A program made the position numbers and the translations under genes. Below are positions 1-64,000 of a stretch of DNA of 64,000 nucleotides, in pieces. Every line of letters starts with the position of its first letter. Positions within the stretch are counted from its first letter, which is position 1. Origin of the DNA: Paenibacillus herberti (lineage in GTDB: Bacteria; Bacillota; Bacilli; Paenibacillales; Paenibacillaceae). A model generated the notes under the pieces. That model did not search any database and was not told the origin of the DNA. It worked only from the letters and a program-made list of their open reading frames with translations. The stretch covers positions 62,001 through 126,000 of the forward strand of contig NZ_NMUQ01000002.1 in NCBI RefSeq assembly GCF_002233675.1. Direction: 5' to 3'.

Positions 1-761
1 GCGATCAGATGTGAGATCGACTGTTGGGACAAGATCAGCTCATCAACTTTAGCGTGACGGAAGCTATGGCGATGATTTTCTTTGAGAATTTCCGCGATCG
101 TGTAAATTTCGCGCCCTTTGCGCTCCGCATAACTCTCTAGCGTTGTAGCAATCAGCAGCGTCTGCCCATCTGCAAGCGAGGAATTATCAACGCCCTCCGG
201 TGAGAAAATGATGACCGCCTTGCAGGCGAATGCATTCGCTCTTTCCAGCGTGTCGTATTCCGTGGCATCACCCTGAATATAATGAACACGTTCCTGAGCC
301 ATAGGATGCTTCGGCTGCTTGGCAATAAGCACGATATCCCGGCTTGGATCCGCAACGAGCATCTCCTCGATTGTATCTCGGATTTTATCCTCGGACCAAC
401 CGATGACGACGTAGTGTCCTTCCCCTTTATAGACCAATCTGCCTTCCTCCTTCTGCTTCTTCCAATTCACAAAATTCTCGGTCGTCTTGCCCACGATGGC
501 ACCGATTACAAACAATCCTGTCATAATGACGATTATTCCGAACAGCATGCCGGGAACCGTCACCGGAAAATAATCACCGTAGCCCACCGTAGTCGCCGTC
601 ACAACAACCCACCATAACGATATGAAGTAGTTGGTGAACTTGTCCGGCTCCAGCGCCTGGATGATTAGCGGACTTAGCAGAAAAAAGAACACCGCAAAAA
701 CGGTAAGCGTCCTGCCGTCCAGCTTCACGATTTTTTTGACTGCATTATAGAAAAAAAGCAC
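1..761 (-). CDS. Potassium channel protein with TrkA-N domain (partial, 3' end outside window)
   Basis: Two-transmembrane potassium channel with a cytoplasmic NAD-binding regulatory domain, similar in layout to B. subtilis YugO. Reading from a GTG at 761-759, which has a strong ribosome site (CGAGGAGGATA, 768-777), the frame stays open to the window edge (about 253 codons). A hydrophobic helix at about residues 17-37 is followed by the selectivity filter TVGYGD (58-63) and a second helix at about 72-92. A linker follows, then the Rossmann-like TrkA-N start HYVVIGWSE (about 116-124). The filter is intact, so the protein should conduct K+. The C-terminal end is not visible. The start choice rests on the GTG and its ribosome site; no earlier in-frame start has a comparable site. 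Confidence 0.85.
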   Translation of the reverse strand, partial: MLFFYNAVKKIVKLDGRTLTVFAVFFFLLSPLIIQALEPDKFTNYFISLWWVVVTATTVGYGDYFPVTVPGMLFGIIVIMTGLFVIGAIVGKTTENFVNWKKQKEEGRLVYKGEGHYVVIGWSEDKIRDTIEEMLVADPSRDIVLIAKQPKHPMAQERVHYIQGDATEYDTLERANAFACKAVIIFSPEGVDNSSLADGQTLLIATTLESYAERKGREIYTIAEILKENHRHSFRHAKVDELILSQQSISHLI

Positions 762-839
762 AGCGGTATCCTCCTCGTATGCACCTTTCCATAATATACA
801 ACATATTCCTGGTACTTGTTCGGTCGGCTTTTACACTTA

Positions 840-2693
840 TCATCTCTCGCCCAATCTATCTTCCAAATACTTTTTCAGTGAGGGATCGCAACAATAAACG
901 TAACAGCCTTTCATCCCTCTGGTTAAAAGTACTTTGTATATATTTGAAATCAATTTTTTCAGTTCATCACGGTTATGCTTTAGCCCTTTTTTCCCCGCTG
1001 TATCCTTATATTCATTGTAATCAGCATACAGTTCATAATTTTCAATATCATACTTTAGATCGTTTCCTATGATGACACCTACATAATCAAATTCAAGCCC
1101 CTGTGTGGTATGAATGCATCCCACCTGATTAACCCCGTCTGGATGCACCGCCCAAATGGATTGAATCGCTTTTCCATTCCAAGGCATAGAAAAACTGTGC
1201 TCTGGAATAACAACATCTTCAATTTGCCCGTTAGAGTTGCCTTCGTTTGTCCATGACCATGCAAATCCGGCTGTCATCCGAGCTTTTAAGCCTTCAGATT
1301 GCTTCTGACGAATGAGGTTAAACACTTCGTGCGGATTATCGAGAATTTGAAAATCAAATGCATCTCGGTCCCATCCGTTATAATTTCCTGTTTCTCTAAT
1401 ATGTAGAACATCATCAATCCAATTCAGATACCCGTCTGCACCTGAACACCGAAACTGAGCATGAAGCTCATACTCATAAAGGGTAGATTTCCTTTCCTTG
1501 GCTACCCGTTTGATCTCAGCAATTGTACCGATATCATTAGGCCTAATTCTTTGATGATCATCCACAAAAAAGACATTTACATTTGAGCTTTTTATAACGT
1601 CATCTACTTGATTGACTCCTTTGTACATATAGGTGCCTTTGCCCTTTAATCGATGGGCTTCATCAACAATCAGAACGTCAAATTCATTCTCTTTAGAATC
1701 AACAAAGCTGCCTGAACCCATAAATAAATTCTTCGTCCTAGCTTTTGATAAAGTTTTATTCTTCGCTAACATTTCAACCATGACACTGCGGAACGAAGCA
1801 TTTGGAGCCACAAAAATCGTGTTGAGTCTTTCTCTTAACAATCCGCCCATGGCGTTCATGGATATGACGGATTTGCCTGTACCCGGACCACCTTTTACAA
1901 TTATGGTCGCTTTATGATCCTGTCTTTTGGCATAGCTCATAATAGTTTCATAAGCAACTTTCTGCTCATCCAATAAGATGAAATCATCGTTACCTTTAAA
2001 CAAGCCATCTATATGGTCAATCAAAGATTTTGATGGTACTATTCGGCCATTTTCGATTTCATATAAAAGGTCTACGCCATTCCCCTTGCCCACATATTTA
2101 AAAAGGAATTCCTGAAGCTTTCTCGTTTCCTCTGCGAAAAAAAGTGGAGCTTCTGCAATAACCTTCTGATAGTGGTCAGACTTCAATGGTTCCGGATTTT
2201 TCGCGTGATAGTTATGCAAAAAGGCAACCGAGTGCCCTTTGATTCCTTTGGAATAGACATTTTCATTCATGTCATACATGAACTGCCTGTATGACCAAGC
2301 CTGGTAAGAAGGATGGGTCGTCTCTCTTACAGCTCCATTAATCACTGTACGTACGAGATCCTCTTTCGGACTGGCTTCTGCTGTGTCCCATTGCTTCAAC
2401 TCTACGATAATAAAATTCTTCTCGTTTTCCTGGTCGTGGCCGGCAATCACAAAGTCGATTCTTTTACTCGTGGAGGGAATGTTATATTCAATCAAAACTC
2501 CGCAGTCATCTGCAACCTTGGAATTTCGAATTACTTTGTCCATGAATTGCATAGAGTTGTTCCATGCACGCCATTCTGACTGAGCTGGACGTTTACCTAG
2601 TTTGCTTATGTAGGCCGTTTCAATAGTTGGAGCAATGCGGTTTTCTGCAACGTCCTCTTTGAACTGTTCAACAGAACTGCTATACACAATCAT
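840..2693 (-). CDS. DUF2075 nuclease-helicase-like protein
   Basis: A 617-residue P-loop protein of the DUF2075 (COG3410-like) group, related to superfamily 1 helicases. The N-terminal 200 residues carry a pattern fitting a PD-(D/E)xK nuclease: Asp in KRIDFVIAG (about 80) and ELK in IVELKQW (about 98-100). The motor half has Walker A GGPGTGKS (about 268-275), Walker B DEAHR (about 344), a late HTTQGLEFDYVGV motif and LLTRGMKG near the end. I start at the Met preceded by GGGAGGATAAC (2694-2704); an upstream in-frame ATG at 2726 has no good ribosome site. Proteins of this family are often found in defence or mobile regions, but a role here is inference. It stands alone, 97 bp upstream of the next minus-strand stop. 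Confidence 0.8.
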   Translation of the reverse strand: MIVYSSSVEQFKEDVAENRIAPTIETAYISKLGKRPAQSEWRAWNNSMQFMDKVIRNSKVADDCGVLIEYNIPSTSKRIDFVIAGHDQENEKNFIIVELKQWDTAEASPKEDLVRTVINGAVRETTHPSYQAWSYRQFMYDMNENVYSKGIKGHSVAFLHNYHAKNPEPLKSDHYQKVIAEAPLFFAEETRKLQEFLFKYVGKGNGVDLLYEIENGRIVPSKSLIDHIDGLFKGNDDFILLDEQKVAYETIMSYAKRQDHKATIIVKGGPGTGKSVISMNAMGGLLRERLNTIFVAPNASFRSVMVEMLAKNKTLSKARTKNLFMGSGSFVDSKENEFDVLIVDEAHRLKGKGTYMYKGVNQVDDVIKSSNVNVFFVDDHQRIRPNDIGTIAEIKRVAKERKSTLYEYELHAQFRCSGADGYLNWIDDVLHIRETGNYNGWDRDAFDFQILDNPHEVFNLIRQKQSEGLKARMTAGFAWSWTNEGNSNGQIEDVVIPEHSFSMPWNGKAIQSIWAVHPDGVNQVGCIHTTQGLEFDYVGVIIGNDLKYDIENYELYADYNEYKDTAGKKGLKHNRDELKKLISNIYKVLLTRGMKGCYVYCCDPSLKKYLEDRLGER

Positions 2694-2773
2694 GTTATCC
2701 TCCCGTAAACTTGCCTCAAACTCCATCTTCCAGGAATTATATACCTAATTATGTAGGCATTAGGTCTGGATGG

Positions 2774-3073
2774 CTAGGCATAATTTCGCGTATCGCTACC
2801 CGCTCTCGCAATCAGCTCAGCAAAAAGCTCTTTTCTCAAGTCATTCCCGTCCTGCAACCGAGACAGCTCAATCCCCTTCAACTCCACATGTGCTTCCTCA
2901 TCCTGGCCAGAGAACCATTCGCCACAGGGTTTGAACTCCATAGAAGTTTCATAGGCAAAATACTTTAGCCACCAAGATTGGGGCTTCAAACCTTTCTGTA
3001 GAATACGACCAGTTGCACCAATCAGGCAGGGAATTAGGTTCTCATGGTTTGCATGGTAGAGCTGGATGTTCAA
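2774..3073 (-). CDS. Hypothetical protein (99 aa), TTG start
   Basis: Unrecognised protein of 99 residues, rich in Trp, Tyr and acidic residues, with no signal peptide or obvious fold motif. The only start at the top of the frame is a TTG (3073-3071) that overlaps the TGA of the preceding 58-residue gene as TTGA. Translation would therefore depend on termination of the upstream gene; no independent ribosome site is visible. The short frame, rare start and coupling make it less certain than its partner. It could also be a frameshifted tail of the upstream gene, although the overlap geometry is typical of genuine coupling. Confidence 0.45.
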   Translation of the reverse strand: MNIQLYHANHENLIPCLIGATGRILQKGLKPQSWWLKYFAYETSMEFKPCGEWFSGQDEEAHVELKGIELSRLQDGNDLRKELFAELIARAGSDTRNYA

Positions 3074-3246
3074 ACGGGGGACTGATTAATATCCTTATTG
3101 TGCTCGCTTCCGATCCTGTTACCGTTCAAAGGCAGGAATCCCTCTCTGGACAGCTGGAGATCCGCCTCACGGAGCATTAGAATGCTGCTGTTTATTATCC
3201 GCCTCGTATTCTCGATTGACACTGTCATCGTATTGTTCGAGTTCAT
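3070..3246 (-). CDS. Hypothetical small protein (58 aa)
   Basis: Small gene supported by a textbook initiation region: GGAGGAGATAAAAA followed by ATG at 3246-3244. The 58-residue product begins MNSNNTMTVSIENTRR and ends NKDINQSPV. It is polar, has no membrane segment and contains an amphipathic-looking stretch (RRIINSSILMLREADLQL). Its TGA (3072-3070) overlaps the TTG start of the next gene, so the two form a coupled pair. I do not recognise the family. About 200 bp of sequence upstream (3247-3442) holds no other gene I can support and probably contains the promoter. Confidence 0.5.
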   Translation of the reverse strand: MNSNNTMTVSIENTRRIINSSILMLREADLQLSREGFLPLNGNRIGSEHNKDINQSPV

Positions 3247-3442
3247 TTTTTATCTCCTCCGGCATCCGTCTTTGTAGGACCGCCTTCCGGACAGTCTAAC
3301 TGAGCATAAAGCGACTGCCATTCCCTCCCCCGATGATTCTGTTATCGGTAAGGCAACGCATGGAGCTTGAGCTTTATGTCGCAAAACTCGCAGCGCCTCT
3401 GTTGACAGCTCCGTTATACAGCCCTCTGAGGAGGCGAAACTA

Positions 3443-3910
3443 CTATCTATCTAGAATAGTAGCGGAGGCTCCGCTAGTGGTGGCGACAACTACGCCGCTG
3501 GCACTAGCTGTAGTATTTACCGTAACAGAAAACCAGATCGTTTCTTTAATATACATTGTTATTAAAACGGCTCCTATAAGTTGTCCTTGAGGATTGTAGA
3601 TATTAAAACTAGCAGTGGCTGTGCCACTACAGTAATAATAACCACAGCTTTTGGTGGTTACCTGAAAATTCGTACTCCCTCCCGGAGGGACGTTATGATC
3701 TGCAAGGATGGGGAACGGGGTGGCGAAAGCACCTGTAAATTCCTGTGCTATTAATGTATGAGTAGCTGTTTGGTTGTAAACGTCAAACCTTCGGACATCG
3801 TTAATCCGAATATCGTTGCCTCTCTGTTTATATTCTTGGTCAGGGCTGCGAGAAACGCTCATCACAATAACCAATAAAATAAACAAAACTAAAACCATTC
3901 CTATATTCAT
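3443..3910 (-). CDS. Putative secreted or membrane-anchored beta-rich protein
   Basis: 155 residues. The first 18 (MNIGMVLVLFILLVIVMS) form an uncleaved-looking signal anchor. The rest is Thr/Ser/Val-rich with short alternating hydrophobic stretches, as in beta-sandwich proteins. It includes PPGGSTNF, two Cys close together (KSCGYYYCSG) that could form a disulfide, and NIYNPQGQLIGAVL. No catalytic motif is visible and I cannot assign a family. Initiation is well supported by AGGGAGG 8 bases before the ATG (3910-3908). It is not clearly in an operon: the gene downstream starts 197 bp further on with its own ribosome site. Confidence 0.6.
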   Translation of the reverse strand: MNIGMVLVLFILLVIVMSVSRSPDQEYKQRGNDIRINDVRRFDVYNQTATHTLIAQEFTGAFATPFPILADHNVPPGGSTNFQVTTKSCGYYYCSGTATASFNIYNPQGQLIGAVLITMYIKETIWFSVTVNTTASASGVVVATTSGASATILDR

Positions 3911-4102
3911 ATGAAATCCTCCCTATGTTCTTCTTCCATTAGGGTATGTGGAATTCATAGAATAGTGTGGACTCAGTCTAACGTGATAGACACAGCCTAG
4001 AAAGCTTAAGGCTCCCTCTCCATCAATATCCGCACTACCCTCCAATGTAAACCGGATGTTATAATGACCGAGTTGACATTTCGAAGGAAGGCGGTTTCTC
4101 CC

Positions 4103-4528
4103 ATGACCATCAAGCTTCGCGGGCATCATCTGTTATGTCTGCTCGGATACCGGGGCAAGGGGTACTCGGCCGACTTTTGCGTTAATATGACACAGGTGTA
4201 CGAAAAGCTCCGCCAAGAGCCACAGACGAAAATCGAGCTGATCGTTGGCCCCGACGACATCTGCGCTGCATTTCCGACTGATCAGGTATCTCATTGTCGG
4301 AACGACAGCGTCTACCGCAAAGACGAGGAGATTGCCGAGCTCATCGGCATTGCAGTGGGGGAAGCCTGGCCATGGGCCGCTATTTGTGAGGCCGTTGCAG
4401 CTCGCGTACAGCCAGGCGATGTCGCTTCCATTTGCCGCGACTGCCAATGGGAGCCTTACGGCATGTGCCGGGAAGGCGTCGCGCACATCCATAACAAGCC
4501 GCATTTGCGGAAGCTGCCGGAAGCTTGA
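4103..4528 (+). CDS. DUF1284 domain-containing protein
   Basis: Cytosolic protein of 141 residues in the DUF1284 family, recognised by the N-terminal signature KLRGHHLLCLLGYRGKGYS and by Cys residues in the C-terminal half (ICRDCQWEPYGMC) that look like metal ligands. The molecular function of the family is not established. I use the ATG at 4103, which gives the usual MTIKLRGHH start and has GAAGGAAGG upstream; an in-frame ATG at 4064 would add 13 residues unlike the family. The last 70 bases of the gene are tandemly repeated immediately downstream, out of frame. Confidence 0.75.
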   Translation: MTIKLRGHHLLCLLGYRGKGYSADFCVNMTQVYEKLRQEPQTKIELIVGPDDICAAFPTDQVSHCRNDSVYRKDEEIAELIGIAVGEAWPWAAICEAVAARVQPGDVASICRDCQWEPYGMCREGVAHIHNKPHLRKLPEA

Positions 4529-4599
4529 CGGCATATGCTGGGAAGGCGTCGCGCACATCCATAACGAGCCGCATTTGCGGAAACTGCCGGAAGCCTGAT
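4458..4599 (+). repeat. 70-bp tandem duplication of the DUF1284 gene 3' end
   Basis: The segment 4458-4527, which encodes the last 22 or so codons of the DUF1284 gene, is repeated at 4528-4597 with only a few substitutions. For example, GGGAAGGCGTCGCGCACATC occurs in both copies. The period is 70 bp, not a multiple of three, so the second copy lies after the stop codon and is not translated in frame. It reads as a recent local duplication. Confidence 0.85.
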
Positions 4600-4625
4600 G
4601 CCCATAAGCTTCTAAATACAAAAAC

Positions 4626-4650
4626 AAGCTCCTGCCATCAGCCGGGAGTT
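4626..4650. repeat. Hairpin repeat, left member of a pair
   Basis: AAGCTCCTGCC ATCAGCCGGGAGTT here is a near copy of the hairpin at 5033-5058, in the same orientation. The stem is weaker than in the right copy. The two copies bracket the 52-bp palindrome array at 4781-5000. Confidence 0.5.
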
Positions 4651-4780
4651 ATCCGTTGGATAGCCCTGCATGTGTATCCTGCTTATCTCTGTCCGCTACT
4701 TGCCTTTCGGCAGTGCTTCAACCACAATCTCCACCCATTTGGTCGGGCTATACAGCGATGTCGTTAGTATGGATATGGTC

Positions 4781-5000
4781 CTGCATAATTTGTATGATTT
4801 TTCACTCAAAGTTCATTCGGGCCGTGCTGATTTTCTGGATTTTATACGATAAATCGTACAAATTAGCTGGGCATAGACGACGAAAGCTCGGTTTTGTATG
4901 TTTTATCACACAAAGTGTTGAAAAGCGGCGGCTCCAAACCGTTTTTTGTACGATAAATCGTACAAAAAAAGTTTCGTTGGCCCACGAAATCCAGGTTCAA
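4781..5000. repeat. Non-coding element, copy A: four 22-bp palindromes with exact 52-bp period
   Basis: Four related 22-bp palindromes begin at 4789, 4841, 4893 and 4945, each exactly 52 bp after the last. The best copy (4945-4966) has 10-base arms TTTGTACGAT and ATCGTACAAA around AA; the others carry one to three mismatches. The 30-bp intervals between them differ from one another. The whole block aligns with 11891-12110, intervals included: I count 29 differences in the first 200 aligned bases. No open frame with a ribosome site is present. The rest of the gap 4529-5185 holds the hairpin pair and a low-complexity stretch, with no gene I can support. Confidence 0.85.
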
Positions 5001-5032
5001 TATAGGTGTCTATAAAGTTTCTCTACACACTA

Positions 5033-5058
5033 AAGCTCCCGCCATCAGCCGGGAGCTT
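5033..5058 (-). terminator. Probable terminator hairpin of the sugar ABC operon
   Basis: AAGCTCCCG and CGGGAGCTT form a 9-bp stem around a short loop, 128 bp beyond the stop of the last permease gene read on the minus strand. The following T-run is weak (TTTAG), so termination strength is uncertain. Confidence 0.5.
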
Positions 5059-5185
5059 GTTCATTCCACTACCTCTTTTACCCGCCATACACGCCCTACG
5101 CACATGCTCTACGCACACGCTATACTCGCTCTACACGCTTTACACTCTCTTCACTCATTCACGCTCTACTCACACGCGCTTTACA

Positions 5186-5992
5186 CTACTTCACCGACCC
5201 CAGCATCCCCTGCACAAACTGCTTCTGCAACAGGAAGAAAATCAACAAAGTTGGAAGCGTCGTTACAACGATGGCCACCATAATGACCCCATAATCCGGG
5301 CTATACGAGGATGACAGAGATGACACAACGAGCGGCAGCGTTTTTTTATCCTGCGACTGCAGGGCAATGAGCGGCCACAGGAAGTTGTTCCAGTAATTCA
5401 TGAATGTAATAATCGCCGCCGCCGCATAGGTCGGCTTCATCGTTGGCATATACACTCTGGCGAACAGGCTCCATTCGTTCAGCCCGTCTACACGTCCCGC
5501 TTGCAGGAGCTCCCGCGGGAACGACTTCGTATTTTGCATGAAGAAAAAGATCATAAACGCTGTTGTAATGCTGGGCAGTATGGCCGCTGCCGGCGTATCA
5601 AGCAGCCCCATCTTGCTGAACATGCGGAACAACGGAATCATAATTGCGGCAAATGGCATCATCATCGAGAGCATAAGCACGCCGAACAGGCGATCCTTGC
5701 CCCTTGTACGATAAATTTCGAATCCAAACCCAGCCATCGAGCTCAAAATCAATGTCGCAATCGTACCAACAACCGCAATCAACGTAGAATTCCAGAAAGC
5801 TGTGCCGAGATTAGTCATCTCCAGCAGCTTTGCCACGTTGTTAGAAAACTCAGCACCGAAGCTGAACTTGCCCTTGATTACTTCTGCGGAACTGTTGGTC
5901 ATGCCGATCAACATCCAGGCAAAGGGGAATAGGGAAACGATCGACACGGTGATCAAAAAGAAATGGATTGCTCCTGTACCAAACTTCTTCAT
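5186..5992 (-). CDS. Carbohydrate ABC transporter permease (MalG/LacG type)
   Basis: Inner permease subunit of a CUT1-type sugar importer, 268 residues with about six hydrophobic helices. The cytoplasmic coupling loop EAA motif is visible as ELLQAGRVDGLNEWSLFARVYMP. The N-terminus (IHFFLITVSIVSLFPFAWML) is a first transmembrane helix. Its start overlaps the stop of the upstream permease by 4 bases (ATGA type), and the two genes plus the binding protein form a minus-strand operon. No ATPase gene is present, so the importer probably uses a shared MsmK/MsmX-type ATPase encoded elsewhere. Confidence 0.9.
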   Translation of the reverse strand: MKKFGTGAIHFFLITVSIVSLFPFAWMLIGMTNSSAEVIKGKFSFGAEFSNNVAKLLEMTNLGTAFWNSTLIAVVGTIATLILSSMAGFGFEIYRTRGKDRLFGVLMLSMMMPFAAIMIPLFRMFSKMGLLDTPAAAILPSITTAFMIFFFMQNTKSFPRELLQAGRVDGLNEWSLFARVYMPTMKPTYAAAAIITFMNYWNNFLWPLIALQSQDKKTLPLVVSSLSSSYSPDYGVIMVAIVVTTLPTLLIFFLLQKQFVQGMLGSVK

Positions 5993-6864
5993 TTCTTCTC
6001 GCCCCCTACCTTCAGCTGGAGGAAGGCCAGCACGGCAACCATAACGACGATTGCATAAGATACGGTGGCGGCGTAGCCAAAGTTAGGTGTATACACAAAC
6101 GATAAATTATAAATATATTGCGAAATCGTCATCGTTGAGTTGCCTGGCCCGCCATTCGTGAGGTTGACCACTTCATCAAACAGCTGGAGTGTTCCATTTG
6201 TTGAAATAATGGCGGTGAACAAAATAATCGGCCGCAGCATCGGCACCGTAATGCTGAAGAACTGCCGCATTTTCGAAGCGCCGTCAATCGAGGCGGCTTC
6301 GTACACGCTGGAATCAATATTTTGCATCGCTGACAAGTAGAAAATCATGTTGTATCCCGTCCAGCGCCACGTAATCGCCACCACGATAACAACGCGCGCC
6401 CATACAGGGTCCATGAGCCAGACGACTGGCTCATGGATCAGTCCAATGGACAGCAGCATCCCGTTCAGAACTCCGTCCACCGCAAAAATGCTCTTGAACA
6501 ACACCGCGTAAGAAACGAGCGAGGTTACACAGGGAAGGAAGATGGCGGTGCGGTAGAACCCTTTGAATTTGAGCTTCGGGATGTTCAGGAAATAGGCAAT
6601 GATGAGACCAAGGAACAGCATGAGCGGCACTTGCACAACTAGATAGAGCAGCGTATTCCACACAGCCTGCCGGAACATCGGGTCTCCGAACAAGCGCACA
6701 TAATTGTCCATCCCGGAGTAATGGTATACATTCCCTCTGCCGGATTGGAACGATAGAAATAACGATTGAATCATAGGATAGAAGCTGAACAATACGATAA
6801 TAATTGAAGGCAAAAGAACGAACTGCCATCCCATGAGATTGGATCTAGTTAATTTGCTGTTCAT
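5989..6864 (-). CDS. Sugar ABC transporter permease (MalF type)
   Basis: Partner permease, 291 residues and about six transmembrane helices, with the EAA coupling loop YEAASIDGASKMRQFFSITVP. The periplasmic-side N-terminal helix is LMGWQFVLLPSIIIVLFSFY. It would form a heterodimer with the product of the overlapping downstream gene to make the membrane channel of a CUT1-type importer. It starts 23 bp after the binding-protein stop. The substrate cannot be named from sequence. The divergent YesN/YesM pair suggests control by an extracellular oligosaccharide signal. Confidence 0.9.
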   Translation of the reverse strand: MNSKLTRSNLMGWQFVLLPSIIIVLFSFYPMIQSLFLSFQSGRGNVYHYSGMDNYVRLFGDPMFRQAVWNTLLYLVVQVPLMLFLGLIIAYFLNIPKLKFKGFYRTAIFLPCVTSLVSYAVLFKSIFAVDGVLNGMLLSIGLIHEPVVWLMDPVWARVVIVVAITWRWTGYNMIFYLSAMQNIDSSVYEAASIDGASKMRQFFSITVPMLRPIILFTAIISTNGTLQLFDEVVNLTNGGPGNSTMTISQYIYNLSFVYTPNFGYAATVSYAIVVMVAVLAFLQLKVGGEKK

Positions 6865-6887
6865 CTTTTCACCTGCTGCCTTCTATC

Positions 6888-8204
6888 TTATTGCACTTGC
6901 TGTTCAAACAGCTTTTGAATGTTGGCCAAGCTTTTGGCCAGGTCAGCGCCGTTTAAGATGTTCGGGAGCTCATTTTTGAGCGAATCCTTCGCTTCTTGCG
7001 TGTACATGCCCAATGAAATACCAGGCACTTCCTTCGACCATTTTGTAAAGTCGGTATAAATCGCTTGGCCGCCGAAGAAGTCGGACGTCTGGCTGTAAGC
7101 TTCGCTTGAGAACGCCGGAATGTAGGAGCCTACTCCACCTTTTTCTTTCAGGAAACGCTCATAAAATTCGCTGCTGCCGCCAATTGTAGTTGCCAGGAAA
7201 TCCATCGCAGCTTCCTTATTAGCAGACCCCTCAAGCACGAACCAGCTTGATCCGCCTTCATTAGATGCGTTCACCGCGCCATCGATGTTCAGCTTAGGAA
7301 TCGGCGCCACTTTCCATTTCCCGCTTTGATCTTTGGCTTCCATAATGCCGGTCACTTGCCATACACCGGATACAACCGTTGCTACATCGCCAGAGTTGAA
7401 GCTGCCTACATACTCACTCCAGCCTGTTACCGGCTTGGCAATACCAGCATCGGCAATCGCTTTGTAAACACGCAGCGTTTCGGTCATGGCTGGATTGTCG
7501 ACAAAGTTTCCTTTGTTATCCGGAGTGATATACCAAGAGCCTGCGGATTGAAGCAAAATAGACGTCAGAGATTCATCATTCGGGTTCATCGTAATCATAT
7601 ATTTGCCTGTTTTTTCTTTCACAACTTTGCCGATCTCGATGAAACGATCCCAGGTGATATTCTCCAGATCCGCAGCCTTGAATCCGGCTTGCTCGATATA
7701 ATCGGAACGATAGAACATTCCCGTCACACCGATATCAAAAGGTACACCGTACACTTTGTTATCCACTGTGAGCGCATCCACTTTAAACGGAGAAAACTTG
7801 CTGAAATCGACCTTATTCGTAAACTCGGCGAATGTGCCCGGATAGGAAGCGACGTACTTCTGAATGTTAGGATCATTAACGAGTAAAATATCCGGCAAAC
7901 CGCCTTTTACACCTGATGCCAAATTCGTATTCAGCTTCTGCTCCAAATCGACTTTGGCCATATCCACGATCTCAAGCTCAAAGCCAGGATGATCCTTGGC
8001 ATACAATTCCTTCGCGATATCAAGCGCGCCTCCATTAAAGGCACGATCCCATGCCCAAGCGACCACCTTTTGTTTGGCTTCGCCAACTGGCTCCGTCGTA
8101 TTGCTTGTGCCGCCTGATGTATTCGTCGTTTCCGATGATCCACATGCTGCCAATAGTGAAGCCGTTACCGTGCCAAGCAGTAATAAAGATACTCTCTTTT
8201 TCAA
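6888..8204 (-). CDS. Extracellular sugar-binding lipoprotein (ABC transporter)
   Basis: Family-1 solute-binding protein that delivers a carbohydrate to the two downstream permeases from the outer face of the membrane. A signal peptide (KKRVSLLLLGTVTASLLA) ends in the lipobox LLAAC, giving an N-terminal lipid-anchored Cys. The mature part has the usual features of the family, including AWAWDRAFNGGALDIA near the N-terminus and SSWFVLEGSANKEAAMDFL in the second lobe. I start at the TTG at 8204, placed after AAAGGGG; a longer frame beginning at 8255 would put 17 non-signal residues in front. A cre-like CcpA site lies 22 bp upstream of this start. Confidence 0.85.
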   Translation of the reverse strand: MKKRVSLLLLGTVTASLLAACGSSETTNTSGGTSNTTEPVGEAKQKVVAWAWDRAFNGGALDIAKELYAKDHPGFELEIVDMAKVDLEQKLNTNLASGVKGGLPDILLVNDPNIQKYVASYPGTFAEFTNKVDFSKFSPFKVDALTVDNKVYGVPFDIGVTGMFYRSDYIEQAGFKAADLENITWDRFIEIGKVVKEKTGKYMITMNPNDESLTSILLQSAGSWYITPDNKGNFVDNPAMTETLRVYKAIADAGIAKPVTGWSEYVGSFNSGDVATVVSGVWQVTGIMEAKDQSGKWKVAPIPKLNIDGAVNASNEGGSSWFVLEGSANKEAAMDFLATTIGGSSEFYERFLKEKGGVGSYIPAFSSEAYSQTSDFFGGQAIYTDFTKWSKEVPGISLGMYTQEAKDSLKNELPNILNGADLAKSLANIQKLFEQQVQ

Positions 8205-8225
8205 TGTTTTCAGCCCCTTTGTATG

Positions 8226-8240
8226 TTGTAAGCGCTTTAT
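8226..8240 (-). promoter_or_regulatory. cre-like CcpA operator
   Basis: TTGTAAGCGCTTTAT, with the perfect core AAGCGCTT, matches most positions of the catabolite-responsive element consensus. It sits between the likely promoter and the start of the binding-protein gene, where CcpA would repress the sugar importer when glucose is available. Confidence 0.6.
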
Positions 8241-8465
8241 GAATATGTAGTTCATTCTAGAGATTAAATAGGCCCTCGTATAATTCTAATTCGGTTTATA
8301 GTAGCATTTTTTATGGTTGTTGAAGATGCACCAGGATTGTTGTTAGTAATATTTATGCATGGTAGAACTTTTTTTGTATGTTCCAAGGCTGCGGGGGCCG
8401 AGCTTACCGATATCCATAAAGTTGGTGTAAGATGAGGAATATATTTCTTGCAATGGGGTGTAAGT

Positions 8466-10034
8466 ATGGATCGGCATGGTCCAATCTATCGGGTTATGAT
8501 CGTAGACGATGAAGCTATCCTGCGTACAGGAATGCTGCATCTATGTCGTTGGCAAGACTTCGGAATCGAGATCGTAGCTCAAGCCGCCAATGGCCAAGAG
8601 GCGCTGCAGCAAATTGAGCTCGTTCAGCCTCATGTTGTCCTTACGGATATCGTCATGCCGGTAATGGATGGGGTCGAATTAACCAAGAAGTTACGCGTTC
8701 AATACCCTGATATAAAAATCGTCGTTTTGAGCAGCTACAGCGAATACGATTATGTGCGCGAGGTATTTAAATACGGGGTTACCGATTATTTACTCAAACC
8801 GAAGGTATCGGCAAGTGAACTAGTCGCTTTGATTCAGACTTTATGCAGCAGCATAGAGCTGAATCGCGAGTTGCCGCAATCGTATCAGCCGCTAGATCCC
8901 TCCCTGCTGCTTGGGCGCTGGCTGAGCAGCGAAGAGTCCGATCATCAGGAGGAGTTTCCTATTGAACTCGCCAAGCAATATTCGCTAGATCGCTTCATTT
9001 TAATTAAAGCTAGCACAACCCTAGTGCTCTCCCGAACTAAGTGGAACCAGGGCCAGATGGAGAAAATCATCCTTGAACTGGCCGCAGAGCAGCTTTCCGC
9101 TTGGCGTTATAATTGTGTTTTCCTTAAAAATGAAATTCTGCTGCTCCTCCATTATGAACAAGCGGGTTTTAAGCAGGTCGCGTCAGCCCTGCACGAGTTT
9201 GCCACAAACGCCAAGCTGTCATTAACTTACCTTTCCTTCGTCCGCTCTGTGCCATTCCAAGCCTTCGATGAGATCAAGCGAAACCATGAGCGGCTGTCAC
9301 CTTTCCTCGGCAAAATGATCTATTTCATCGACCAGTCGCTCGTAGCCGAGACGGAAATCGATAGGGTTGTCGATCAGGTTTCCTTTGATCAGTCGCTGTT
9401 TACGGCTGCGCTCCGCTCCTTTGAAGTTGAAGAGGCGCGCGCACAGTTGAAAGCGTTTTTCTCCGAGTTAACGTCCACCCGCGCCACCGATGAATATAGC
9501 TTGAAGCGTCTGTCGCAAAATCTGATCTACACCGCTTTGAGCGTGCTGGAGCAGATGAAACAGCCTGTATCTGAGCTGACTAGGTCCCGGTTGAAGCTGT
9601 TTAAACGGATCGATTTAGCCTTCGATGTTCAAGAGCTGGAAGAAATTCTGCTTCATTTCCTCGATGAGCTGAAGCTGACTCTTCCTTTTACGGATAAACA
9701 GCAGTCCATCCTGCTGCAGCAAATCTACACGTATGTGGATGATAACTATGCCAGCGATATTTCATTATCGGAGATGGCGGGTCAATTGCATATGAATTAC
9801 AGCTATTTATCCACTTATTTTAAGCAGCGGACCCATGAAAATCTGACTTCCTATATCAATCGAGTTCGGATTAATAAAGCCAAGGAGCTGCTGCTCCGCC
9901 AGCATTTAACGGTGTCAGAGATCAGCCGTTTGACCGGCTACTCGGATCATAACTATTTTTCCAAAGTATTCAAAAAAAGGACCGGAATGACGCCCGTTGA
10001 ATACCGCAATCATACTTCTAGTGGAGACAGGTGA
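8466..10034 (+). CDS. YesN-type response regulator with AraC DNA-binding domain
   Basis: Cytosolic regulator of 522 residues. An N-terminal receiver carries DDEAILRTGM and the phosphoacceptor region VVLTDIVMPVMDG, with the conserved KP in YLLKPKVS. A long central region follows, then a C-terminal AraC helix-turn-helix pair (YASDISLSEMAGQLHMNYSY and HLTVSEISRLTGYSDHNYFS). It is transcribed divergently from the sugar importer, which is the usual target of such pairs. I use the ATG at 8466 behind GGGGTG rather than a TTG at 8448. Its stop overlaps the start region of the sensor kinase gene. Confidence 0.9.
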   Translation: MDRHGPIYRVMIVDDEAILRTGMLHLCRWQDFGIEIVAQAANGQEALQQIELVQPHVVLTDIVMPVMDGVELTKKLRVQYPDIKIVVLSSYSEYDYVREVFKYGVTDYLLKPKVSASELVALIQTLCSSIELNRELPQSYQPLDPSLLLGRWLSSEESDHQEEFPIELAKQYSLDRFILIKASTTLVLSRTKWNQGQMEKIILELAAEQLSAWRYNCVFLKNEILLLLHYEQAGFKQVASALHEFATNAKLSLTYLSFVRSVPFQAFDEIKRNHERLSPFLGKMIYFIDQSLVAETEIDRVVDQVSFDQSLFTAALRSFEVEEARAQLKAFFSELTSTRATDEYSLKRLSQNLIYTALSVLEQMKQPVSELTRSRLKLFKRIDLAFDVQELEEILLHFLDELKLTLPFTDKQQSILLQQIYTYVDDNYASDISLSEMAGQLHMNYSYLSTYFKQRTHENLTSYINRVRINKAKELLLRQHLTVSEISRLTGYSDHNYFSKVFKKRTGMTPVEYRNHTSSGDR

Positions 10035-10039
10035 CAGGC

Positions 10040-11785
10040 ATGCTGCGAAAGAACAGTATTTTTATCAAAATCGTGATCCTCATGCTCTCTGGCATTCTGA
10101 TCCTGTCGTTTGTCTTGATGCTGGCTTCCTCGTCCATCTCGGAGCGGATTCTGCTGAATCAAGTTGTGCAAAGCGCCTCCGCCAACATGAAGCTCGCTAA
10201 GGATGATCTAGTCAATTACAACACTGAAGTCGTCAATATGATGATCCAAATCAATCGCAGCAAAGAGTTTAAAAATTACATCACAAAACCTGCCGTCACA
10301 TCGCTAGAGCAAGCTAATCTCGTACTTGCTTTAGGCAAATATATCGATTTATACAAGGATTATTTAAGTCCGGAAAATTCCCATATTATCGTTTCGGCCC
10401 TTCCAGGCACAGGCGGCAGGCATTATTCCAGTAACTCTTTGAAGTGGGATAAAATCCCTCAAGATATTGTTTCTACCTATATGACCGTTGATGGAGCGAT
10501 TCCCAATACGATTCGGTACAACGGCAGCTCCAATTTGTTCAACGAAACGGTTCGCTACAGCAATTACATGTTCGCCACCAAGCCGTTAATTGACCGCAAC
10601 AACTGGATGTACGGGTATGTTGTCGTGGTCATGGACGAGCTCAATATCGCGCAAAAGTACAAACCTTATGTCTCTGAAGGAATTACGATTTCACTGATCT
10701 CCTCTAGTGGAACGGTGCTCTCCAGCAGTATAAAAGAATCCATTAACAAGCAGAACATTCCCCTGCTGGGCAACGCCAAGAGAGCTAGTCAGCAGCAAAG
10801 CGGCATCTGGTCCGACGGTGATAACAAGCAGACATATATTTCATACTACTTGCCCCAGTTTGATGCTTATTTGCTGGAAGAGATTGATCAATTAACCGCC
10901 TTTGCGCCTCTGTACAAAATATCATCTGAAATATTCAAAGTGGTCGGCGTCGTGCTTGTTATCAGCCTGCTGTTCGTCTACTCATTCAGCAAACGGATTA
11001 CTCAGCCTCTGTACAAGCTGGTGAAAACGATGCAATCGACAAAAGGAGATAATCTGAAGTTTCATCCTCTGCAGGAAGGCGGCGGTTATGAAACGAATGT
11101 GCTGACCAAATCCTATAACCGCATGATCAAAGAGATTGACCAGTACACCGATAAGCTGGTTTATGAACAGAACGAGCGTCGGAAAGCCGATCTCAATGCG
11201 CTGCAGATGCAGATTAATCCGCATTTTTTGTACAATACGCTGAGTTCGATCAAGTACCTCGCCAAAATGCATCGCTCGGATCAGGTGGATCAAACAATCA
11301 ACAGCCTGATTTCCATGCTGCAAAGCACGCTCGGCTCAACCGAGGATCAGATTACCCTTGAAGCCGAGATCGAAACGCTGAAACATTATGTATTCATCAA
11401 TCAGATTCGGTATGGAGAGCAGTTCAGAGTACACTATGAAATTGCCGAAGAATGTTTGCCGCTTCTCGTTCCCAAGCTGATTATTCAGCCGTTTGTAGAA
11501 AATGCATTTTTCCATGCCTTTCCGGGGCATTCCAGCGGCAATATCCATCTGTTCGCTAGGCAGCTTGACGATGAATTGACCATTGAAATCATGGATGACG
11601 GCATCGGCATGCCGAGCACAATGGAAGATGTAAAAGAGAAGAAAAAACACCGTTTATCCGGCATTGGAATTAATAATGTTCATGATCGAATCCGCTTACT
11701 GTTCGGCCCCTCTTACGGGGTGCAGATCGAAAGCGAAGAGGGATACGGGACGGTGATTCGGATGAGGCTCCCGGCGAGAAAGTGA
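10040..11785 (+). CDS. YesM-type sensor histidine kinase
   Basis: Membrane sensor kinase of about 581 residues. A first transmembrane helix (VILMLSGILILSFVLML) precedes an extracellular sensor of about 250 residues. Then come a second helix (IFKVVGVVLVISLLFVYSF), a HAMP segment (KRITQPLYKLVKTM), the His_kinase phosphoacceptor motif LQMQINPHFLYNTLSS and the ATPase motifs IIQPFVENAFFHAF and DDGIGMP. It phosphorylates the YesN-type regulator encoded just upstream, with coupled translation (stop and start overlap). A GTG at 10031 is an alternative start; the ATG at 10040 has AGGTGA at good spacing. Confidence 0.9.
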   Translation: MLRKNSIFIKIVILMLSGILILSFVLMLASSSISERILLNQVVQSASANMKLAKDDLVNYNTEVVNMMIQINRSKEFKNYITKPAVTSLEQANLVLALGKYIDLYKDYLSPENSHIIVSALPGTGGRHYSSNSLKWDKIPQDIVSTYMTVDGAIPNTIRYNGSSNLFNETVRYSNYMFATKPLIDRNNWMYGYVVVVMDELNIAQKYKPYVSEGITISLISSSGTVLSSSIKESINKQNIPLLGNAKRASQQQSGIWSDGDNKQTYISYYLPQFDAYLLEEIDQLTAFAPLYKISSEIFKVVGVVLVISLLFVYSFSKRITQPLYKLVKTMQSTKGDNLKFHPLQEGGGYETNVLTKSYNRMIKEIDQYTDKLVYEQNERRKADLNALQMQINPHFLYNTLSSIKYLAKMHRSDQVDQTINSLISMLQSTLGSTEDQITLEAEIETLKHYVFINQIRYGEQFRVHYEIAEECLPLLVPKLIIQPFVENAFFHAFPGHSSGNIHLFARQLDDELTIEIMDDGIGMPSTMEDVKEKKKHRLSGIGINNVHDRIRLLFGPSYGVQIESEEGYGTVIRMRLPARK

Positions 11786-11890
11786 GGGTGATTCTACAAC
11801 TGCTCCCTTCGCCTGTTTCAGCCTTGTCGGGGCAACTGCGGCTTAGATAGGCCTAAGTCGTAATTAAGTCAGTCTCGTATTGATGAGGGC

Positions 11891-12110
11891 ATGCACATTT
11901 TGTATGATTTTTCACTCAACCCGTATTCGGGCTGTGCTGATTTTTTGGATTTTGTACGATAAATCACTCAAAATGGCTGGGCATAGGCGACGAGAGCTCG
12001 GCTTTGTATGTTTTATCATACAAAGTGTTGAAAAGAGGCGGCTATAAGCCGGATTTTATACGATAAATCGTACAAAAAAAGTTGCGTTGCCCGCGAAAGC
12101 CGAGTTCAAA
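11891..12110. repeat. Non-coding element, copy B: four 22-bp palindromes with exact 52-bp period
   Basis: Homologous to 4781-5000 in the same orientation, offset 7110 bp, with a one-base indel near the right end. Palindromes begin at 11899, 11951, 12003 and 12055, again exactly 52 bp apart. It sits in the 560-bp gap between the sensor kinase gene and ddh. Apart from this element the gap (11786-12344) shows no gene I can support; the ddh promoter must lie in its last 230 bp. Confidence 0.85.
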
Positions 12111-12344
12111 CCCTATTCAAATCAAATCAAATCAAGAGGAGAAGCACGCCCCGATGATCCTGCACAGCGCAGCCATTTTCTTCTACTATTTCGACAATAA
12201 AATTAACCCTGGCCTGATAGGCTGCATGATAATAGGCCCGAACACCCCCTCCGTAATCTTACATTTGACGTCAGTTGTCTACTAGATTATCCTCCTATAA
12301 TAAGCCTGCTATTAATCTAGGCTACTATGGAGAGGGGCAACAAC

Positions 12345-13331
12345 ATGAGCGCAAAAGTAAGAATTGGCATTGTAGGATACGGAAACCTAGGTAAAGGAGT
12401 CCACAAAGCGATCCAGCAAAACCCCGATATGGAGCTTGTTGCCGTTTTTACCCGGCGTGAGCCTGAGACGATGAAGTCCGCCTCCGGCGAGGTGCTGTTC
12501 GAAACAATCTCCCGCGCGGAAGTGTACCTGGACCGCATCGACGTCATGATTCTCTGCGGCGGTTCGGCAACGGATCTGCCGGAGCAGACACCGGCAATGG
12601 CGTCGATGTTTAGTACGGTGGACAGCTTTGATACCCATGCCAAAATTCCTGAATTCTACGAGCAAGTAGATGCTGCAGCTAAAAGCGGCGGCCATGTTAG
12701 CGTCATCTCGACCGGCTGGGACCCTGGTCTGTTCTCTCTGAACCGCCTGCTGGCTGAATCCATTCTGCCGGAAGGAACGACTAATACGTTCTGGGGCAAA
12801 GGCGTTAGCCAGGGCCACTCCGATGCAATCCGCCGCGTGGCGGGTGTCAAAGCTGGCGTACAGTACACGGTTCCTGTTGAGGCTGTAATTGACCAAATCC
12901 GTGGCGGCGAGACGCCGGAGCTGTCCACGCGGGACAAACATTTGCGTCAATGCTTCGTAGTAGCTGAAGAAGGCGCGGATCAGCAAGCCATCCGGGAAAC
13001 GATCGTCTCCATGCCGAACTATTTCTCCGATTATGACACTACAGTAGAGTTCATCTCCGAGGAGGAGCTGGCTCGCGATCATAGCGGCATGCCGCATGGC
13101 GGCTTTGTCATCCGCAGCGGTGAAACTGGCGATGGCACGCGCCAACTCGTTGAATTCAGCCTCAAGCTCGACAGCAATCCTGAATTCACCGCGAGCGTTC
13201 TAGTAGCCTACGCACGGTCGGCTTACCGTCTCAAACAACAAGGACAAAGCGGCGCCCGTACCGTATTCGATATTCCATTCGGCCTGCTCTCTCCGAAGTC
13301 GCCTGAAGAGCTGCGTAAAGAACTGCTGTAA
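12345..13331 (+). CDS. ddh: meso-diaminopimelate D-dehydrogenase
   Basis: NADPH-dependent enzyme that makes meso-2,6-diaminopimelate directly from tetrahydrodipicolinate and ammonia for lysine and peptidoglycan synthesis. The 328-residue protein opens with the Rossmann motif IGIVGYGNLGKGV, and contains CGGSATDLPEQ, the substrate-loop sequence STGWDPGLFSLNR and NTFWGKGVSQGHSDA, all characteristic of Ddh. Start chosen at 12345 because GGAGAGGGG lies just upstream; an in-frame ATG at 12327 precedes that site. It is followed by a strong terminator and then gdhA, so two ammonia-assimilating dehydrogenases are neighbours but separate units. Confidence 0.93.
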   Translation: MSAKVRIGIVGYGNLGKGVHKAIQQNPDMELVAVFTRREPETMKSASGEVLFETISRAEVYLDRIDVMILCGGSATDLPEQTPAMASMFSTVDSFDTHAKIPEFYEQVDAAAKSGGHVSVISTGWDPGLFSLNRLLAESILPEGTTNTFWGKGVSQGHSDAIRRVAGVKAGVQYTVPVEAVIDQIRGGETPELSTRDKHLRQCFVVAEEGADQQAIRETIVSMPNYFSDYDTTVEFISEEELARDHSGMPHGGFVIRSGETGDGTRQLVEFSLKLDSNPEFTASVLVAYARSAYRLKQQGQSGARTVFDIPFGLLSPKSPEELRKELL

Positions 13332-13376
13332 AACGGACAAGCCTCAGGTTTCAGCTAGCTCATTCACTGTTATTGA

Positions 13377-13412
13377 TACCCTTTGCTTCGATGAAGCAAA
13401 GGGTATTTTTAT
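13377..13412 (+). terminator. Terminator after ddh
   Basis: ACCCTTTGCTTC and GAAGCAAAGGGT form a perfect 12-bp stem with a 3-base loop, followed by ATTTTT. Confidence 0.9.
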
Positions 13413-13502
13413 GCATCATAAATTATTTTTATCAACCACTAAAAAAGATGTAATTGGTATATAATCCTCATCTGACTCTATAATAGTGCAAAGTTTAGGT
13501 AG

Positions 13503-14903
<1,401 letters not shown>

Positions 14904-14933
14904 TCAACGGCTGCTGCATCTCCAGCGCCAAGC

Positions 14934-14982
14934 AAAAAAACCATCCTTGCAGCGACCTGTTCGCTGTAAGGATGGTTTTTGC
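14934..14982 (+). terminator. Terminator after gdhA
   Basis: A long stem (AAAAACCATCCTT...AAGGATGGTTTTT, extended by CAGCGA/TCGCTG) ends in a T-run on the plus strand. The A-run on the other side allows it to serve the converging phosphoesterase transcript too. Confidence 0.9.
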
Positions 14983-15059
14983 GTTGTAGGCATTCGGCTT
15001 TTCAAGCAATCTGGTATCGATTCCATAAAAACCGATCCAGCTGCTCGTTTTCATGGAAA

Positions 15060-16010
15060 CTATGCCTCTGACAGTGTGCTTTCCTTTTCTTCCAAAAGCT
15101 CTTGACGGTCCACCGTGCCGTCATCCAGACGCAGCCAAGACTCATATGTCCGTTGGCCTTCCGTCAGGTTAATAATCCTCGCTCCACGCGGGAAACCTTC
15201 CCTACCGTACGTATGATAACCGGTGGCGCGCCCGTAGCTTAACGTGATTCCAAACATCGTGCCTGCGTAATCGTTGACATGATCATGTCCGGTGAACACA
15301 CCCGTTACATCGCCCATCTCCGCCATAGAGGCGAAAAAGCCAGAATTGACCTTGCCACAGCATACATCCTCGTGCCGTTGACCGCGGCAGCCGCCCTTTT
15401 GCCATACTTCATCGTGCTCGGGAAGCGGGATATGGAAAAAGGCTAGTGATGGAAGCGGATTGCCGTCATTGCTCTCCGTGTAACCGCGAGACGTTTTGCG
15501 ATACCAGTCGATCTGATCGTGGCGCAGCCAGCTGTAACCCGACACAACCGAGCTGATAGGCGAGTATTCGCCAGTGTCGAGGAAATAGAGCACGCTGGCA
15601 ACATTGCCATCGCGGCCTTGCACCGCAAGCTCATAGTTGCCATACCCGGTAATACCGGGCGTATGCCCTGTCAGGCTGCCTGGAATAGCCATCAGGCCCT
15701 GCAGCACTTCTTCGCGAGTGGCTTTTGTATTCCTCTCGGCATCGTGGTTGCCCAGTACGCCCGCCCATGGGATACCGCGGGAAACGACTGGCTCGACCGC
15801 CTGTCGAAGCGCTTTCAAAGGATCGTCGCAGCCAAGCCCATAAATGATATCACCCGTAAATGCGACAAAATCGGGCTTCTCCGCATCCAGTACCTGCTCC
15901 ATCAGAGCTCCGGTCAGTTGGTCTTCTTCGTTCCCGTTCTGCCAATGCAAGTCGGTGAACTGGACGATTTTAAACGTTCCGTCCTCGCGAAATTTAAGCA
16001 AGTTAGACAT
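15060..16010 (-). CDS. Metallophosphoesterase, Dcr2/purple-acid-phosphatase-like
   Basis: Calcineurin-like phosphoesterase of 316 residues without a signal peptide. The five metal-binding blocks are in order: FTDLHW, FTGDIIYG, GVLGNHDAE, FFHIPLPEH and GVFTGHDHVND. The substrate is not evident. It begins at the ATG at 16010, preceded by GGGGAGAG at 8 bases; the longer frame upstream to 16145 lacks a ribosome site. The gap upstream (16011-16267) holds a possible terminator of the next gene (inverted repeat of CCTAT-GTCC type followed by TTTATTTTATTTT on the minus strand). Confidence 0.88.
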   Translation of the reverse strand: MSNLLKFREDGTFKIVQFTDLHWQNGNEEDQLTGALMEQVLDAEKPDFVAFTGDIIYGLGCDDPLKALRQAVEPVVSRGIPWAGVLGNHDAERNTKATREEVLQGLMAIPGSLTGHTPGITGYGNYELAVQGRDGNVASVLYFLDTGEYSPISSVVSGYSWLRHDQIDWYRKTSRGYTESNDGNPLPSLAFFHIPLPEHDEVWQKGGCRGQRHEDVCCGKVNSGFFASMAEMGDVTGVFTGHDHVNDYAGTMFGITLSYGRATGYHTYGREGFPRGARIINLTEGQRTYESWLRLDDGTVDRQELLEEKESTLSEA

Positions 16011-16267
16011 TAGTGAGACTCTCCCCTCGATTGCAATTTTGAAAAGAAAGGACTGCACGGACTTAACAGCGGCCAAATCTGCTGATGCATTAATTGTACA
16101 TCGTGACGTTGAATCTGTCAGGAGTGAAAACCATGCCAAGGTCAAGAAAAATGCCTCTGCCGGAAAATAAAATAAACCTATCGTCCAAAATCCGGCTCTG
16201 AGCCCTAGATACAGGCTTACAGATCGGGAGATCGGACAATAGGCTCAGTCGGCGAAGCGACGATTCG

Positions 16268-16936
16268 TTATTTTTGCATAGCGTCGGGATACACAATCGT
16301 ATTAAAAACTTTGCCCGACTTCTCATCCTGAAGCTTGATCGTTGCCTTGTAGTCTTCCGGCTTGGCGCCGGAGAACAGCTGGTAATACATCGCCGGCAGC
16401 GCAAGACCCATAGCGGCAAAGCTATCCAAGCTGCCTTCATAAACTTCTTGCTCCACAATGAGCGTAAACTCGGAGAAGCTGTCGTTATGCTTCACGTCCT
16501 TGATTGACTTGAAGTTCTCTCCGCTCTTCACATCCTCTACGGACTGCAGAAGAGCCTGCTTCATGCTGTCCATCATTTCCTTATATTTGCTATTCGAAAT
16601 CTTATAAGTGATGGAGCCATCCGCATTTTTGACCGTTTCATCAATGCCATCCTTCTTGGCCTGTTCGACCACGGCATCAATATCCTGTCCCGTGAACATG
16701 GAAGCAGGCAGCGTAATTTCATGGTTCAGGATTCCCTTATCTACTTCAATGCCGCCTTTTCCGGAAGCACTTGCCGCTGGACTCGCCGGTGGGCTGGCTG
16801 CCGGGCTTACCTCGCCCGAAGCAGGAGTTTCCTTATTCGTGCTGCTACCGGCAGCCTCATTGGAACCCGCTTGATTACCGCATGCAGACAGCAGCAGAGC
16901 GAGCACCGCCGTAGCGGCCAATACCGATTTCTTCAT
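16268..16936 (-). CDS. Putative lipoprotein of unknown function
   Basis: 222 residues. The signal peptide MKKSVLAATAVLALLLSACG ends in the lipobox LLSAC. A Ser/Pro/Ala-rich linker (residues about 23-60) precedes a soluble domain with alternating short helices and strands (VVEQAKKDGIDETVKNADG, EFTLIVEQEVYEGS). I recognise no catalytic motif. Initiation is strong (GGAGGATTAAAA ATG). It is monocistronic, with about 130 bp to the next gene upstream. Confidence 0.8.
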   Translation of the reverse strand: MKKSVLAATAVLALLLSACGNQAGSNEAAGSSTNKETPASGEVSPAASPPASPAASASGKGGIEVDKGILNHEITLPASMFTGQDIDAVVEQAKKDGIDETVKNADGSITYKISNSKYKEMMDSMKQALLQSVEDVKSGENFKSIKDVKHNDSFSEFTLIVEQEVYEGSLDSFAAMGLALPAMYYQLFSGAKPEDYKATIKLQDEKSGKVFNTIVYPDAMQK

Positions 16937-17395
16937 TTTTAATCCTCCGATATTCTTTTTGTCATGCAGACCCTTATTGCAATTCCCTCTGTTCTCTATC
17001 GGAAAATTGCAGTAAAAATTTAGCTCATTATTATTATTTATGGGATGAAATTTTCATGCCGTTGAATTTCAGTTTACCGAAAAGGACCAGCTCTCGCGCA
17101 GCGCGCTTAGGAACCAATCGTCCAGTTGAACGGAATTCGGTCCCGCTACTGCCGGAAGCTCCGACGCAAGCTGCGTGTAATACGCCAATCGCTCAGCGAG
17201 ATAATCCTGAAGAATTGGGATTGGAGGCTCGTTGTCCAACTCCTCCCCGCTTCTTTTGCGGAACAGCAGCTCATCCACCACATGCTTTAGCTCACTCCCG
17301 TCCGGCAATAAAGCTTCCGTCAACTGTTGAAATTCAACTGGCGGTATACTGCCTCGCTCCTCTAACCACTGACAAGCGAGCGTTGAGCGCAGCAC

Positions 17396-17560
17396 TTGAA
17401 CGCTCCCGCCACCTGTGGAGGTGGGGGATTCTTGCGAACAGAGAAGCAACCCTTCCCTTTATTAGCAAGCGATCCCTGCGGTTCCCGCAGTTCAGTTGGG
17501 ATTTCCCAATAGTCGCAGACCTTCTTGTCTGATATTCATACTGGCGTTATGATCGCGATC
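17396..17560 (-). ncRNA. Putative omega RNA (TnpB guide scaffold)
   Basis: In IS200/IS605 elements the TnpB guide RNA derives from the 3' end of tnpB and the right end of the element, with the guide just beyond the element. Here the region holds the right-end hairpin (17403-17428), a GC-rich hairpin GAACTGCGGGAACCGCAG just beyond the tnpB stop, and the terminal TTCAA. The guide would begin GTGCTGCGCTCAACGC at 17395. Boundaries are inferred. Confidence 0.45.
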
Positions 17561-18601
17561 ATGATGGGTACCGCACTCGGAACAACTCCATTCCCGCAGG
17601 CTCAGCTGTTTCACTTCGCGATTTCGGCTTCCGCACACATGGCAAAGCTGGCTGGATGGGTAGCTCTTTGCCACCGTCTGGATTTGACGGCCATACCAAA
17701 CCGCCTTATAGTTCAGCATGGTACGGATCGTTGCCCAACTGGCGTCCCCGATCGACTTGGCCAGCTTGTGATTTTGCATCAGGTGACTTATTTGCAGCTC
17801 TTCTAGACAGATCGTTTGGTTTTCACGAATCCACCTGGTGGACAGCTTGTGCAAAAAATCCTGCCGACAGCTCGCGATTTGTTCATGGATACGCGCCATC
17901 TTTTGCTTTGCTTTTGTATAATTTGAGCCGCCTTTTGTACGTCGCGACAATCGGCGCTGCCAGAAGGCCAGCTTCTTTTCGTATGGGCGCAGATGCTTGG
18001 GATTGGAAACGACTTCTCCGTTACTGCACACTGCAAACGATTTGAGGCCCAGATCAACGCCAATAATGGATTCCAGTTCCCTAAGCGGCTCAATCTCTAG
18101 TTCGCATAGAATCGATACAAAGTATTTCCCACTTGGGTTTTTCCGTACTGTAGCCGAAAGAATTCGACCGTCCACGTCTCTGGACTTGGCAAAGCGGACC
18201 CATCCCAGCTTAGGGAGTTTCAGACGTTTGCCTTCAATCGTAATATTATCGTTGGTATATTTGGTGGTATAGCTTTGGACGGGATTCCGTTTCGACTTGA
18301 AACAAGGCATCTTATTCTGTTTCTGGTGAAACCTCGCAAAGGCATCCGCCAGGTTGCGAACGCTGGATTGCAAGGCAATGCTGTCCACTTCTTTCAGCCA
18401 GGAAAAGAGGCCTTTGAGGGACGGAATTCCAGTTGCACATGTGTTGTAGGTCAATCCTCTTCCTGTTTCTTGATAAGCTTCATTCCATTTGCCAAGGAAG
18501 TGATTGAAAACAAAACGGGCGCATCCGATGGTTTTTTGAATCAGAATCATTTGTTCTTGAGTCGGATAGATTCGAAAGCGAAATGCCTTGTGATGCAACA
18601 T
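17492..18601 (-). CDS. tnpB: TnpB RNA-guided endonuclease (IS605 OrfB)
   Basis: 369-residue protein of the TnpB family, ancestral to Cas12 and guided to DNA by an RNA from the element's right end. The RuvC triad is present: Asp in [10 protein letters not shown] (about 190), Glu in ICLEELQIS (about 280) and Asp in [11 protein letters not shown] (about 350). Between the last two lie the zinc-ribbon cysteines CHVCGSRN and CSECG. The N-terminus ([19 protein letters not shown]) is typical. All catalytic residues being intact suggests an active nuclease. It starts at ATG 18601 inside the element and ends just before the right-end hairpins. Confidence 0.92.
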
Positions 18602-19916
18602 TTAACCATCACTCCCGACCCGTTTATCCCCCCCAATTATAGCACGTATGTTCGCTTTTTACACCAAAAAAAATGCCGATTCATCCCCACCTTGTAGAAG
18701 GTGGAGTATTCTCGGCAATTTTAGATAAAAATACTTTTTCAACCTTACCCGATCGCTCTGCAAGTAGGTTCGAAAGTTGCCCGTGGCCAGGCTATGATAG
18801 TGATGCAGACATGACTTAGGCGAGTACAGCCCTGGAGCCGCCTTGCGAATTCCTTCGATGACGGTGCCCCGTTCCAGATAGCAGATTGGTGAATATAACC
18901 ACTCCAGGAGCGGTGGATTGGACTTGGCCAAAAGCTGTAGTGCTTTTCGTAGGTCCCAGCCGCTCAGATCCAAGCTGTCGCTGATGGGACGTTCGATAAC
19001 ATCCCGACCCGGATGCACCTTTAAATACCACTCCATCGGCCTGATATAGAGAAAACGTACATCGTAATCACTATCCTTGGAAGGAAAACCCCAGGCACGG
19101 CTGCCAGACTCACAAACGTAGAGAATTCTGACGTTCTCCTCGCGCTCGATGCGACCCAGCTCGCTTCCAATCTGTGTCCATTTTTTAGTATCAATCATAT
19201 TTACAGCCCCCTTGATTTCACCTCAGCCATCGCGCTTCTATAGGTGATTGTCTGTTGTTGGAGCTATCATGTCATAGCCGGAACGAATGGAACAGGGTGG
19301 ATGTATGGCGAGAGATGGAAGATCTCTTTTCGCAGATACATAGGACTATTATCATATCGTTAATGAATATATTTGCGGAAAATAGGAGGTTAGTCGCGCA
19401 TTTCGTCGAATTTATCATAGGTAAATTTAACCAATTGGAGGATCATTCTTTATGAAAGACAAAGTAAAAGGTTTAGTTGTTGGGGCAATACTCGGAAGCA
19501 TGATTGCCGGCGGATCAGCCTATGCCGCAACCAATGTAAAGCTTAGCGTTGCTTTAGAAAATGTGAAGCTGATGTTTGACGGTGTACATAAACAAACGAC
19601 ACAAGCTATTATTTATAATGGTCAGCTGTATGTTCCAGCTAAAAGCGTGGCACAGGGAGTTGGAGAGGCTTTCGTTTATGATGGCAAGAATAAAACCGCT
19701 TGGATTGGGAAAAAAGAGGGCCAATTTAAATACTTGGATGAGATTTCTTATGCACGCATGGATGGGGATGAATACTCAAAAGGAAGTATCTATTTCAAGA
19801 ATTGGAAATACCCATCGGGTCTGAAGTTCAATATTGCGAGCAATCAATATTTACATGGGATTGGTTCCATTCTTGATTCGGGTTACAACACTGGTGAAAA
19901 AAATTCAATTGACTAT

Positions 19917-19924
19917 AATTTAAA
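19917..19924. repeat. Target site duplication (left), AATTTAAA
   Basis: AATTTAAA directly borders the left end of the ISL3-type element; the identical octamer borders the right end at 21322-21329. Eight bases is the usual duplication length for ISL3. Confidence 0.9.
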
Positions 19925-21321
19925 GGCTCAAGCTAAAAACTAGCGGTTGATCATTTCAACCAGATAGACGATGTCGATTGCATTCAATTAAAATGCCTGC
20001 TTTGTAGAACGTTTGATTAGGCATAAAATAGCGCCTGCGCTGATAAGCTTTAATGCGATTGTGTCGTCCTTCTACGGTGGCATTTGTCCAGCGGCAGCGA
20101 TGGTAGTTCACGATTTCCGCTTCCCAATTTCGCATGGTTTTTAGTGCGCTGCGCACCGCATCATGATTCACCGATTCGCCTTGCTGGCACCAGCGCTGAA
20201 AGCCAAGACAGGCAACATGGACATTAAGGGAATGGTCATACCATCGGGAAAAAGCTTCTTTCCATTCCCATACTTGGCGTAGCAGCGGAGAGTAACCAAG
20301 CAGGATATCGAGCTCAGTCCTACCTTTATCTGACAACGTCTCGGCTGGCGGGTTGAGTAGATGATGGTGGCTTTTCAGGATGGCCCTGGCTCGTGGTGCG
20401 AGCGTGTGTTGGACCGATTTCCGCACGGCCTGGACACTTTCTATCACATAACCGTGAACATGAAAACGATCTGCAATGCGGATTGCATTCGGAAAACATT
20501 CGCGAATCCACGTGTGATACGCCTGAGCCAAATCCATCACCACCGCTTTGGGTTTCAGAGCCAGAAAGTCGGGATGTTGCTTGGCATACGCACGCAACGC
20601 TTCTAGTTTTCGACCCGGGAACAAGTCTAGCATCGTTTCGCCGCGAAGGTTGTGAATACCGGTATTGTAGGTGTGTCCTTTTTTAATGGCAAAATCATCG
20701 ATTCCAAGTACTAGCCCTGAAGTGTTTTGAGCTTCACACCAAGCCTGTTCCGTCAAGCGTTTGCTTTCTGCTGGAAGGGCATCCTGATGCATGCGCTGTA
20801 CCGTACTGACAGGCACTTCTTGCATTTTTGCGCTATGAGTTGCTGTAGAGCCAAAAGCTTGTTCCACCGTTTGGGTGCGGAAAGCCCAGCTATATCGCTG
20901 TTTAGGACCCACAAAGTCATACATCCAAACGAAGCTGATTTGGCAACGTGTGCAAGCCATGCGAATGGAAGGCACATGCAGATAACTCTTTTTGCCAAAG
21001 ATGCTTAGATGACGAATCTTGCGCGAAGCATTACGACCATCACGCTTCACATCTTGTTCGGAATGGCAACCGGGACAAGGTTGTTTATACGTAACAGGCG
21101 ATGCCTCTAAATGAACTTCCTTGGTGTCTATGGAAACGATTGTATGGAGTTGTAACTCTGGTAATCCGAGAAGTTCGTTGATATAATGTAGTGGCATCTG
21201 TCATTTCCTCTTTTGTTGTTGGGTAGGACTTTCAACAATACAGGATTTGCAGATGTTTTTCCATTTTTATCCCCAGTTAGGCTTACTTCGATTTTTCAAC
21301 CACTAATTTTAGTTTTGAGCC
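19925..21321 (-). mobile_element. ISL3-family insertion sequence
   Basis: 1397-bp complete element with imperfect terminal inverted repeats of about 28 bp. Both ends begin GGCTCAA and share CTAAAA and GGTTGA blocks. An 8-bp direct duplication flanks it. One transposase gene fills it on the minus strand. The clean ends and perfect duplication point to a recent insertion. Confidence 0.93.
19956..21197 (-). CDS. ISL3 family transposase
   Basis: 413-residue transposase. The N-terminal zinc-binding part has CPGCHSEQ and, further on, CTRC. The DDE catalytic core contains LGIDDFAIKKGHTYNTG (first Asp), VVMDLAQAYHTWIRECFPNA (second Asp) and the C-terminal WTNATVEGRHNRIKAYQRRRY (Glu). Length and motif spacing fit intact ISL3 enzymes. 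It fills the element, ending 31 bp inside the left terminal repeat. Confidence 0.93.
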   Translation of the reverse strand: MPLHYINELLGLPELQLHTIVSIDTKEVHLEASPVTYKQPCPGCHSEQDVKRDGRNASRKIRHLSIFGKKSYLHVPSIRMACTRCQISFVWMYDFVGPKQRYSWAFRTQTVEQAFGSTATHSAKMQEVPVSTVQRMHQDALPAESKRLTEQAWCEAQNTSGLVLGIDDFAIKKGHTYNTGIHNLRGETMLDLFPGRKLEALRAYAKQHPDFLALKPKAVVMDLAQAYHTWIRECFPNAIRIADRFHVHGYVIESVQAVRKSVQHTLAPRARAILKSHHHLLNPPAETLSDKGRTELDILLGYSPLLRQVWEWKEAFSRWYDHSLNVHVACLGFQRWCQQGESVNHDAVRSALKTMRNWEAEIVNYHRCRWTNATVEGRHNRIKAYQRRRYFMPNQTFYKAGILIECNRHRLSG

Positions 21322-21329
21322 AATTTAAA
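21322..21329. repeat. Target site duplication (right), AATTTAAA
   Basis: Right copy of the octamer at 19917-19924, directly outside the element end GGCTCAA (read on the minus strand). Confidence 0.9.
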
Positions 21330-21591
21330 TGGTAAGTTTAAAAGGTTGTCTGGTTTTGTAGGGATAGATGATTTTACGAAGGATACAAATAGTACAGGAA
21401 CAGTAATCATCTTAGGAGATGGACAAGAAATTTTCCGTAAAGATGGACTTAAAGGCGGCGACCTTCCGCTCGAAATTAACGTAGATCTTACCGGAGTATT
21501 AAAACTTCAGATTCAATTCGAGAGCTCGACTAATAGCGGTGGGCAGATTGACATCGTAATTGGAGATGCTAAACTACTGTACTAATCAACT

Positions 21592-21634
21592 AACCCCTTT
21601 GAAGACAATCTACGTCTTCAAAGGGGTTTCTTCC
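21592..21634 (+). terminator. Terminator after the interrupted NPCBM gene
   Basis: AACCCCTTTGAAGAC and GTCTTCAAAGGGGTT pair over 15 bases around a short loop, followed by TCTTCCTTGTTT. The remaining 230 bp to the next gene presumably contain its promoter; I see no gene there. Confidence 0.85.
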
Positions 21635-21864
21635 TTGTTTCGATGGTCGGTTTTACTAGGACTCCTTCCCCTTAACAAACAATCAAGATGAACTCATGAT
21701 TATCCCTGTCATCTTAAAAATATTGATTATCCGAATCGTGTTCTCTGCATCCATATGTACTGGAATACATCCTACATGTAAAACACATTTGACATATGTT
21801 CATCATTTATATACATTGAAGATGTAAAATATCTTTTACACTCTCAGGAAAAGTGGTTAGAGGA

Positions 21865-22062
21865 ATGAACAATAAGATAAAGGAGTTCCGTGAAGGGCTA
21901 GGCTTCTCGCAAGGAAAACTAGCTGATCTTTGCGATGTTAGCCGACAAACAATTAATGCGGTTGAGAACAACAAATACGATCCTAGTTTACAGTTAGCCT
22001 TTGATATTGCGAAAAATTTAGGAGTTACCGTTGATGAACTTTTTCTGTCGGAAAGGAAATGA
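21865..22062 (+). CDS. Xre/HTH_3 family transcriptional regulator (YozG-like)
   Basis: Small DNA-binding protein of 65 residues made almost entirely of one helix-turn-helix domain: IKEFREGLGFSQGKLADLCDVSRQTINAVEN followed by KYDPSLQLAFDIAKNLGVTVDELF. Such short regulators usually repress their own operon. Its TGA overlaps the ATG of the next gene (ATGA), so the membrane protein downstream is co-translated and may be the regulated partner. A GTG four codons earlier (21853) is an alternative start; neither has ideal spacing to AGAGGA/AGGAAAA. Confidence 0.8.
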   Translation: MNNKIKEFREGLGFSQGKLADLCDVSRQTINAVENNKYDPSLQLAFDIAKNLGVTVDELFLSERK

Positions 22063-22457
22063 ACAAGATGAACACAAGAAAAATCGCTTCGATCCTATTG
22101 TGCGTAGCCGCTTTGGTTGTAATAGCATTTACAATTTATAAGCTAAACATTGGGAAGCAGGTTGGACTTAATGAAGTTATTTCAATCAGCACCTTGGTAA
22201 TGATGTACTTCTCCACTATCACTTGGGGAAGCAAGCATAACAAAGACGGTATTTTGCAAGAAGAGGAGCTGGGCCAGCGAATTACGGAAAAGAGCTCTAA
22301 AATAGGCTATTTAATTCTAGTTGTTCTCATACTCGGAGCAGTAGCTTTAGACGAATTAATAAATAACAACGTTAATGTTTTCCTCCTAGCACTGCTCGGC
22401 TTGTCCATGATCCTGTTGCCGATGATCGAGTTCCTATACAGCCGAAAATATCGGTGA
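22059..22457 (+). CDS. Small integral membrane protein, partner of Xre regulator
   Basis: 132 residues with four predicted membrane helices: IASILLCVAALVVIAFTIY, VISISTLVMMYFSTITW, IGYLILVVLILGAVAL and VFLLALLGLSMILLPMIEFL. The polar loop between helices two and three is acidic (KDGILQEEELGQRITEKSS). The pairing of a YozG-like regulator and a four-helix protein in one overlapping operon is common in Bacillota, but the function is unknown to me. Confidence 0.75.
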   Translation: MNKMNTRKIASILLCVAALVVIAFTIYKLNIGKQVGLNEVISISTLVMMYFSTITWGSKHNKDGILQEEELGQRITEKSSKIGYLILVVLILGAVALDELINNNVNVFLLALLGLSMILLPMIEFLYSRKYR

Positions 22458-22653
22458 ATGAGATCTTATTTATTCTCTAATGTTGGCATGGCAGAGATTT
22501 CATTCATGTGATATATTAATTCGGTGAAGCATTCACACGTAAAAGTGAAATCAATTCTTAAAATTAACCAAAAATTGGGCTATTCTATTAATTCAAACAA
22601 GGATTAATCGTAATTTTCACCGAAGTTAGATAACACGAAAAGGAAGGGAGAGG

Positions 22654-22707
22654 ATGATGGATCACACAAATGTCGTTTGGCTGAGCTCGGTAAGAAGGTT
22701 ATTTTAA
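22654..22707 (+). CDS. Possible leader peptide upstream of sstT (17 aa)
   Basis: A short frame ([17 protein letters not shown]) follows an unusually good ribosome site (AAGGAAGGGAGAGG) and ends 20 bp before the sstT start. It could be a leader peptide or simply chance. Its Ser-Ser pair is suggestive for a serine transporter but is weak evidence. Confidence 0.25.
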
Positions 22708-22727
22708 GATTAAACTGGAGGGAACTA

Positions 22728-23957
22728 ATGAAAGCACTGCTACTAAAATGGAACCAGATGAGCTTGGTAAAACGAATTCTAGTGGGTATTATAGCCGGTG
22801 TTATTCTAGCTTTATTGCTTCCTAGTGCAACCGTAATTGGCATGTTTGGATCTCTGTTTGTATCTGCCTTGAAGGCAGTTGCTCCATTGCTTGTCCTGTT
22901 TATCGTAATGTCTGCCATTACCAAACATCAAAAAGGTCAAAAAACGAATATGAAGGAAATTCTTGTCCTCTATGGATTAAGTACGTTTCTGGCCGGACTG
23001 ATCGCAGTTATAGCCAGCTTTATTTTCCCGGTGAAATTGTCGCTCGTCACGGGTTCCGCAGAACTGACACCTCCCGACGGGATTGCAGAAGTATTGGAGA
23101 CGTTGCTGTTCAGCGTCGTTGATAATCCGGTGAGTGCACTCATGAACGGCAACTATATCGGAATTCTCGCTTGGGCTGTCGTTATTGGCATTGCTTTAAG
23201 AAGTGCCAACAACCAGACCAAAGACCTTCTCACCCATTTATCCGATGCAATATCCCAAGTCGTAAAATGGGTCATCCAGTGGGCGCCGCTTGGCATTATG
23301 GGGCTTGTTTTTAACTCTATTACTACAAACGGACTCTCTTCCCTGCTCGATTATGGGAAGCTGCTACTGATCCTAATTGGCTGTATGTTATTTATGGCGC
23401 TAATCGTTAATCCGTTAATTGTTTATGCGAATATTCGCCGGAATCCTTATCCGCTTGTGTTACTTTGCTTAAAGGAAAGCGGCATTACGGCCTTTTTCAC
23501 CCGCAGTTCAGCTGCAAATATTCCAATCAACATGAGGCTTTGCGAAAAATTGAAGCTGGATTCGGACACCTATTCAGTATCCGTTCCTTTAGGCGCTACA
23601 ATTAACATGGCCGGCGCAGCGGTCACAATTTCAGTGCTGACCCTTGCCGCTGTCCATACCCTTGGCATTGAAGTCGATTTTGGCACGGCACTCCTTCTTT
23701 CCGTCGTGTCCGCTATAGCTGCGGCAGGTGCCTCAGGCGTTGCTGGCGGGTCGCTCTTGCTCATTCCGCTGGCTTGCAGCGTATTCGGCATCCCCAATGA
23801 GATCGCGATTCAGGTCGTCGGCGTAGGCTTCATCATCGGCGTTCTGCAGGATTCGTTTGAAACGGCGCTCAACTCTTCCTCGGATGTGCTGTTCACAGCG
23901 ACAGCTGAGTATGCCAAGGAGCGTAAGGCGGGCGGAGATATTGCTGTTGGGGCATAG
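22728..23957 (+). CDS. sstT: Serine/threonine:sodium symporter
   Basis: Sodium-coupled uptake of L-serine and L-threonine across the cytoplasmic membrane; DAACS family. The 409-residue protein is highly hydrophobic and carries the family signatures [15 protein letters not shown] (serine-rich hairpin) and [19 protein letters not shown] (substrate and sodium site), followed by [19 protein letters not shown]. The start at 22728 has GGAGGG at 5 bases; an in-frame ATG 17 codons earlier has none. The gene is followed by a clear terminator. Confidence 0.92.
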
Positions 23958-23983
23958 GTAGCCCCGAGTTTATAGATGGAAAG

Positions 23984-24030
23984 AAGCCTCCAAATCCACA
24001 TCAAGTTGTGGTTTTGGAGGCTTTTTTGCT
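23984..24030 (+). terminator. Terminator after sstT
   Basis: AAGCCTCCAAA pairs with TTTGGAGGCTT (bulged by an inner CCACA/TGTGG pair), followed by TTTTTT. Confidence 0.9.
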
Positions 24031-24146
24031 CTGATCCCGGAGTGGGCCGCATAGCATTAAAGACAATGGGTTGATGTCCATCCTGTCTAATTGATCTATC
24101 TGTTGTGTAACCGACTCTCAACTAATCGTAGATGAGACGGCTTCAC

Positions 24147-24551
24147 TTAATTTGACTCAATATTTAAAATTGGAATATCCAATTCATTCTGGACAAAGCT
24201 CATGTCAGAGTCTCTAGAAACTAATGTAAGTTCATGAGCCAACGCTGTCGAAATAATAAGCGCATCTGGAGTTTTTAACTTACGTCCTTTACCTTTAAGA
24301 TCCCTGCGAAGCGTTCCGGCAATCTTCGCAATTTCTGATGTAACATCGATACATCTTTTTATAGTAAACAGCTTTTCTGCACGAAGTTGTTCCTCGTGTT
24401 TTAATCCTGCGAACACTTCAGAAACCGTAATTGCAGAAAAATAAATTGGCATTTTATCACGGGAAGCCTGTTGAACAAAATCGATAACATTAATCTCGTT
24501 AATAAGAATCGCAATCGCAATATTCGTGTCCAGGAGATAACCTTTACTCAT
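24147..24551 (-). CDS. PIN-domain toxin, VapC-like
   Basis: 134-residue ribonuclease-type toxin. The PIN acidic residues are visible in YLLDTNIAIA (first Asp), TVSEVFAGL (Glu), TPDALIISTA (Asp) and SRDSDMSF (last Asp). Such toxins usually cleave tRNA or rRNA and are held inactive by the partner antitoxin. Its ATG overlaps the TGA of the upstream antitoxin gene (ATGA). It marks the left edge of the accessory island. Confidence 0.88.
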   Translation of the reverse strand: MSKGYLLDTNIAIAILINEINVIDFVQQASRDKMPIYFSAITVSEVFAGLKHEEQLRAEKLFTIKRCIDVTSEIAKIAGTLRRDLKGKGRKLKTPDALIISTALAHELTLVSRDSDMSFVQNELDIPILNIESN

Positions 24552-24781
24552 GCATTCCAGTCCTCACGCGATCTATTGACTTCTTCAAGGAGCTCTTTCC
24601 CTCGTTCAGGCGTTAATGAACCGGCCGCCTCCAAAAGATCATCAACGGAGCAATCTTCCTCCTGAGCTTCAACTGTTTGCTTTTCTAGGTCAATCAATAC
24701 ACGAGAGTTATTTATATTGAGTTTTTGAAGGATAGATTTTATTGCACTCGCTGCTTGTTGATCCATTTTTTTGGAGATCAT
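24548..24781 (-). CDS. Antitoxin partner of the PIN toxin
   Basis: 77-residue acidic protein (MISKKMDQQAASAIKSI, EDCSVDDLLEAAGSLTPERG) encoded immediately before and overlapping the VapC-like toxin gene. Position, size and charge indicate the antitoxin; no clear DNA-binding motif is visible, so the antitoxin family is not assigned. The start at 24781 has GGAGG at 7 bases; in-frame ATGs further up (24787, 24841) are less well placed. Confidence 0.75.
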   Translation of the reverse strand: MISKKMDQQAASAIKSILQKLNINNSRVLIDLEKQTVEAQEEDCSVDDLLEAAGSLTPERGKELLEEVNRSREDWNA

Positions 24782-24901
24782 CTTCATCCCTCCATTGTGT
24801 AGCTTAATTAAGTCATTATAACATACGCGATGTTGTTTCAATAATTATCATTAATCGTCAAGATCTTGGGACGTTCTTTACTGACATGTTGGTTTCGATG
24901 C

Positions 24902-25045
24902 CAGGGATATGTGGACGCTGAGCTCATCCAGACTTGGATTCATTGTGAATTCGGTCGGTCCTTTACGCTTCGAGGCGTCTCCAAACTGCTGGTAAGACTC
25001 GGCTTCAACTACACCAAAGCCACCTATACGCTAGATTTTCCGTAA
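24902..25045 (+). pseudogene. IS630-family transposase remnant (winged-helix fragment)
   Basis: A 47-codon open stretch encodes TWIHCEFGRSFTLRGVSKLL followed by RLGFNYTKATYTLDFP, the winged-helix segment that lies between the N-terminal HTH and the DDE domain of IS630 transposases. It has no start and ends in TAA. The rest of the transposase is absent, so this is a decayed insertion. Confidence 0.65.
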
Positions 25046-25063
25046 TCAGCCTGACGTAAAGCC

Positions 25064-25387
25064 TTAGTCGTCGACATCGATCAAATACACCCGCTCCCGG
25101 AATCCGCCGCGCGTCTCCGCCTTTTTCTCTCGGAGAGCTTCAATCTGCTCCCAGCTCGCTCCATGCGCAGCCGCCATTGCGCGTATGACCTCGAGCATAT
25201 CAGTGAGCTCTTCCAGAGCTTCTTCCGAGTTTTTAACTGCGAAATATTCGTCTGATTCTTCTTTGAGCTTGCGATTCAGTTCGACGGTATATTCTTGTTC
25301 GTCCAATATGCGGGTACGGAATTCTTTGCCCGTGGATTGAATGATGTTAGGAATCAGATCGCGAACGAGTTTGTTGTATGTGGGCAT
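25064..25387 (-). CDS. MazG-like nucleoside triphosphate pyrophosphohydrolase
   Basis: 107-residue all-alpha NTP pyrophosphatase-like protein. It begins MPTYNKLVRDLIPNII and has the metal-binding acidic pairs KLKEESDEY and EALEELTDMLEV, then the C-terminal KKAETRGGFRERVYLIDV typical of the phosphoribosyl-ATP-pyrophosphohydrolase-like MazG subgroup. It probably removes non-canonical or excess nucleotides. It lies within the accessory island next to a Nudix gene, so two nucleotide-cleaning enzymes are close together. Confidence 0.85.
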   Translation of the reverse strand: MPTYNKLVRDLIPNIIQSTGKEFRTRILDEQEYTVELNRKLKEESDEYFAVKNSEEALEELTDMLEVIRAMAAAHGASWEQIEALREKKAETRGGFRERVYLIDVDD

Positions 25388-25413
25388 AATAGATGTTTCC
25401 TTTCATGGAAAGT

Positions 25414-25863
25414 TTAATCTTCCTGACGACGGCTTTCTTCAACAGCCTCCTTCTCTCGTTCAATGTAATCCAGCGCTTCTTGATCATATGAGATTTCACC
25501 GCAATGGGTACAACGATTAGCTGGCACTGCCGGAATGGTACACTCTATTTCTTGAACTATGATCTTTTTATATTCCATAAATACTTCTGATCCCTGCTGC
25601 CCGCATGAATCGCAGATTCTATCGTTTATACTTCCATCCAGCTCTTTAAATCTCTTAACTTCCTCTTTGTCTCCATCGCACAGTCCTAAATCAATTTCTA
25701 GTTCGAACAGAAACTCGCATATAATATCGTGGTGCTCATCCGACAAAGCAGAGCTAAGCTGATATTGATTCAATAAACTGACCAAGCAAAAATCCGCAGG
25801 CAAATGTACGCCATTTACTGACTTTATTACGCCAAGCTCTTTTAACTCTTTGTTTGTCAGCAT
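25414..25863 (-). CDS. YgiT/MqsA-type zinc-ribbon protein
   Basis: 149 residues with two CxxC pairs in the C-terminal half: CDSCGQQG (about 84) and CTHCGEISYD (about 118), followed by a Lys/Glu-rich tail. The zinc-ribbon arrangement with QEIECTIPAVPANRC resembles YgiT-type proteins, including the N-terminal domain of MqsA antitoxins. The helix-turn-helix of MqsA is not seen and no toxin partner is adjacent. The N-terminal 70 residues are not recognised. Ribosome site AAGGAAGGAAC precedes the ATG. Confidence 0.65.
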   Translation of the reverse strand: MLTNKELKELGVIKSVNGVHLPADFCLVSLLNQYQLSSALSDEHHDIICEFLFELEIDLGLCDGDKEEVKRFKELDGSINDRICDSCGQQGSEVFMEYKKIIVQEIECTIPAVPANRCTHCGEISYDQEALDYIEREKEAVEESRRQED

Positions 25864-25927
25864 ATGTTCCTTCCTTTCACTGTCAACAGAGGCATCTCTT
25901 GTCTATGCTAGTCCTACGTCTGAACAA

Positions 25928-26317
25928 CTATGACCTCTCTTCTCTAAGTCTTTCTACGAACGCAATATCCGCCGGGGCAAATTCAAACTCCGTCAGTTCA
26001 TTTGCATAAACCCATTTGTACTCATCGTGATCAACCAAGATAATATTCCCGCTCACCAGTCTGGCTCGATATGCATATAAGCGAATCTGTGTTGTCCCAT
26101 AGCTATGATCATTCAATCCAAATGCTTCATATGGATCTATACTTATATTCATTTCTTCCAGCAGCTCTCTTTTCAAGCATTCCTCTGCCGTTTCGCTGCT
26201 CTCAATTTTCCCACCGGGAAATTCCCAAAACCCTTCCTGCGCCTTGCCTTTTCGGCGCCTTGCTATGAGAATCTGGCCTAACTCATTCTCAATGATGGCT
26301 GCTGCCACCTCAATCAT
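25928..26317 (-). CDS. MutT-type Nudix hydrolase
   Basis: 130-residue (deoxy)nucleoside triphosphate pyrophosphohydrolase. The Nudix box is complete: GGKIESSETAEECLKRELLEE, with flanking FWEFPGG typical of MutT/8-oxo-dGTP diphosphatases. It starts 13 bp after the helicase stop, or overlaps it if the TTG at 26338 or the ATG at 26329 is used. Either way it is almost certainly co-transcribed with the PLD-helicase-DUF3427 gene. The coupling suggests that the two act together rather than as general housekeeping. Confidence 0.88.
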   Translation of the reverse strand: MIEVAAAIIENELGQILIARRRKGKAQEGFWEFPGGKIESSETAEECLKRELLEEMNISIDPYEAFGLNDHSYGTTQIRLYAYRARLVSGNIILVDHDEYKWVYANELTEFEFAPADIAFVERLREERS

Positions 26318-26330
26318 ACCAGTACACATC

Positions 26331-29300
26331 CTATCCAATTGCTTTATTGGCTACGGGGACCAGTTCCGGAGGCATTTCATGCTTCAATTTCCAGACAAAA
26401 CTCATCGGCTTATTGCCCTCATGCCGCACATATTCAGCTTCCCCTAAAAAAACGAACGAGGATGTATAGTTATTTTCTTCTTTAAATTCCCGGACGAACA
26501 AAACAATTCGATTTCCCGTTTGTTTATGTTGAATGTATCTCTTTGCTGTGTTGGTCTCTTCCGAAATTCGGCTTTGAGTCTGCCAATGGAATAGGCGCTC
26601 ATTAATCGCATAGTCCTCATAAAGGGTCGACGGAGAGAAGTCCTTATCCGATTTATTTAACGTAATAAAGAAAATATCCGTTGCCTTTTCCTCGAGATAC
26701 TTTACCCCTTCGCGGAAAGACGGTGCCTTCTCTTCGTTCCAAACTCCAAAGGCTGCAAGTATCTGATCGGTTGAATAGTTACAATGTAAATCTAATGGAC
26801 ACGGGTAAGGAAGCTTGTTTCTCTTATCCACAAAGGTGATATGTGCGTAATTATATTTTAAAATTTCTAGAATTTCTTCTCGCAGCGTCAAGTTCTCAAG
26901 GATAAATTGGACCCCTTGGCTAATATCGTTAAACCCTTGCTTGGAGGGCTCTGAGCGGAAGAAGGTATAGTAGAACAGATTCAACATCAAATGTTCTTCC
27001 TCCGTTTCCACCTCCTTTTCACCCTCGATATAGGCGATTAAAAACCCCAAGATTCTACGTGAGTTCATGCTTAGCAATGCCGGAATTCTCTTTATGAGTG
27101 GCTCCATATTATTCATACCCAGCGACTCCAGCAAACCTGCTTCAGCCATTAACCCTCGTAATGTCCGATTACCGTTGCGTCCACCATAAAACTCATAGAG
27201 ACTCATGTTATGATATCGCGTAAAATTGTCCAGTGTTAAGCTTAACCCGCTGTCTTCTGTGAAATATTTGATCTTGCCAATTAGATTTCTACGATTAATT
27301 GTTGCTTGCTTTAAATTCCGTAGAATATAATCCCTGGCCTGTTTCTCAAGCTGGACAAAACTACCACGGGGCAAACTTGAAAAACCATGTTCAACATAAT
27401 GTTGAATCGAATGCTTTGTTTTGCCTAGTAGGGCTCTGAACTTGTCTTGAAAGCGATATTCTTGATGAGCCTGACCAATAAAATCAAGAACCGTCAAACA
27501 TTCCTTACGATCCGCTAGCCGGAGCCCACGACCAAGCTGCTGCAGAAATACAGTCATACTCTCGGTTGGCCGCAGGAACAATACCGTATTTACTTCTGGT
27601 ATATCCACCCCTTCATTATAAAGATCCACAACGAAGATGACTTTGACATCCCCCGAGACTAATTTCCCCTTGGCCGTGTTACGTTCCTCATCGGTGGACC
27701 TGCCATGGAGTGCAATCGCAGAGATACCCGACTCGTTAAATACCTTCGCCATATAAAGAGCATGATCCACACTCACGCAAAACCCAAGCGCTTTTACCTC
27801 GTTGATGTCCGTCGTGTATTTCTTTAAGCTCGTTAAAATTTGACTTGCTCGAATTTTATTGTGCGTATAGAGCTGCTCCAACTCATTGAGATCGTATCCC
27901 CGTCTAGACCATTTCACCTGTGACAGGTCAATGTTATCCGTTACTCCGAAATAATGAAAAGGAGCCAGTAACTTGCGATCGATTGCATCTGTAAGTCGAA
28001 TTTCTGCCGCAATTGTATCATCAAAGTAATGCAGAATATCCTTTCCGTCCATTCTTTCAGGCGTAGCCGTCAATCCTAATAAAAGCTTGGGCTCATAATA
28101 AGCTAACAGCCTGTTATAGGATGGTGCGGTAGCATGGTGAAACTCATCCACAACGATGTAGTCATAAAAATCCAAAGTCGTTTTTTCCGCAAGCTTGATT
28201 GAATTAAAGCTCTGGATGCTGATAAATAAGTGATCCACAGAACCTGCTTGATTACTACCAACTTGAAGCTCTCCAAAATTCAGATCCTTCATAATGAAGC
28301 GGAAAGTGTCCAAGCTTTGCTTTAAAATCTCTTCCCGGTGGGCGACAAAAAGCAGTCTTGCTCTTGGGTTCCGCCCGGCAAATCGTTTATAATCAAACGC
28401 AGAAATAACTGTCTTTCCTACACCGGTAGCAGCGACCAGTAAATTCCTCGTTCTCCCGTAAACAACTCTTTGCGCTTCGAGCTTTTCGAGAATTTCCTTC
28501 TGGTAGTCATAAGGGGTCAATGTAAAATGAAAAGGAATTTGAGCGCTCCCCTGCATTTTTGATTTGCTCAAAGCTTGCCGCAAAAGAGTTTGATTAGACT
28601 CCTCTGTCGGATCAAAAGCTTTAAACTCACGATCGTTCCAGTAACTCTCGAATGTAGCCTCAATCTTTTTGAGTACGTCATAGGAGTCCCTCTCCGTCAC
28701 CTTGAGATTCCATTCCAAACCGCTTGTGAGCGCAGGATTCGATAGGTTGGATGATCCTACATAGGCTGTCGTAAACCCCGTATCTCGCTGAAATAAGTAG
28801 GCTTTGGCATGTAGCCGGGTCCGATCCGTGTCATAGGAAACTTTAATTTCTGTGTTCTGCAGCTTGCCAAGCTCGATGACAGCTTTATAGTCCGTCGCTT
28901 CCATGTAAGTTGTTGTAATTACACGAAGGTGCCCGCCATTGGAAGTGAATTGCTCCAACTGTTCGATCAGGCAGCGTAGTCCGCTCCATTTAATAAAGGA
29001 AACTAACAGGTCGATGCGATCCGAGGTTACAATTTCTTGTTTGAGCTCGCTCATCATATTCGGCTCAGAGTGGGCACCTGTGAATAAGGAGCTTTGAGAT
29101 AATGGCGTCGTGGGCCTGTTGATCTTGGTTTCTTTAATACCACGAATATGATTGAGCTTAGAATAAACGTAGGTTAATAATTCACCTCGTTCATCTAACT
29201 GCCACTCCTTCAGTTCCTCATGCCCCAACGTACTTTTCAGCGACTCGATAATATCGTTACAAGCACGAACCTGCATGAGAACGGCATGCGCGTCATCGCT

Positions 29301-29483
29301 GCTTTGTTCACGGACCATTTTCAGCGCTCGGCGTGTTACTGCCGCCAAATAATTGGACAGCTGTTTACGCGCCTCCTCCGCATCGAGCGCTTCAATTCCA
29401 ATTTCATAAAGAGATGGGTCCAGCTCTGAGAGTTGTTTCCTTGTCAGTTGATTGATTAGCTGCTCGTAAAGACCGAGTTTCAT
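26331..29483 (-). CDS. PLD-nuclease / SF2 helicase / DUF3427 protein
   Basis: 1050-residue multidomain protein. Residues about 145-290 form a phospholipase D-like nuclease domain with LHAKAYLFQ and YVGSSNLSNPAL (HxK and GSSN elements of one HKD motif). The superfamily 2 helicase follows: Walker A AATGVGKTV (about 352), DEFH, TATPERMD, LHGRSTDEER, VVDLYNEGVDIP and QQLGRGLR. The last 350 residues match the DUF3427 C-terminal domain layout. Ribosome site GAGGT. A Nudix gene follows at once. An SF1 helicase-PLD gene diverges from it 93 bp away. Such proteins are predicted DNA processing or defence factors. Confidence 0.88.
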   Translation of the reverse strand: MKLGLYEQLINQLTRKQLSELDPSLYEIGIEALDAEEARKQLSNYLAAVTRRALKMVREQSSDDAHAVLMQVRACNDIIESLKSTLGHEELKEWQLDERGELLTYVYSKLNHIRGIKETKINRPTTPLSQSSLFTGAHSEPNMMSELKQEIVTSDRIDLLVSFIKWSGLRCLIEQLEQFTSNGGHLRVITTTYMEATDYKAVIELGKLQNTEIKVSYDTDRTRLHAKAYLFQRDTGFTTAYVGSSNLSNPALTSGLEWNLKVTERDSYDVLKKIEATFESYWNDREFKAFDPTEESNQTLLRQALSKSKMQGSAQIPFHFTLTPYDYQKEILEKLEAQRVVYGRTRNLLVAATGVGKTVISAFDYKRFAGRNPRARLLFVAHREEILKQSLDTFRFIMKDLNFGELQVGSNQAGSVDHLFISIQSFNSIKLAEKTTLDFYDYIVVDEFHHATAPSYNRLLAYYEPKLLLGLTATPERMDGKDILHYFDDTIAAEIRLTDAIDRKLLAPFHYFGVTDNIDLSQVKWSRRGYDLNELEQLYTHNKIRASQILTSLKKYTTDINEVKALGFCVSVDHALYMAKVFNESGISAIALHGRSTDEERNTAKGKLVSGDVKVIFVVDLYNEGVDIPEVNTVLFLRPTESMTVFLQQLGRGLRLADRKECLTVLDFIGQAHQEYRFQDKFRALLGKTKHSIQHYVEHGFSSLPRGSFVQLEKQARDYILRNLKQATINRRNLIGKIKYFTEDSGLSLTLDNFTRYHNMSLYEFYGGRNGNRTLRGLMAEAGLLESLGMNNMEPLIKRIPALLSMNSRRILGFLIAYIEGEKEVETEEEHLMLNLFYYTFFRSEPSKQGFNDISQGVQFILENLTLREEILEILKYNYAHITFVDKRNKLPYPCPLDLHCNYSTDQILAAFGVWNEEKAPSFREGVKYLEEKATDIFFITLNKSDKDFSPSTLYEDYAINERLFHWQTQSRISEETNTAKRYIQHKQTGNRIVLFVREFKEENNYTSSFVFLGEAEYVRHEGNKPMSFVWKLKHEMPPELVPVANKAIG

Positions 29484-29576
29484 GTTGCACCTCGTTTAAA
29501 GAAAATTTCGAATTCAACCGATAGATGTGACTATAATACCAATATAAACCATTAGATAGTCCGGAGGTTCTAAACT

Positions 29577-30581
29577 TTGATTCAAAATATATTGCAATAC
29601 TATATCGATTACGAAAATACGATGCGTTTTGCCCAAAGTTCCCTTGCTGATAGATGTGAAGGAGAATATTATAACCGAGGTATCGTGAAGCAGGGTTCTT
29701 TGCTTTATTCGGATATGCAATCGAAAAAAATCAGATTAATTCAGAAGAGATTATTACATCTATTGAACTTTAAAGGCTCTGAAATGCAAAAGAACTTAAC
29801 CAGCCTTTTAAATGATTTAGTTCCAAGTTTTCTTGACGGGACGATGGACGTGGATACATTTCTACAAACCTTAAATGTTAATTCTCATCCTAATGAAAGA
29901 GCTATGAGGACATTTTTAGGAGAAATTATCCAAAATGACCAATTGACCTTATGCTACCCTTTACTAACTAAAGTTGTAAAGAATAAAAAAATCGTTCACC
30001 CTTTGATCGTGTTTACGTGTCGATTAAACCAGGACGATACTTTACATGTAGAAAAATTCACCATTAGCCGTGAGGCCCTAACAATCGTTGCAGCCTATTG
30101 CGACGACCAGTCACATATGGATACGGAAACAGTAAAAAGCAAAGAAATAACCGAGGTCTTGCATGCTCTACGAGATTGCAAACAATCAAACATAGACGAA
30201 ATTTTAAAAATTCTATATCGGGAGCTAAATATTAAATTCGATCAACGGGAACCCAGCTTTCTTGAAAACCCTAAATACTTTAAACCGTTTGAAGGCTGGC
30301 GAATGCTTGAGCAAGCTTTTGTAACTCTAGATTGGTTTGGGGATCTCATTGAACCTATCTTTCGTAAAGAGCTGCATCGAGTCAAAAACCGTATGGAGTC
30401 TCTTCCGTCGAATCTATTGAAAAAGTACTTGGCTGGAGACGACAACAGCCAGCTATTTGAATCATGCGAACAAGCTGAAGCTGATTTGTTCCATTGGGGC
30501 AGTTACACGGATCAATATCCGTTAACGAGAAACAATGGCAGATTATTGGCCGAGGAGAAAAATCAGAACTGCTTTCGGTGA
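29577..30581 (+). CDS. N-terminal part of frameshifted SF1 helicase-PLD protein
   Basis: Begins at a TTG with GGAGG eight bases upstream and encodes the region that precedes the motor of the helicase continued in another frame at 30494-33478. The 334 residues show no motif I can name; they end in nonsense (TRNNGRLLAEEKNQNCFR) after GSYTDQYPL, which is where the helicase Q-motif should follow. Adding one base near 30519-30521 would restore YP-VNEKQWQII and a single protein of about 1300 residues. Read with the next entry. Confidence 0.75.
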   Translation: MIQNILQYYIDYENTMRFAQSSLADRCEGEYYNRGIVKQGSLLYSDMQSKKIRLIQKRLLHLLNFKGSEMQKNLTSLLNDLVPSFLDGTMDVDTFLQTLNVNSHPNERAMRTFLGEIIQNDQLTLCYPLLTKVVKNKKIVHPLIVFTCRLNQDDTLHVEKFTISREALTIVAAYCDDQSHMDTETVKSKEITEVLHALRDCKQSNIDEILKILYRELNIKFDQREPSFLENPKYFKPFEGWRMLEQAFVTLDWFGDLIEPIFRKELHRVKNRMESLPSNLLKKYLAGDDNSQLFESCEQAEADLFHWGSYTDQYPLTRNNGRLLAEEKNQNCFR

Positions 30582-33478
30582 ATGGTCCCCCTGGAACAGG
30601 AAAAACGACTCTTTTAAAAGAGCTCATTGCCGACTATACCGTTAGGAAAGCGTTGTTGTTGGTGGACAATTGGGATACTTCTTGGGAACAAATCGATGCC
30701 GGGAATAAAAAGAAAGCTGTATACCGTTCACCTCTAGGCGGCGTCAATCCCTATTCTATTATCATAACGAGCACGAACAATACCGCAGTTGACAATATCG
30801 GCACCGAGCTAAGAAAAGAAATCCCCTTTTTAAACTCATTTCTAAATACACTAGCCGAACCTCCGGAGGATACTTCCGGCTTGTTTTGTGCACGCTTAGG
30901 CAACAACTCAAACATGGAGAGCTTCCGTTCAGGGCTGGTAAAGGCTTTACTAAACGGATTACGTAGCGACTCGCAGATTCAGCCTTCACTTGGAGTTATA
31001 GAACGATATCGGAACCATCACAACTCCCTTGATTGTATTCGTAAGCTCCTGAATCAATGGACTCTGCAGAAACGACAGCTCAGCTCTCACCTTCAAGTGT
31101 TTGTAGGCAGCGAAGAATGCTTAAACCAAGCAATATTCGCCTATGAAAAAAAGATTCAAGAGAAGCAACAAGAAATGATTGTTGTGGAGAAGCAAGTTTA
31201 TCAATATAAAACAGCATTCTATGAAGCAGATGAGCAGTTCAAACTACATCAAGCTGCCGAGAAAAAAATTTCAACCCAGCTCCCAGATCAGGAAGAATCG
31301 ATCAAGAACGCTTATTCGATTCTTGAGACTTTTCGTCAAAAAAAGCAAAGCTGGCTACGCTTCTTCCTGCCAAGCTATATAAGCTATCTGCGGAGCTATG
31401 TTTCTGAATCTTATATTGAGATAGAGCTGATCTCCAAAGCTAAACAAGCTCTTCACGACTCTAACGAGCAATTAGTCTCCCATGTAGCTCAGGCACGGCT
31501 CAAAAACGATGAGGCCTGTCAATTTAACGAAAAGGCAGAAACTTGCCAGAAGTTATACGATCAGCTCCAGTCAGAGATAACACTATTGTCAGAAGACCTT
31601 AGCCAATTAATTAACTGCCTGGGGACTGGTAAGCAAGTATCGTCTGCTATCCTGCAGGAAGATGAAGATTTAGATATCTGGTCGGCCTCCCAATACCAGT
31701 TGACCAATTCATCCGTACTGTTGAAGTTAAGGTATCAGCTCTTCCTAGATTCTCTGGAAGTCATCGAGCAATATATCATCAAACACAGGCAATTTATACT
31801 TCACAATATGGAAAAGATTCTTGGCGAACGATGGTTTCAACCTTTCTATAGCGTTGACCATCAAAGAGACGCCGAGTATAAAGAAGCACTTTTAGCATTG
31901 TGGGAAACCTTTTTCATCTGCTTCCCGGTAGTCACAACAACGCTTCATTCTTTCAAGGAAGACACGTTTCAGCTCCTCCCAGGAGTTGTCGATACGGTGT
32001 TCGTAGATGAAGCTGGGCAAATTCTGCCTCACTATCTTTGTGCTCCGCTTTATCGAGCAAGAAGAGCCATTGTTGTCGGAGATGTAGAACAATTGGAGCC
32101 TGTCCGCACAGTGCAATTGGATTTAATTAATGACTATAATAGCATCCCGGAAACCCTGCATGCATCGGTTTGCGTGGAGCGAAACAGCGTTCAACATTAC
32201 GTTGACCGTAATTCCGATTGGTTTGAGCTTTTTAAAGGCCAAAGGGTTGGATTGCTTTTAACCGAGCATAGACGTTGCGAAGCTGCCATCATGCGCTTTT
32301 CAAATCAATTTGTTTATGAAAATAAGCTTGTCATCACTAATCCGGACAGTCACGACCAACTGTTCGGGCGCAACATGCTTGCATTTGATGTACGTGGAGC
32401 TAATAAAAGGAATGCGAACGAAACGGAGATTCAATTCTGTCGTCGACTAATTGATAGATACAAAGAACTATATGGTCCCGAGATTGTGTCGGAGATCGCA
32501 ATTATTGCACCATTTTATAAGCAAGTACAAGAACTGTCTCGAGCGATTCCTGAAGTTAAATCCGGGACGGTTCACTCTTTCCAAGGTCAGGAAAGAAAAA
32601 TCATTTTATTTACCTCCGTCATTGATTCCTACACCGGAAAACTAGCCGGATTGAGTTCATTCATCGGCGGCAAGAGCAATATGCTTAACGTGGCCCTATC
32701 AAGAGCCAAAGAACAATTTGTCTGGATTGGCAATCTGGATGTTATGCGGAACTTAAAGAAAGATAACTTCTTGCATAAACTTTACAAAGTCATGCTTGAA
32801 GTAGGAGCGTGCTTTAGCCCATATGACAACGAAAATATTAGAGGCCATTTTAAAGATAGTCATGATGCAGAGGCGTACCAATTATACGCGGACACTGTCA
32901 GCGGAGGTCCGTCGGCGAGTCCATTCCAGAACTACTTGAAAGAACAATTTCCGGCCGGAATTATTCTGAAGCCTGCCCAACACCATGCGCTGCTGCTTAA
33001 GGCCATCCAATTGGCATCAAAGAGTATTCGGATTCTCTCTCCATGGATGATGTATACGGTAGTTGATGAAGCATTTCGTCAATCTCTTCGTGAATCGATG
33101 GACCGTGGGGTGGATATCCGAATTGGCTTTGGTTACAAACCATCTAAATTAACATTGGCAGATATTGATAAAATTGTGCAGCTGGACAACTTCGGCAGTG
33201 GATTAGAGAAAACCCGTGATGCCGTCGAGTCTCTGTTGGGAATACTGGGGGATCGCCTGGCTTACGTCCCTCCCATTCACAGCAAGATTTTGCTTATTGA
33301 TGATCAGTTTCTTTTTATCGGATCGCATAATTGGTTATCCAACAAAGGCAGGCAAAACCGAGATGAAATAAGCTGTCTACTTATGAAACGGGAAGCCATA
33401 AAGTATGTACAAGAACAATACCTAGAGCCTTTGTTAAGTAAGGGTTTGGACGATACTGGGGATTCGCAATTTATTTAA
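30494..33478 (+). CDS. SF1 (DNA2/NAM7-like) helicase with C-terminal PLD domain, frameshifted from its N-terminal part
   Basis: The first plausible codons in this frame (30494 TTG) have no ribosome site; real similarity starts at VNEKQWQIIG, a helicase Q-like motif, followed by Walker A NGPPGTGKTTLL. A long coiled-coil-rich insert (about residues 220-400) separates this from VFVDEAGQ (Walker B), VVGDVEQLEP, LTEHRRC, TVHSFQGQERKI and NVALSRAKEQFVW. The last 170 residues are a PLD-like domain with PIHSKILLIDDQFLFIGSHN. The gene is intact apart from the one-base shift at its 5' side. It may be non-functional, or the shift could be a sequencing error. Confidence 0.82.
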   Translation: MGQLHGSISVNEKQWQIIGRGEKSELLSVNGPPGTGKTTLLKELIADYTVRKALLLVDNWDTSWEQIDAGNKKKAVYRSPLGGVNPYSIIITSTNNTAVDNIGTELRKEIPFLNSFLNTLAEPPEDTSGLFCARLGNNSNMESFRSGLVKALLNGLRSDSQIQPSLGVIERYRNHHNSLDCIRKLLNQWTLQKRQLSSHLQVFVGSEECLNQAIFAYEKKIQEKQQEMIVVEKQVYQYKTAFYEADEQFKLHQAAEKKISTQLPDQEESIKNAYSILETFRQKKQSWLRFFLPSYISYLRSYVSESYIEIELISKAKQALHDSNEQLVSHVAQARLKNDEACQFNEKAETCQKLYDQLQSEITLLSEDLSQLINCLGTGKQVSSAILQEDEDLDIWSASQYQLTNSSVLLKLRYQLFLDSLEVIEQYIIKHRQFILHNMEKILGERWFQPFYSVDHQRDAEYKEALLALWETFFICFPVVTTTLHSFKEDTFQLLPGVVDTVFVDEAGQILPHYLCAPLYRARRAIVVGDVEQLEPVRTVQLDLINDYNSIPETLHASVCVERNSVQHYVDRNSDWFELFKGQRVGLLLTEHRRCEAAIMRFSNQFVYENKLVITNPDSHDQLFGRNMLAFDVRGANKRNANETEIQFCRRLIDRYKELYGPEIVSEIAIIAPFYKQVQELSRAIPEVKSGTVHSFQGQERKIILFTSVIDSYTGKLAGLSSFIGGKSNMLNVALSRAKEQFVWIGNLDVMRNLKKDNFLHKLYKVMLEVGACFSPYDNENIRGHFKDSHDAEAYQLYADTVSGGPSASPFQNYLKEQFPAGIILKPAQHHALLLKAIQLASKSIRILSPWMMYTVVDEAFRQSLRESMDRGVDIRIGFGYKPSKLTLADIDKIVQLDNFGSGLEKTRDAVESLLGILGDRLAYVPPIHSKILLIDDQFLFIGSHNWLSNKGRQNRDEISCLLMKREAIKYVQEQYLEPLLSKGLDDTGDSQFI

Positions 33479-33487
33479 TTCCAAATC

Positions 33488-33518
33488 AAAGGCGCTGATA
33501 GCTCAGCGCCTTTTTTAG
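33488..33518 (+). terminator. Terminator between helicase gene and the toxin-antitoxin operon
   Basis: AAAGGCGCTGA and TCAGCGCCTTT form an 11-bp stem around TAGC, followed by TTT on the plus strand and by AAA-derived T residues on the minus strand; it can serve both converging units. Confidence 0.9.
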
Positions 33519-33526
33519 GCTAGTTT

Positions 33527-33844
33527 TTATCGTACCAGCCAACGATAATCTTGTCTGCAATCCACGATGTGATCAATATACACTGTTTTATCTTGAATCT
33601 GATACAGCACCAAGTACCATTTCTCTACAAACATTTTATGATATTTATTAGGCGGAATAAATTCGGCGTCAAGGAACGGAAAACGCTCCGGCATCCGCTC
33701 CAGCGAGCGAATTGCCTGCAACAATTCGTCTTTTGCCCTACGCGCAGCATCAGGGCTCTTTTCAGCTAAAAAACGAATATGGCTTTCCAGCATTTGTCGT
33801 GCACGATTAGAAACAAGAATTTTATAGCGAGGCATTTTTTCCAT
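33527..33844 (-). CDS. RelE/ParE-family toxin
   Basis: 105-residue basic protein with the ParE/RelE layout: ARQMLESHIRFLAEKSPDAARR in the N-terminal helices, then RSLERMPERFPFL and the C-terminal strand YLVLYQIQDKTVYIDHIVDCRQDYRW. It either poisons gyrase (ParE) or cuts mRNA (RelE); sequence alone does not decide. The start at 33844 follows GAGGT and lies 23 bases inside the antitoxin gene, giving tight coupling. Confidence 0.85.
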   Translation of the reverse strand: MEKMPRYKILVSNRARQMLESHIRFLAEKSPDAARRAKDELLQAIRSLERMPERFPFLDAEFIPPNKYHKMFVEKWYLVLYQIQDKTVYIDHIVDCRQDYRWLVR

Positions 33845-34112
33845 GTTGTACCTCATTAATAATCCGGTCCAATTTATTGTCCAACTCATCAGGTGTCACG
33901 CCAGCGTGTCCAGCCAAGCGATCCTCTTGAACAGCCAACAGCTCTTCACGCAGCCTAAGCATTTTTTCTCTGCGGGAGAAAGCTTCAATATCCATCACAA
34001 CCAGATCTCCCTCGCCGTTTTTGGTCAAATAAACCGGTTCTCCGGATGCTTTACATAAGTCGGCAATCTCATTATAGTGTTGTCTAATACTCGCGGAAGG
34101 CTTGATTAACAT
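33822..34112 (-). CDS. Phd/YefM-family antitoxin
   Basis: 96 residues. The N-terminal DNA-binding part has the Phd/YefM pattern LIKPSASIRQHYNEIADLC followed by GEPVYLTKNGEGDLVVMDIEAF; the acidic C-terminal tail would wrap the toxin. The start ATG at 34112 has AAGGAG at nine bases; a GTG three codons earlier overlaps that site. The pair forms the right edge of the island. The 288-bp gap that follows contains only the Fur-type operator and promoter of the siderophore genes. Confidence 0.87.
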   Translation of the reverse strand: MLIKPSASIRQHYNEIADLCKASGEPVYLTKNGEGDLVVMDIEAFSRREKMLRLREELLAVQEDRLAGHAGVTPDELDNKLDRIINEVQHGKNASL

Positions 34113-34320
34113 CTCGCTCACTCCTTGTGTAGTTATACTGTAGCTATATTATACCCATTTCATACTATGCGCTCAATATTCCTTTACTTCTCCGATTAAA
34201 GTTGAAACATTCGCGGCTCTGTCGAGAATTTTACCCAATGCATTCCATCACTCTATCGAAGCCCTTCCGTTGAACGGTTACTAAACTTATTTCCCCTCTA
34301 CACCCCCCACCCATTGTAAA

Positions 34321-34335
34321 TGAGAACCATTATCA
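34321..34335 (+). promoter_or_regulatory. Fur box upstream of the siderophore-uptake operon
   Basis: TGAGAACCATTATCA matches the 7-1-7 Fur box TGATAAT-N-ATTATCA at all but two positions, and lies close to a TATAAT-like hexamer 80 bp before the AraC/binding-protein start. Confidence 0.75.
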
Positions 34336-34400
34336 CTTATAATAAATGATAGTTTATAATCTTTAATCCGTAATCACCAGCCCAACAAGTCAAGAAAGGA

Positions 34401-36374
34401 ATGAACTGGCTCATGAAAGTGAGTGATCATCTATTACTATGGAATCATGCCTCGATTAAGGTTGTGGATGTGCGTCACACGGTCATGGAGCCGGGGGATG
34501 AGCTGCGCTCCTATCGGTTGCCTTCCAGCACTTTTATCCTTACGATTCGCGGAAGCGCGCAGGTGTGGATGGACGGAAACACGATTTTCGTCGATCGGTT
34601 CCATGTGCTGCACGGCGGCAAGGGAATGTGTTTGGACATCACCGCTCAGGACTCTTTCGAATTTTATATGATTTTATATAAAGCCATTCTGGCCCTGCCT
34701 GCACGCCAATCATTAGTAAAGCTAATGGAGACGGACAATCCTTTTCAATTGCAATATAACTTTGCTCCAGATTATCCGCTTCCTTTATACCATCGAGTAG
34801 AACGGATGGAAAGCGAGTGGCTGCACCCTAGCATGCTCGAGAAGTTACATATAAAAATCTTATTCTATCAATTTGTCCACGAGCTTTTAAGTCAGATGAG
34901 CCAGCAAGGCATTCAAGGTAAAAAGGTCGATCTTGTCTCGCAAGCGATACGCTACCTTCAGGATCATTATGGAGAGAGGGTAACGCTTGACGAGCTTGCT
35001 GAGCTGCTCGATTGCAGCGTGAGCTATTTGTCGCGGAAGTTTAAGCAGACTGTCGGCAAGAGCCCCATTGACTACATGATTGCGCTTCGCATCGACAAGG
35101 CAAAAGAACTTCTGCTGAACACGGACGCCACGCTGCAAGAAATTGCGGAGAGCGTCGGCTTCTCGGATGACAGTTATTTTAATCGAATGTTCAAAAAGCA
35201 GGTGGGCCTGTCGCTTGGTCAATTTAAAGCAAAGGTTCAAAATAATCCTGCCGATCGTTCAAGATATGCCATTGTCCCACGCAGACTCAGTCGTTATATT
35301 GGTAATGGTTATGAAAATCATTCTCAATACAAGAAAGTGGGAGTCTCTTCAATGTACAGAGGAAAAAGAACACCAATGGCTGCATCCTTAATGCTTTGTT
35401 TTATTTTATTGCTTAGCGCTTGTTCGTCAGGTACGTCAAATACAAACTCTGCAAATAGCAGCTCTAACTCGGCGGGCGCCAATGTCTCGACAACGTCCCC
35501 CGCTCCAACGGATGCGACCGCGGCCGAAGCGCCTCGCGTCATCAAACACGCAATGGGAGAAACAACGCTGACAGGCACGCCCCAGCGTGTCGTTATTTTG
35601 ACAAACGAAGGCACGGAGGCACTGCTTGCGGTAGGCGTTAAGCCGATCGGAGCTGTCCAATCCTGGAGCGGCGATCCATGGTATGACCACATCAAGGATG
35701 AAATGCAGGAGGTTACAGCAGTCGGTGATGAGCTGCAGCCGAATATTGAATTGATCGCCAGCCTGAAGCCAGACCTGATTATCGGAAATAAGATTAGACA
35801 GGAAAAGATCTATGACCAACTGAATCAGATCGCTCCAACGGTATTCGCGGAAGACTTAAGCGGAGATTGGAAAATCAATTTCAAGCTGTACACGGAAACT
35901 CTCAATAAGGCCCAAGAAGGCGAGAAGGCAATGGCCGAATATGACAAGCGCGTTGCCGAGATAAAAGCCAAGCTTGGCAGCAAAGCGGATACCAAAGTAT
36001 CGGTGGCACGCTTCTCGGCTTCTCAAGTCCGGATTTATCAAAAGCAAACGTTCTCCGGTGTTATCTTGAACGATCTTGGCATCGCACGTCCGGAATCACA
36101 GGATAAGGATAGTTTCATTGAGAAAATGACTAAAGAAACTATTCCTAGCATGGACGGAGACGTCTTGTTCTACTTTGTTTCGGAGGACCCAGGCAAAACG
36201 GATGCAGCCAAAGTCGTCGAAGAATGGATGAACGATCCCCTGTTCAAAAAATTAAATGTCGTGAAAAACGATAAGGTTATCAAAGTGAATGAAGCGATTT
36301 GGAATACGGCGGGTGGATATAAAGCGGCAAACCTGCTGCTTAATGAGATCGTTACCTATTTTGACATCAAGTAA
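34401..36374 (+). CDS. AraC regulator fused in frame to a siderophore-binding lipoprotein (Btr-like)
   Basis: One open frame of 657 residues. Residues 1-290 are an AraC-type activator with an N-terminal sensor and two helix-turn-helices (RVTLDELAELLDCSVSYLSR and ATLQEIAESVGFSDDSYFNR). Residues about 313-657 are a complete iron-siderophore binding protein (FeuA/FecB type) with its own signal peptide and lipobox (LILLLSACSSG is close to FILLLSACSSG) and motifs RVVILTNEGTEALLAVG, SLKPDLIIGNKI. B. subtilis Btr joins the same two parts, but without an internal secretion signal. GGGAG plus an ATG (35353) before the signal peptide, and a Fur box at 35312, suggest the lipoprotein is also made separately. 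Start could also be 34413. Confidence 0.88.
   Translation: MNWLMKVSDHLLLWNHASIKVVDVRHTVMEPGDELRSYRLPSSTFILTIRGSAQVWMDGNTIFVDRFHVLHGGKGMCLDITAQDSFEFYMILYKAILALPARQSLVKLMETDNPFQLQYNFAPDYPLPLYHRVERMESEWLHPSMLEKLHIKILFYQFVHELLSQMSQQGIQGKKVDLVSQAIRYLQDHYGERVTLDELAELLDCSVSYLSRKFKQTVGKSPIDYMIALRIDKAKELLLNTDATLQEIAESVGFSDDSYFNRMFKKQVGLSLGQFKAKVQNNPADRSRYAIVPRRLSRYIGNGYENHSQYKKVGVSSMYRGKRTPMAASLMLCFILLLSACSSGTSNTNSANSSSNSAGANVSTTSPAPTDATAAEAPRVIKHAMGETTLTGTPQRVVILTNEGTEALLAVGVKPIGAVQSWSGDPWYDHIKDEMQEVTAVGDELQPNIELIASLKPDLIIGNKIRQEKIYDQLNQIAPTVFAEDLSGDWKINFKLYTETLNKAQEGEKAMAEYDKRVAEIKAKLGSKADTKVSVARFSASQVRIYQKQTFSGVILNDLGIARPESQDKDSFIEKMTKETIPSMDGDVLFYFVSEDPGKTDAAKVVEEWMNDPLFKKLNVVKNDKVIKVNEAIWNTAGGYKAANLLLNEIVTYFDIK
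35312..35326 (+). promoter_or_regulatory. Fur box inside the reading frame, ahead of the lipoprotein part
   Basis: TGAAAATCATTCTCA matches the 7-1-7 Fur box with one mismatch in each half. It lies within the coding frame about 27 bp before the internal ATG that begins the lipoprotein signal peptide, suggesting an internal iron-regulated promoter. Confidence 0.65.
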
Positions 36375-36393
36375 TTTGGCATAAAAGATGTAT

Positions 36394-36428
36394 AAGCTGA
36401 CGTCGTGAGAACATGACGTCAGCTTTTT
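36394..36428 (+). terminator. Intergenic terminator or attenuator between binding protein and permeases
   Basis: AAGCTGACGTC and GACGTCAGCTT form a perfect 11-bp stem with a 10-base loop and a TTTTT tail. Partial read-through would keep permease expression below that of the binding protein. Confidence 0.85.
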
Positions 36429-36450
36429 ATGATGAGAGGAATGAACTTAT

Positions 36451-37461
36451 ATGGCTATAGGGCTGCACAGCCGCAGGAGCAAACAGGCAGGTTTAATCAT
36501 TGGCTTACTGCTGCTGCTTGCCGGCATGCTTGCCAGTATTTTGTACGGCATTCATACCTATGAGCTCAGAGATGTATGGCTGGCCTACACCCAATTCGAC
36601 GATTCCGAGGCACATATTATCATTACGAACACAAGGATGCCTCGTGCACTCATTGCGGCAGCGGTAGGGGGAAGCCTCGCTATTGCGGGAGCTATCATGC
36701 AGGTACTGACCAGGAATCCACTAGCCTCCCCTTCTATATTCGGCATTAACTCAGGTGCTGTATTGTTTATCGTAATCGCACTGGCCGTTCTCGGTTCTTC
36801 GCTGACGATGAGCGGAATGGTGTGGATCGCCTTGGCTGGCGCAGCCGTCACATCGCTGCTTGTGTTTACGCTTGGCTTCCAGGGTTTGAATGGCTTTGAG
36901 CCGATCCGACTCACACTAGCCGGTGCATCCGTTGCGGCATTTGCTTCGTCCATGACTTCCGGCATTATGCTGGTGAATAAACAATCGCTTGAGGATGCCT
37001 TGTTTTGGATGATTGGTTCGGTGTCAGGTAGAGAAATCGATCATCTGCTCATTGTGCTGCCCTATCTTTTAATCGGCTGGATTTTGTCGCTGCTGCTGTC
37101 AGGTTCCTTAAATGTAATGGCGCTTGGTGATGACAATGCCAAAAGTCTGGGACAGCGGATGCTGCTCATCCGGGTACTATCCGGTATTGCCGTTGTTTTA
37201 CTGGCAGGCAGCTCCGTCGCCATCGCTGGTCCTATCGCCTTCATCGGCTTAATTGTGCCGCATCTTTGCCGGTATCTCGTAGGCAACGACTACCGCTGGC
37301 TGCTGCCCTATTGTGCCTTAACGGGCGGTCTTCTGCTCGTATGTGCAGATCTTGCCTCGCGTTTCATCCTTATGCCCAAGGAAGTTCCAGTCGGCGTGGC
37401 TACCGCGCTTATTGGCGTGCCATTCCTGATTCATGTGGCGAGGAGGAGAAACCATGCATAA
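36451..37461 (+). CDS. Iron-siderophore ABC transporter permease (FecCD family)
   Basis: 336-residue permease with about nine transmembrane helices. Family signatures include RMPRALIAAAVGGSLAIAGA and the motif LTRNPLASPSIFGINSGA, plus the cytoplasmic coupling loop GPIAFIGLIVPHLCRYLVG. It pairs with the next gene, whose start overlaps its stop by 8 bases, and receives ferric siderophore from the lipoprotein encoded upstream. No ATP-binding subunit gene follows, so an ATPase shared by several siderophore importers (as YusV is in B. subtilis) is the likely energiser. Confidence 0.92.
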   Translation: MAIGLHSRRSKQAGLIIGLLLLLAGMLASILYGIHTYELRDVWLAYTQFDDSEAHIIITNTRMPRALIAAAVGGSLAIAGAIMQVLTRNPLASPSIFGINSGAVLFIVIALAVLGSSLTMSGMVWIALAGAAVTSLLVFTLGFQGLNGFEPIRLTLAGASVAAFASSMTSGIMLVNKQSLEDALFWMIGSVSGREIDHLLIVLPYLLIGWILSLLLSGSLNVMALGDDNAKSLGQRMLLIRVLSGIAVVLLAGSSVAIAGPIAFIGLIVPHLCRYLVGNDYRWLLPYCALTGGLLLVCADLASRFILMPKEVPVGVATALIGVPFLIHVARRRNHA

Positions 37462-38455
37462 AAGGAAAAACCAAAAGGCAGTTATTCTAATAACTGGACT
37501 TAGTCTCGCCATGCTTGCGCTAGCTATCGTTTGCTTGTCTATTGGAGGGATGAGCATCCCTCTTAAGGAAACCATTTTATCACTCATCGGCAAAAACGAA
37601 GCAGCAAGCGACTTGATCATTATGCAGTTTCGTTTACCGCGTATCCTCGCTGCCATATTAATTGGGGCTGCTCTAGCAGTTGCCGGTGCCATACTTCAAG
37701 GCGTCATTCGCAACCCGCTAGCCTCCCCGGATCTGCTGGGCGTGACAGGAGGCGCTTCGGTAACCGTCGTGGCGTTTATGACCCTATTCACCGGTTATAG
37801 CGTTCACTGGGTACCGTTCATCGCTGTTGCTGGTGCGATTCTTACCGCTTCCATCAACTATGCATTAGCTTGGAAAAATGGTATTTCCCCTTTCCGACTC
37901 GTCTTAATCGGTATAGGCATATCGACCGCTATGGGCGCGCTGACGATGTTTTTGCTTATTAGCGGTCCTGCCTATTTAGCCGCACAGGTGTTGAACTGGA
38001 TGACAGGAAGCATTTACGGGACGAGTTGGAAATATATCGGGGCGCTTTGGCCGTGGGTCGCCGTTTTTATTCCATTGTCCATCCTTTACGCCAAAGAGTT
38101 GAATGTGCAATCGCTGGGAGAAGCGACTGCTATCGGACTCGGGAGCAGGCTTCAGATAAGTCGGATGGTCTTGTTGTTTTACAGCGTTGCGCTCGCGGGA
38201 GCTGCCGTCGGCGTGGCTGGGATGATCTCGTTTATCGGATTATTGGCGCCTCATATGGCGAGACGGCTTATCGGCAATTCGTATAAGCTGGTCATTCCGG
38301 TATCGGCGTTGCTTGGCGCTATGATTCTTTTGCTCGCGGATCTGGCCGGGCGGATGCTGTTCCAGCCGCTTGATATCCCTGCGGGAGTGTTTACGGCTGG
38401 GGTTGGAGCTCCGTTTTTTATGTACCTGCTGTTTAAACGGAAAGCTGTGGGATGA
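37454..38455 (+). CDS. Iron-siderophore ABC transporter permease (FecCD family), second subunit
   Basis: 333-residue partner permease with the same architecture: RLPRILAAILIGAALAVAGA, IRNPLASPDLLGVTGGAS and the coupling loop GMISFIGLLAPHMARRLIG. The start ATG at 37454 follows AGGAGGAGAAACC inside the end of the previous gene. The product would form the heterodimeric membrane channel with the upstream permease. Confidence 0.92.
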   Translation: MHKRKNQKAVILITGLSLAMLALAIVCLSIGGMSIPLKETILSLIGKNEAASDLIIMQFRLPRILAAILIGAALAVAGAILQGVIRNPLASPDLLGVTGGASVTVVAFMTLFTGYSVHWVPFIAVAGAILTASINYALAWKNGISPFRLVLIGIGISTAMGALTMFLLISGPAYLAAQVLNWMTGSIYGTSWKYIGALWPWVAVFIPLSILYAKELNVQSLGEATAIGLGSRLQISRMVLLFYSVALAGAAVGVAGMISFIGLLAPHMARRLIGNSYKLVIPVSALLGAMILLLADLAGRMLFQPLDIPAGVFTAGVGAPFFMYLLFKRKAVG

Positions 38456-38515
38456 GGGTTTGGATGCGGGACGAGTGTTCTGCTGCGGTAGACGTTAAGC
38501 TAGACCTCAACAAAA

Positions 38516-38546
38516 AAGAGCAGGTGCCGCGGGCGCCTGCTCTTGG
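38516..38546 (-). terminator. Terminator of the quinone oxidoreductase gene
   Basis: AAGAGCAGG-GCC pairs with GGCGCCTGCTCTT; on the minus strand the stem is followed by TTTTTT. On the plus strand there is no T-run, though the hairpin may still slow the permease transcript. Confidence 0.85.
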
Positions 38547-38568
38547 TGTTCCTGTACAGAAACATGTG

Positions 38569-39536
38569 TTAAGGGATTAATAAAATCTTTCCCGTGCTTA
38601 ACCTGCTCTCCAAAAATCGATGGGCTTCCACGCCGTCTTTCAGACTATAACGTTTCGGGTCTTCGATTCGCAGACGTCCTTGCCGCATCTCTTCAAAGAG
38701 CGCTTCTGATCTCTTGATTCGATCAAGATGTGTTGTAACATGATTCCAGAGATCGCCACCGGACAAGGTTTTTGAAGAGTCCATTAACATGCGAGGGTCA
38801 ATTAGTGGTGGGTTTCCTCCGGACATGCCGTAAAAAACAACAGATCCCTTCGCTTTTGTTGCTAAAAAACTATCCATTAAGGTAGTCCCTACGGAATCAA
38901 ACGCAGCATCTACACCTATCGAGCCTTTGGACCAGCGAATCACTTGATCTGCCCAATTCGTGTCATAGAGTATGATTTCATCGGCGCCAGCTCTTTGCAC
39001 AGCCTCTCGCTTCTCGTTCGAGGAAGTAAGCCCAATTACTCTTGCTCCTTTGGTTTTACAGAGCTGTGTCAATAACTGCCCAACGCCGCCAGCAGCAGCA
39101 TGCACCAAAATATCATCACCGGATTGAACCACATAGCTGTCATTAACCAAATAATGCGCCGTCATCCCCTGAAGCAGTATTGCCGCCGCCTGATCAAATG
39201 TAATATCCGCAGGTAATGGAATGGAACGGTCAACAGGTACCGCTACGAATTCAGCATTCGCATACGGTACATCCGCAAACGCAACCCGGTCTCCGACCTT
39301 TACATTGTCTACGTTCTGAGCCACTTGTTCAACAACTCCGGCTCCCTCATACCCTAAAATATATGGCGGCTTTCCAGCTAGATGATAGTCACCACGCCGT
39401 CTGTAGATGTCGGCAAAATTCAGCCCAATAGCTTTCATTCTTACTATTATTGTCCCCGGCTCCAGCTTGGGCTCCGGGATTCCATATATCGAAGCACATC
39501 CGGCTCACCGAATTGTTCAAAAATTAATGCTCTCAA
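38569..39536 (-). pseudogene. Quinone oxidoreductase (zeta-crystallin-like) with an early frameshift
   Basis: Zinc-independent NADPH:quinone oxidoreductase of the MDR superfamily. The downstream frame (from an internal ATG at 39438) is 289 residues, with GLNFADIYRRRGDY, ILGYEGAGVVE, the nucleotide-binding HAAAGGVGQLL and GATYHTYG-like region replaced by SVVFYGMSGG. The missing N-terminus is present just upstream in another frame: TTG at 39536 behind GGAGG encodes LRALIFEQFGEPDVLRYME, and IPEPKLEPGTIIVR follows one frame over. One base (an A near 39480) is missing. Either a recent mutation or a sequencing error; as it stands the protein would be truncated. Confidence 0.8.
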
Positions 39537-39634
39537 TTTCCTGCCTCCAAACATTAATTACTATCCCAGTCGATCTTATCACATTCATTGGCTTATTCTA
39601 CGTTCACCTTGTCACTGCTGTGTCTGTTCTGCCC

Positions 39635-40444
39635 TCATTCAAACAATCGTTTATGCTTATTAAAAAATTGATGAAAAAAATGTACATTGTCCAGTTCAAA
39701 CCATTCCGCCGTTTGCAAAGGGGTTCTATCTAGATCATAGATTCTAGCATTCAGCGTACCTAAAACAAAGGGGGAGTGAGTAGCGATAATAAATTGACTG
39801 TCAAAATATCGCGCCAGCTCATTGATCTGTTCTGCCAGTTTAATTTGATTGGCGGGAGTGAGCGACGTTTCCGGCTCATCCAATAGATACAATTGGCCAG
39901 GAAGCAAATATTCCTCAAAAAACTGCATGGAGGTCTCTCCATTGGAGTATTTTTCTTGAGAGAACTGAATATTCTCCAGCTTCTTTTTAAACTCATATGA
40001 ATGTTCATATTGTGCCGCCTGAGCCTTGCTCATCCCTTTGTTGATTTCCTCATACAATATCCCGTCACGCAGCATGGTGGATTGCTGTATCTTCTTAATT
40101 TCATACAAAATATCCTCGGACTTCATGTATCTGCTTCCCTCAGGAAGCTGTTTGATTTCACGCTCTCGATCATCATACCCAAGCTGATAACTGCTCAAAT
40201 TAAGAAAACGCTGAGCACTATCACTATGACCATAGCTGGGCATTCTCTCAGAGCCTGTGACTCCCAATTTATTGGCAATGACATTCAGTAAAGTGGATTT
40301 TCCAGAGCCGTTGTTACCATACAATACAGTAATTTGGTCAAACAAAAGAACCTCTCCAGCCATGTGTTTAAACACATAATCAGGATATATGTTAGGATTT
40401 CGGTCCGTAAAGGAAGAGAGCTTGAAGCTTCTCAGATAAATCAT
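39635..40444 (-). CDS. AAA/ABC-type ATPase (RecF/SMC-like head)
   Basis: 269-residue ATPase without a transmembrane partner. Walker A is LYGNNGSGKSTLLNVIA (about 42), an ABC-like signature FSQEKYSNGETS (about 160), Walker B QLYLLDEPETSLT (about 190), and the His switch IIATHSPFVLGT. Proteins like this resemble the AAA_21/OLD-type ATPase heads found in many Bacillota, sometimes in defence systems, but this one stands alone. The start ATG at 40444 follows AAGGAG; a TTG two codons earlier is less well placed. Confidence 0.82.
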   Translation of the reverse strand: MIYLRSFKLSSFTDRNPNIYPDYVFKHMAGEVLLFDQITVLYGNNGSGKSTLLNVIANKLGVTGSERMPSYGHSDSAQRFLNLSSYQLGYDDREREIKQLPEGSRYMKSEDILYEIKKIQQSTMLRDGILYEEINKGMSKAQAAQYEHSYEFKKKLENIQFSQEKYSNGETSMQFFEEYLLPGQLYLLDEPETSLTPANQIKLAEQINELARYFDSQFIIATHSPFVLGTLNARIYDLDRTPLQTAEWFELDNVHFFHQFFNKHKRLFE

Positions 40445-40651
40445 TGGCAAACTCCTTCTGCATGTCTTCTGATTTTGATTCTATTTTACCAGAAAAAAGA
40501 CATGATTTTCTCAGGTGGCCGCTTCCTCTCTTCAGGCTCAACATTATCCAAATATTGCACTGCACGTAGCTTGTCGTAACATTGCCCTATATTCTGAATG
40601 TGGGAAAGAGAGTATATGAAAGGTACATTGATGTTAATTGTCCCATTAAAA

Positions 40652-40698
40652 AACTGCACCTTAGTTGTTAGATGATGTCTAACAACTAAGGTGCAGTT
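40652..40698 (-). terminator. Long perfect hairpin, terminator of the RidA gene
   Basis: Two 21-base arms (40652-40672 and 40678-40698) are perfectly complementary around TGATG. On the minus strand the hairpin is followed by TTTTTT, which fits termination of the gene ending at 40791. The stem is much longer than others in the window. Confidence 0.75.
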
Positions 40699-40790
40699 CA
40701 ATACGGAGCGATTTAAGCTTTTAGGCTGAAAATGTATACCTATTTACTTCAGTTGATACTCTAATGCCGTTCTTTTTCTATTGCACGAAT

Positions 40791-41201
40791 TTATCTAAAC
40801 GGTACCACAGCCATTGCTTCTACTTCGATTAGATACTCTGGCTGCGCAAGTGCTTGCACCCCGATCCATGAGGAGGCTGGCGGGTTCTCAGTACCAAAAG
40901 TCTCTGTGAGGACCTTTGCGATAAGATCAGCGTCTGGACCTGACTGGAAGTTTGGAATGTAGAGCCTTAACATTTGAATATCATCCGTTGTACCTCCAGC
41001 GGCTTCGACGGCGGTAATTACTTGCTTCAATGTCTGACGCAACTGCCCTTCTAGACCCTCTGCATTCATATGGCCTGTGGCATCCCAAGCCACTTGACCC
41101 GCAACGTTGACGATTCGCCCAGGCTCGCTGATAACTACCTGAGAGAATCCCCAAGGTTTGCTAGAGAATAACCCTGGCGGTTGAATTGTCTGTCTTGGCA
41201 T
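40791..41201 (-). CDS. RidA family protein
   Basis: 136-residue trimeric enamine/imine deaminase-type protein (RidA/YjgF/UK114 family). Typical elements: FSSKPWGFSQVV, GRIVNVAGQVAWDATG, QLRQTLKQVITAVEAAGG and the C-terminal PASSWIGVQALAQPEYLIEVEAMAVV. The catalytic Arg at the usual position before the last strand is not seen (VQALA instead of a VARL-type sequence), so it may belong to a non-deaminating subfamily. The start at 41201 follows GGGGAG; the longer frame to 41243 has no such site. Confidence 0.85.
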   Translation of the reverse strand: MPRQTIQPPGLFSSKPWGFSQVVISEPGRIVNVAGQVAWDATGHMNAEGLEGQLRQTLKQVITAVEAAGGTTDDIQMLRLYIPNFQSGPDADLIAKVLTETFGTENPPASSWIGVQALAQPEYLIEVEAMAVVPFR

Positions 41202-41335
41202 TATACTACTCCCCTTATTAAAAAGTTGAATGACAGCATACAATGCGGTGATTTCTTCGGGTCCAGACTATACAAACGATTGTTTAAACTGTCTTATTTA
41301 ATTCAAAAGAAATCTGAAAGCTATCTCTAGCTGTA

Positions 41336-42820
41336 TCAATCCTTGACTAGCAGGCAGACCGATTCAACATGACTCGTATGTGGGAACATATCCACCGGTT
41401 GCACCTCAACAGTCTGGTATCCACCAGCCTCCAGCACCTGCAAATCCCTGGCCAAAGTGGCCGGGTTACAGGACACATAAACCACTCTTTCCGGCTGCAT
41501 CTTTAGGATCGTATCGAGCAGTTGCTCGTCGCAGCCTTTGCGCGGAGGGTCAACGACGATGACGTCGGGCGTAACACCTTCCGAGCGCCAGCGCGGAATG
41601 ACAACCTCGGCTGGGCCAGCCTCGAAGGACGCATTCGTGATGCCGTTCAGCTCGGCATTGCGCTTCGCGTCCTCGATCGCCTCCGGCACAATCTCAACAC
41701 CATAAACATTGCCCGCACGGCGGGCCAAGAACAGCGAGATCGTGCCGATGCCGCAGTAGGCATCGATGACATTTTCGCTGCCGGTCAGGCCGGCGTAGTC
41801 GACGGCGGACTGATAAAGCCGGAGCGTCTGCGCCGGATTAACCTGATAAAATGATCGTGCAGAAATAGCAAAGCGGAGCCCGTCCAGCTCGTCGTAGATG
41901 ACGTCGCTACCCCAAAGGGTGCGAGTTTCATCACCGAAGATGACGTTGGTCTGCCGCTTGTTAATGTTCTGCACGATGCTTTTCACTTGCGGCAAAGCTT
42001 CGCGAATGCCGGCAATCCAGTCCTCCAGGCGCGGAATGCGCGGACCGCTCGTGACCAGGACGACCATCATCTCGCCGGTCACGAATCCGGTCCGCACGAC
42101 GACATGTCGGAGAATGCCGCGCCCGGTTGTTTCATCGTAAGCGGAGATGCCGACGCGGTTACCGATGGATTTGACCTGCCGCACCGCAGCGTCGTTGTTC
42201 TCGTGCTGGATGAGGCACGCGTCCATGTCGACGATGCGGTGCGAGCCGCGGGCGTAAAAGCCGCCGATCAGGCTGCCGGCCGCGCCGCTGTCCAAGTCCG
42301 CCATCGCCATGCCGATGGGGACTTGGGCTTTGTTGCGGTAACGCCAAGGCTCGTCCATCCCGATTGTCGGATGGACGAGTATGCCGCGTAAGCCGCTGGT
42401 TTGGCCAGCCGCTGCCGCGTTGCCGTCGGCGACTAGCTGGCTGTCACCCCTGTTAGAATCCTGAACCTCCAGCTTGCCGATTCGCTGAAGAGAATCGATC
42501 ACATGCTGGCGTTTCCAAACTAGCTGCGCCTCGTAGCTCATATGCTGAAGCTGGCAGCCCCCGCATTGCTTGTAAATCGGACAAGGAGCATCGACGCGAT
42601 GAGGGCTAGCTTGCAACAATTCGAGCTGCTTGGCGTAGCCGTAGGTCTTTTTGACTTTGAGCACTTTGGCGCTCACTCGCTCGCCAGGCAGCGCGCCTTG
42701 GACGAACAAAGTGAAGCCGTCGACACGGCCAACACCTTCACCTTCATGCGTCAAGCCGATAATGTCGAGCGTGACGGTATCGTTTTTGTTAACTGGCAAT
42801 GCTTGTTTCATCATGGTCAT
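41336..42820 (-). CDS. rlmD: 23S rRNA (uracil-5-)-methyltransferase, RlmD/RlmCD family
   Basis: SAM-dependent m5U methyltransferase of 494 residues. A TRAM RNA-binding domain comes first (VTLDIIGLTHEGEGVGRVDGF), then the 4Fe-4S cysteines (APCPIYKQCGGCQL), the SAM-binding NVIDAYCGIGTISLFLA, VDPPRKGCD and the catalytic VSCNPATLARD. In Gram-positives one such enzyme often modifies both U747 and U1939. The start at 42820 (MTMMKQALPVN) is the first sensible one; the frame extends further upstream but through a repetitive GC-rich stretch. The central region has an alanine/glycine-rich insert (DGNAAAAGQTSG). Confidence 0.9.
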   Translation of the reverse strand: MTMMKQALPVNKNDTVTLDIIGLTHEGEGVGRVDGFTLFVQGALPGERVSAKVLKVKKTYGYAKQLELLQASPHRVDAPCPIYKQCGGCQLQHMSYEAQLVWKRQHVIDSLQRIGKLEVQDSNRGDSQLVADGNAAAAGQTSGLRGILVHPTIGMDEPWRYRNKAQVPIGMAMADLDSGAAGSLIGGFYARGSHRIVDMDACLIQHENNDAAVRQVKSIGNRVGISAYDETTGRGILRHVVVRTGFVTGEMMVVLVTSGPRIPRLEDWIAGIREALPQVKSIVQNINKRQTNVIFGDETRTLWGSDVIYDELDGLRFAISARSFYQVNPAQTLRLYQSAVDYAGLTGSENVIDAYCGIGTISLFLARRAGNVYGVEIVPEAIEDAKRNAELNGITNASFEAGPAEVVIPRWRSEGVTPDVIVVDPPRKGCDEQLLDTILKMQPERVVYVSCNPATLARDLQVLEAGGYQTVEVQPVDMFPHTSHVESVCLLVKD

Positions 42821-42929
42821 CCGTTCTCTATCGTAGTAAAGGCCTGCGGAGCAGCGGTGCTCCGGGGCACGGCGGCCTGCAGGCCGAAATTCATGGCACG
42901 GGCGGTTGAATGCGCTGGCTCCAGGCCTG

Positions 42930-43075
42930 CATCGCATGAGCATAAGCTCTCGCTTCCTACATACAAACATCGCACGAGCGCGAACTCTCTCTGGCTATAC
43001 CAACATCGCATGAGCGCACTCTCGCTGGCCCTACGCCAGTATCGCATGAGCGCAAGCTCGCACAAGCGCGAGCTA
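42930..43075. repeat. Degenerate repeats between dagK and rlmD
   Basis: The block ATCGCAYGAGCG/ATAAGCTC recurs at 42931, 42969, 43015 and 43041 with intervening CTCTCGCTGGC-like sequence. Spacing is irregular (38, 46, 26 bp). It fills the 275-bp gap upstream of rlmD; no gene is supported there. Confidence 0.55.
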
Positions 43076-43095
43076 GCTGGCGAGCCCAGCGCCCA

Positions 43096-44013
43096 CTAGT
43101 ATTGAGCTTTCCCTTCCTCATCCACAAAGATGTTCAAGTGGGAAGGAAGTACCGTAAACGTGCAGGGGAGCGTGCCGCCGTATTCGCCGTCGAGGTTCAG
43201 TTGGGCGTAATCGGAGGTTGTGACGGTCAACTGGTTTGTTTTGAAATGGACGATATGCGGATCATTGAAATGCTCTCCGCGCAGAGCAAGCGTGACGATG
43301 CGGATAAATTCCGCGAGGTTGCATTTTTTCAGCACGAGCACCTCGAACTGGCCGTCGTCCAGGCTTGCTGCCGGAGCCAGCTTCTCAAAGCCGCCAACAG
43401 AGTTGCTGTTGCAGATTAGGAACAACATGATCTCCTCGTGAATGTCCTCGATTCCGTTACCTTGGATGAGCAGCTTCATAGGTCGCAAGCGAGTCATCTT
43501 CTCCAGCCCCTTCATATAGTAGGCTAGCTGGCCGATCATCGTCTTTAGCTTGCTTGGCACCTCATACGTGAGCTCAGTCAGCGAGCCGCCGCCGGCGATG
43601 TTGATGAAGTATTTTTTGCCGGCGCGACCGACGTCGATAGGACGGGTGTACTGCATCGTGATCAGCTCGCAGGCGTATTCCAGATTGCGGGGAATACCGA
43701 GCGCGCGGGCAAAATCATTCGTCGTCCCTACAGGCAGGATGCCTAGAGGGGGGCGGTTTGGCTTTTCACCGAGGCCATTGATGACCTCATAAAGGGTACC
43801 GTCGCCGCCGGCGGCGATAATCATGTCGAAGCCGCGATCCGCGGCATCAGCAGCTGCTATGGATGCATCGCCCTCGCCGCTTGTGGCATGCGTGCTTGTC
43901 TCGATGCCTCCACGCTCCAGAAGCGTCAAGATTTCGCCCAGTCTCCTCTTCATCTCTTCACGACCGGATGTTGGATTGTAGATTAAACGCGCTCTTTTGT
44001 ATCCGCTGCTCAT
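43096..44013 (-). CDS. dagK: Diacylglycerol kinase (DagK/DgkB family)
   Basis: 305-residue soluble lipid kinase that returns diacylglycerol, released by lipoteichoic acid synthesis, to phosphatidic acid. Family motifs: RLIYNPTSGRE, the nucleotide-binding AAGGDGTLYEVINGL, GILPVGTTNDFARALGIP and the C-terminal NLDGEYGG. It follows CbiX with 3 bp between the genes and precedes rlmD, an arrangement in which dagK and rlmD are commonly neighbours in Bacillota. Confidence 0.92.
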   Translation of the reverse strand: MSSGYKRARLIYNPTSGREEMKRRLGEILTLLERGGIETSTHATSGEGDASIAAADAADRGFDMIIAAGGDGTLYEVINGLGEKPNRPPLGILPVGTTNDFARALGIPRNLEYACELITMQYTRPIDVGRAGKKYFINIAGGGSLTELTYEVPSKLKTMIGQLAYYMKGLEKMTRLRPMKLLIQGNGIEDIHEEIMLFLICNSNSVGGFEKLAPAASLDDGQFEVLVLKKCNLAEFIRIVTLALRGEHFNDPHIVHFKTNQLTVTTSDYAQLNLDGEYGGTLPCTFTVLPSHLNIFVDEEGKAQY

Positions 44014-44016
44014 GCT

Positions 44017-44958
44017 TCATCCTCCTGCTCTATCCAGCCACTGCTGGGCCTGCTTTGCCATCCAACGCGCCACAGCCGCGTCCGGTAGCATTGCCCGACC
44101 ATTATATTCATATTCTAACTCTCCGAGTCGCGCGGGAATCACAGTTGATGTGAAATATCCTTGACTAAGGAAAACGGGTACGACGATTACCCTTTCCTCG
44201 GGCCGCTTGCGGCGCATCGCACGCAGCTTGCATGCCGCCTGATTGGGAAGCAGCATCGCATATTCTGCGCGGGCAAAGCCGCCGCCCACCCTCAGTCGCT
44301 CCGCGATTCGGCCCAGACCGTCACGCCAGCGTCCGTGAAAAACGGGCTCTATCGAGCCATGGCCGATTAACAAGAGCGCTTCACGGGACGGATCAAGCGA
44401 CAGCTCTCTCACCTGACACAGCAGCAGCTCTGCGATCTCTGGCTCATCATCAATCGGCTTACCGGGATGAATACGCGCTCCTCCTGTACGAAACGGGTCG
44501 AACTCGCCTTCCCTGCGTCCTGCCGGAGGCTGTCCGAATGCCTGCATAATGTCGTCTACATGCGTACTGCCGGAGGAAACGAACAGAGGCAGGACATAGA
44601 TGTCGGTTGCCCCGAGCGCCAACAGCTCCTCCACCCCGTCCTGAATTAGACGCCCAGTCACAATCTCCAGGAACGACGAAATGACCGGCACAGGGCCGGT
44701 CAAATTTGATAGGAGTGCTGCCGCTTCACGAACGGCTTCATCCACGAGAGCCACCCAATTGGGGTCTCTGGAACCATGGCTGATAACAAGAATAGAAGGA
44801 ATAAATGAATTGCTGTGAGAACCCTTGCCTGCAAGGTCCAGCGTCTCGTTAGCGGAATGCAGATATGCCTCCGCCTTAGGCAACGCTTCTTCCGGAGCTG
44901 CTGGTGATCGTCCTTCTTGGCTCCGAAGGAACGGCTCCCTGCGGTCCTGCGGCTTCAT
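44017..44958 (-). CDS. Sirohydrochlorin chelatase family protein (CbiX/SirB)
   Basis: 313-residue two-domain chelatase. The first half has ILVISHGSRDPNW and FVSSGSTHVDDI; the second half repeats the fold with LLIGHGSIEPVFHGRW and VVPVFLSQGYFTSTVIPARL, so both His-containing metal sites are present. It would insert Fe2+, Co2+ or Ni2+ into sirohydrochlorin for siroheme or cobalamin. The first 50 residues (MKPQDRREPFLRSQEG...) are extra and low-complexity; translation might begin later. The ATG overlaps the stop of the YerC gene by one base (TAATG). Confidence 0.85.
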   Translation of the reverse strand: MKPQDRREPFLRSQEGRSPAAPEEALPKAEAYLHSANETLDLAGKGSHSNSFIPSILVISHGSRDPNWVALVDEAVREAAALLSNLTGPVPVISSFLEIVTGRLIQDGVEELLALGATDIYVLPLFVSSGSTHVDDIMQAFGQPPAGRREGEFDPFRTGGARIHPGKPIDDEPEIAELLLCQVRELSLDPSREALLLIGHGSIEPVFHGRWRDGLGRIAERLRVGGGFARAEYAMLLPNQAACKLRAMRRKRPEERVIVVPVFLSQGYFTSTVIPARLGELEYEYNGRAMLPDAAVARWMAKQAQQWLDRAGG

Positions 44959-45248
44959 TAGCGGTTAAGGCGATCCAGTGTCATCTTATAACCGTCATTG
45001 CCATAGTTCAGGCAGCGCTTAACGCGGGAAATTGTAGCCGTGCTGGCTCCAGTCTCCGCTTCGATCTGATTGTACGTGCTGCCCTTACCGAGCATGCGCG
45101 CAACTTCCAGACGCTGGGACAATGACTGTACTTCGTTGACGGTGCACAGATCATCAAAGAAAATATAACATTCCTCAACGCTCTTAAGCGTGAGTACCGC
45201 TTCAAATAGTTGGTCAATCGCTTTATCATTCAGCTTCTTGAGCTGCAT
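44958..45248 (-). CDS. YerC/YecD family TrpR-related protein
   Basis: 96-residue protein of the YerC/TrpR-like family: DQLFEAVLTLKSVEECYIFFDDLCTVNEVQSLSQRLEVARML followed by the helix-turn-helix GSTYNQIEAETGASTATISRVKRCL. The DNA-binding target is not known. It heads a run of overlapping minus-strand genes with CbiX and dagK. The start at 45248 follows AGGGGTGA; a GTG three codons earlier overlaps that site. A cre-like sequence (TTGCAAGCGCTATCC, 45346-45360) lies about 100 bp upstream. Confidence 0.88.
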   Translation of the reverse strand: MQLKKLNDKAIDQLFEAVLTLKSVEECYIFFDDLCTVNEVQSLSQRLEVARMLGKGSTYNQIEAETGASTATISRVKRCLNYGNDGYKMTLDRLNR

Positions 45249-45519
45249 CAACTTCACCCCTGTAAAAGAATCCTAATCTCCATTTTATAGTGATGCGCTA
45301 GAGAAAACAACTATCACCGTGTTCACGCTTTAGAGAGTGAATGAATTTTGCAAGCGCTATCCTGCACTAACATGCCCTTCCTCCCCTAGTCCGTGCCAGT
45401 CCCCCTCTGGGTTTTTCGGCAAAAACCGGGCGAACGTCCAACCCAAATCCCATTAATGACCATACACTATACGAAAAGCGGAGGCTAAATCCGCAATCCG
45501 ACAAGGATGTGAAATCCAA

Positions 45520-46137
45520 GTGAATCCCAACTATCCTTACTACTACCCTAACGAGCCGTATCGCAACACTCCTAATGGCCCCATACAGGGAAGTGTATTC
45601 CCCGGCCTCGGAGAAGCCTTTCCCTACAACAATAATTCGCCGCAAACGCTATTCGCGCCGCCGGCTAAATTCCCTACGAGCAGCCCAGCGCCGTCGATTG
45701 GTCCATTAGCAACACTCCCAGCGGTTGCCGAAAAATCGACCAAGAGCGGCAGTCTATTCTCTCTCGACAAGCTGAGCGACCTGAAGGGCATCGTCGACAG
45801 GATTGGCGGCCTGGACGGCATCATAGGTACGATGACCAAGGCACAGAAGGTCATCGGTGGCGTACAGCAGATGGCACCGCTCATCAAGCTGATGATGGGC
45901 TCCTTCGGCAAGAAGGACGCCGATGATTCCAAGCTGGTCGATCTTGAGGATGATGAATGGACACCGCCCAAGAAAAGAAAAAGTACCAAGAAAAAACGCC
46001 GTACTAGCAGCGGCGGAGGCGGAGGCTTTGCCAAAGGTGGAGGAGGCAGCTCCAAAAGCGGAAGCAAGCGTCGGCCCAGCTCCAAGAAACGGCCGGGCTC
46101 CAAGTCGGGCTCCAAGTCCAAGAAGCGCCGTAAATAG
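45520..46137 (+). CDS. VrrA/YqfQ-like protein with basic low-complexity tail
   Basis: 205 residues starting with a Tyr/Pro/Asn-rich segment (NPNYPYYYPNEPYRNTP) and containing the YqfQ/VrrA-like core LDKLSDLKGIVDRIGGLDGIIGTMTKAQKVIGG. After an acidic patch (DLEDDEWTPP), the last 55 residues are Lys/Arg/Ser/Gly repeats (KKRKSTKKKRR, SGGGGGFAKGGGG, KRRPSSKKRPGSKSGSKSKK) that could bind nucleic acid or wall polymers. The start is a GTG at 45520. The family is linked to sporulation in Bacillus; its molecular role is unclear. Confidence 0.7.
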   Translation: MNPNYPYYYPNEPYRNTPNGPIQGSVFPGLGEAFPYNNNSPQTLFAPPAKFPTSSPAPSIGPLATLPAVAEKSTKSGSLFSLDKLSDLKGIVDRIGGLDGIIGTMTKAQKVIGGVQQMAPLIKLMMGSFGKKDADDSKLVDLEDDEWTPPKKRKSTKKKRRTSSGGGGGFAKGGGGSSKSGSKRRPSSKKRPGSKSGSKSKKRRK

Positions 46138-46379
46138 CGCCAGGACGAGTAGCAAAAAAAATAGTTCGCTGCTCATGCTATGGACTTCTGCGTTCAGGCG
46201 AACATGCTCCGCCAGTAACCACCGTTGCCTTCTCTAAGCCCTAAGCAAGCTAGTACTCTCCACACTCTAATCTTCTCAGTGGTCGACATACGCACAGCCA
46301 ATACGGTGGAAGTGCGGCTGCAATGTCCTTTAGCCGCCTACTAGTCACACTCAGCGGCACAAGGCATGCACCCGGCTTT

Positions 46380-46560
46380 CCGCGGGGTCACACATCACAC
46401 AGAGCTAGCCCAGCGGCTAGCTCCGCTGCCAGGCCAGTATCAGGCTCAGTGTGAAGTGTGACCATCTTTAATCTGTGCCTCGCCTCATAACAAGGCACAG
46501 TTCCACCCAACTCTACCCTGCACCTAGCCTCTTAGCCTAGGCAGGCTCCTCCTCCTGCCC
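46380..46560. other. Hairpin-rich non-coding region, possible structured RNA
   Basis: Nested and serial inverted repeats: 46386-46400 with 46449-46463 (15-bp arms, one mismatch); inside it GAGCTAGCC/GGCTAGCTC (46402-46410, 46415-46423); then CTGTGCCT/AGGCACAG (46473-46480, 46493-46500); then GGCAGG/CCTGCC around 46540-46560. It occupies the 557-bp gap 46138-46694, where I see no protein gene. Confidence 0.5.
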
Positions 46561-46597
46561 TGGCAAGCCAGAGAAAACGCTTGCAAGATAAGCCCCA

Positions 46598-46643
46598 AAA
46601 AAGCCCGCTTCCACCGATTTCATCGGCGCAAGCGGGCTTTCAA
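46598..46643 (-). terminator. Terminator of the pit operon
   Basis: AAAGCCCGCTT/AAGCGGGCTTT with an inner CCGAT/ATCGG pair; on the minus strand the stem is followed by TTTTTT. Confidence 0.9.
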
Positions 46644-46694
46644 CTATAGTGCTTTGATGTAAGGATCTAAGTTGTAAGTATCTACTGGGCTACT

Positions 46695-47696
46695 CTAGAG
46701 GAACAGCCACTTGATGATTTGGAAAATCGTCGCGCTGAGGAACATCGCAATCGGAATTGTAATGAGCCAGGAAACGATAATCCGCCCAGCCATGCCCCAC
46801 TTAACGGCCGAGAAGCGCTTCGCGCTGCCGACGCCGAGGATGGACGAGGTAATGACATGAGTTGTACTAACAGGGAAGTTGATCATCGTGGCCGTCAAAA
46901 TGACGGAGGCCGCGCCAAGGTCAGCAGCAAAGCCGTTGACTGGCTCGATTTTGAAGATCTTCGTACCCATCGTTTTGATGATCTTCCAGCCGCCGACCGA
47001 GGTACCAAGCGCCATCGCGGTTGCCGCAGACAGCTTGACCCACAGAGGAACGTCTAGATTATCCTGCAGTCCGGCAGAAACGAGGGCAAACGTGATAATA
47101 CCCATCGCCTTCTGAGCATCGTTCGTACCATGCGTGAACGCTTGGAACGCAGCGGTCAGAATCTGACCCGTCCGGAAGTTTTTGTTGATTTGATGCGGAT
47201 TTGCCCTCGCGAATACTTTTTTGAGAATCCACATGAGGGTAAATCCGATAGCAAAAGCGATAAATGGTGAGAAGATCAGGGCCTTGATGATGTCAGAAAA
47301 ACCGCTCGCATTGATTGCGCCGAAGCCCGCTGACGAGATGACCGCACCGGCCAAGCCGCCGATCAACGCATGAGAGGATGATGATGGGATTCCGAACCAC
47401 CAGGTAATAAGATTCCAAATAATCGCGCCGAGCAAGGCTGCGATAACGATCTCCTCGCCATTTTGCAGGGTGGCCGGGTTGGCCACGCTGCCGCCGATAG
47501 TCTTGGCGACACCAGTAAAGCTGAGAGCGCCGACGAAGTTCATGGTCGACGCCAGGAGAATTGCGGCACGGGGCTTCAACGCCCGAGTGGAAACCGAAGT
47601 GGCGATAGCATTGGCCGTATCATGGAAGCCGTTGATAAAGTCGAATGCTAGTGCCAAAAAGACCACTAATGCCATTACAATATATACTGTATCCAT
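46695..47696 (-). CDS. pit: Inorganic phosphate transporter, PiT family
   Basis: 333-residue low-affinity phosphate permease with about ten transmembrane helices and the two PiT signature repeats: AFDFINGFHDTANAIATSVSTRAL near the N-terminus and FTHGTNDAQKAMGIITFAL in the second half, plus GIPSSSSHALIGG and FPVSTTHVITSSI. It transports metal-phosphate complexes driven by protons. It follows the DUF47 gene by 23 bp, the standard pair in Bacillota. Confidence 0.93.
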   Translation of the reverse strand: MDTVYIVMALVVFLALAFDFINGFHDTANAIATSVSTRALKPRAAILLASTMNFVGALSFTGVAKTIGGSVANPATLQNGEEIVIAALLGAIIWNLITWWFGIPSSSSHALIGGLAGAVISSAGFGAINASGFSDIIKALIFSPFIAFAIGFTLMWILKKVFARANPHQINKNFRTGQILTAAFQAFTHGTNDAQKAMGIITFALVSAGLQDNLDVPLWVKLSAATAMALGTSVGGWKIIKTMGTKIFKIEPVNGFAADLGAASVILTATMINFPVSTTHVITSSILGVGSAKRFSAVKWGMAGRIIVSWLITIPIAMFLSATIFQIIKWLFL

Positions 47697-47719
47697 AACG
47701 GTAAGGTTGGCTCCTATCC

Positions 47720-48328
47720 TTAGCTGTTGCGCATAATGATGGATTCAAGCGTGTTGGCGACATCCTCGAAATAATCCGTCGTCTGCTCCAGCATTTCGTA
47801 AAGCTCTTTGCGCTTGATCAGCTCGATTGGATCTTTCTCTTTGGCAAACAGCGCCTTGATGCTTACACGCAGCAAGTCGTCAGCCTGATTCTCCAGCTCG
47901 TTGATGGCGATGTTTGGCTCGCGGATGGCAAGCAGCTTCTTCTGCGTGAGCAAATAGATAGCTTTCTTAACCTGATGGGAGTTGCGGACGAGGTTGTCCG
48001 CGAACAAGCGAATATACTCATCCTTGTCCGTTACCTGGTACATCTCAAAACGGGAAGCACAAGCCTCGATTTCGTCGACCACATCGTCAAGAGCAGTCGT
48101 CAGCGCCATAATGTCATCGCGCTCAATTGGCGTGATAAAGGTCCGATTGAGCTCAATGATCATCGTATGGGTATAACGGTCACACTGACTCTCGTATTCT
48201 TTCATTGCCTTAGCGAACTCGCCGACATTCGACAAATCATCCACGCCTCTGGCAAAAAACTCTACGGTCTCGACAATCGTATCCGCCATTTCTTCCAGCG
48301 TTTTGAAGAAAATATTCTTCTTAGCCAT
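47720..48328 (-). CDS. DUF47 (PhoU-like) phosphate transport accessory protein
   Basis: 202-residue all-helical protein of the DUF47/YkaA family, structurally related to PhoU. Helices contain acidic, potentially metal-binding stretches (FITPIERDDIMALTTALDDVVDEIEAC and QTTDYFEDVANTLESI). It is the first gene of the operon with pit and is expected to regulate that permease. ATG start behind AAAGGGGACGAAC. The upstream 300 bp (48329-48628) hold only a terminator for the next gene and presumably the promoter. Confidence 0.92.
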   Translation of the reverse strand: MAKKNIFFKTLEEMADTIVETVEFFARGVDDLSNVGEFAKAMKEYESQCDRYTHTMIIELNRTFITPIERDDIMALTTALDDVVDEIEACASRFEMYQVTDKDEYIRLFADNLVRNSHQVKKAIYLLTQKKLLAIREPNIAINELENQADDLLRVSIKALFAKEKDPIELIKRKELYEMLEQTTDYFEDVANTLESIIMRNS

Positions 48329-48561
48329 GTTCGTCCCCTTTGCTTTCAGGAAAATGTTACTGCCGCCTTTTCAGGCCCAACTTATCTTATCACAGTTCAT
48401 ACTCATGTTGTAAAGGAATTGTAAAGACAAAATAGGCCTAATGCAAAAATTGTCGTATCTTGCCGCATCGAAACATTCCAGCGTTCGACTCTCCATTCAG
48501 TTTTTACCTAAAAATTCTAATTTATGTAAATAATAATTCGTCATTTCCGCTCAACTCAAAA

Positions 48562-48592
48562 AAGAAGGCTCTCGCAGTGGAGACACCTTCTT
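48562..48592 (-). terminator. Terminator of the DUF3048 gene
   Basis: GAAGG-TCTC pairs with GAGA-CCTTC around a short loop; on the minus strand TTTTTT follows the stem. Confidence 0.85.
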
Positions 48593-48628
48593 AACGTATT
48601 CATATATTGCAAGCGCCCGGAGCTATCC

Positions 48629-49702
48629 TCAACCGAATTGCAGTCGCTCACCGAGTCCCGGCTTGTCCGGGATAATCAAAAAATGCGTCTGCCCAGGATA
48701 CAGCGCCGCCTCTGTAGCTCCGTCATACAGCCGGATGGGATCATCTACAGCGCTGCGTTTCCATTGAACTTCCCGCGCCTTGCCTCGCTGGAACAACATC
48801 GCCTTGCCACCCTCGGACAGATCGACGGATCTTCGTCCCGCGTCATCCAGGACGCGATGCGGAGCCTCCAGCACAACTACGTTGTCAGCTGCGAGCTGCT
48901 TGCCATCATTCAGATCCGTGTGCGGCTCGTCATTGATGAATCTCATAAACCGCTGCGCCCCGGAGTCATACCGGTATGAGACCTTGTACGATTTCAGCAA
49001 AAAGGTAACATCGAGCGTTGTCGCCGCGCTGCCAGCCGGCTGCGCAGAATCTCCTTGTATGAACGGATACGAGCGAACCGTGCCCTGCTGGCTGGTTTCG
49101 AAGCCTTTTCTGTCGATACCGGCCGCAAGCTTCTCCAAATTCGTGTACAAGTTATGTGGTGCTTTCCTAGACTTGTCCCTCCAGAAATAGGACCCTGCAT
49201 TCGTAATCTCATCCAGATGATTCAGCTTCTCTTTGGAAAGCTGGGCATATCCGTCCGGGCTGCCCCCGGCATGAATCATTATGGCATCCTGACTTTTAGC
49301 TAGGTCGATAAAATACGGGCGAATGCTGCGTACCGGGCCGATTGCTCCCGTCAGCGGCTGGCTCTGAAACACGGCCAGGATACGTGTGACCTCTCCTTCC
49401 GCCAGCACTTCATAGAGCAGGTCGGCGGATCCCAGCCCGGATTGCGGCCTCGCTTTGGGATGGTTGTTAATCATCACGAGATACGGTCTTGCATCAATCG
49501 GCCCCTGCACGCCTTTGCCGGTTAACGGCGCTGTGAATGCAGGTACGATCGGAGTTGGCGAAGCGCTTGGCGCTGCGCTAGGAGCCATAGTTGCAAGCGG
49601 CGGCGGATCCGTCTCGACAGGAGCTTCCGCCTGCTCGCTGCAAGCCGAGAGCAGCATGGCCATTATGAGCAATCCAGCAACGCTATTGACGTTTCTTTTC
49701 AC
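48629..49702 (-). CDS. DUF3048 lipoprotein (YerB-like)
   Basis: 357 residues. The signal peptide VAGLLIMAMLLSACSE carries the lipobox LLSAC; a Pro/Ser/Ala/Thr linker (about 28-60) follows. The DUF3048 domain then shows RPYLVMINNHPKARPQSGL, ADLLYEVLAEGEVTRILAVF, GPVRSIRPYFIDLA and GGSPDGY; the C-terminal part matches YerB_C (NVVVLEAPHRVLDDAG, RGKAREVQWKRS). The function of the family is not established; it is a membrane-anchored extracellular protein. Transcribed divergently from the germination operon. Confidence 0.9.
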   Translation of the reverse strand: MKRNVNSVAGLLIMAMLLSACSEQAEAPVETDPPPLATMAPSAAPSASPTPIVPAFTAPLTGKGVQGPIDARPYLVMINNHPKARPQSGLGSADLLYEVLAEGEVTRILAVFQSQPLTGAIGPVRSIRPYFIDLAKSQDAIMIHAGGSPDGYAQLSKEKLNHLDEITNAGSYFWRDKSRKAPHNLYTNLEKLAAGIDRKGFETSQQGTVRSYPFIQGDSAQPAGSAATTLDVTFLLKSYKVSYRYDSGAQRFMRFINDEPHTDLNDGKQLAADNVVVLEAPHRVLDDAGRRSVDLSEGGKAMLFQRGKAREVQWKRSAVDDPIRLYDGATEAALYPGQTHFLIIPDKPGLGERLQFG

Positions 49703-49897
49703 TTGTCCTCACCCTACTTCATCATAGACCAGGGGACAACATATGGAAACTATTTTCGCCGAAATTCCTCTTCCAGAAGTGTGTCCCTAATCTTCCTCAG
49801 ACGGATAATGATTCCAAAAGCAGCTCATACTACGTGCATGCCGGGAGCGGGAACAATCCCTGTGCTGGAAATCAGGCAAGAAAGGAGCTTTTTCGGC

Positions 49898-51001
49898 ATG
49901 CGAACTTCGTCTACCATTGGAGTCTGGGCCTGCATCATATCCGTTACGCTCGCTAGCGGCGGGGTCGCCAATGTTCTCGTTCCGCCTTATCTTCTATCAA
50001 AAGCCGACGGCGATGCATGGCTGTCCGTGCTGATTGCCCTTCCCTTTGTGTTGATCTGGTCCATTGGACTATGGTACGTCATCCGCAAGCTGAACGGGGC
50101 TTCCCTGCAAAAATGGCTGAGTACCCAATTCAACCGGCCCGTCTCCTGGTTGATCCGGCTACCCGTCATTTTAATGCTTCTAGTACAAGCAACTACTGCC
50201 TCCTGGGAGACCGGACATATCGCCGTGCGGAGCTATATGAACCAAACTCCACTCTGGGTCATTATATTCGCTACTACTCTTCTATGCGTCTGGACCGCGT
50301 ATTCAGGCTTGCGCTCCATAGCTTATAGTTCTATCGTCCTTATTCCGATTGGCTCGATTCTCGATGTTCTGCTGGTGGGGCTGAATCGCAATCATATGGA
50401 TTATCGCATGCTGCTGCCCGTGCTCGAACATGGCTACCAGCCCGTTATTAACGGAGCCTTTCTGGCTGCAGCAGGCTTGACTGAGATTTGGCTGCTGATT
50501 TGGCTGCAGCAAGAAGTAAAGGGAAGCTTTAAATGGTGGCAGCCCTTCCTACTCGTGCTGTATCTTACCTGGCTTGAGCTCATTCCCGTCGTTCTGAGCA
50601 TAGCCGTGTTTGGACCTGACCAAGCTACAAAGCTGCGCGGTCCTATTTTGGAAATCTGGAGAAATACCTCGCTTGGGTATTCGATTGAGCACATCGACCT
50701 GTTTGCTATCGTACAGAGGACGGCGAGCAACTTTGCCCGTCTTTCGCTCCAATTCTATATCATGACCAGTTTAGCAGGCTTCCGAAGCCCAAAATCCAGA
50801 GGTATCTTTATGGCGCTGCTCGCCTTGGCCGTGGCCTCGATCTCTAGCTTACCCATATCCGACTCTACTCTGATTGCATTTCTTTTCCAATTCCAGTACC
50901 CGGTATTCATTGTAATGGTGCCTTTAGTGACGGCAATATTGGCTTTTATGCTCCGATGGAGACCCCCAGCACAAAGCTCGAAGGAGGCTGCTGAAACATG
51001 A
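49898..51001 (+). CDS. Germinant receptor subunit B (GerAB/GerKB family permease)
   Basis: 367-residue membrane protein with about ten helices of the endospore germination permease family (APC superfamily). N-terminal STIGVWACIISVTLASGGVA matches the first helix pattern, and IGLWYVIRKLNGASLQKWL the loop after helix two. In the spore inner membrane it binds the germinant together with the A and C subunits. The start at 49898 has AAAGGAG at ten bases; the longer frame to 49703 has no ribosome site. Its stop overlaps the next start (ATGA). Confidence 0.9.
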   Translation: MRTSSTIGVWACIISVTLASGGVANVLVPPYLLSKADGDAWLSVLIALPFVLIWSIGLWYVIRKLNGASLQKWLSTQFNRPVSWLIRLPVILMLLVQATTASWETGHIAVRSYMNQTPLWVIIFATTLLCVWTAYSGLRSIAYSSIVLIPIGSILDVLLVGLNRNHMDYRMLLPVLEHGYQPVINGAFLAAAGLTEIWLLIWLQQEVKGSFKWWQPFLLVLYLTWLELIPVVLSIAVFGPDQATKLRGPILEIWRNTSLGYSIEHIDLFAIVQRTASNFARLSLQFYIMTSLAGFRSPKSRGIFMALLALAVASISSLPISDSTLIAFLFQFQYPVFIVMVPLVTAILAFMLRWRPPAQSSKEAAET

Positions 51002-52605
51002 ACTCTAACATTCCCACTAATTCAGACCATTCTTCTGCGGCCATTGCCGCTGCCTCTGGTTCAACTGCCCGATCCGAGCATTCGAGCCATGAGCCGCTGC
51101 CCAGCCTTGAACAGTTAAAGGAATGGTTTGCCAGAAGCGACGATGTTTCTTTGGTTGAAATCAAATCCGAAGCAACAATGGACAACCCAAGCCCGCACGC
51201 AGATAAGAATGAAAGTGCTGATGGACACTTTTCACATCAGGTCCTCGTATTCTGTGGCTCAATGACCGACTCCAAGCTGCTGCATGAAGTCATTCTGCCG
51301 CAGTCTCGCTCCGGCCTATCCGCCCAACCCACTTTCAAAATGGCAGAATCCAGTACTAGCACGGTAGGAGCCTGGCAGGAACTGAGACTGCCGAGACCTC
51401 TTGTTAATCGTCCGCAGATGACTTGGCACCAATATATGGTCAGGTTGATCTTTGAAGGAAATGCAGTCCTGATTCATGACGATCAAAATAAAGCCTGGTC
51501 GATCTCCTCCGGTGCGGTGCCTGGACGCGATCCCTCTGAAGCCGCGACAGAAGTATCCGTACGCGGACCAAAGGACGGCTTTGTGGAGCAGATGCAGGTC
51601 AACTCTGCTTTAATTCGCTATCGCCTGCGCAGTCCGGGGTTATGCTGCGAGGAGTACAGCATCGGCAGCCACTCCGCAACGAAAGTAGCTCTTATGTATG
51701 ACGGTGATATCGCAGATCCTCAGCTCGTGAACCGGATCCGGGATCGATTACTAAAAATTGATGCTGAAGATATCCTTTCTACTCGTCATCTCGAGGACCT
51801 CCTCGCCAACAAGCCTTGGTCTCTGCTGCCGCGCAGTACTTATACCGGCAGGCCCGACTTCGCGGTGCAATGCCTGAATTCCGGAAGGGTTGTTATTTTA
51901 CTTGATGGGAGCCCAACAGCAATTATTGCGCCTGTCAACTTGTTCTTGTTGATGAAGTCTGCTGAAGATGCGCAACAGAGTTATATATTCGTCAACTTTT
52001 CGCGGATGCTTCGTTATATAAGCCTGGTTATATCTTGCTTTTTGCCTGGTTTGTATGTCGCTCTCAGTGTTTTTCATGTCGATCAGATTCCATTCAGCCT
52101 GCTGGCTACGATTCTCAATTCGCGGCGGGGGCTGCCTCTCAACATGGAACAGGAAATGTTCCTGGTGCTGCTGTTGATCGAAATCTTCCGGGAAGCCGGG
52201 GCCCGGCTTCCCGGATCGATTGGCCAGACGCTGACCGTAGTCGGCGGCCTGGTCATTGGCGATGCGGCCGTCCGTGCCGGCCTCATCTCCCCGACCATGA
52301 TCGTCATATCGGCAATGACCTTTGTCGCTGGCTCGACTTTGGTGAATCAGAGCCTTATCGGCGCCGTGACACTCGTCCGCTTCTATACCTTTTTTGTCTG
52401 CTCACAGCTCGGCATATTCGGCTTCATGCTGGCGGTTATCAGCGTCCTTGTCTACGTCACTCGCATCGAGTCTTTTGGCGTGCCATACCTGGCGCCACTT
52501 GCACCTCTGCAGATCAAGGATATTCCATCCGGTTTATTTATCGAAACGTTCCGGAAAACGCCGAAAAAGCCTAAAGCTCTGCATCCACAGGAGCCGCTGA
52601 AATGA
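50998..52605 (+). CDS. Germinant receptor subunit A (GerA/KA family)
   Basis: 535 residues. A Ser-rich N-terminal extension of about 80 residues precedes the soluble N-terminal domain (VFCGSMTDSKLLHEVILPQ, FEGNAVLIHDD). The membrane part has the conserved PFSLLATILNSRRGLPLN, EIFREAGARLPGSIGQTLTVVGGLVIGDAAVRAGLISPTMIV and five predicted helices. Both ends overlap its neighbours by four bases, so the operon is fully coupled. Gene order here is B-A-C, whereas A-B-C or A-C-B is usual. Confidence 0.93.
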   Translation: MNSNIPTNSDHSSAAIAAASGSTARSEHSSHEPLPSLEQLKEWFARSDDVSLVEIKSEATMDNPSPHADKNESADGHFSHQVLVFCGSMTDSKLLHEVILPQSRSGLSAQPTFKMAESSTSTVGAWQELRLPRPLVNRPQMTWHQYMVRLIFEGNAVLIHDDQNKAWSISSGAVPGRDPSEAATEVSVRGPKDGFVEQMQVNSALIRYRLRSPGLCCEEYSIGSHSATKVALMYDGDIADPQLVNRIRDRLLKIDAEDILSTRHLEDLLANKPWSLLPRSTYTGRPDFAVQCLNSGRVVILLDGSPTAIIAPVNLFLLMKSAEDAQQSYIFVNFSRMLRYISLVISCFLPGLYVALSVFHVDQIPFSLLATILNSRRGLPLNMEQEMFLVLLLIEIFREAGARLPGSIGQTLTVVGGLVIGDAAVRAGLISPTMIVISAMTFVAGSTLVNQSLIGAVTLVRFYTFFVCSQLGIFGFMLAVISVLVYVTRIESFGVPYLAPLAPLQIKDIPSGLFIETFRKTPKKPKALHPQEPLK

Positions 52606-53756
52606 GACCGTTCTACCTCCGTAGCGTATGCGTAATAGCCATGGCGCTCATTATGCTGATTTTAAGCGGCTGTAATGAATTCAGGACAAACAGGGTCTAT
52701 GTGAAAGCAATCGGATTTGATTATCGAGACGGGGAATATATCATTCATGCCCAGGTACTGGATTTTTCCAACGAGGCCAAAAGTGAATCCGGCACTATCG
52801 CGAACAGTAAAACCCCCATCTGGACAGGAGAAAGTCGCGGTAAAACCCTCGATGAAGCAACAGATCAGTTATTGAATACTTCGCAGGAGCGGTTAGATTT
52901 TTCCCATGTGACGTCGATCTTGATGTCCCCCGGAGCGCTTAAAAAAATATCACGCAACGATTTGTCCCAGCTGCTCGCGGAATATCCCGAAATACGTCTC
53001 AATATTTGGATGTACGGAACGAATTTGCCAATTGATGAAGTGTTCATTACGAAGTCGTTTTTCAATAGTTCGAATACATCCTCGCTGCTGCATTCCCCCG
53101 AAACTGTCTATAGGCAGCGATCGGCTATTGAGCCTGTATACTTCTTCAAGCTAATTAGGGAGATGGACCATCCTGCAATGTCTGATTACGTTCCTGAGAT
53201 CAGCATCGACAAATCCACCTGGAAAACGGATCTCAAGGATAGTCCTAAGCTGGACATTACGGGCGCTCACTTTTTTCAAAACGGGAAATATAAAGGCAGG
53301 ATGAGCCGAGATCAGCTTGCGGGCTGGCCTTGGATGAATCCAACCATGAGGCAATGGGATTTGAACGTACGGATAGGGGGCAAACGCTTCGGAACCGCAA
53401 CTTTCAGCCGTACAAAAGTGAAGGTACGATATCGTATGAATGCAAGCAACGATCCCGTGTTCGATGTCGATATCCATGCAAAAGCCGTGATGTCTTTCCG
53501 CCAAGATAAAACGCCTCTAAAAGAAGTAGGACAGGCTGCCGCTAAAATAATTGAAGCTCAGATACGCACCACGTTTAGAAATGCACTGGACAAACAAGTG
53601 GATATCTACCAGTTCACTGAAATTTACTATCGCAAAAATTATAGGGATTGGTCCAAACGAACTTCCGCAGGCAATCAGTTTATTCTGACGGAGGATTCTC
53701 TGGGAGGGATCCGGGTAAAGATTGATTTGCAGATTCCAGGAAAATATAAACCTTGA
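52602..53756 (+). CDS. Germinant receptor subunit C (Ger(x)C lipoprotein)
   Basis: 384-residue lipoprotein with signal peptide VCVIAMALIMLILSGCNE (lipobox LSGC). The Ger(x)C fold is recognisable by YVKAIGFDYRDGEYIIHAQVLDFS near the N-terminus, TGESRGKTLDEATDQLLNTSQERLDFSH, the central GAHFFQNGKYKGRMSRDQLAGW and the C-terminal helix-strand pattern. It is anchored on the outer surface of the spore inner membrane as the third part of the receptor. It starts inside the end of the A gene (ATGA). Confidence 0.93.
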   Translation: MRPFYLRSVCVIAMALIMLILSGCNEFRTNRVYVKAIGFDYRDGEYIIHAQVLDFSNEAKSESGTIANSKTPIWTGESRGKTLDEATDQLLNTSQERLDFSHVTSILMSPGALKKISRNDLSQLLAEYPEIRLNIWMYGTNLPIDEVFITKSFFNSSNTSSLLHSPETVYRQRSAIEPVYFFKLIREMDHPAMSDYVPEISIDKSTWKTDLKDSPKLDITGAHFFQNGKYKGRMSRDQLAGWPWMNPTMRQWDLNVRIGGKRFGTATFSRTKVKVRYRMNASNDPVFDVDIHAKAVMSFRQDKTPLKEVGQAAAKIIEAQIRTTFRNALDKQVDIYQFTEIYYRKNYRDWSKRTSAGNQFILTEDSLGGIRVKIDLQIPGKYKP

Positions 53757-53768
53757 TCAGAGCATCCG

Positions 53769-54590
53769 TCAGATGCTCCAGTCCAGCCACTGTTCATGGC
53801 GCTTTTCCAATCTGGACAGCCAGTCTGCGCTTACCCGGATCGCTTCCTCCTGATGAGTCCGTGTGGAGTAGGTGTGATCAGCTTGGAAAATGATTTCCTT
53901 GTCGCATAATCCATCCCCACGCGTCCAGAACATCTTCTGATACAGGAAGCTGTAATCAGCCGGGATCACATCATCGCTGGTGCCGTGCACCAACAATACA
54001 TCCCCGCTGAAACGGACTGCGGCCTGGAACGGCTGATGCTGTTGCAGGGAATGGAAAAAGGTAGGCTCAAGCGTGTAGCCTGCATGATCGGTCGACCCCT
54101 TCAGGACGGCCTCGTCATAGCTGCCGCGGCCGACAATACGCACAATATCGTTGAATGGATAGCCGACAGCAGACCAAAGAATGAGCCGGTTTACCCGCTT
54201 ATCCTTGGCAGCTGTATACAGCGCAACTGCTCCGCCAAGGCTATGTCCAAGCAGCGTCACCCGCTGCGGATCGACGCAATCCATCGACAGCACATAGTCA
54301 AGGGCGGTGCGCGTTTGTTCAACCATGGAATCGAAGCCGAGAGCGCCGTAGCTACCCGAGCTTTCTCCACAGCCGCCATAGTCAAACCGTAGCACGAAAG
54401 AGCCTCCGGCTGCGAATGCCCGAGCCGTCTTCACAAACAGTCGATCTACTCCGATGCGACTGCCGATGAAGCCGTGGCAGATGACAATGACCGGTTGGCG
54501 CTCCTCCGAAGCTGCCGGATAATGCAGCGTTGCCGTGAGCTCCAGTTCCTTATGACGCAAGATCAGCTGTTTTTCCATAGGTATCAGCAT
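53769..54590 (-). CDS. Alpha/beta hydrolase (serine esterase-like)
   Basis: 273-residue cytosolic hydrolase. ICHGFIGSRIG forms the oxyanion region, RFDYGGCGESSGSYG precedes the nucleophile elbow LLGHSLGGAVAL, and the acid and His of the triad are in HGTSDDVIP and FQADHTYSTRT. The substrate is unknown; sequence pattern resembles BAAT/FrsA-like and YtmA-like hydrolases. The start at 54590 has GGGAG at six bases; a second ATG four codons later is possible. It converges on the germination operon with 12 bp between stops. Confidence 0.88.
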   Translation of the reverse strand: MLIPMEKQLILRHKELELTATLHYPAASEERQPVIVICHGFIGSRIGVDRLFVKTARAFAAGGSFVLRFDYGGCGESSGSYGALGFDSMVEQTRTALDYVLSMDCVDPQRVTLLGHSLGGAVALYTAAKDKRVNRLILWSAVGYPFNDIVRIVGRGSYDEAVLKGSTDHAGYTLEPTFFHSLQQHQPFQAAVRFSGDVLLVHGTSDDVIPADYSFLYQKMFWTRGDGLCDKEIIFQADHTYSTRTHQEEAIRVSADWLSRLEKRHEQWLDWSI

Positions 54591-54751
54591 CCCTTTCTCC
54601 CAACTCTTTCGCTACTTACGGAAGAGTTTTTTTATATATAATTATTCCGACCAATTTAGTGTGATATAAGTTGAATTCAGCTTATCATCCGCCATAACCT
54701 GTTGTCAATCTCCATCAGCCCATCTACTCGCCGAGCAAGCGCCAGGATGAA

Positions 54752-54793
54752 AAAATCGCGAGCCGCCTTAGTTTAAGGACAGTTCGCGATTTC
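54752..54793 (-). terminator. Terminator of the two-component operon
   Basis: AAATCGCGA/TCGCGATTT with an inner CCTTA/TAAGG pair; on the minus strand the stem is followed by TTTTTT. The rest of 54591-54907 shows no other feature I can support. Confidence 0.85.
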
Positions 54794-54907
54794 ATGCTTC
54801 ATAATTGAGCTTCGTCTATAGTGCTTTCCTGTCGTCTCCGAATGGAACGGCTTCTTTTGAGTTACTCTAATACCAAATCCCTCAAAGTGAGCAAGGAGGT
54901 TCACAGC

Positions 54908-55027
54908 ATGCCTGTTATTTTGGATTGGATCACCCGTCACTGGGTATCGGTGTCCGTGTCAGCCGCCCTGCTGGCGGCCTGTCTGTTCGTACTCGTCAAT
55001 CGCAAGTCGTTGTTCTACAAGGAATAG
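54908..55027 (+). CDS. Small single-pass membrane protein (39 aa)
   Basis: A short gene with one of the best ribosome sites in the window (GCAAGGAGGTTCACAGC then ATG). The product has one membrane helix (WVSVSVSAALLAACLFVLV) framed by an N-terminal MPVILDWITRH and a basic C-terminal NRKSLFYKE. It lies on the strand opposite to, and 8 bp from, the stop of the histidine kinase gene. I do not recognise it. The initiation signal and clean topology make it more likely real than most frames of this size. Confidence 0.6.
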   Translation: MPVILDWITRHWVSVSVSAALLAACLFVLVNRKSLFYKE

Positions 55028-55035
55028 AAATGGTC

Positions 55036-56448
55036 CTAGAAGCTCTCGCCTTCTTCTTGGTGCTGGAGCAATACGGGAAAACGCAACATAACGGTAGTGC
55101 CTACACCCGGCTCGCTATCCAGTTGAAGAGAACCTCCATGCAGTTCCACGATCTCCTTGCAGATAGCAAGGCCAAGCCCGCTTCCGGAACGGGATAGGCC
55201 ACCTTTGTAAAACTTCTCTGTCACATGGGGCAAATCTTCGGGTGCGATGCCGACGCCATTATCGGCCACGATAAGCACCGCATGATGTCCTTCCCGTGAA
55301 GCACTGACGCGCACCGCTCCTCCCTCGGGAGTGAACTTAAAGGCATTATCAATCAAGTTAATAAGTACCTGACGCAGCCGATTAGGGTCACCCATCACTA
55401 GCAGCGGTTCCGGCTCCAGGAAGCTCAGCAGGCGAACGCTTGTCTCTTCCTGGCGCACCATCTGCTGTGTTACGCATTCACGCACCGGCAAGTTGAGGTC
55501 CAGCTCCTCCAGATGAAGGTCCATGCTACCGGAGCTGAGCTTGGAGAAATCGAGCAGATCCTCAACAAGCCCCGTCAGCCTCTCGGTTTCCCGAGAAATA
55601 ATGCCTAGCCCCTCTTGGACTTCCTCCTGACGCGATTCGGGGGACGCAAGCGTTTCGCTCCATCCCTTGATCGCAGTTAGCGGAGTACGCAGCTCATGCG
55701 ATACGGAGGAGATAAAATCGTTCTTGAGCTTCTCACGTTTATTCAGCTCCACAGCCAACGTATGCAGCGTATCGGACAGCTGTCCAATCTCGTCCCGCCC
55801 GCCAGAGCCGCTCATCCCTCGCTCCCAGTCCCCATCCGCCATATGCCTCGCTCGCCGAGTCAGATCTCGAAGCGGCCGCACGATCCGATTCGCCATCCAC
55901 ATGCTAAGCATTAGGAACAGCAGGATGACAGCGGCCGCCGCGATCAGCGTGAACCGCACCAGTAACGACACCATTTTGTCTACTTCCTTCAGCGAGGCCG
56001 AATAGCGGACGATCGAAATGATACGGCCTTCCCGAAGTAGCGGCGCAGAAGCAGCCACTATGCTCTCTCCAGTGGCATCGTCATTGCCGTACCAGGCAGC
56101 AGAATCGCCCTCCGCCGCGTTGACGACATCCGGCGTGCGGATCGTGCGGCTGTCACTGAAGCCGTCCGAATCCATAATCATGCGGCCGTCCGGCTGCAGC
56201 AATTGGATGCGAGCGTTCGATTCGGCCATATTTTGCAGCATATAGCTGGCTCGCTCATTAAGCCCCATCCACTGCATGGACCGCGCATGCAGCGACATCG
56301 AGGTCACGACACGCTGCTTCATAGCGCTAGAGGCGCTCCCGTAATAGTAGTTCAAGATTAGAGTTAAAAACATGCCGCCAATCACAATAACGGTCAGCAT
56401 GATGAGCAGCAGATAACTAAATACCATCTTGGTCCTGAGGCTCTTCAT
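55036..56448 (-). CDS. Sensor histidine kinase (HAMP-HisKA-HATPase)
   Basis: 470-residue membrane kinase of the ResE/WalK-like class. Helix 1 (VFSYLLLIMLTVIVIGGMFL) and helix 2 (LIAAAAVILLFLMLSMWMAN) bracket an extracellular sensor of about 125 residues. HAMP (RIVRPLRDLTRRARHMADGDW) leads to the phosphoacceptor motif SSVSHELRTPLTAIKGW, then the N, G1 and G2 boxes (LINLIDNAFKF, VADNGVGIAPEDL, SGLGLAICKEI). The ATG at 56448 overlaps the response-regulator stop (ATGA). The stimulus is unknown. Confidence 0.92.
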   Translation of the reverse strand: MKSLRTKMVFSYLLLIMLTVIVIGGMFLTLILNYYYGSASSAMKQRVVTSMSLHARSMQWMGLNERASYMLQNMAESNARIQLLQPDGRMIMDSDGFSDSRTIRTPDVVNAAEGDSAAWYGNDDATGESIVAASAPLLREGRIISIVRYSASLKEVDKMVSLLVRFTLIAAAAVILLFLMLSMWMANRIVRPLRDLTRRARHMADGDWERGMSGSGGRDEIGQLSDTLHTLAVELNKREKLKNDFISSVSHELRTPLTAIKGWSETLASPESRQEEVQEGLGIISRETERLTGLVEDLLDFSKLSSGSMDLHLEELDLNLPVRECVTQQMVRQEETSVRLLSFLEPEPLLVMGDPNRLRQVLINLIDNAFKFTPEGGAVRVSASREGHHAVLIVADNGVGIAPEDLPHVTEKFYKGGLSRSGSGLGLAICKEIVELHGGSLQLDSEPGVGTTVMLRFPVLLQHQEEGESF

Positions 56449-57533
56449 CGCGTCGCGCCTCTGTACCATCGGTAACCGAAGCCCCATACCGTCTCAATTA
56501 TGACCGGCTCGGAGGGATCATCCTCCACCTTCTGGCGAATCCGACGAATATTGACGTCGACTACTTTGAGGTCTCCGGCATAATATCGTCCCCATACCTC
56601 GGTCAAAATCTCATCGCGGCTCACGCTTTGGCCATACCGATCTAACAGCAACTTCACGAGTGACCATTCTGTCGGGGTCAATAAGATCTCCCGATCATTT
56701 TTCCAAAATCTGCGCTCACTATCGGAAAGACGGAACGCTCCATAATGCCGGATATCATGCGGCGGTCTAGGCTCAGGATTAGGGTGAGCTGTCGCAGCAG
56801 AATAGCCCGAGCTTGCCTGCGCTGTGGCAGGCTGCTTATGCTGATTCGCAGCTTGGAGAGCCTCGTAACCGGGCAGTAATGCTGATTCACGAGTACTGAT
56901 GCCAGCAGCCTCAGCGGAGCCTGCTTCCGGCAAAGGAATAAAGCGGCCATTGGTAGGGCCGGCTGACTCTTGAAGGGTTCCGGTATTAGGCTGCTGCTCG
57001 TTGTTGGCTTCTGCTGGAGTTGCAGCAACGGCATCGGGTTCGAACTGCCGCTCGTTGTTGGCTTCTGCTGGACTTGCTGCAACGGCAACGGGTTCGAACT
57101 GCCGCTCGTTGTTGGCTTCTGCTGGACTTGCTGCAACGGCAACGGCATCGGGTTCGGCCGGGTCCGGCAAGCGCATCCGCCTGGCTAGCGAGCGGATGCG
57201 CGCCATCAGCTCGCCGGGGCTGAACGGCTTTTGAATATAGTCATCCGCCCCCAGCTCAAGCCCCTGGATCTTGTCTTGCTCCTGTGACTTCGCTGTGAGC
57301 ATAATGATGCCCATCGTCGGATATGCTTCGCGCAAAGCCGAACAAACTTCTAGTCCGGATATGCCGGGAAGCATAATGTCCAGCAACGCAATATCCGGTG
57401 GCCCATGCTGCGCAACAAGTTGCAACGCCTGTTCACCGCTGCTTGCTTCCATCGGCTCCATATCAGAGCGCTTCAGATTGATCCGCACAAAACCGCGAAT
57501 GGCTTCCTCGTCCTCAACCAGCAAAATTTTCAC
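56445..57533 (-). CDS. OmpR-family response regulator with repeat-expanded linker
   Basis: 362 residues, about 130 longer than usual OmpR regulators. The receiver (LLVEDEEAI, LLDIMLPGISG with the phosphoacceptor Asp near 52, MLTAKS, IQKPF) and the C-terminal winged helix (GAFRLSDSERRFW, LTPTEWSLVKLLLDRYGQSVSRDEIL, VDVNIRRIRQKVEDDP) are both complete. Between them lie about 145 residues of low-complexity linker with three copies of an 18-residue unit such as AVAASPAEANNERQFEP. The start is the GTG at 57533 after GGGGAAGGAAAGC. It is the first gene of the operon with the kinase. Confidence 0.9.
   Translation of the reverse strand: MKILLVEDEEAIRGFVRINLKRSDMEPMEASSGEQALQLVAQHGPPDIALLDIMLPGISGLEVCSALREAYPTMGIIMLTAKSQEQDKIQGLELGADDYIQKPFSPGELMARIRSLARRMRLPDPAEPDAVAVAASPAEANNERQFEPVAVAASPAEANNERQFEPDAVAATPAEANNEQQPNTGTLQESAGPTNGRFIPLPEAGSAEAAGISTRESALLPGYEALQAANQHKQPATAQASSGYSAATAHPNPEPRPPHDIRHYGAFRLSDSERRFWKNDREILLTPTEWSLVKLLLDRYGQSVSRDEILTEVWGRYYAGDLKVVDVNIRRIRQKVEDDPSEPVIIETVWGFGYRWYRGATR
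56997..57158 (-). repeat. 54-bp tandem repeat, three copies, coding for the regulator linker
   Basis: Units begin at 56997, 57051 and 57105; each starts CTCGTTGTTGGCTTCTGCTG on the plus strand and the last is slightly divergent. The period is 54 bp, so copy-number change keeps the reading frame. Confidence 0.9.
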
Positions 57534-57608
57534 CGCTTTCCTTCCCCTCCCTTCTCTCCGCATCGTTCTATATGACTCCATCGGGCACTAAAAATGCCGC
57601 AGAAATAA

Positions 57609-59375
57609 TCAATTGGAAGGCAGCAGCCTCAGGGAAGAGGCCAACTGCTCATGGGTCATTCGCATCGCAACATAACGATTCAACTCTTCTTTAGGCCAGC
57701 CATCTTCCTCCGTCGGCTTTTTCTCCTCAACAGCTGAGTAAACGATCCCTCCGACAGTACGCAAGCTGACAAGCTTGCGCCCCTTGCCCTCCATCCGGCT
57801 CGACCAGCTATCCCATTCTTTGATAGGTACACCGTACAACGTCCATAGCGGGGCTCTGCGACCTGACTTGGCATTGTAATACTCCAATTGAATGATTAAG
57901 CTGTTGTCATCGCTCGGACGGGATAGTGTGAATTGGCCTCTCCAGCGAGATGGGATTTGAACCGATATGCCATTTTTATAATCATTGTACTCCAAAGAAA
58001 TTGGGAGGAACATTTCCTCGTAAACCGATAGCTTCGGCTCTAACCTTAGCTCTGGTTTTAGATTTGGCCGTGTCTTGGGAGGCCGTGCCTGCGGTGGCAT
58101 CTCTGTAGCCTCGCCGTCAAAGTATACCGCGCTGGCCAGATCCCCGTTCCACTGCGTCCATTCCGTGTAATAAATAGGATTGGAGTCCATTGGGCTGTTC
58201 AGCATGGTGGAGCTGGCCGATGGGCTGGGAGTCGCCGACTGGCCTGGAGCAGGCACCTGCTCGCGCCATTCCAGAATTCCGTCCCCGTTAATATCGGTGT
58301 GATCCATCGATCCCGTGCTGTAGCCAAGCTCCTTCTTATTGGAAGGTGGATAGACCTGTTGTAAACCTTCGTTGATCCATACGGCCATAAGTGAGACCGA
58401 ATATTGGGCTCCGGCGATTCCTTCAACGATAACGCCGTATTTATTCTTGGCAATCTTGCCAATTGCAAGACCCTCATAAAAAGTAGCAGACTGCAAAGGA
58501 AGCAAAGCCGAACGGACAAGATCTCCCTCACCTAGCCGGTAAACCTCCAGTTGGGGCTTGTTCGGGCTGTCTGGACGCCGGATAAGCACCAGCTCCTGCT
58601 TACCGTTTCCATCCACATCACCGGTATCCGCCCACTCATAGCTGAGCTCCGCAATCGGCTTCAGCAAACGTCCCTCCTCCGATTCCTCAAAGGAAGGCTT
58701 CAGCATGGAATAAACCTGCACCTCGTACTGCTGCCAGCTCAAGGTGTTGCCCGGCTGATTGACCGCCCAGCCCGCGATTAGCTCCGGCCGCTTGTCCCCG
58801 TTCATGTCGACAAAAGACAGCCATTCCAGACTTACGCCTACGCCAGAACGCAGCACAGCCCATGGCTTCCATTCACCAGCCTCCTGGCGAGCAATCATTA
58901 AACGCGAACTGCCGTATGTCTCAACGTAGGTCAATACGGCCTCTTGTTTGCCATCTCCGTCCATATCAATGGAGCGAATCGCCTCCGACTGCCGCTCCCG
59001 TGCCGGCAGAGACAACGAGCTTCCGACAGGAAGCAGGTCTCTCAGCTTCGCAGTAACTCCGCCAGCTTGCTGGACTGTCTCAGGCGCGCCTAACAAATCA
59101 GCAGGCGCGGCCGTATAACGGCAACCAGCCATAACAAAAATGAACGCCGCCAGCACCACCAGCAGTTTGATCTTGCTTCGCTTCTTAAGAGTGGTTGATT
59201 GGCTCCAGTTAGGTTGATACCGACGGACCCCAGTAGCGGAAGAGGGATGCTCCCTGTCCACTTTTGGACAGGAGGCATCCCCTCCGTCTCCAGCACCGGA
59301 AGCGACGGCAGTCTGCCTTGCCACTTCCGGGAGACCGGATCGGTTATTGAATTTAGGATCGTTTCCATTGCTCAA
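57609..59375 (-). CDS. VCBS/FG-GAP-repeat lipoprotein
   Basis: 588 residues. A transmembrane or signal segment (KLLVVLAAFIFVMAGC) ends in a lipobox-like MAGC at about residue 84. The extracellular part has calcium-binding-type repeats of a beta-propeller: SIDMDGDGKQEAVLTY, FVDMNGDKRPELIAG, ADTGDVDGNGKQELVLI and HTDINGDGILEWREQ. A C-terminal domain of about 150 residues (YKNGISVQIPSRWRGQFTLSRP) resembles surface-protein beta domains. The only start with a ribosome site is a TTG at 59375 (GGAG at 5 bases), which leaves an unusual 65-residue cytoplasmic stretch before the signal segment. Confidence 0.8.
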   Translation of the reverse strand: MSNGNDPKFNNRSGLPEVARQTAVASGAGDGGDASCPKVDREHPSSATGVRRYQPNWSQSTTLKKRSKIKLLVVLAAFIFVMAGCRYTAAPADLLGAPETVQQAGGVTAKLRDLLPVGSSLSLPARERQSEAIRSIDMDGDGKQEAVLTYVETYGSSRLMIARQEAGEWKPWAVLRSGVGVSLEWLSFVDMNGDKRPELIAGWAVNQPGNTLSWQQYEVQVYSMLKPSFEESEEGRLLKPIAELSYEWADTGDVDGNGKQELVLIRRPDSPNKPQLEVYRLGEGDLVRSALLPLQSATFYEGLAIGKIAKNKYGVIVEGIAGAQYSVSLMAVWINEGLQQVYPPSNKKELGYSTGSMDHTDINGDGILEWREQVPAPGQSATPSPSASSTMLNSPMDSNPIYYTEWTQWNGDLASAVYFDGEATEMPPQARPPKTRPNLKPELRLEPKLSVYEEMFLPISLEYNDYKNGISVQIPSRWRGQFTLSRPSDDNSLIIQLEYYNAKSGRRAPLWTLYGVPIKEWDSWSSRMEGKGRKLVSLRTVGGIVYSAVEEKKPTEEDGWPKEELNRYVAMRMTHEQLASSLRLLPSN

Positions 59376-59485
59376 GCCTTCTCCGCGCCTCCTCTTCCGG
59401 CCGTTGATGACGGCTTCGCTAGTCTTATCGACCGCGCCTTCAACCCGAATCTATTAGTTTAATGGGCCGTTCCTTCTTTTCCGAC

Positions 59486-60388
59486 TTATGGAAGTTTATC
59501 CACGGTTACGAAGGAATAGCCTTTATCTCGCAAATCGTCGATGATCAGTGGCAGCAGCTCCGGTGTTTTCAATTTGCTGCCGAAGGAGTGCATAAGGATA
59601 TTGCTGCCGGGTTTCGTGTTTTGGTTGACGTTAGCACGCATATCCTTTACGGATGTACCTGCCCAGTCTCGGGTATCGACATCCCATAACACCTGCTTGC
59701 GGCCTGTATTTTTCAGGTAGGCTCTGAGCTGGGACGAGCTCGCCCCGTAGGCTGGGCGGAAGAAATTTGTCGTGAAGCCCACAGCCTCTTTAATTAGTTT
59801 ATCATTATCCTCGATTTGTTGCTTAATCTTTGACCTGCTTGATTTTCCCAAGTTCGCATGATTATTGGAATGATTACCGATTAAATGGCCTTCATCAACG
59901 ATGCGCTTCATAATTTCAGGGTACTGCTCCACCTGGACACCGACCACAAAAAATGTCGCTTTAATGTTTTCACGCTTAAGAATATCCAAAATCTTGACCG
60001 TTGTTTTCGGATCCGGCCCATCATCGAAAGTAAGCGCGACCACCTTGTCGCCCCTCTTTACGATGCCCTTTTTCGCATTGGACACATCCGCGGGATTCTT
60101 AGTCGACTGCGGCGATGTAGGAGGCTGAACAGCGATTGGCTCATTGGAACTTTGTGCTTTGCCTGTAGCTCCATTCTCGGATTGGACGACGTTGAAGCCT
60201 CCAGCCTCTACTTTGCCCGCCAGTTCGGCCTGTCCGCAGCCGCTGGCTGCAGCAGTTAGGACGATGGCCAGCGGCAATATAAGGAACGGCTTGGCGAAGC
60301 GGCCAGCCATCGTATGTATATTGGAAATAGAATTGGAATTAGATTTATTGGGGCCGGAGTCAGAAGATGGGTTATGTTCAGTAATCAT
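59486..60388 (-). CDS. Polysaccharide deacetylase (NodB family, CE4)
   Basis: 300-residue secreted enzyme. The signal peptide (FLILPLAIVLTAAASGCG) has a lipobox-like SGC and is preceded by a polar 30-residue stretch. After a Ser/Pro/Thr linker the NodB domain shows the metal and catalytic motifs VALTFDDGPDP, GNHSNNHANL and FFRPAYGAS, with VDTRDWAG and the late NILMHSF containing the catalytic His. It probably removes acetyl groups from peptidoglycan or a wall polysaccharide. Ribosome site GGAGAG at nine bases. Confidence 0.92.
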   Translation of the reverse strand: MITEHNPSSDSGPNKSNSNSISNIHTMAGRFAKPFLILPLAIVLTAAASGCGQAELAGKVEAGGFNVVQSENGATGKAQSSNEPIAVQPPTSPQSTKNPADVSNAKKGIVKRGDKVVALTFDDGPDPKTTVKILDILKRENIKATFFVVGVQVEQYPEIMKRIVDEGHLIGNHSNNHANLGKSSRSKIKQQIEDNDKLIKEAVGFTTNFFRPAYGASSSQLRAYLKNTGRKQVLWDVDTRDWAGTSVKDMRANVNQNTKPGSNILMHSFGSKLKTPELLPLIIDDLRDKGYSFVTVDKLP

Positions 60389-60573
60389 GATTGCAAACTC
60401 TCCTATTTCTATCAGATGAATCTATCGTATCAGACCTAATAAGAGGAGGAGTTACAATCCGGTTACACTGTATGACAGCATTCCTTACCGTTCGACACCA
60501 GCCACTCTAATACAATTGACCCTATAAAGTTCGTATTCGGCATGATTGTAAAGGGGGTCGGCTTGGCATGTCA

Positions 60574-60612
60574 TGAAAAAAAACAGCCTGTCCCAGAGCT
60601 GGGATCAGGCTA
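60574..60612 (-). terminator. Terminator of the tagO/wecA-like gene
   Basis: AGCCTG-TCCCA and TGGGA-CAGGCT pair around a 4-base loop; on the minus strand the stem is followed by a run of T (GTTTTTTTT). Confidence 0.9.
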
Positions 60613-60630
60613 TTGTCGATTCTACCAGAG

Positions 60631-61587
60631 CTATTGTGCCAATAGCAGCACGATGGAAAATAGGCCAAAGCAGATGTTCATCAGATAGAGAAATGAAACG
60701 ACTTGAACGGGCTTGAGGCCGGCGGCCAACAGCCGGTAGTGAGCTTGCGAAGCATCCGCCTGGTAGAAGGGAACGCCATTGCGGATTCTAGAAATTACGA
60801 CGCGCACATTATCCAAAATGGGTACGCCCAGCGAGAGGATCGGGATGAACAGCGACAGCATAGTCGCTTGCTTGAATGCCCCGTCAAGCGCGATGACACC
60901 GAGCATAAAGCCTAGATAGGTGGCTCCTGCATCGCCCATGAACACTTTGGCTGGCGGGCGGTTGTACAAGAGATAACCGGCAGAGATGCCGACCGTAATG
61001 ACGGCCATCATCGCCGAGCTCTGCTGACCCATGACCAGCGCCACAACGAGCAGCGTACCCGCTGAGATGGCAGACAATCCCCCGGCTAAGCCATCCATGC
61101 CGTCCGTGAAGTTGATGACCGTGGTCACTCCGAAGATCCACAGAACGGTGAACAGGAACGAAAGCCAGTCCGGCAGCGTCACGTAGGAGCCATTGAATGG
61201 ATTTTCAAATCCCGAAAAAACGATGCCTGAGAGATAAACAAGAACGGCTGCGGACAATTGGACCGCCATTTTCGGAAGGGCCGGAAATTCCTTGCCATGT
61301 GTTTTGTACCAGTCATCCACCAGGCCAATTAGCAGAATCAACAGCCCCCCGCCAAGAATGGCCAACGACTGAATCCATGAATCGCGGACGAAAATTAAGT
61401 AAACAGCGGTAAAACCCGCGAATATAGCGATACCTGCGGTGAGCGGAATCGGCTCTCGATGTATTTTACGCGCGCTGTCCGAGCGCGGTTTATCTACGAA
61501 TCCAATTCGCAGCGCGACCCTGCGAAGCGGCGGAATTAATGCGACAACAATGGCGAACGAAATTATAAAAGCGATGAAATAACTCAT
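60631..61587 (-). CDS. Undecaprenyl-phosphate GlcNAc-1-phosphate transferase (TagO/WecA, MraY family)
   Basis: 318-residue integral membrane enzyme that transfers an N-acetylhexosamine-1-phosphate from UDP to undecaprenyl phosphate, the first step of teichoic acid or related wall polymers. About eleven helices. Motifs: DKPRSDSARKIHREPIP, the metal-binding GLVDDWY, NFTDGMDGLAGG, KVFMGDAGATYLGF and the C-terminal SRIRNGVPFYQADASQAHYRL. The start at 61587 follows GGGAGAGG; a longer frame to 61617 lacks it. Monocistronic. Confidence 0.9.
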   Translation of the reverse strand: MSYFIAFIISFAIVVALIPPLRRVALRIGFVDKPRSDSARKIHREPIPLTAGIAIFAGFTAVYLIFVRDSWIQSLAILGGGLLILLIGLVDDWYKTHGKEFPALPKMAVQLSAAVLVYLSGIVFSGFENPFNGSYVTLPDWLSFLFTVLWIFGVTTVINFTDGMDGLAGGLSAISAGTLLVVALVMGQQSSAMMAVITVGISAGYLLYNRPPAKVFMGDAGATYLGFMLGVIALDGAFKQATMLSLFIPILSLGVPILDNVRVVISRIRNGVPFYQADASQAHYRLLAAGLKPVQVVSFLYLMNICFGLFSIVLLLAQ

Positions 61588-61743
61588 TTCCCTCTCCCTT
61601 CGCTTGCATAGGCTCATTCAACTGGATTACCTTCTCCGTACCTGTATGAGTTCACTGTAATAGACATTAGCTTAATGCCCTGAATAGTAAATGAAGCGAA
61701 GATTAAAGCAACCTGAAATTTGGAGTGGTTTAAAAAGGAAAAG

Positions 61744-61786
61744 GAACAGCCCCGACCCGCCGGATACCGGCAGGTCGGGGCTGTTT
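61744..61786. terminator. Long hairpin, terminator after purD
   Basis: AACAGCCCCGACC/GGTCGGGGCTGTT extended by GCCGG/CCGGC gives about 18 paired bases. The T-run is best on the plus strand (TTTTT), while the minus strand reads TTCCTTTTCC after the stem; since the nearest upstream gene on that strand is purD, it probably ends that operon. Confidence 0.8.
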
Positions 61787-61862
61787 TTACGACCGTGGAC
61801 AAGAGACGGGCCTACATCGAAGGAAACAGCCTGACAGAGCGGGTTGCTTGTATTCCCCTCTG

Positions 61863-63137
61863 TTACTCCACCGACTGAAGCGCTTTGAGCGCAATATCCG
61901 TACGGCATTGCATGCCTTCAAAAGAAATGGCGGACACCGCTTCATAAGCTTTGGCGCGTGCTTCCGAGATGTCGCCGCCGAGGCCGACGATGCCAAGCAC
62001 GCGGCCGCCGTTTGTGACGAGCCCGCCGTCCTTCAGTGCCGTACCCGCGTGGAATACAAGTGCTCCCTGCGCTTTGGCAGCTTCCAGACCGCTGATCGGG
62101 CGACCCTTCGGATACGAGCCCGGATAACCTTCCGAAGCGACAATGACGCATACCGCCGCCTCATCATTCCACTTGATCTCGATATCGGCCAATCGGCCTT
62201 CCATCGCAGCCATTATAATATCGAGCAGGTCGGTGTCCAGACGCGGCAGCACAACCTGGGTTTCTGGATCGCCCATGCGGGCGTTAAATTCCACCGTTTT
62301 GACACCATCCGGCGTCAGCATAAGCCCGGCGAACAGGAAGCCGCGGAACGGACGCCCTTCGCTAACCATAGCACGAGCCGTCGGCTCAATGATGTTCACG
62401 ATCGCATCGTCAACGAGCGCCTGTGAAATATGCGGCAGCGGCGAGTAAGTACCCATGCCGCCGGTATTTGGACCTTTGTCACCGTCGAAGATCGTTTTAT
62501 GATCCTGGGCAGGCACCATCGCCCGTACCGTTTCACCGTCCACAAAGGCCAGAATACTCATCTCCTGGCCAGTCATGAACTCCTCGATGACAACCTGGCT
62601 ACCGGAAGCTCCGAACACTCCGCCTAGCATCATGCCACGCAGCGCCTCCTCCGCTTCCTCCAGCGTCGCTGCAACGGTGACGCCTTTGCCTGCGGCCAAG
62701 CCGTCGGCCTTAACGACGATTGGCATCGGCTGGCTGCGCAGGTAAGCGAGCGCCTGCTCGAAGTCCGTGAACGACTCGTAACGGGCCGTCGGAATGTTGT
62801 ATTTGCGGAGCAGATTTTTCATAAAAATCTTGCTGCCCTCGATTTCCGCAGCCTTGCGGTCCGGGCCAAAAGCAGGGATACCCGCAGCCTCGAACTCGTC
62901 GACGATACCCGCCGCCAGCGGATCATCGGGGCCAACAACGACGAGATCGATGCGGCGATCCTTCGCCAGCTGCACCAGCTCGGCGAACCGATCCACCGCG
63001 ATCGGCACGCACTCTGCAAGCTCAGCTATACCTGCGTTTCCAGGCGCGCAGAGCAGCTCCTCTACCTTTTCACTCTTGGCGAGTGACCAGACGATGGCAT
63101 GCTCACGGCCACCGCCGCCAATTACTAGAATGCGCAT
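61863..63137 (-). CDS. purD: Phosphoribosylamine-glycine ligase
   Basis: 424-residue ATP-grasp enzyme, step two of de novo purine synthesis (5-phosphoribosylamine + glycine + ATP to GAR). It begins MRILVIGGGGREHAIVWSL, the N-domain signature, and has VVVGPDDPLAAGIVDEFEAAG, the ATP-binding VKADGLAAGKGVTVA, EEFMTGQEMSILAF, GPNTGGMGTYSP and the metal-binding VEFNARMGDPETQVVLPRL. It is the last gene of the pur operon, 17 bp after purH. Confidence 0.95.
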   Translation of the reverse strand: MRILVIGGGGREHAIVWSLAKSEKVEELLCAPGNAGIAELAECVPIAVDRFAELVQLAKDRRIDLVVVGPDDPLAAGIVDEFEAAGIPAFGPDRKAAEIEGSKIFMKNLLRKYNIPTARYESFTDFEQALAYLRSQPMPIVVKADGLAAGKGVTVAATLEEAEEALRGMMLGGVFGASGSQVVIEEFMTGQEMSILAFVDGETVRAMVPAQDHKTIFDGDKGPNTGGMGTYSPLPHISQALVDDAIVNIIEPTARAMVSEGRPFRGFLFAGLMLTPDGVKTVEFNARMGDPETQVVLPRLDTDLLDIIMAAMEGRLADIEIKWNDEAAVCVIVASEGYPGSYPKGRPISGLEAAKAQGALVFHAGTALKDGGLVTNGGRVLGIVGLGGDISEARAKAYEAVSAISFEGMQCRTDIALKALQSVE

Positions 63138-63154
63138 ATTAAGATTCCTCCCGC

Positions 63155-64000
63155 CTAGTGCTTGAAGTGACGAACGTCCGTAAACACCATCGCGATGCCA
63201 TGTTCGTTGGCTACCTTGATGGACTCCTCGTCCTTGATAGAGCCGCCTGGCTGGATAATTGCCGTGATGCCCGCTGCTGCGGCCAACTCGACCGTATCAC
63301 CCATTGGGAAAAAGGCATCGGAGGCAAGTATGGCTCCTTTCGCCTTGTCGCCTGCTTGTTCCACGGCAATGCGCGCCGCGCCTACGCGATTCATCTGGCC
63401 AGCGCCAACGCCGACCGTCATGTCATCTTTCGCCAGTAAAATCGCATTGGACTTCACATGTTTGACGACCTTCCAGCCGAACAACAGTTGCTTCAGCTCC
63501 TCCGCCGTCGGCTGACGCTCCGTAACGACTTTCAGGTCAGCCTCAGCAATCGTATGCACGTCGCTTTCCTGTACAACCATGCCACCGGCAACGCTTGTCA
63601 ACACCCAGTCGCTCTTGCGGCCTTCCGCAGCGGCGAGCTCTCCGGTTTGCAGCAGGCGGATATTCTTTTTGCGACTCAGAATTTCCAATGCTTCCGGCGT
63701 AAAGTCAGGCGCAAGCACGATCTCCAAGAAAATTTCCGACAGCAGCGACGCTGTATCGGCTCCGATTGTGCGGTTAGCCGCTACAATTCCGCCGAAGATC
63801 GACGTTGGATCAGCCGCATAAGCTTTTTGATAGGCTTGATGAATGTCGCTGCCGACACCTACGCCGCAAGGATTCATATGCTTCACAGCAACAACGGCCG
63901 GTTCGCTGAATTCCTTAACGATCGCCAGCGCAGCATTGGCATCGTTGATGTTGTTGTAGCTTAGTTCTTTGCCGTGCAACTGCTCGGCAGTCGTAATATT
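63155..64000 (-). CDS. purH: Bifunctional AICAR transformylase / IMP cyclohydrolase (partial, 5' end outside window)
   Basis: C-terminal 281 codons of PurH, the enzyme that carries out the last two steps of purine synthesis. Visible are the AICARFT motifs [34 protein letters not shown] (with the catalytic Lys-His), ISTGADT-like [12 protein letters not shown], and the C-terminal [23 protein letters not shown] followed by DVRHFKH. The N-terminal IMP cyclohydrolase domain lies beyond the window. Confidence 0.95.

Follow-up and report, generated by a model that had tools for sequence, protein, structure and literature searches.

A palindrome array of Paenibacillus herberti as a probable orphan set of DNA sites from a Paenibacillaceae gene-repeat system

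The window analyzed here, a 64,000-nucleotide stretch of the Paenibacillus herberti genome, carries an intergenic array of four 22-bp palindromes, which is probably a dispersed and orphaned copy of DNA sites that belong to a Paenibacillaceae gene-repeat system. A protein family of ~226 residues adjoins arrays of 22-bp palindromes with a period of 51-52 bp at about half of the loci examined. Arrays are also scattered elsewhere in the genomes, more of them between convergent than between divergent genes, and their palindromes and spacing are kept while the intervals drift. Most likely, the array represents a row of predicted binding sites for this partner family.

Geometry and dispersed copies of the array

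A site search recovered the palindromes at the starts given in the original prediction (4789, 4841, 4893 and 4945) with a step of exactly 52 bp. They occupy positions 4789..4810 (P1), 4841..4862 (P2), 4893..4914 (P3) and 4945..4966 (P4), none being assigned to a strand. Their consensus, TTTGTAYGAWWWWTCRTACAAA, is identical to P4 and differs from P2 at one position and from P1 and P3 at two each; P1 and P3 are imperfect palindromes. The window contains eight such sites, compared to a mean of 0.01 and a maximum of one in dinucleotide-preserving shuffles. As predicted, the array is non-coding: it lies between a DUF1284 gene (4064-4528, + strand) and an ABC permease gene (5186-5992, - strand), and thus between convergent genes. 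Genome matches and alignment delimit a 234-bp core (4767..5000, + strand) common to the dispersed copies in the P. herberti genome (G000). On either side of this core is a terminator-like hairpin on the + strand, the left one at 4617..4648 and the right one at 5024..5055, forming a direct repeat with 84% identity over 32 bp. A second copy of the array, at 11877..12109 of the window (C7:73877-74109, + strand) with palindromes at 11899, 11951, 12003 and 12055, is located between two + strand genes, 3' of a histidine kinase gene. It is followed on its 3' side by a relic of the leader hairpin of the partner gene (12140..12164; C7:74140-74164, + strand), which has the same motif as the leaders of the genes themselves. 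Separately, the DUF1284 gene has a direct duplication of 70 bp at its 3' end (4449-4588, 90% identical), and the - strand at 840-2726 encodes a protein of 628 aa in which a Schlafen-group-3 helicase domain was identified (PF09848, E 2e-92).

The original prediction knew of no named element with this design; that the design is a lone one is not supported. The P. herberti genome contains 18 near-full copies of the 234-bp core, plus fragments and one shortened copy (L003) that lacks exactly two units, and of 295 Paenibacillaceae genomes at least 48 have arrays found by a profile built from 14 copies; since few candidates were scored per genome, the array counts are minima. The core copies have two kinds of arms. 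Type A, found in the window copy, L002 and L003, is flanked on both sides by the terminator-like hairpin, as identified by direct-repeat search in the window and by eye in the others. We also observed that type-A copies (window 4617-4648 / 5024-5055; L002, L003, L024 and L029) appear as if inserted between hairpins with a long duplication. Type-B arms carry terminal repeats similar to TTACTACTTAGGTACC, and among the 22 copies searched (16 from G000 and six from its relative G007), both ends are within two mismatches in five (L005, L006, L014, L017 and L042), with perfect 8-bp duplications flanking L006 and L017. On arm comparison, the window copy is without the type-B element ends. From transposase-like frames seen by eye, the miniature element of the type-B copies may be of the IS66 kind. 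The proviso that the array might be a fragment of a known transposon or MITE is partly borne out, because some G000 copies sit inside a miniature element that has terminal repeats and is associated with 8-bp duplications; however, arrays are also found without the element, including in other genera. The element would account for part of the spread in G000, not for the array itself.

The palindromes and their spacing are better preserved than the DNA around them. In the genus relative G005, which has nine copies in unrelated flanks, identity is 84-92% in the palindromes, compared to 35-62% in the adjoining 15 bp and 24-26% in the flanks; in G000 and G007, the palindromes are just slightly better conserved than the intervals. 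A spacing of 52 bp is seen in 104 of 111 steps from 37 copies. The original prediction held the 30-bp intervals to be unrelated sequence and yet conserved between copies, which needs a correction: each interval of the window array is kept among the dispersed copies, and the three intervals within a window-type array are mutually unrelated, with a neighbor identity of 0.34 vs 0.29 after shuffling in five G000 copies. In five of six genomes tested, neighboring intervals are direct repeats of each other (identity 0.49-0.77 vs 0.33-0.39 shuffled), the sixth genome being the window's own, and the 52-bp step persists where the intervals are unrelated. For G254, we rejected complementary alternating intervals, as inverted neighbors reach 0.34 vs 0.33 shuffled; it has a 104-bp super-unit instead.

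Palindromes with up to two mismatches number 60 in G000, 33 in G005, 42 in G007, 186 in G110, 42 in G203 and 73 in G254, compared to none in G001 and G002 and 0-1 in the reversed-sequence control. The longest arrays have 21 units (L065) and 30 units (L098). Scanning 84,980 species yielded at least 120 stretches, and among the matches listed all titles (L097-L216) name Paenibacillus, Cohnella or Paenibacillaceae. Steps among the matches listed are 52 bp in 556 of 652 cases, 51 bp in 57 and 53 bp in 19, and 57 of the 120 listed arrays of at least three units contain exactly four palindromes. The consensus of 634 sites reads TTTGTAYGA-N4-TCRTACAAA. The 234-bp core has no match among the phage or plasmid records searched, nor do the palindrome pattern and the partner protein in the viral contigs searched. 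A two-palindrome pattern was found in one of 398 Bacilli genomes, a figure to be read with the fact that the exact pattern also misses the window's own genome. Clustering of 279 proteins encoded next to dispersed arrays yielded just a few small groups, which resemble common families. A search of the open-access literature by title found no description of the array or the partner protein. At P. senegalensis loci, for example L168, L135 and L161, a second short tandem repeat similar to TTTCGCATACA adjoins many array copies.

The linked gene family

Proteins of the ~226-aa family combine a nuclease-like part, for which the evidence is weak, with a winged helix-turn-helix. To define the linkage set, 84 loci were tried; seven could not be placed and nine duplicates were dropped, leaving 61 genes inside and seven outside the Paenibacillaceae. 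An array of at least three units lies within 1.4 kb of 34 of the 61 distinct placed Paenibacillaceae genes, compared to 0/61 after shuffling; it is upstream of 12 and downstream of 26, four of them having both, and the detector found no array at the other 27. In real-DNA controls, the detector passed one of 30 tRNA-Ala loci, which is one of the gene loci, and two of 45 window tiles, which are the two known arrays. Outside the Paenibacillaceae, none of the seven placed genes passes the same detector; with wider spacing limits one locus does (L336, steps 61 and 51), and palindrome-like repeats are seen by eye 3' of the gene in L335, L336, L340 and L341. Among the best 30 loci, 27 genes were placed, of which 21 have an array of at least three units (shuffled 0/27), with palindromes of the types TTTGTACGA, TGTATATGA, TGTATGCGG, TGTATGCCG and TGAACATGA. 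Lower-scoring members have arrays at five of 20 loci, of the types TCAAGTAGTC, TGAACGGTA and ACAACGGTA.

The family is present in 241 of the 295 Paenibacillaceae genomes and, across Bacilli, in 46 of 398, 20 of them outside the Paenibacillaceae. A high-scoring gene (E below 1e-80, a cut-off picked after the scores were seen) occurs in 51 genomes. These comprise 32 of the 48 with the window-type palindrome, compared to 19 of the remaining 247 (Fisher p 4.6e-18, kinship ignored); 16 of the 48 array genomes, G000 among them, are without it. Palindrome types change with the protein groups. Over 33 loci, a set that excludes L266 for its stop codon and L268 for having no array, both of which are included in the 61-gene linkage count, palindrome distance correlates with helix-turn-helix distance (r 0.81, 0/5000 permutations). 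As the N-terminal part correlates almost equally (r 0.78), the correlation alone cannot point to the helix, and common descent may explain it.

Within the P. herberti genome, the family search found no high-scoring partner gene. Its single family member (C7:277361-277993) is followed 27 bp on by 17 units of TCAAGTAGTCAAAGCTACTTGA with a 51-bp period, a palindrome that does not occur in the 64-kb window. In G007 the cognate gene is retained just after an array, but with a stop codon. The leader hairpin of the partner gene, allowing up to three mismatches, was found at ten places in G000, two in G005, two in G045 and three in G155, all of which adjoin an array or array fragment by position. These leader hairpins beside dispersed arrays indicate that the type-B copies come from DNA upstream of a partner gene.

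Leaders just before the start codons (L264-L313) share a small, covarying hairpin: the pattern GRCR-AAGMA-YGYC, derived from the first leaders, is present in 43 of 48 genes. Both variable pairs are standard in all 43 (GC 23, AT 18 and GT 2 for one; GC 29, AT 13 and GT 1 for the other), and in 38 of the 43 the last hairpin bases also open a terminator stem before a T-run. The overlap of hairpin and terminator looks like a candidate transcription attenuator.

In five species, a tRNA-Ala(GGC) gene lies beside arrays (L028, L074, L228, L163 and L169; 112 loci scanned). The order tRNA, array, hairpin/terminator, ribosome site and gene was found in six tRNA-Ala(GGC) loci examined at full length; L028, L163 and L169 carry an intact partner gene, which is split in L074 and broken in L238 and L239. 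We rejected the idea that tRNA-Ala(GGC) is the ancestral site in general, since of 30 such loci in one genus three have strong arrays (L238, L239 and L263), with weak pairs in L236 and L261. In L242, L253, L254, L259 and L262, a segment of ~200 bp 3' of tRNA-Ala(GGC) closes with a repeat of the 3' end of the tRNA, resembling a small integrated element associated with the tRNA.

The partner is probably an undescribed nuclease-like DNA-binding protein. It has no match in NCBIfam and weak matches only in PADLOC, PHROGs and Pfam. HTH_24 reaches a best E of 4e-5 among 15 members, four of which fall below 0.1, and MarR-type repressors in the PDB match the winged helix-turn-helix with E 0.005. Other profile matches are DUF559 (PF04480; 14.6 bits vs a cut-off of 20.6; best E 0.0028, four of 15 members) and MTES_1575 (best E 0.022, matches in three or four of 15 members); sequence search found no solved relative of the nuclease part. 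The structure model is weak, with a mean pLDDT of 60.4 and values below 50 for residues 142-181, and modeling the N-terminal part a second time gave a worse result (pLDDT 49.7). Structural comparison of model residues 31-141 by VIA, in which Z 7-8 can be background, gave I-Bth0305I (Z 9.8), NGO0050 (8.9) and Vsr (8.9) as the best matches. TnsA appears among the rows of both Foldseek and VIA, and for this weak model no Foldseek match reached an E of 0.001. At the lysine of the ExK motif, the protein group of the window palindrome has M where other groups have K; of the 34 array-linked genes, 24 are of the M type and 10 of the K type, which makes catalysis doubtful.

Mechanism and alternative explanations

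Sites in double-stranded DNA are the best reading of the palindromes. The original prediction of in-phase dimer sites agrees with their outlasting the intervals in G005, with the constant 52-bp step and with the linkage to a winged helix-turn-helix gene. The winged helix-turn-helix protein would bind each palindrome as a dimer, and at one site per five helical turns the dimers would lie on the same face of the DNA, so that the array would bear a regular row of protein. Much less certain are two further steps: the nuclease-like part might nick or cut at or near arrays and thereby lead to their duplication and spread, by analogy with what is thought of RAYT for REPs, and the leader hairpin overlapping the terminator might hold the protein scarce. 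In G000, which is without a high-scoring cognate gene, arrays may have been copied further by the miniature mobile element.

Gene orientation bears on an alternative in which the sites benefit the host: a protein on in-phase palindromes would block readthrough or organize supercoils, and the nuclease-like fold would be a mere scaffold with no role in spreading. Of the arrays in six genomes, 87 in all, convergent gaps hold 30, divergent gaps five and tandem gaps 40, with 12 at contig edges, compared to 22 convergent, 47 divergent and 99 tandem among other gaps of at least 120 bp; genes were called by a simple hexamer method, and P. senegalensis supplies 36 of the 87 arrays. The preference for convergent gaps speaks for this alternative, yet mobile-element-like repeats (BOX and IS elements) favor them likewise (PMC3049150). 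The G005 palindromes stay conserved after dispersal, and the missing ExK lysine in the window-palindrome group makes a binding-only role a real rival. The patchy presence of the sites, with none in two genus relatives vs 60 in G000, speaks against this explanation, which we regard as unlikely but worth keeping in view.

Far less probable is that the arrays are neutral debris of tandem slippage and passive copying by mobile elements. Such an origin would fit the G000 copies inside the terminal-repeat element, two of them with perfect 8-bp duplications, the direct-repeat intervals of long arrays and the loss of exactly two units from L003. It fits poorly with palindromes conserved amid random flanks, with arrays that lack the miniature element in other genera, and with the linkage to one gene family whose palindrome types differ.

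The least probable alternative of all is that the palindromes act at the RNA level, forming hairpins in a small RNA or in 3' untranslated regions: P1 pairs with P2 and P3 with P4 in a consensus fold, and a same-strand terminator follows the array in gene loci and some copies, but neither the P1:P2 and P3:P4 pairing nor the pairing of the palindrome arms covaries above shuffles, and terminators 5' of the array (43) are not rarer than those 3' of it (30) in 106 arrays among the matches listed. The idea that array and terminator form a small RNA was dropped, as the conserved terminator turned out to be the leader of the downstream partner gene. Rfam has no match in the window at gathering scores, and at E up to 0.5 its only matches at eight array loci are a T-box and a tRNA, both outside the arrays. 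Positions 7 and 16 form a Watson-Crick pair at 31 of 134 sites in P. senegalensis and 25 of 78 in G254, but at 51 of 54 in P. nanensis. A strand test by wobble pairs gave no decision, because tandem copies are not independent. Type III toxin-antitoxin systems and plasmid centromeres were further readings considered.

Comparison with known systems

The reading of the window array as an orphan copy of protein-binding sites invites comparison with REP/RAYT systems. There, as far as the available parts of PMC2817692 and PMC3733652 describe them, short palindromes occur many times per genome, downstream of genes, and the partner gene lies next to its own repeats, which differ with the protein. The present arrays are alike in all these features except that the likeness of a partner gene flanked by its own palindromes (34/61) is one of analogy, the protein here being unrelated. 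They differ from REPs in having a 4-bp A/T-rich center, in forming direct rows with a period of 51-52 bp, and in a consensus without a GTAG or CGTC tag. RAYT itself (Y1 transposase, PF01797), found in four of ten genomes, was rejected as the mobilizer, since there is none in the array-rich G110, G203 and G007 and it is present in the array-free G002. We tentatively put forward, as a possibility somewhat short of likely, that the system is an independently arisen counterpart of REP/RAYT in Bacilli, in which a free-standing protein with a winged helix-turn-helix and a Vsr-like, homing-endonuclease-like domain would recognize, maintain and spread its own 52-bp-phased arrays, with a leader attenuator and several groups per genome, each with private palindromes. 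RAYT is the one partner gene described, in the available parts of the cited work, for the extragenic palindromes common in bacteria, and a second kind seems to appear here. New would be the other protein, the strict helical period and the several matched protein-palindrome types. If true, the function and spread of such repeats could be tested by swapping matched protein-palindrome pairs, and with the rows of sites, in-phase protein arrays on DNA could be studied in a natural setting.

Similar to the present arrays, pneumococcal BOX elements are modular, with a variable number of tandem internal units, and are over-represented between convergent genes (PMC3049150). However, BOX elements have boxA and boxC ends, and the available part of that account describes no partner gene; the two are set apart by description. 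For the protein, the predicted N-terminal fold (model residues 31-141) may resemble nucleases of the Vsr, I-Bth0305I and DUF559 type, and TnsA combines a nuclease with a winged helix; the sequence similarity of the partner is below the Pfam cut-offs where shown. Finally, the arrays recall CRISPR in their palindromic repeats of ~22 bp and intervals of ~30 bp. In line with the original prediction, which argued against a CRISPR, the intervals are direct repeats in other genomes and in most arrays, rather than unique spacers, and the profile libraries used do not identify the linked gene as a cas gene.
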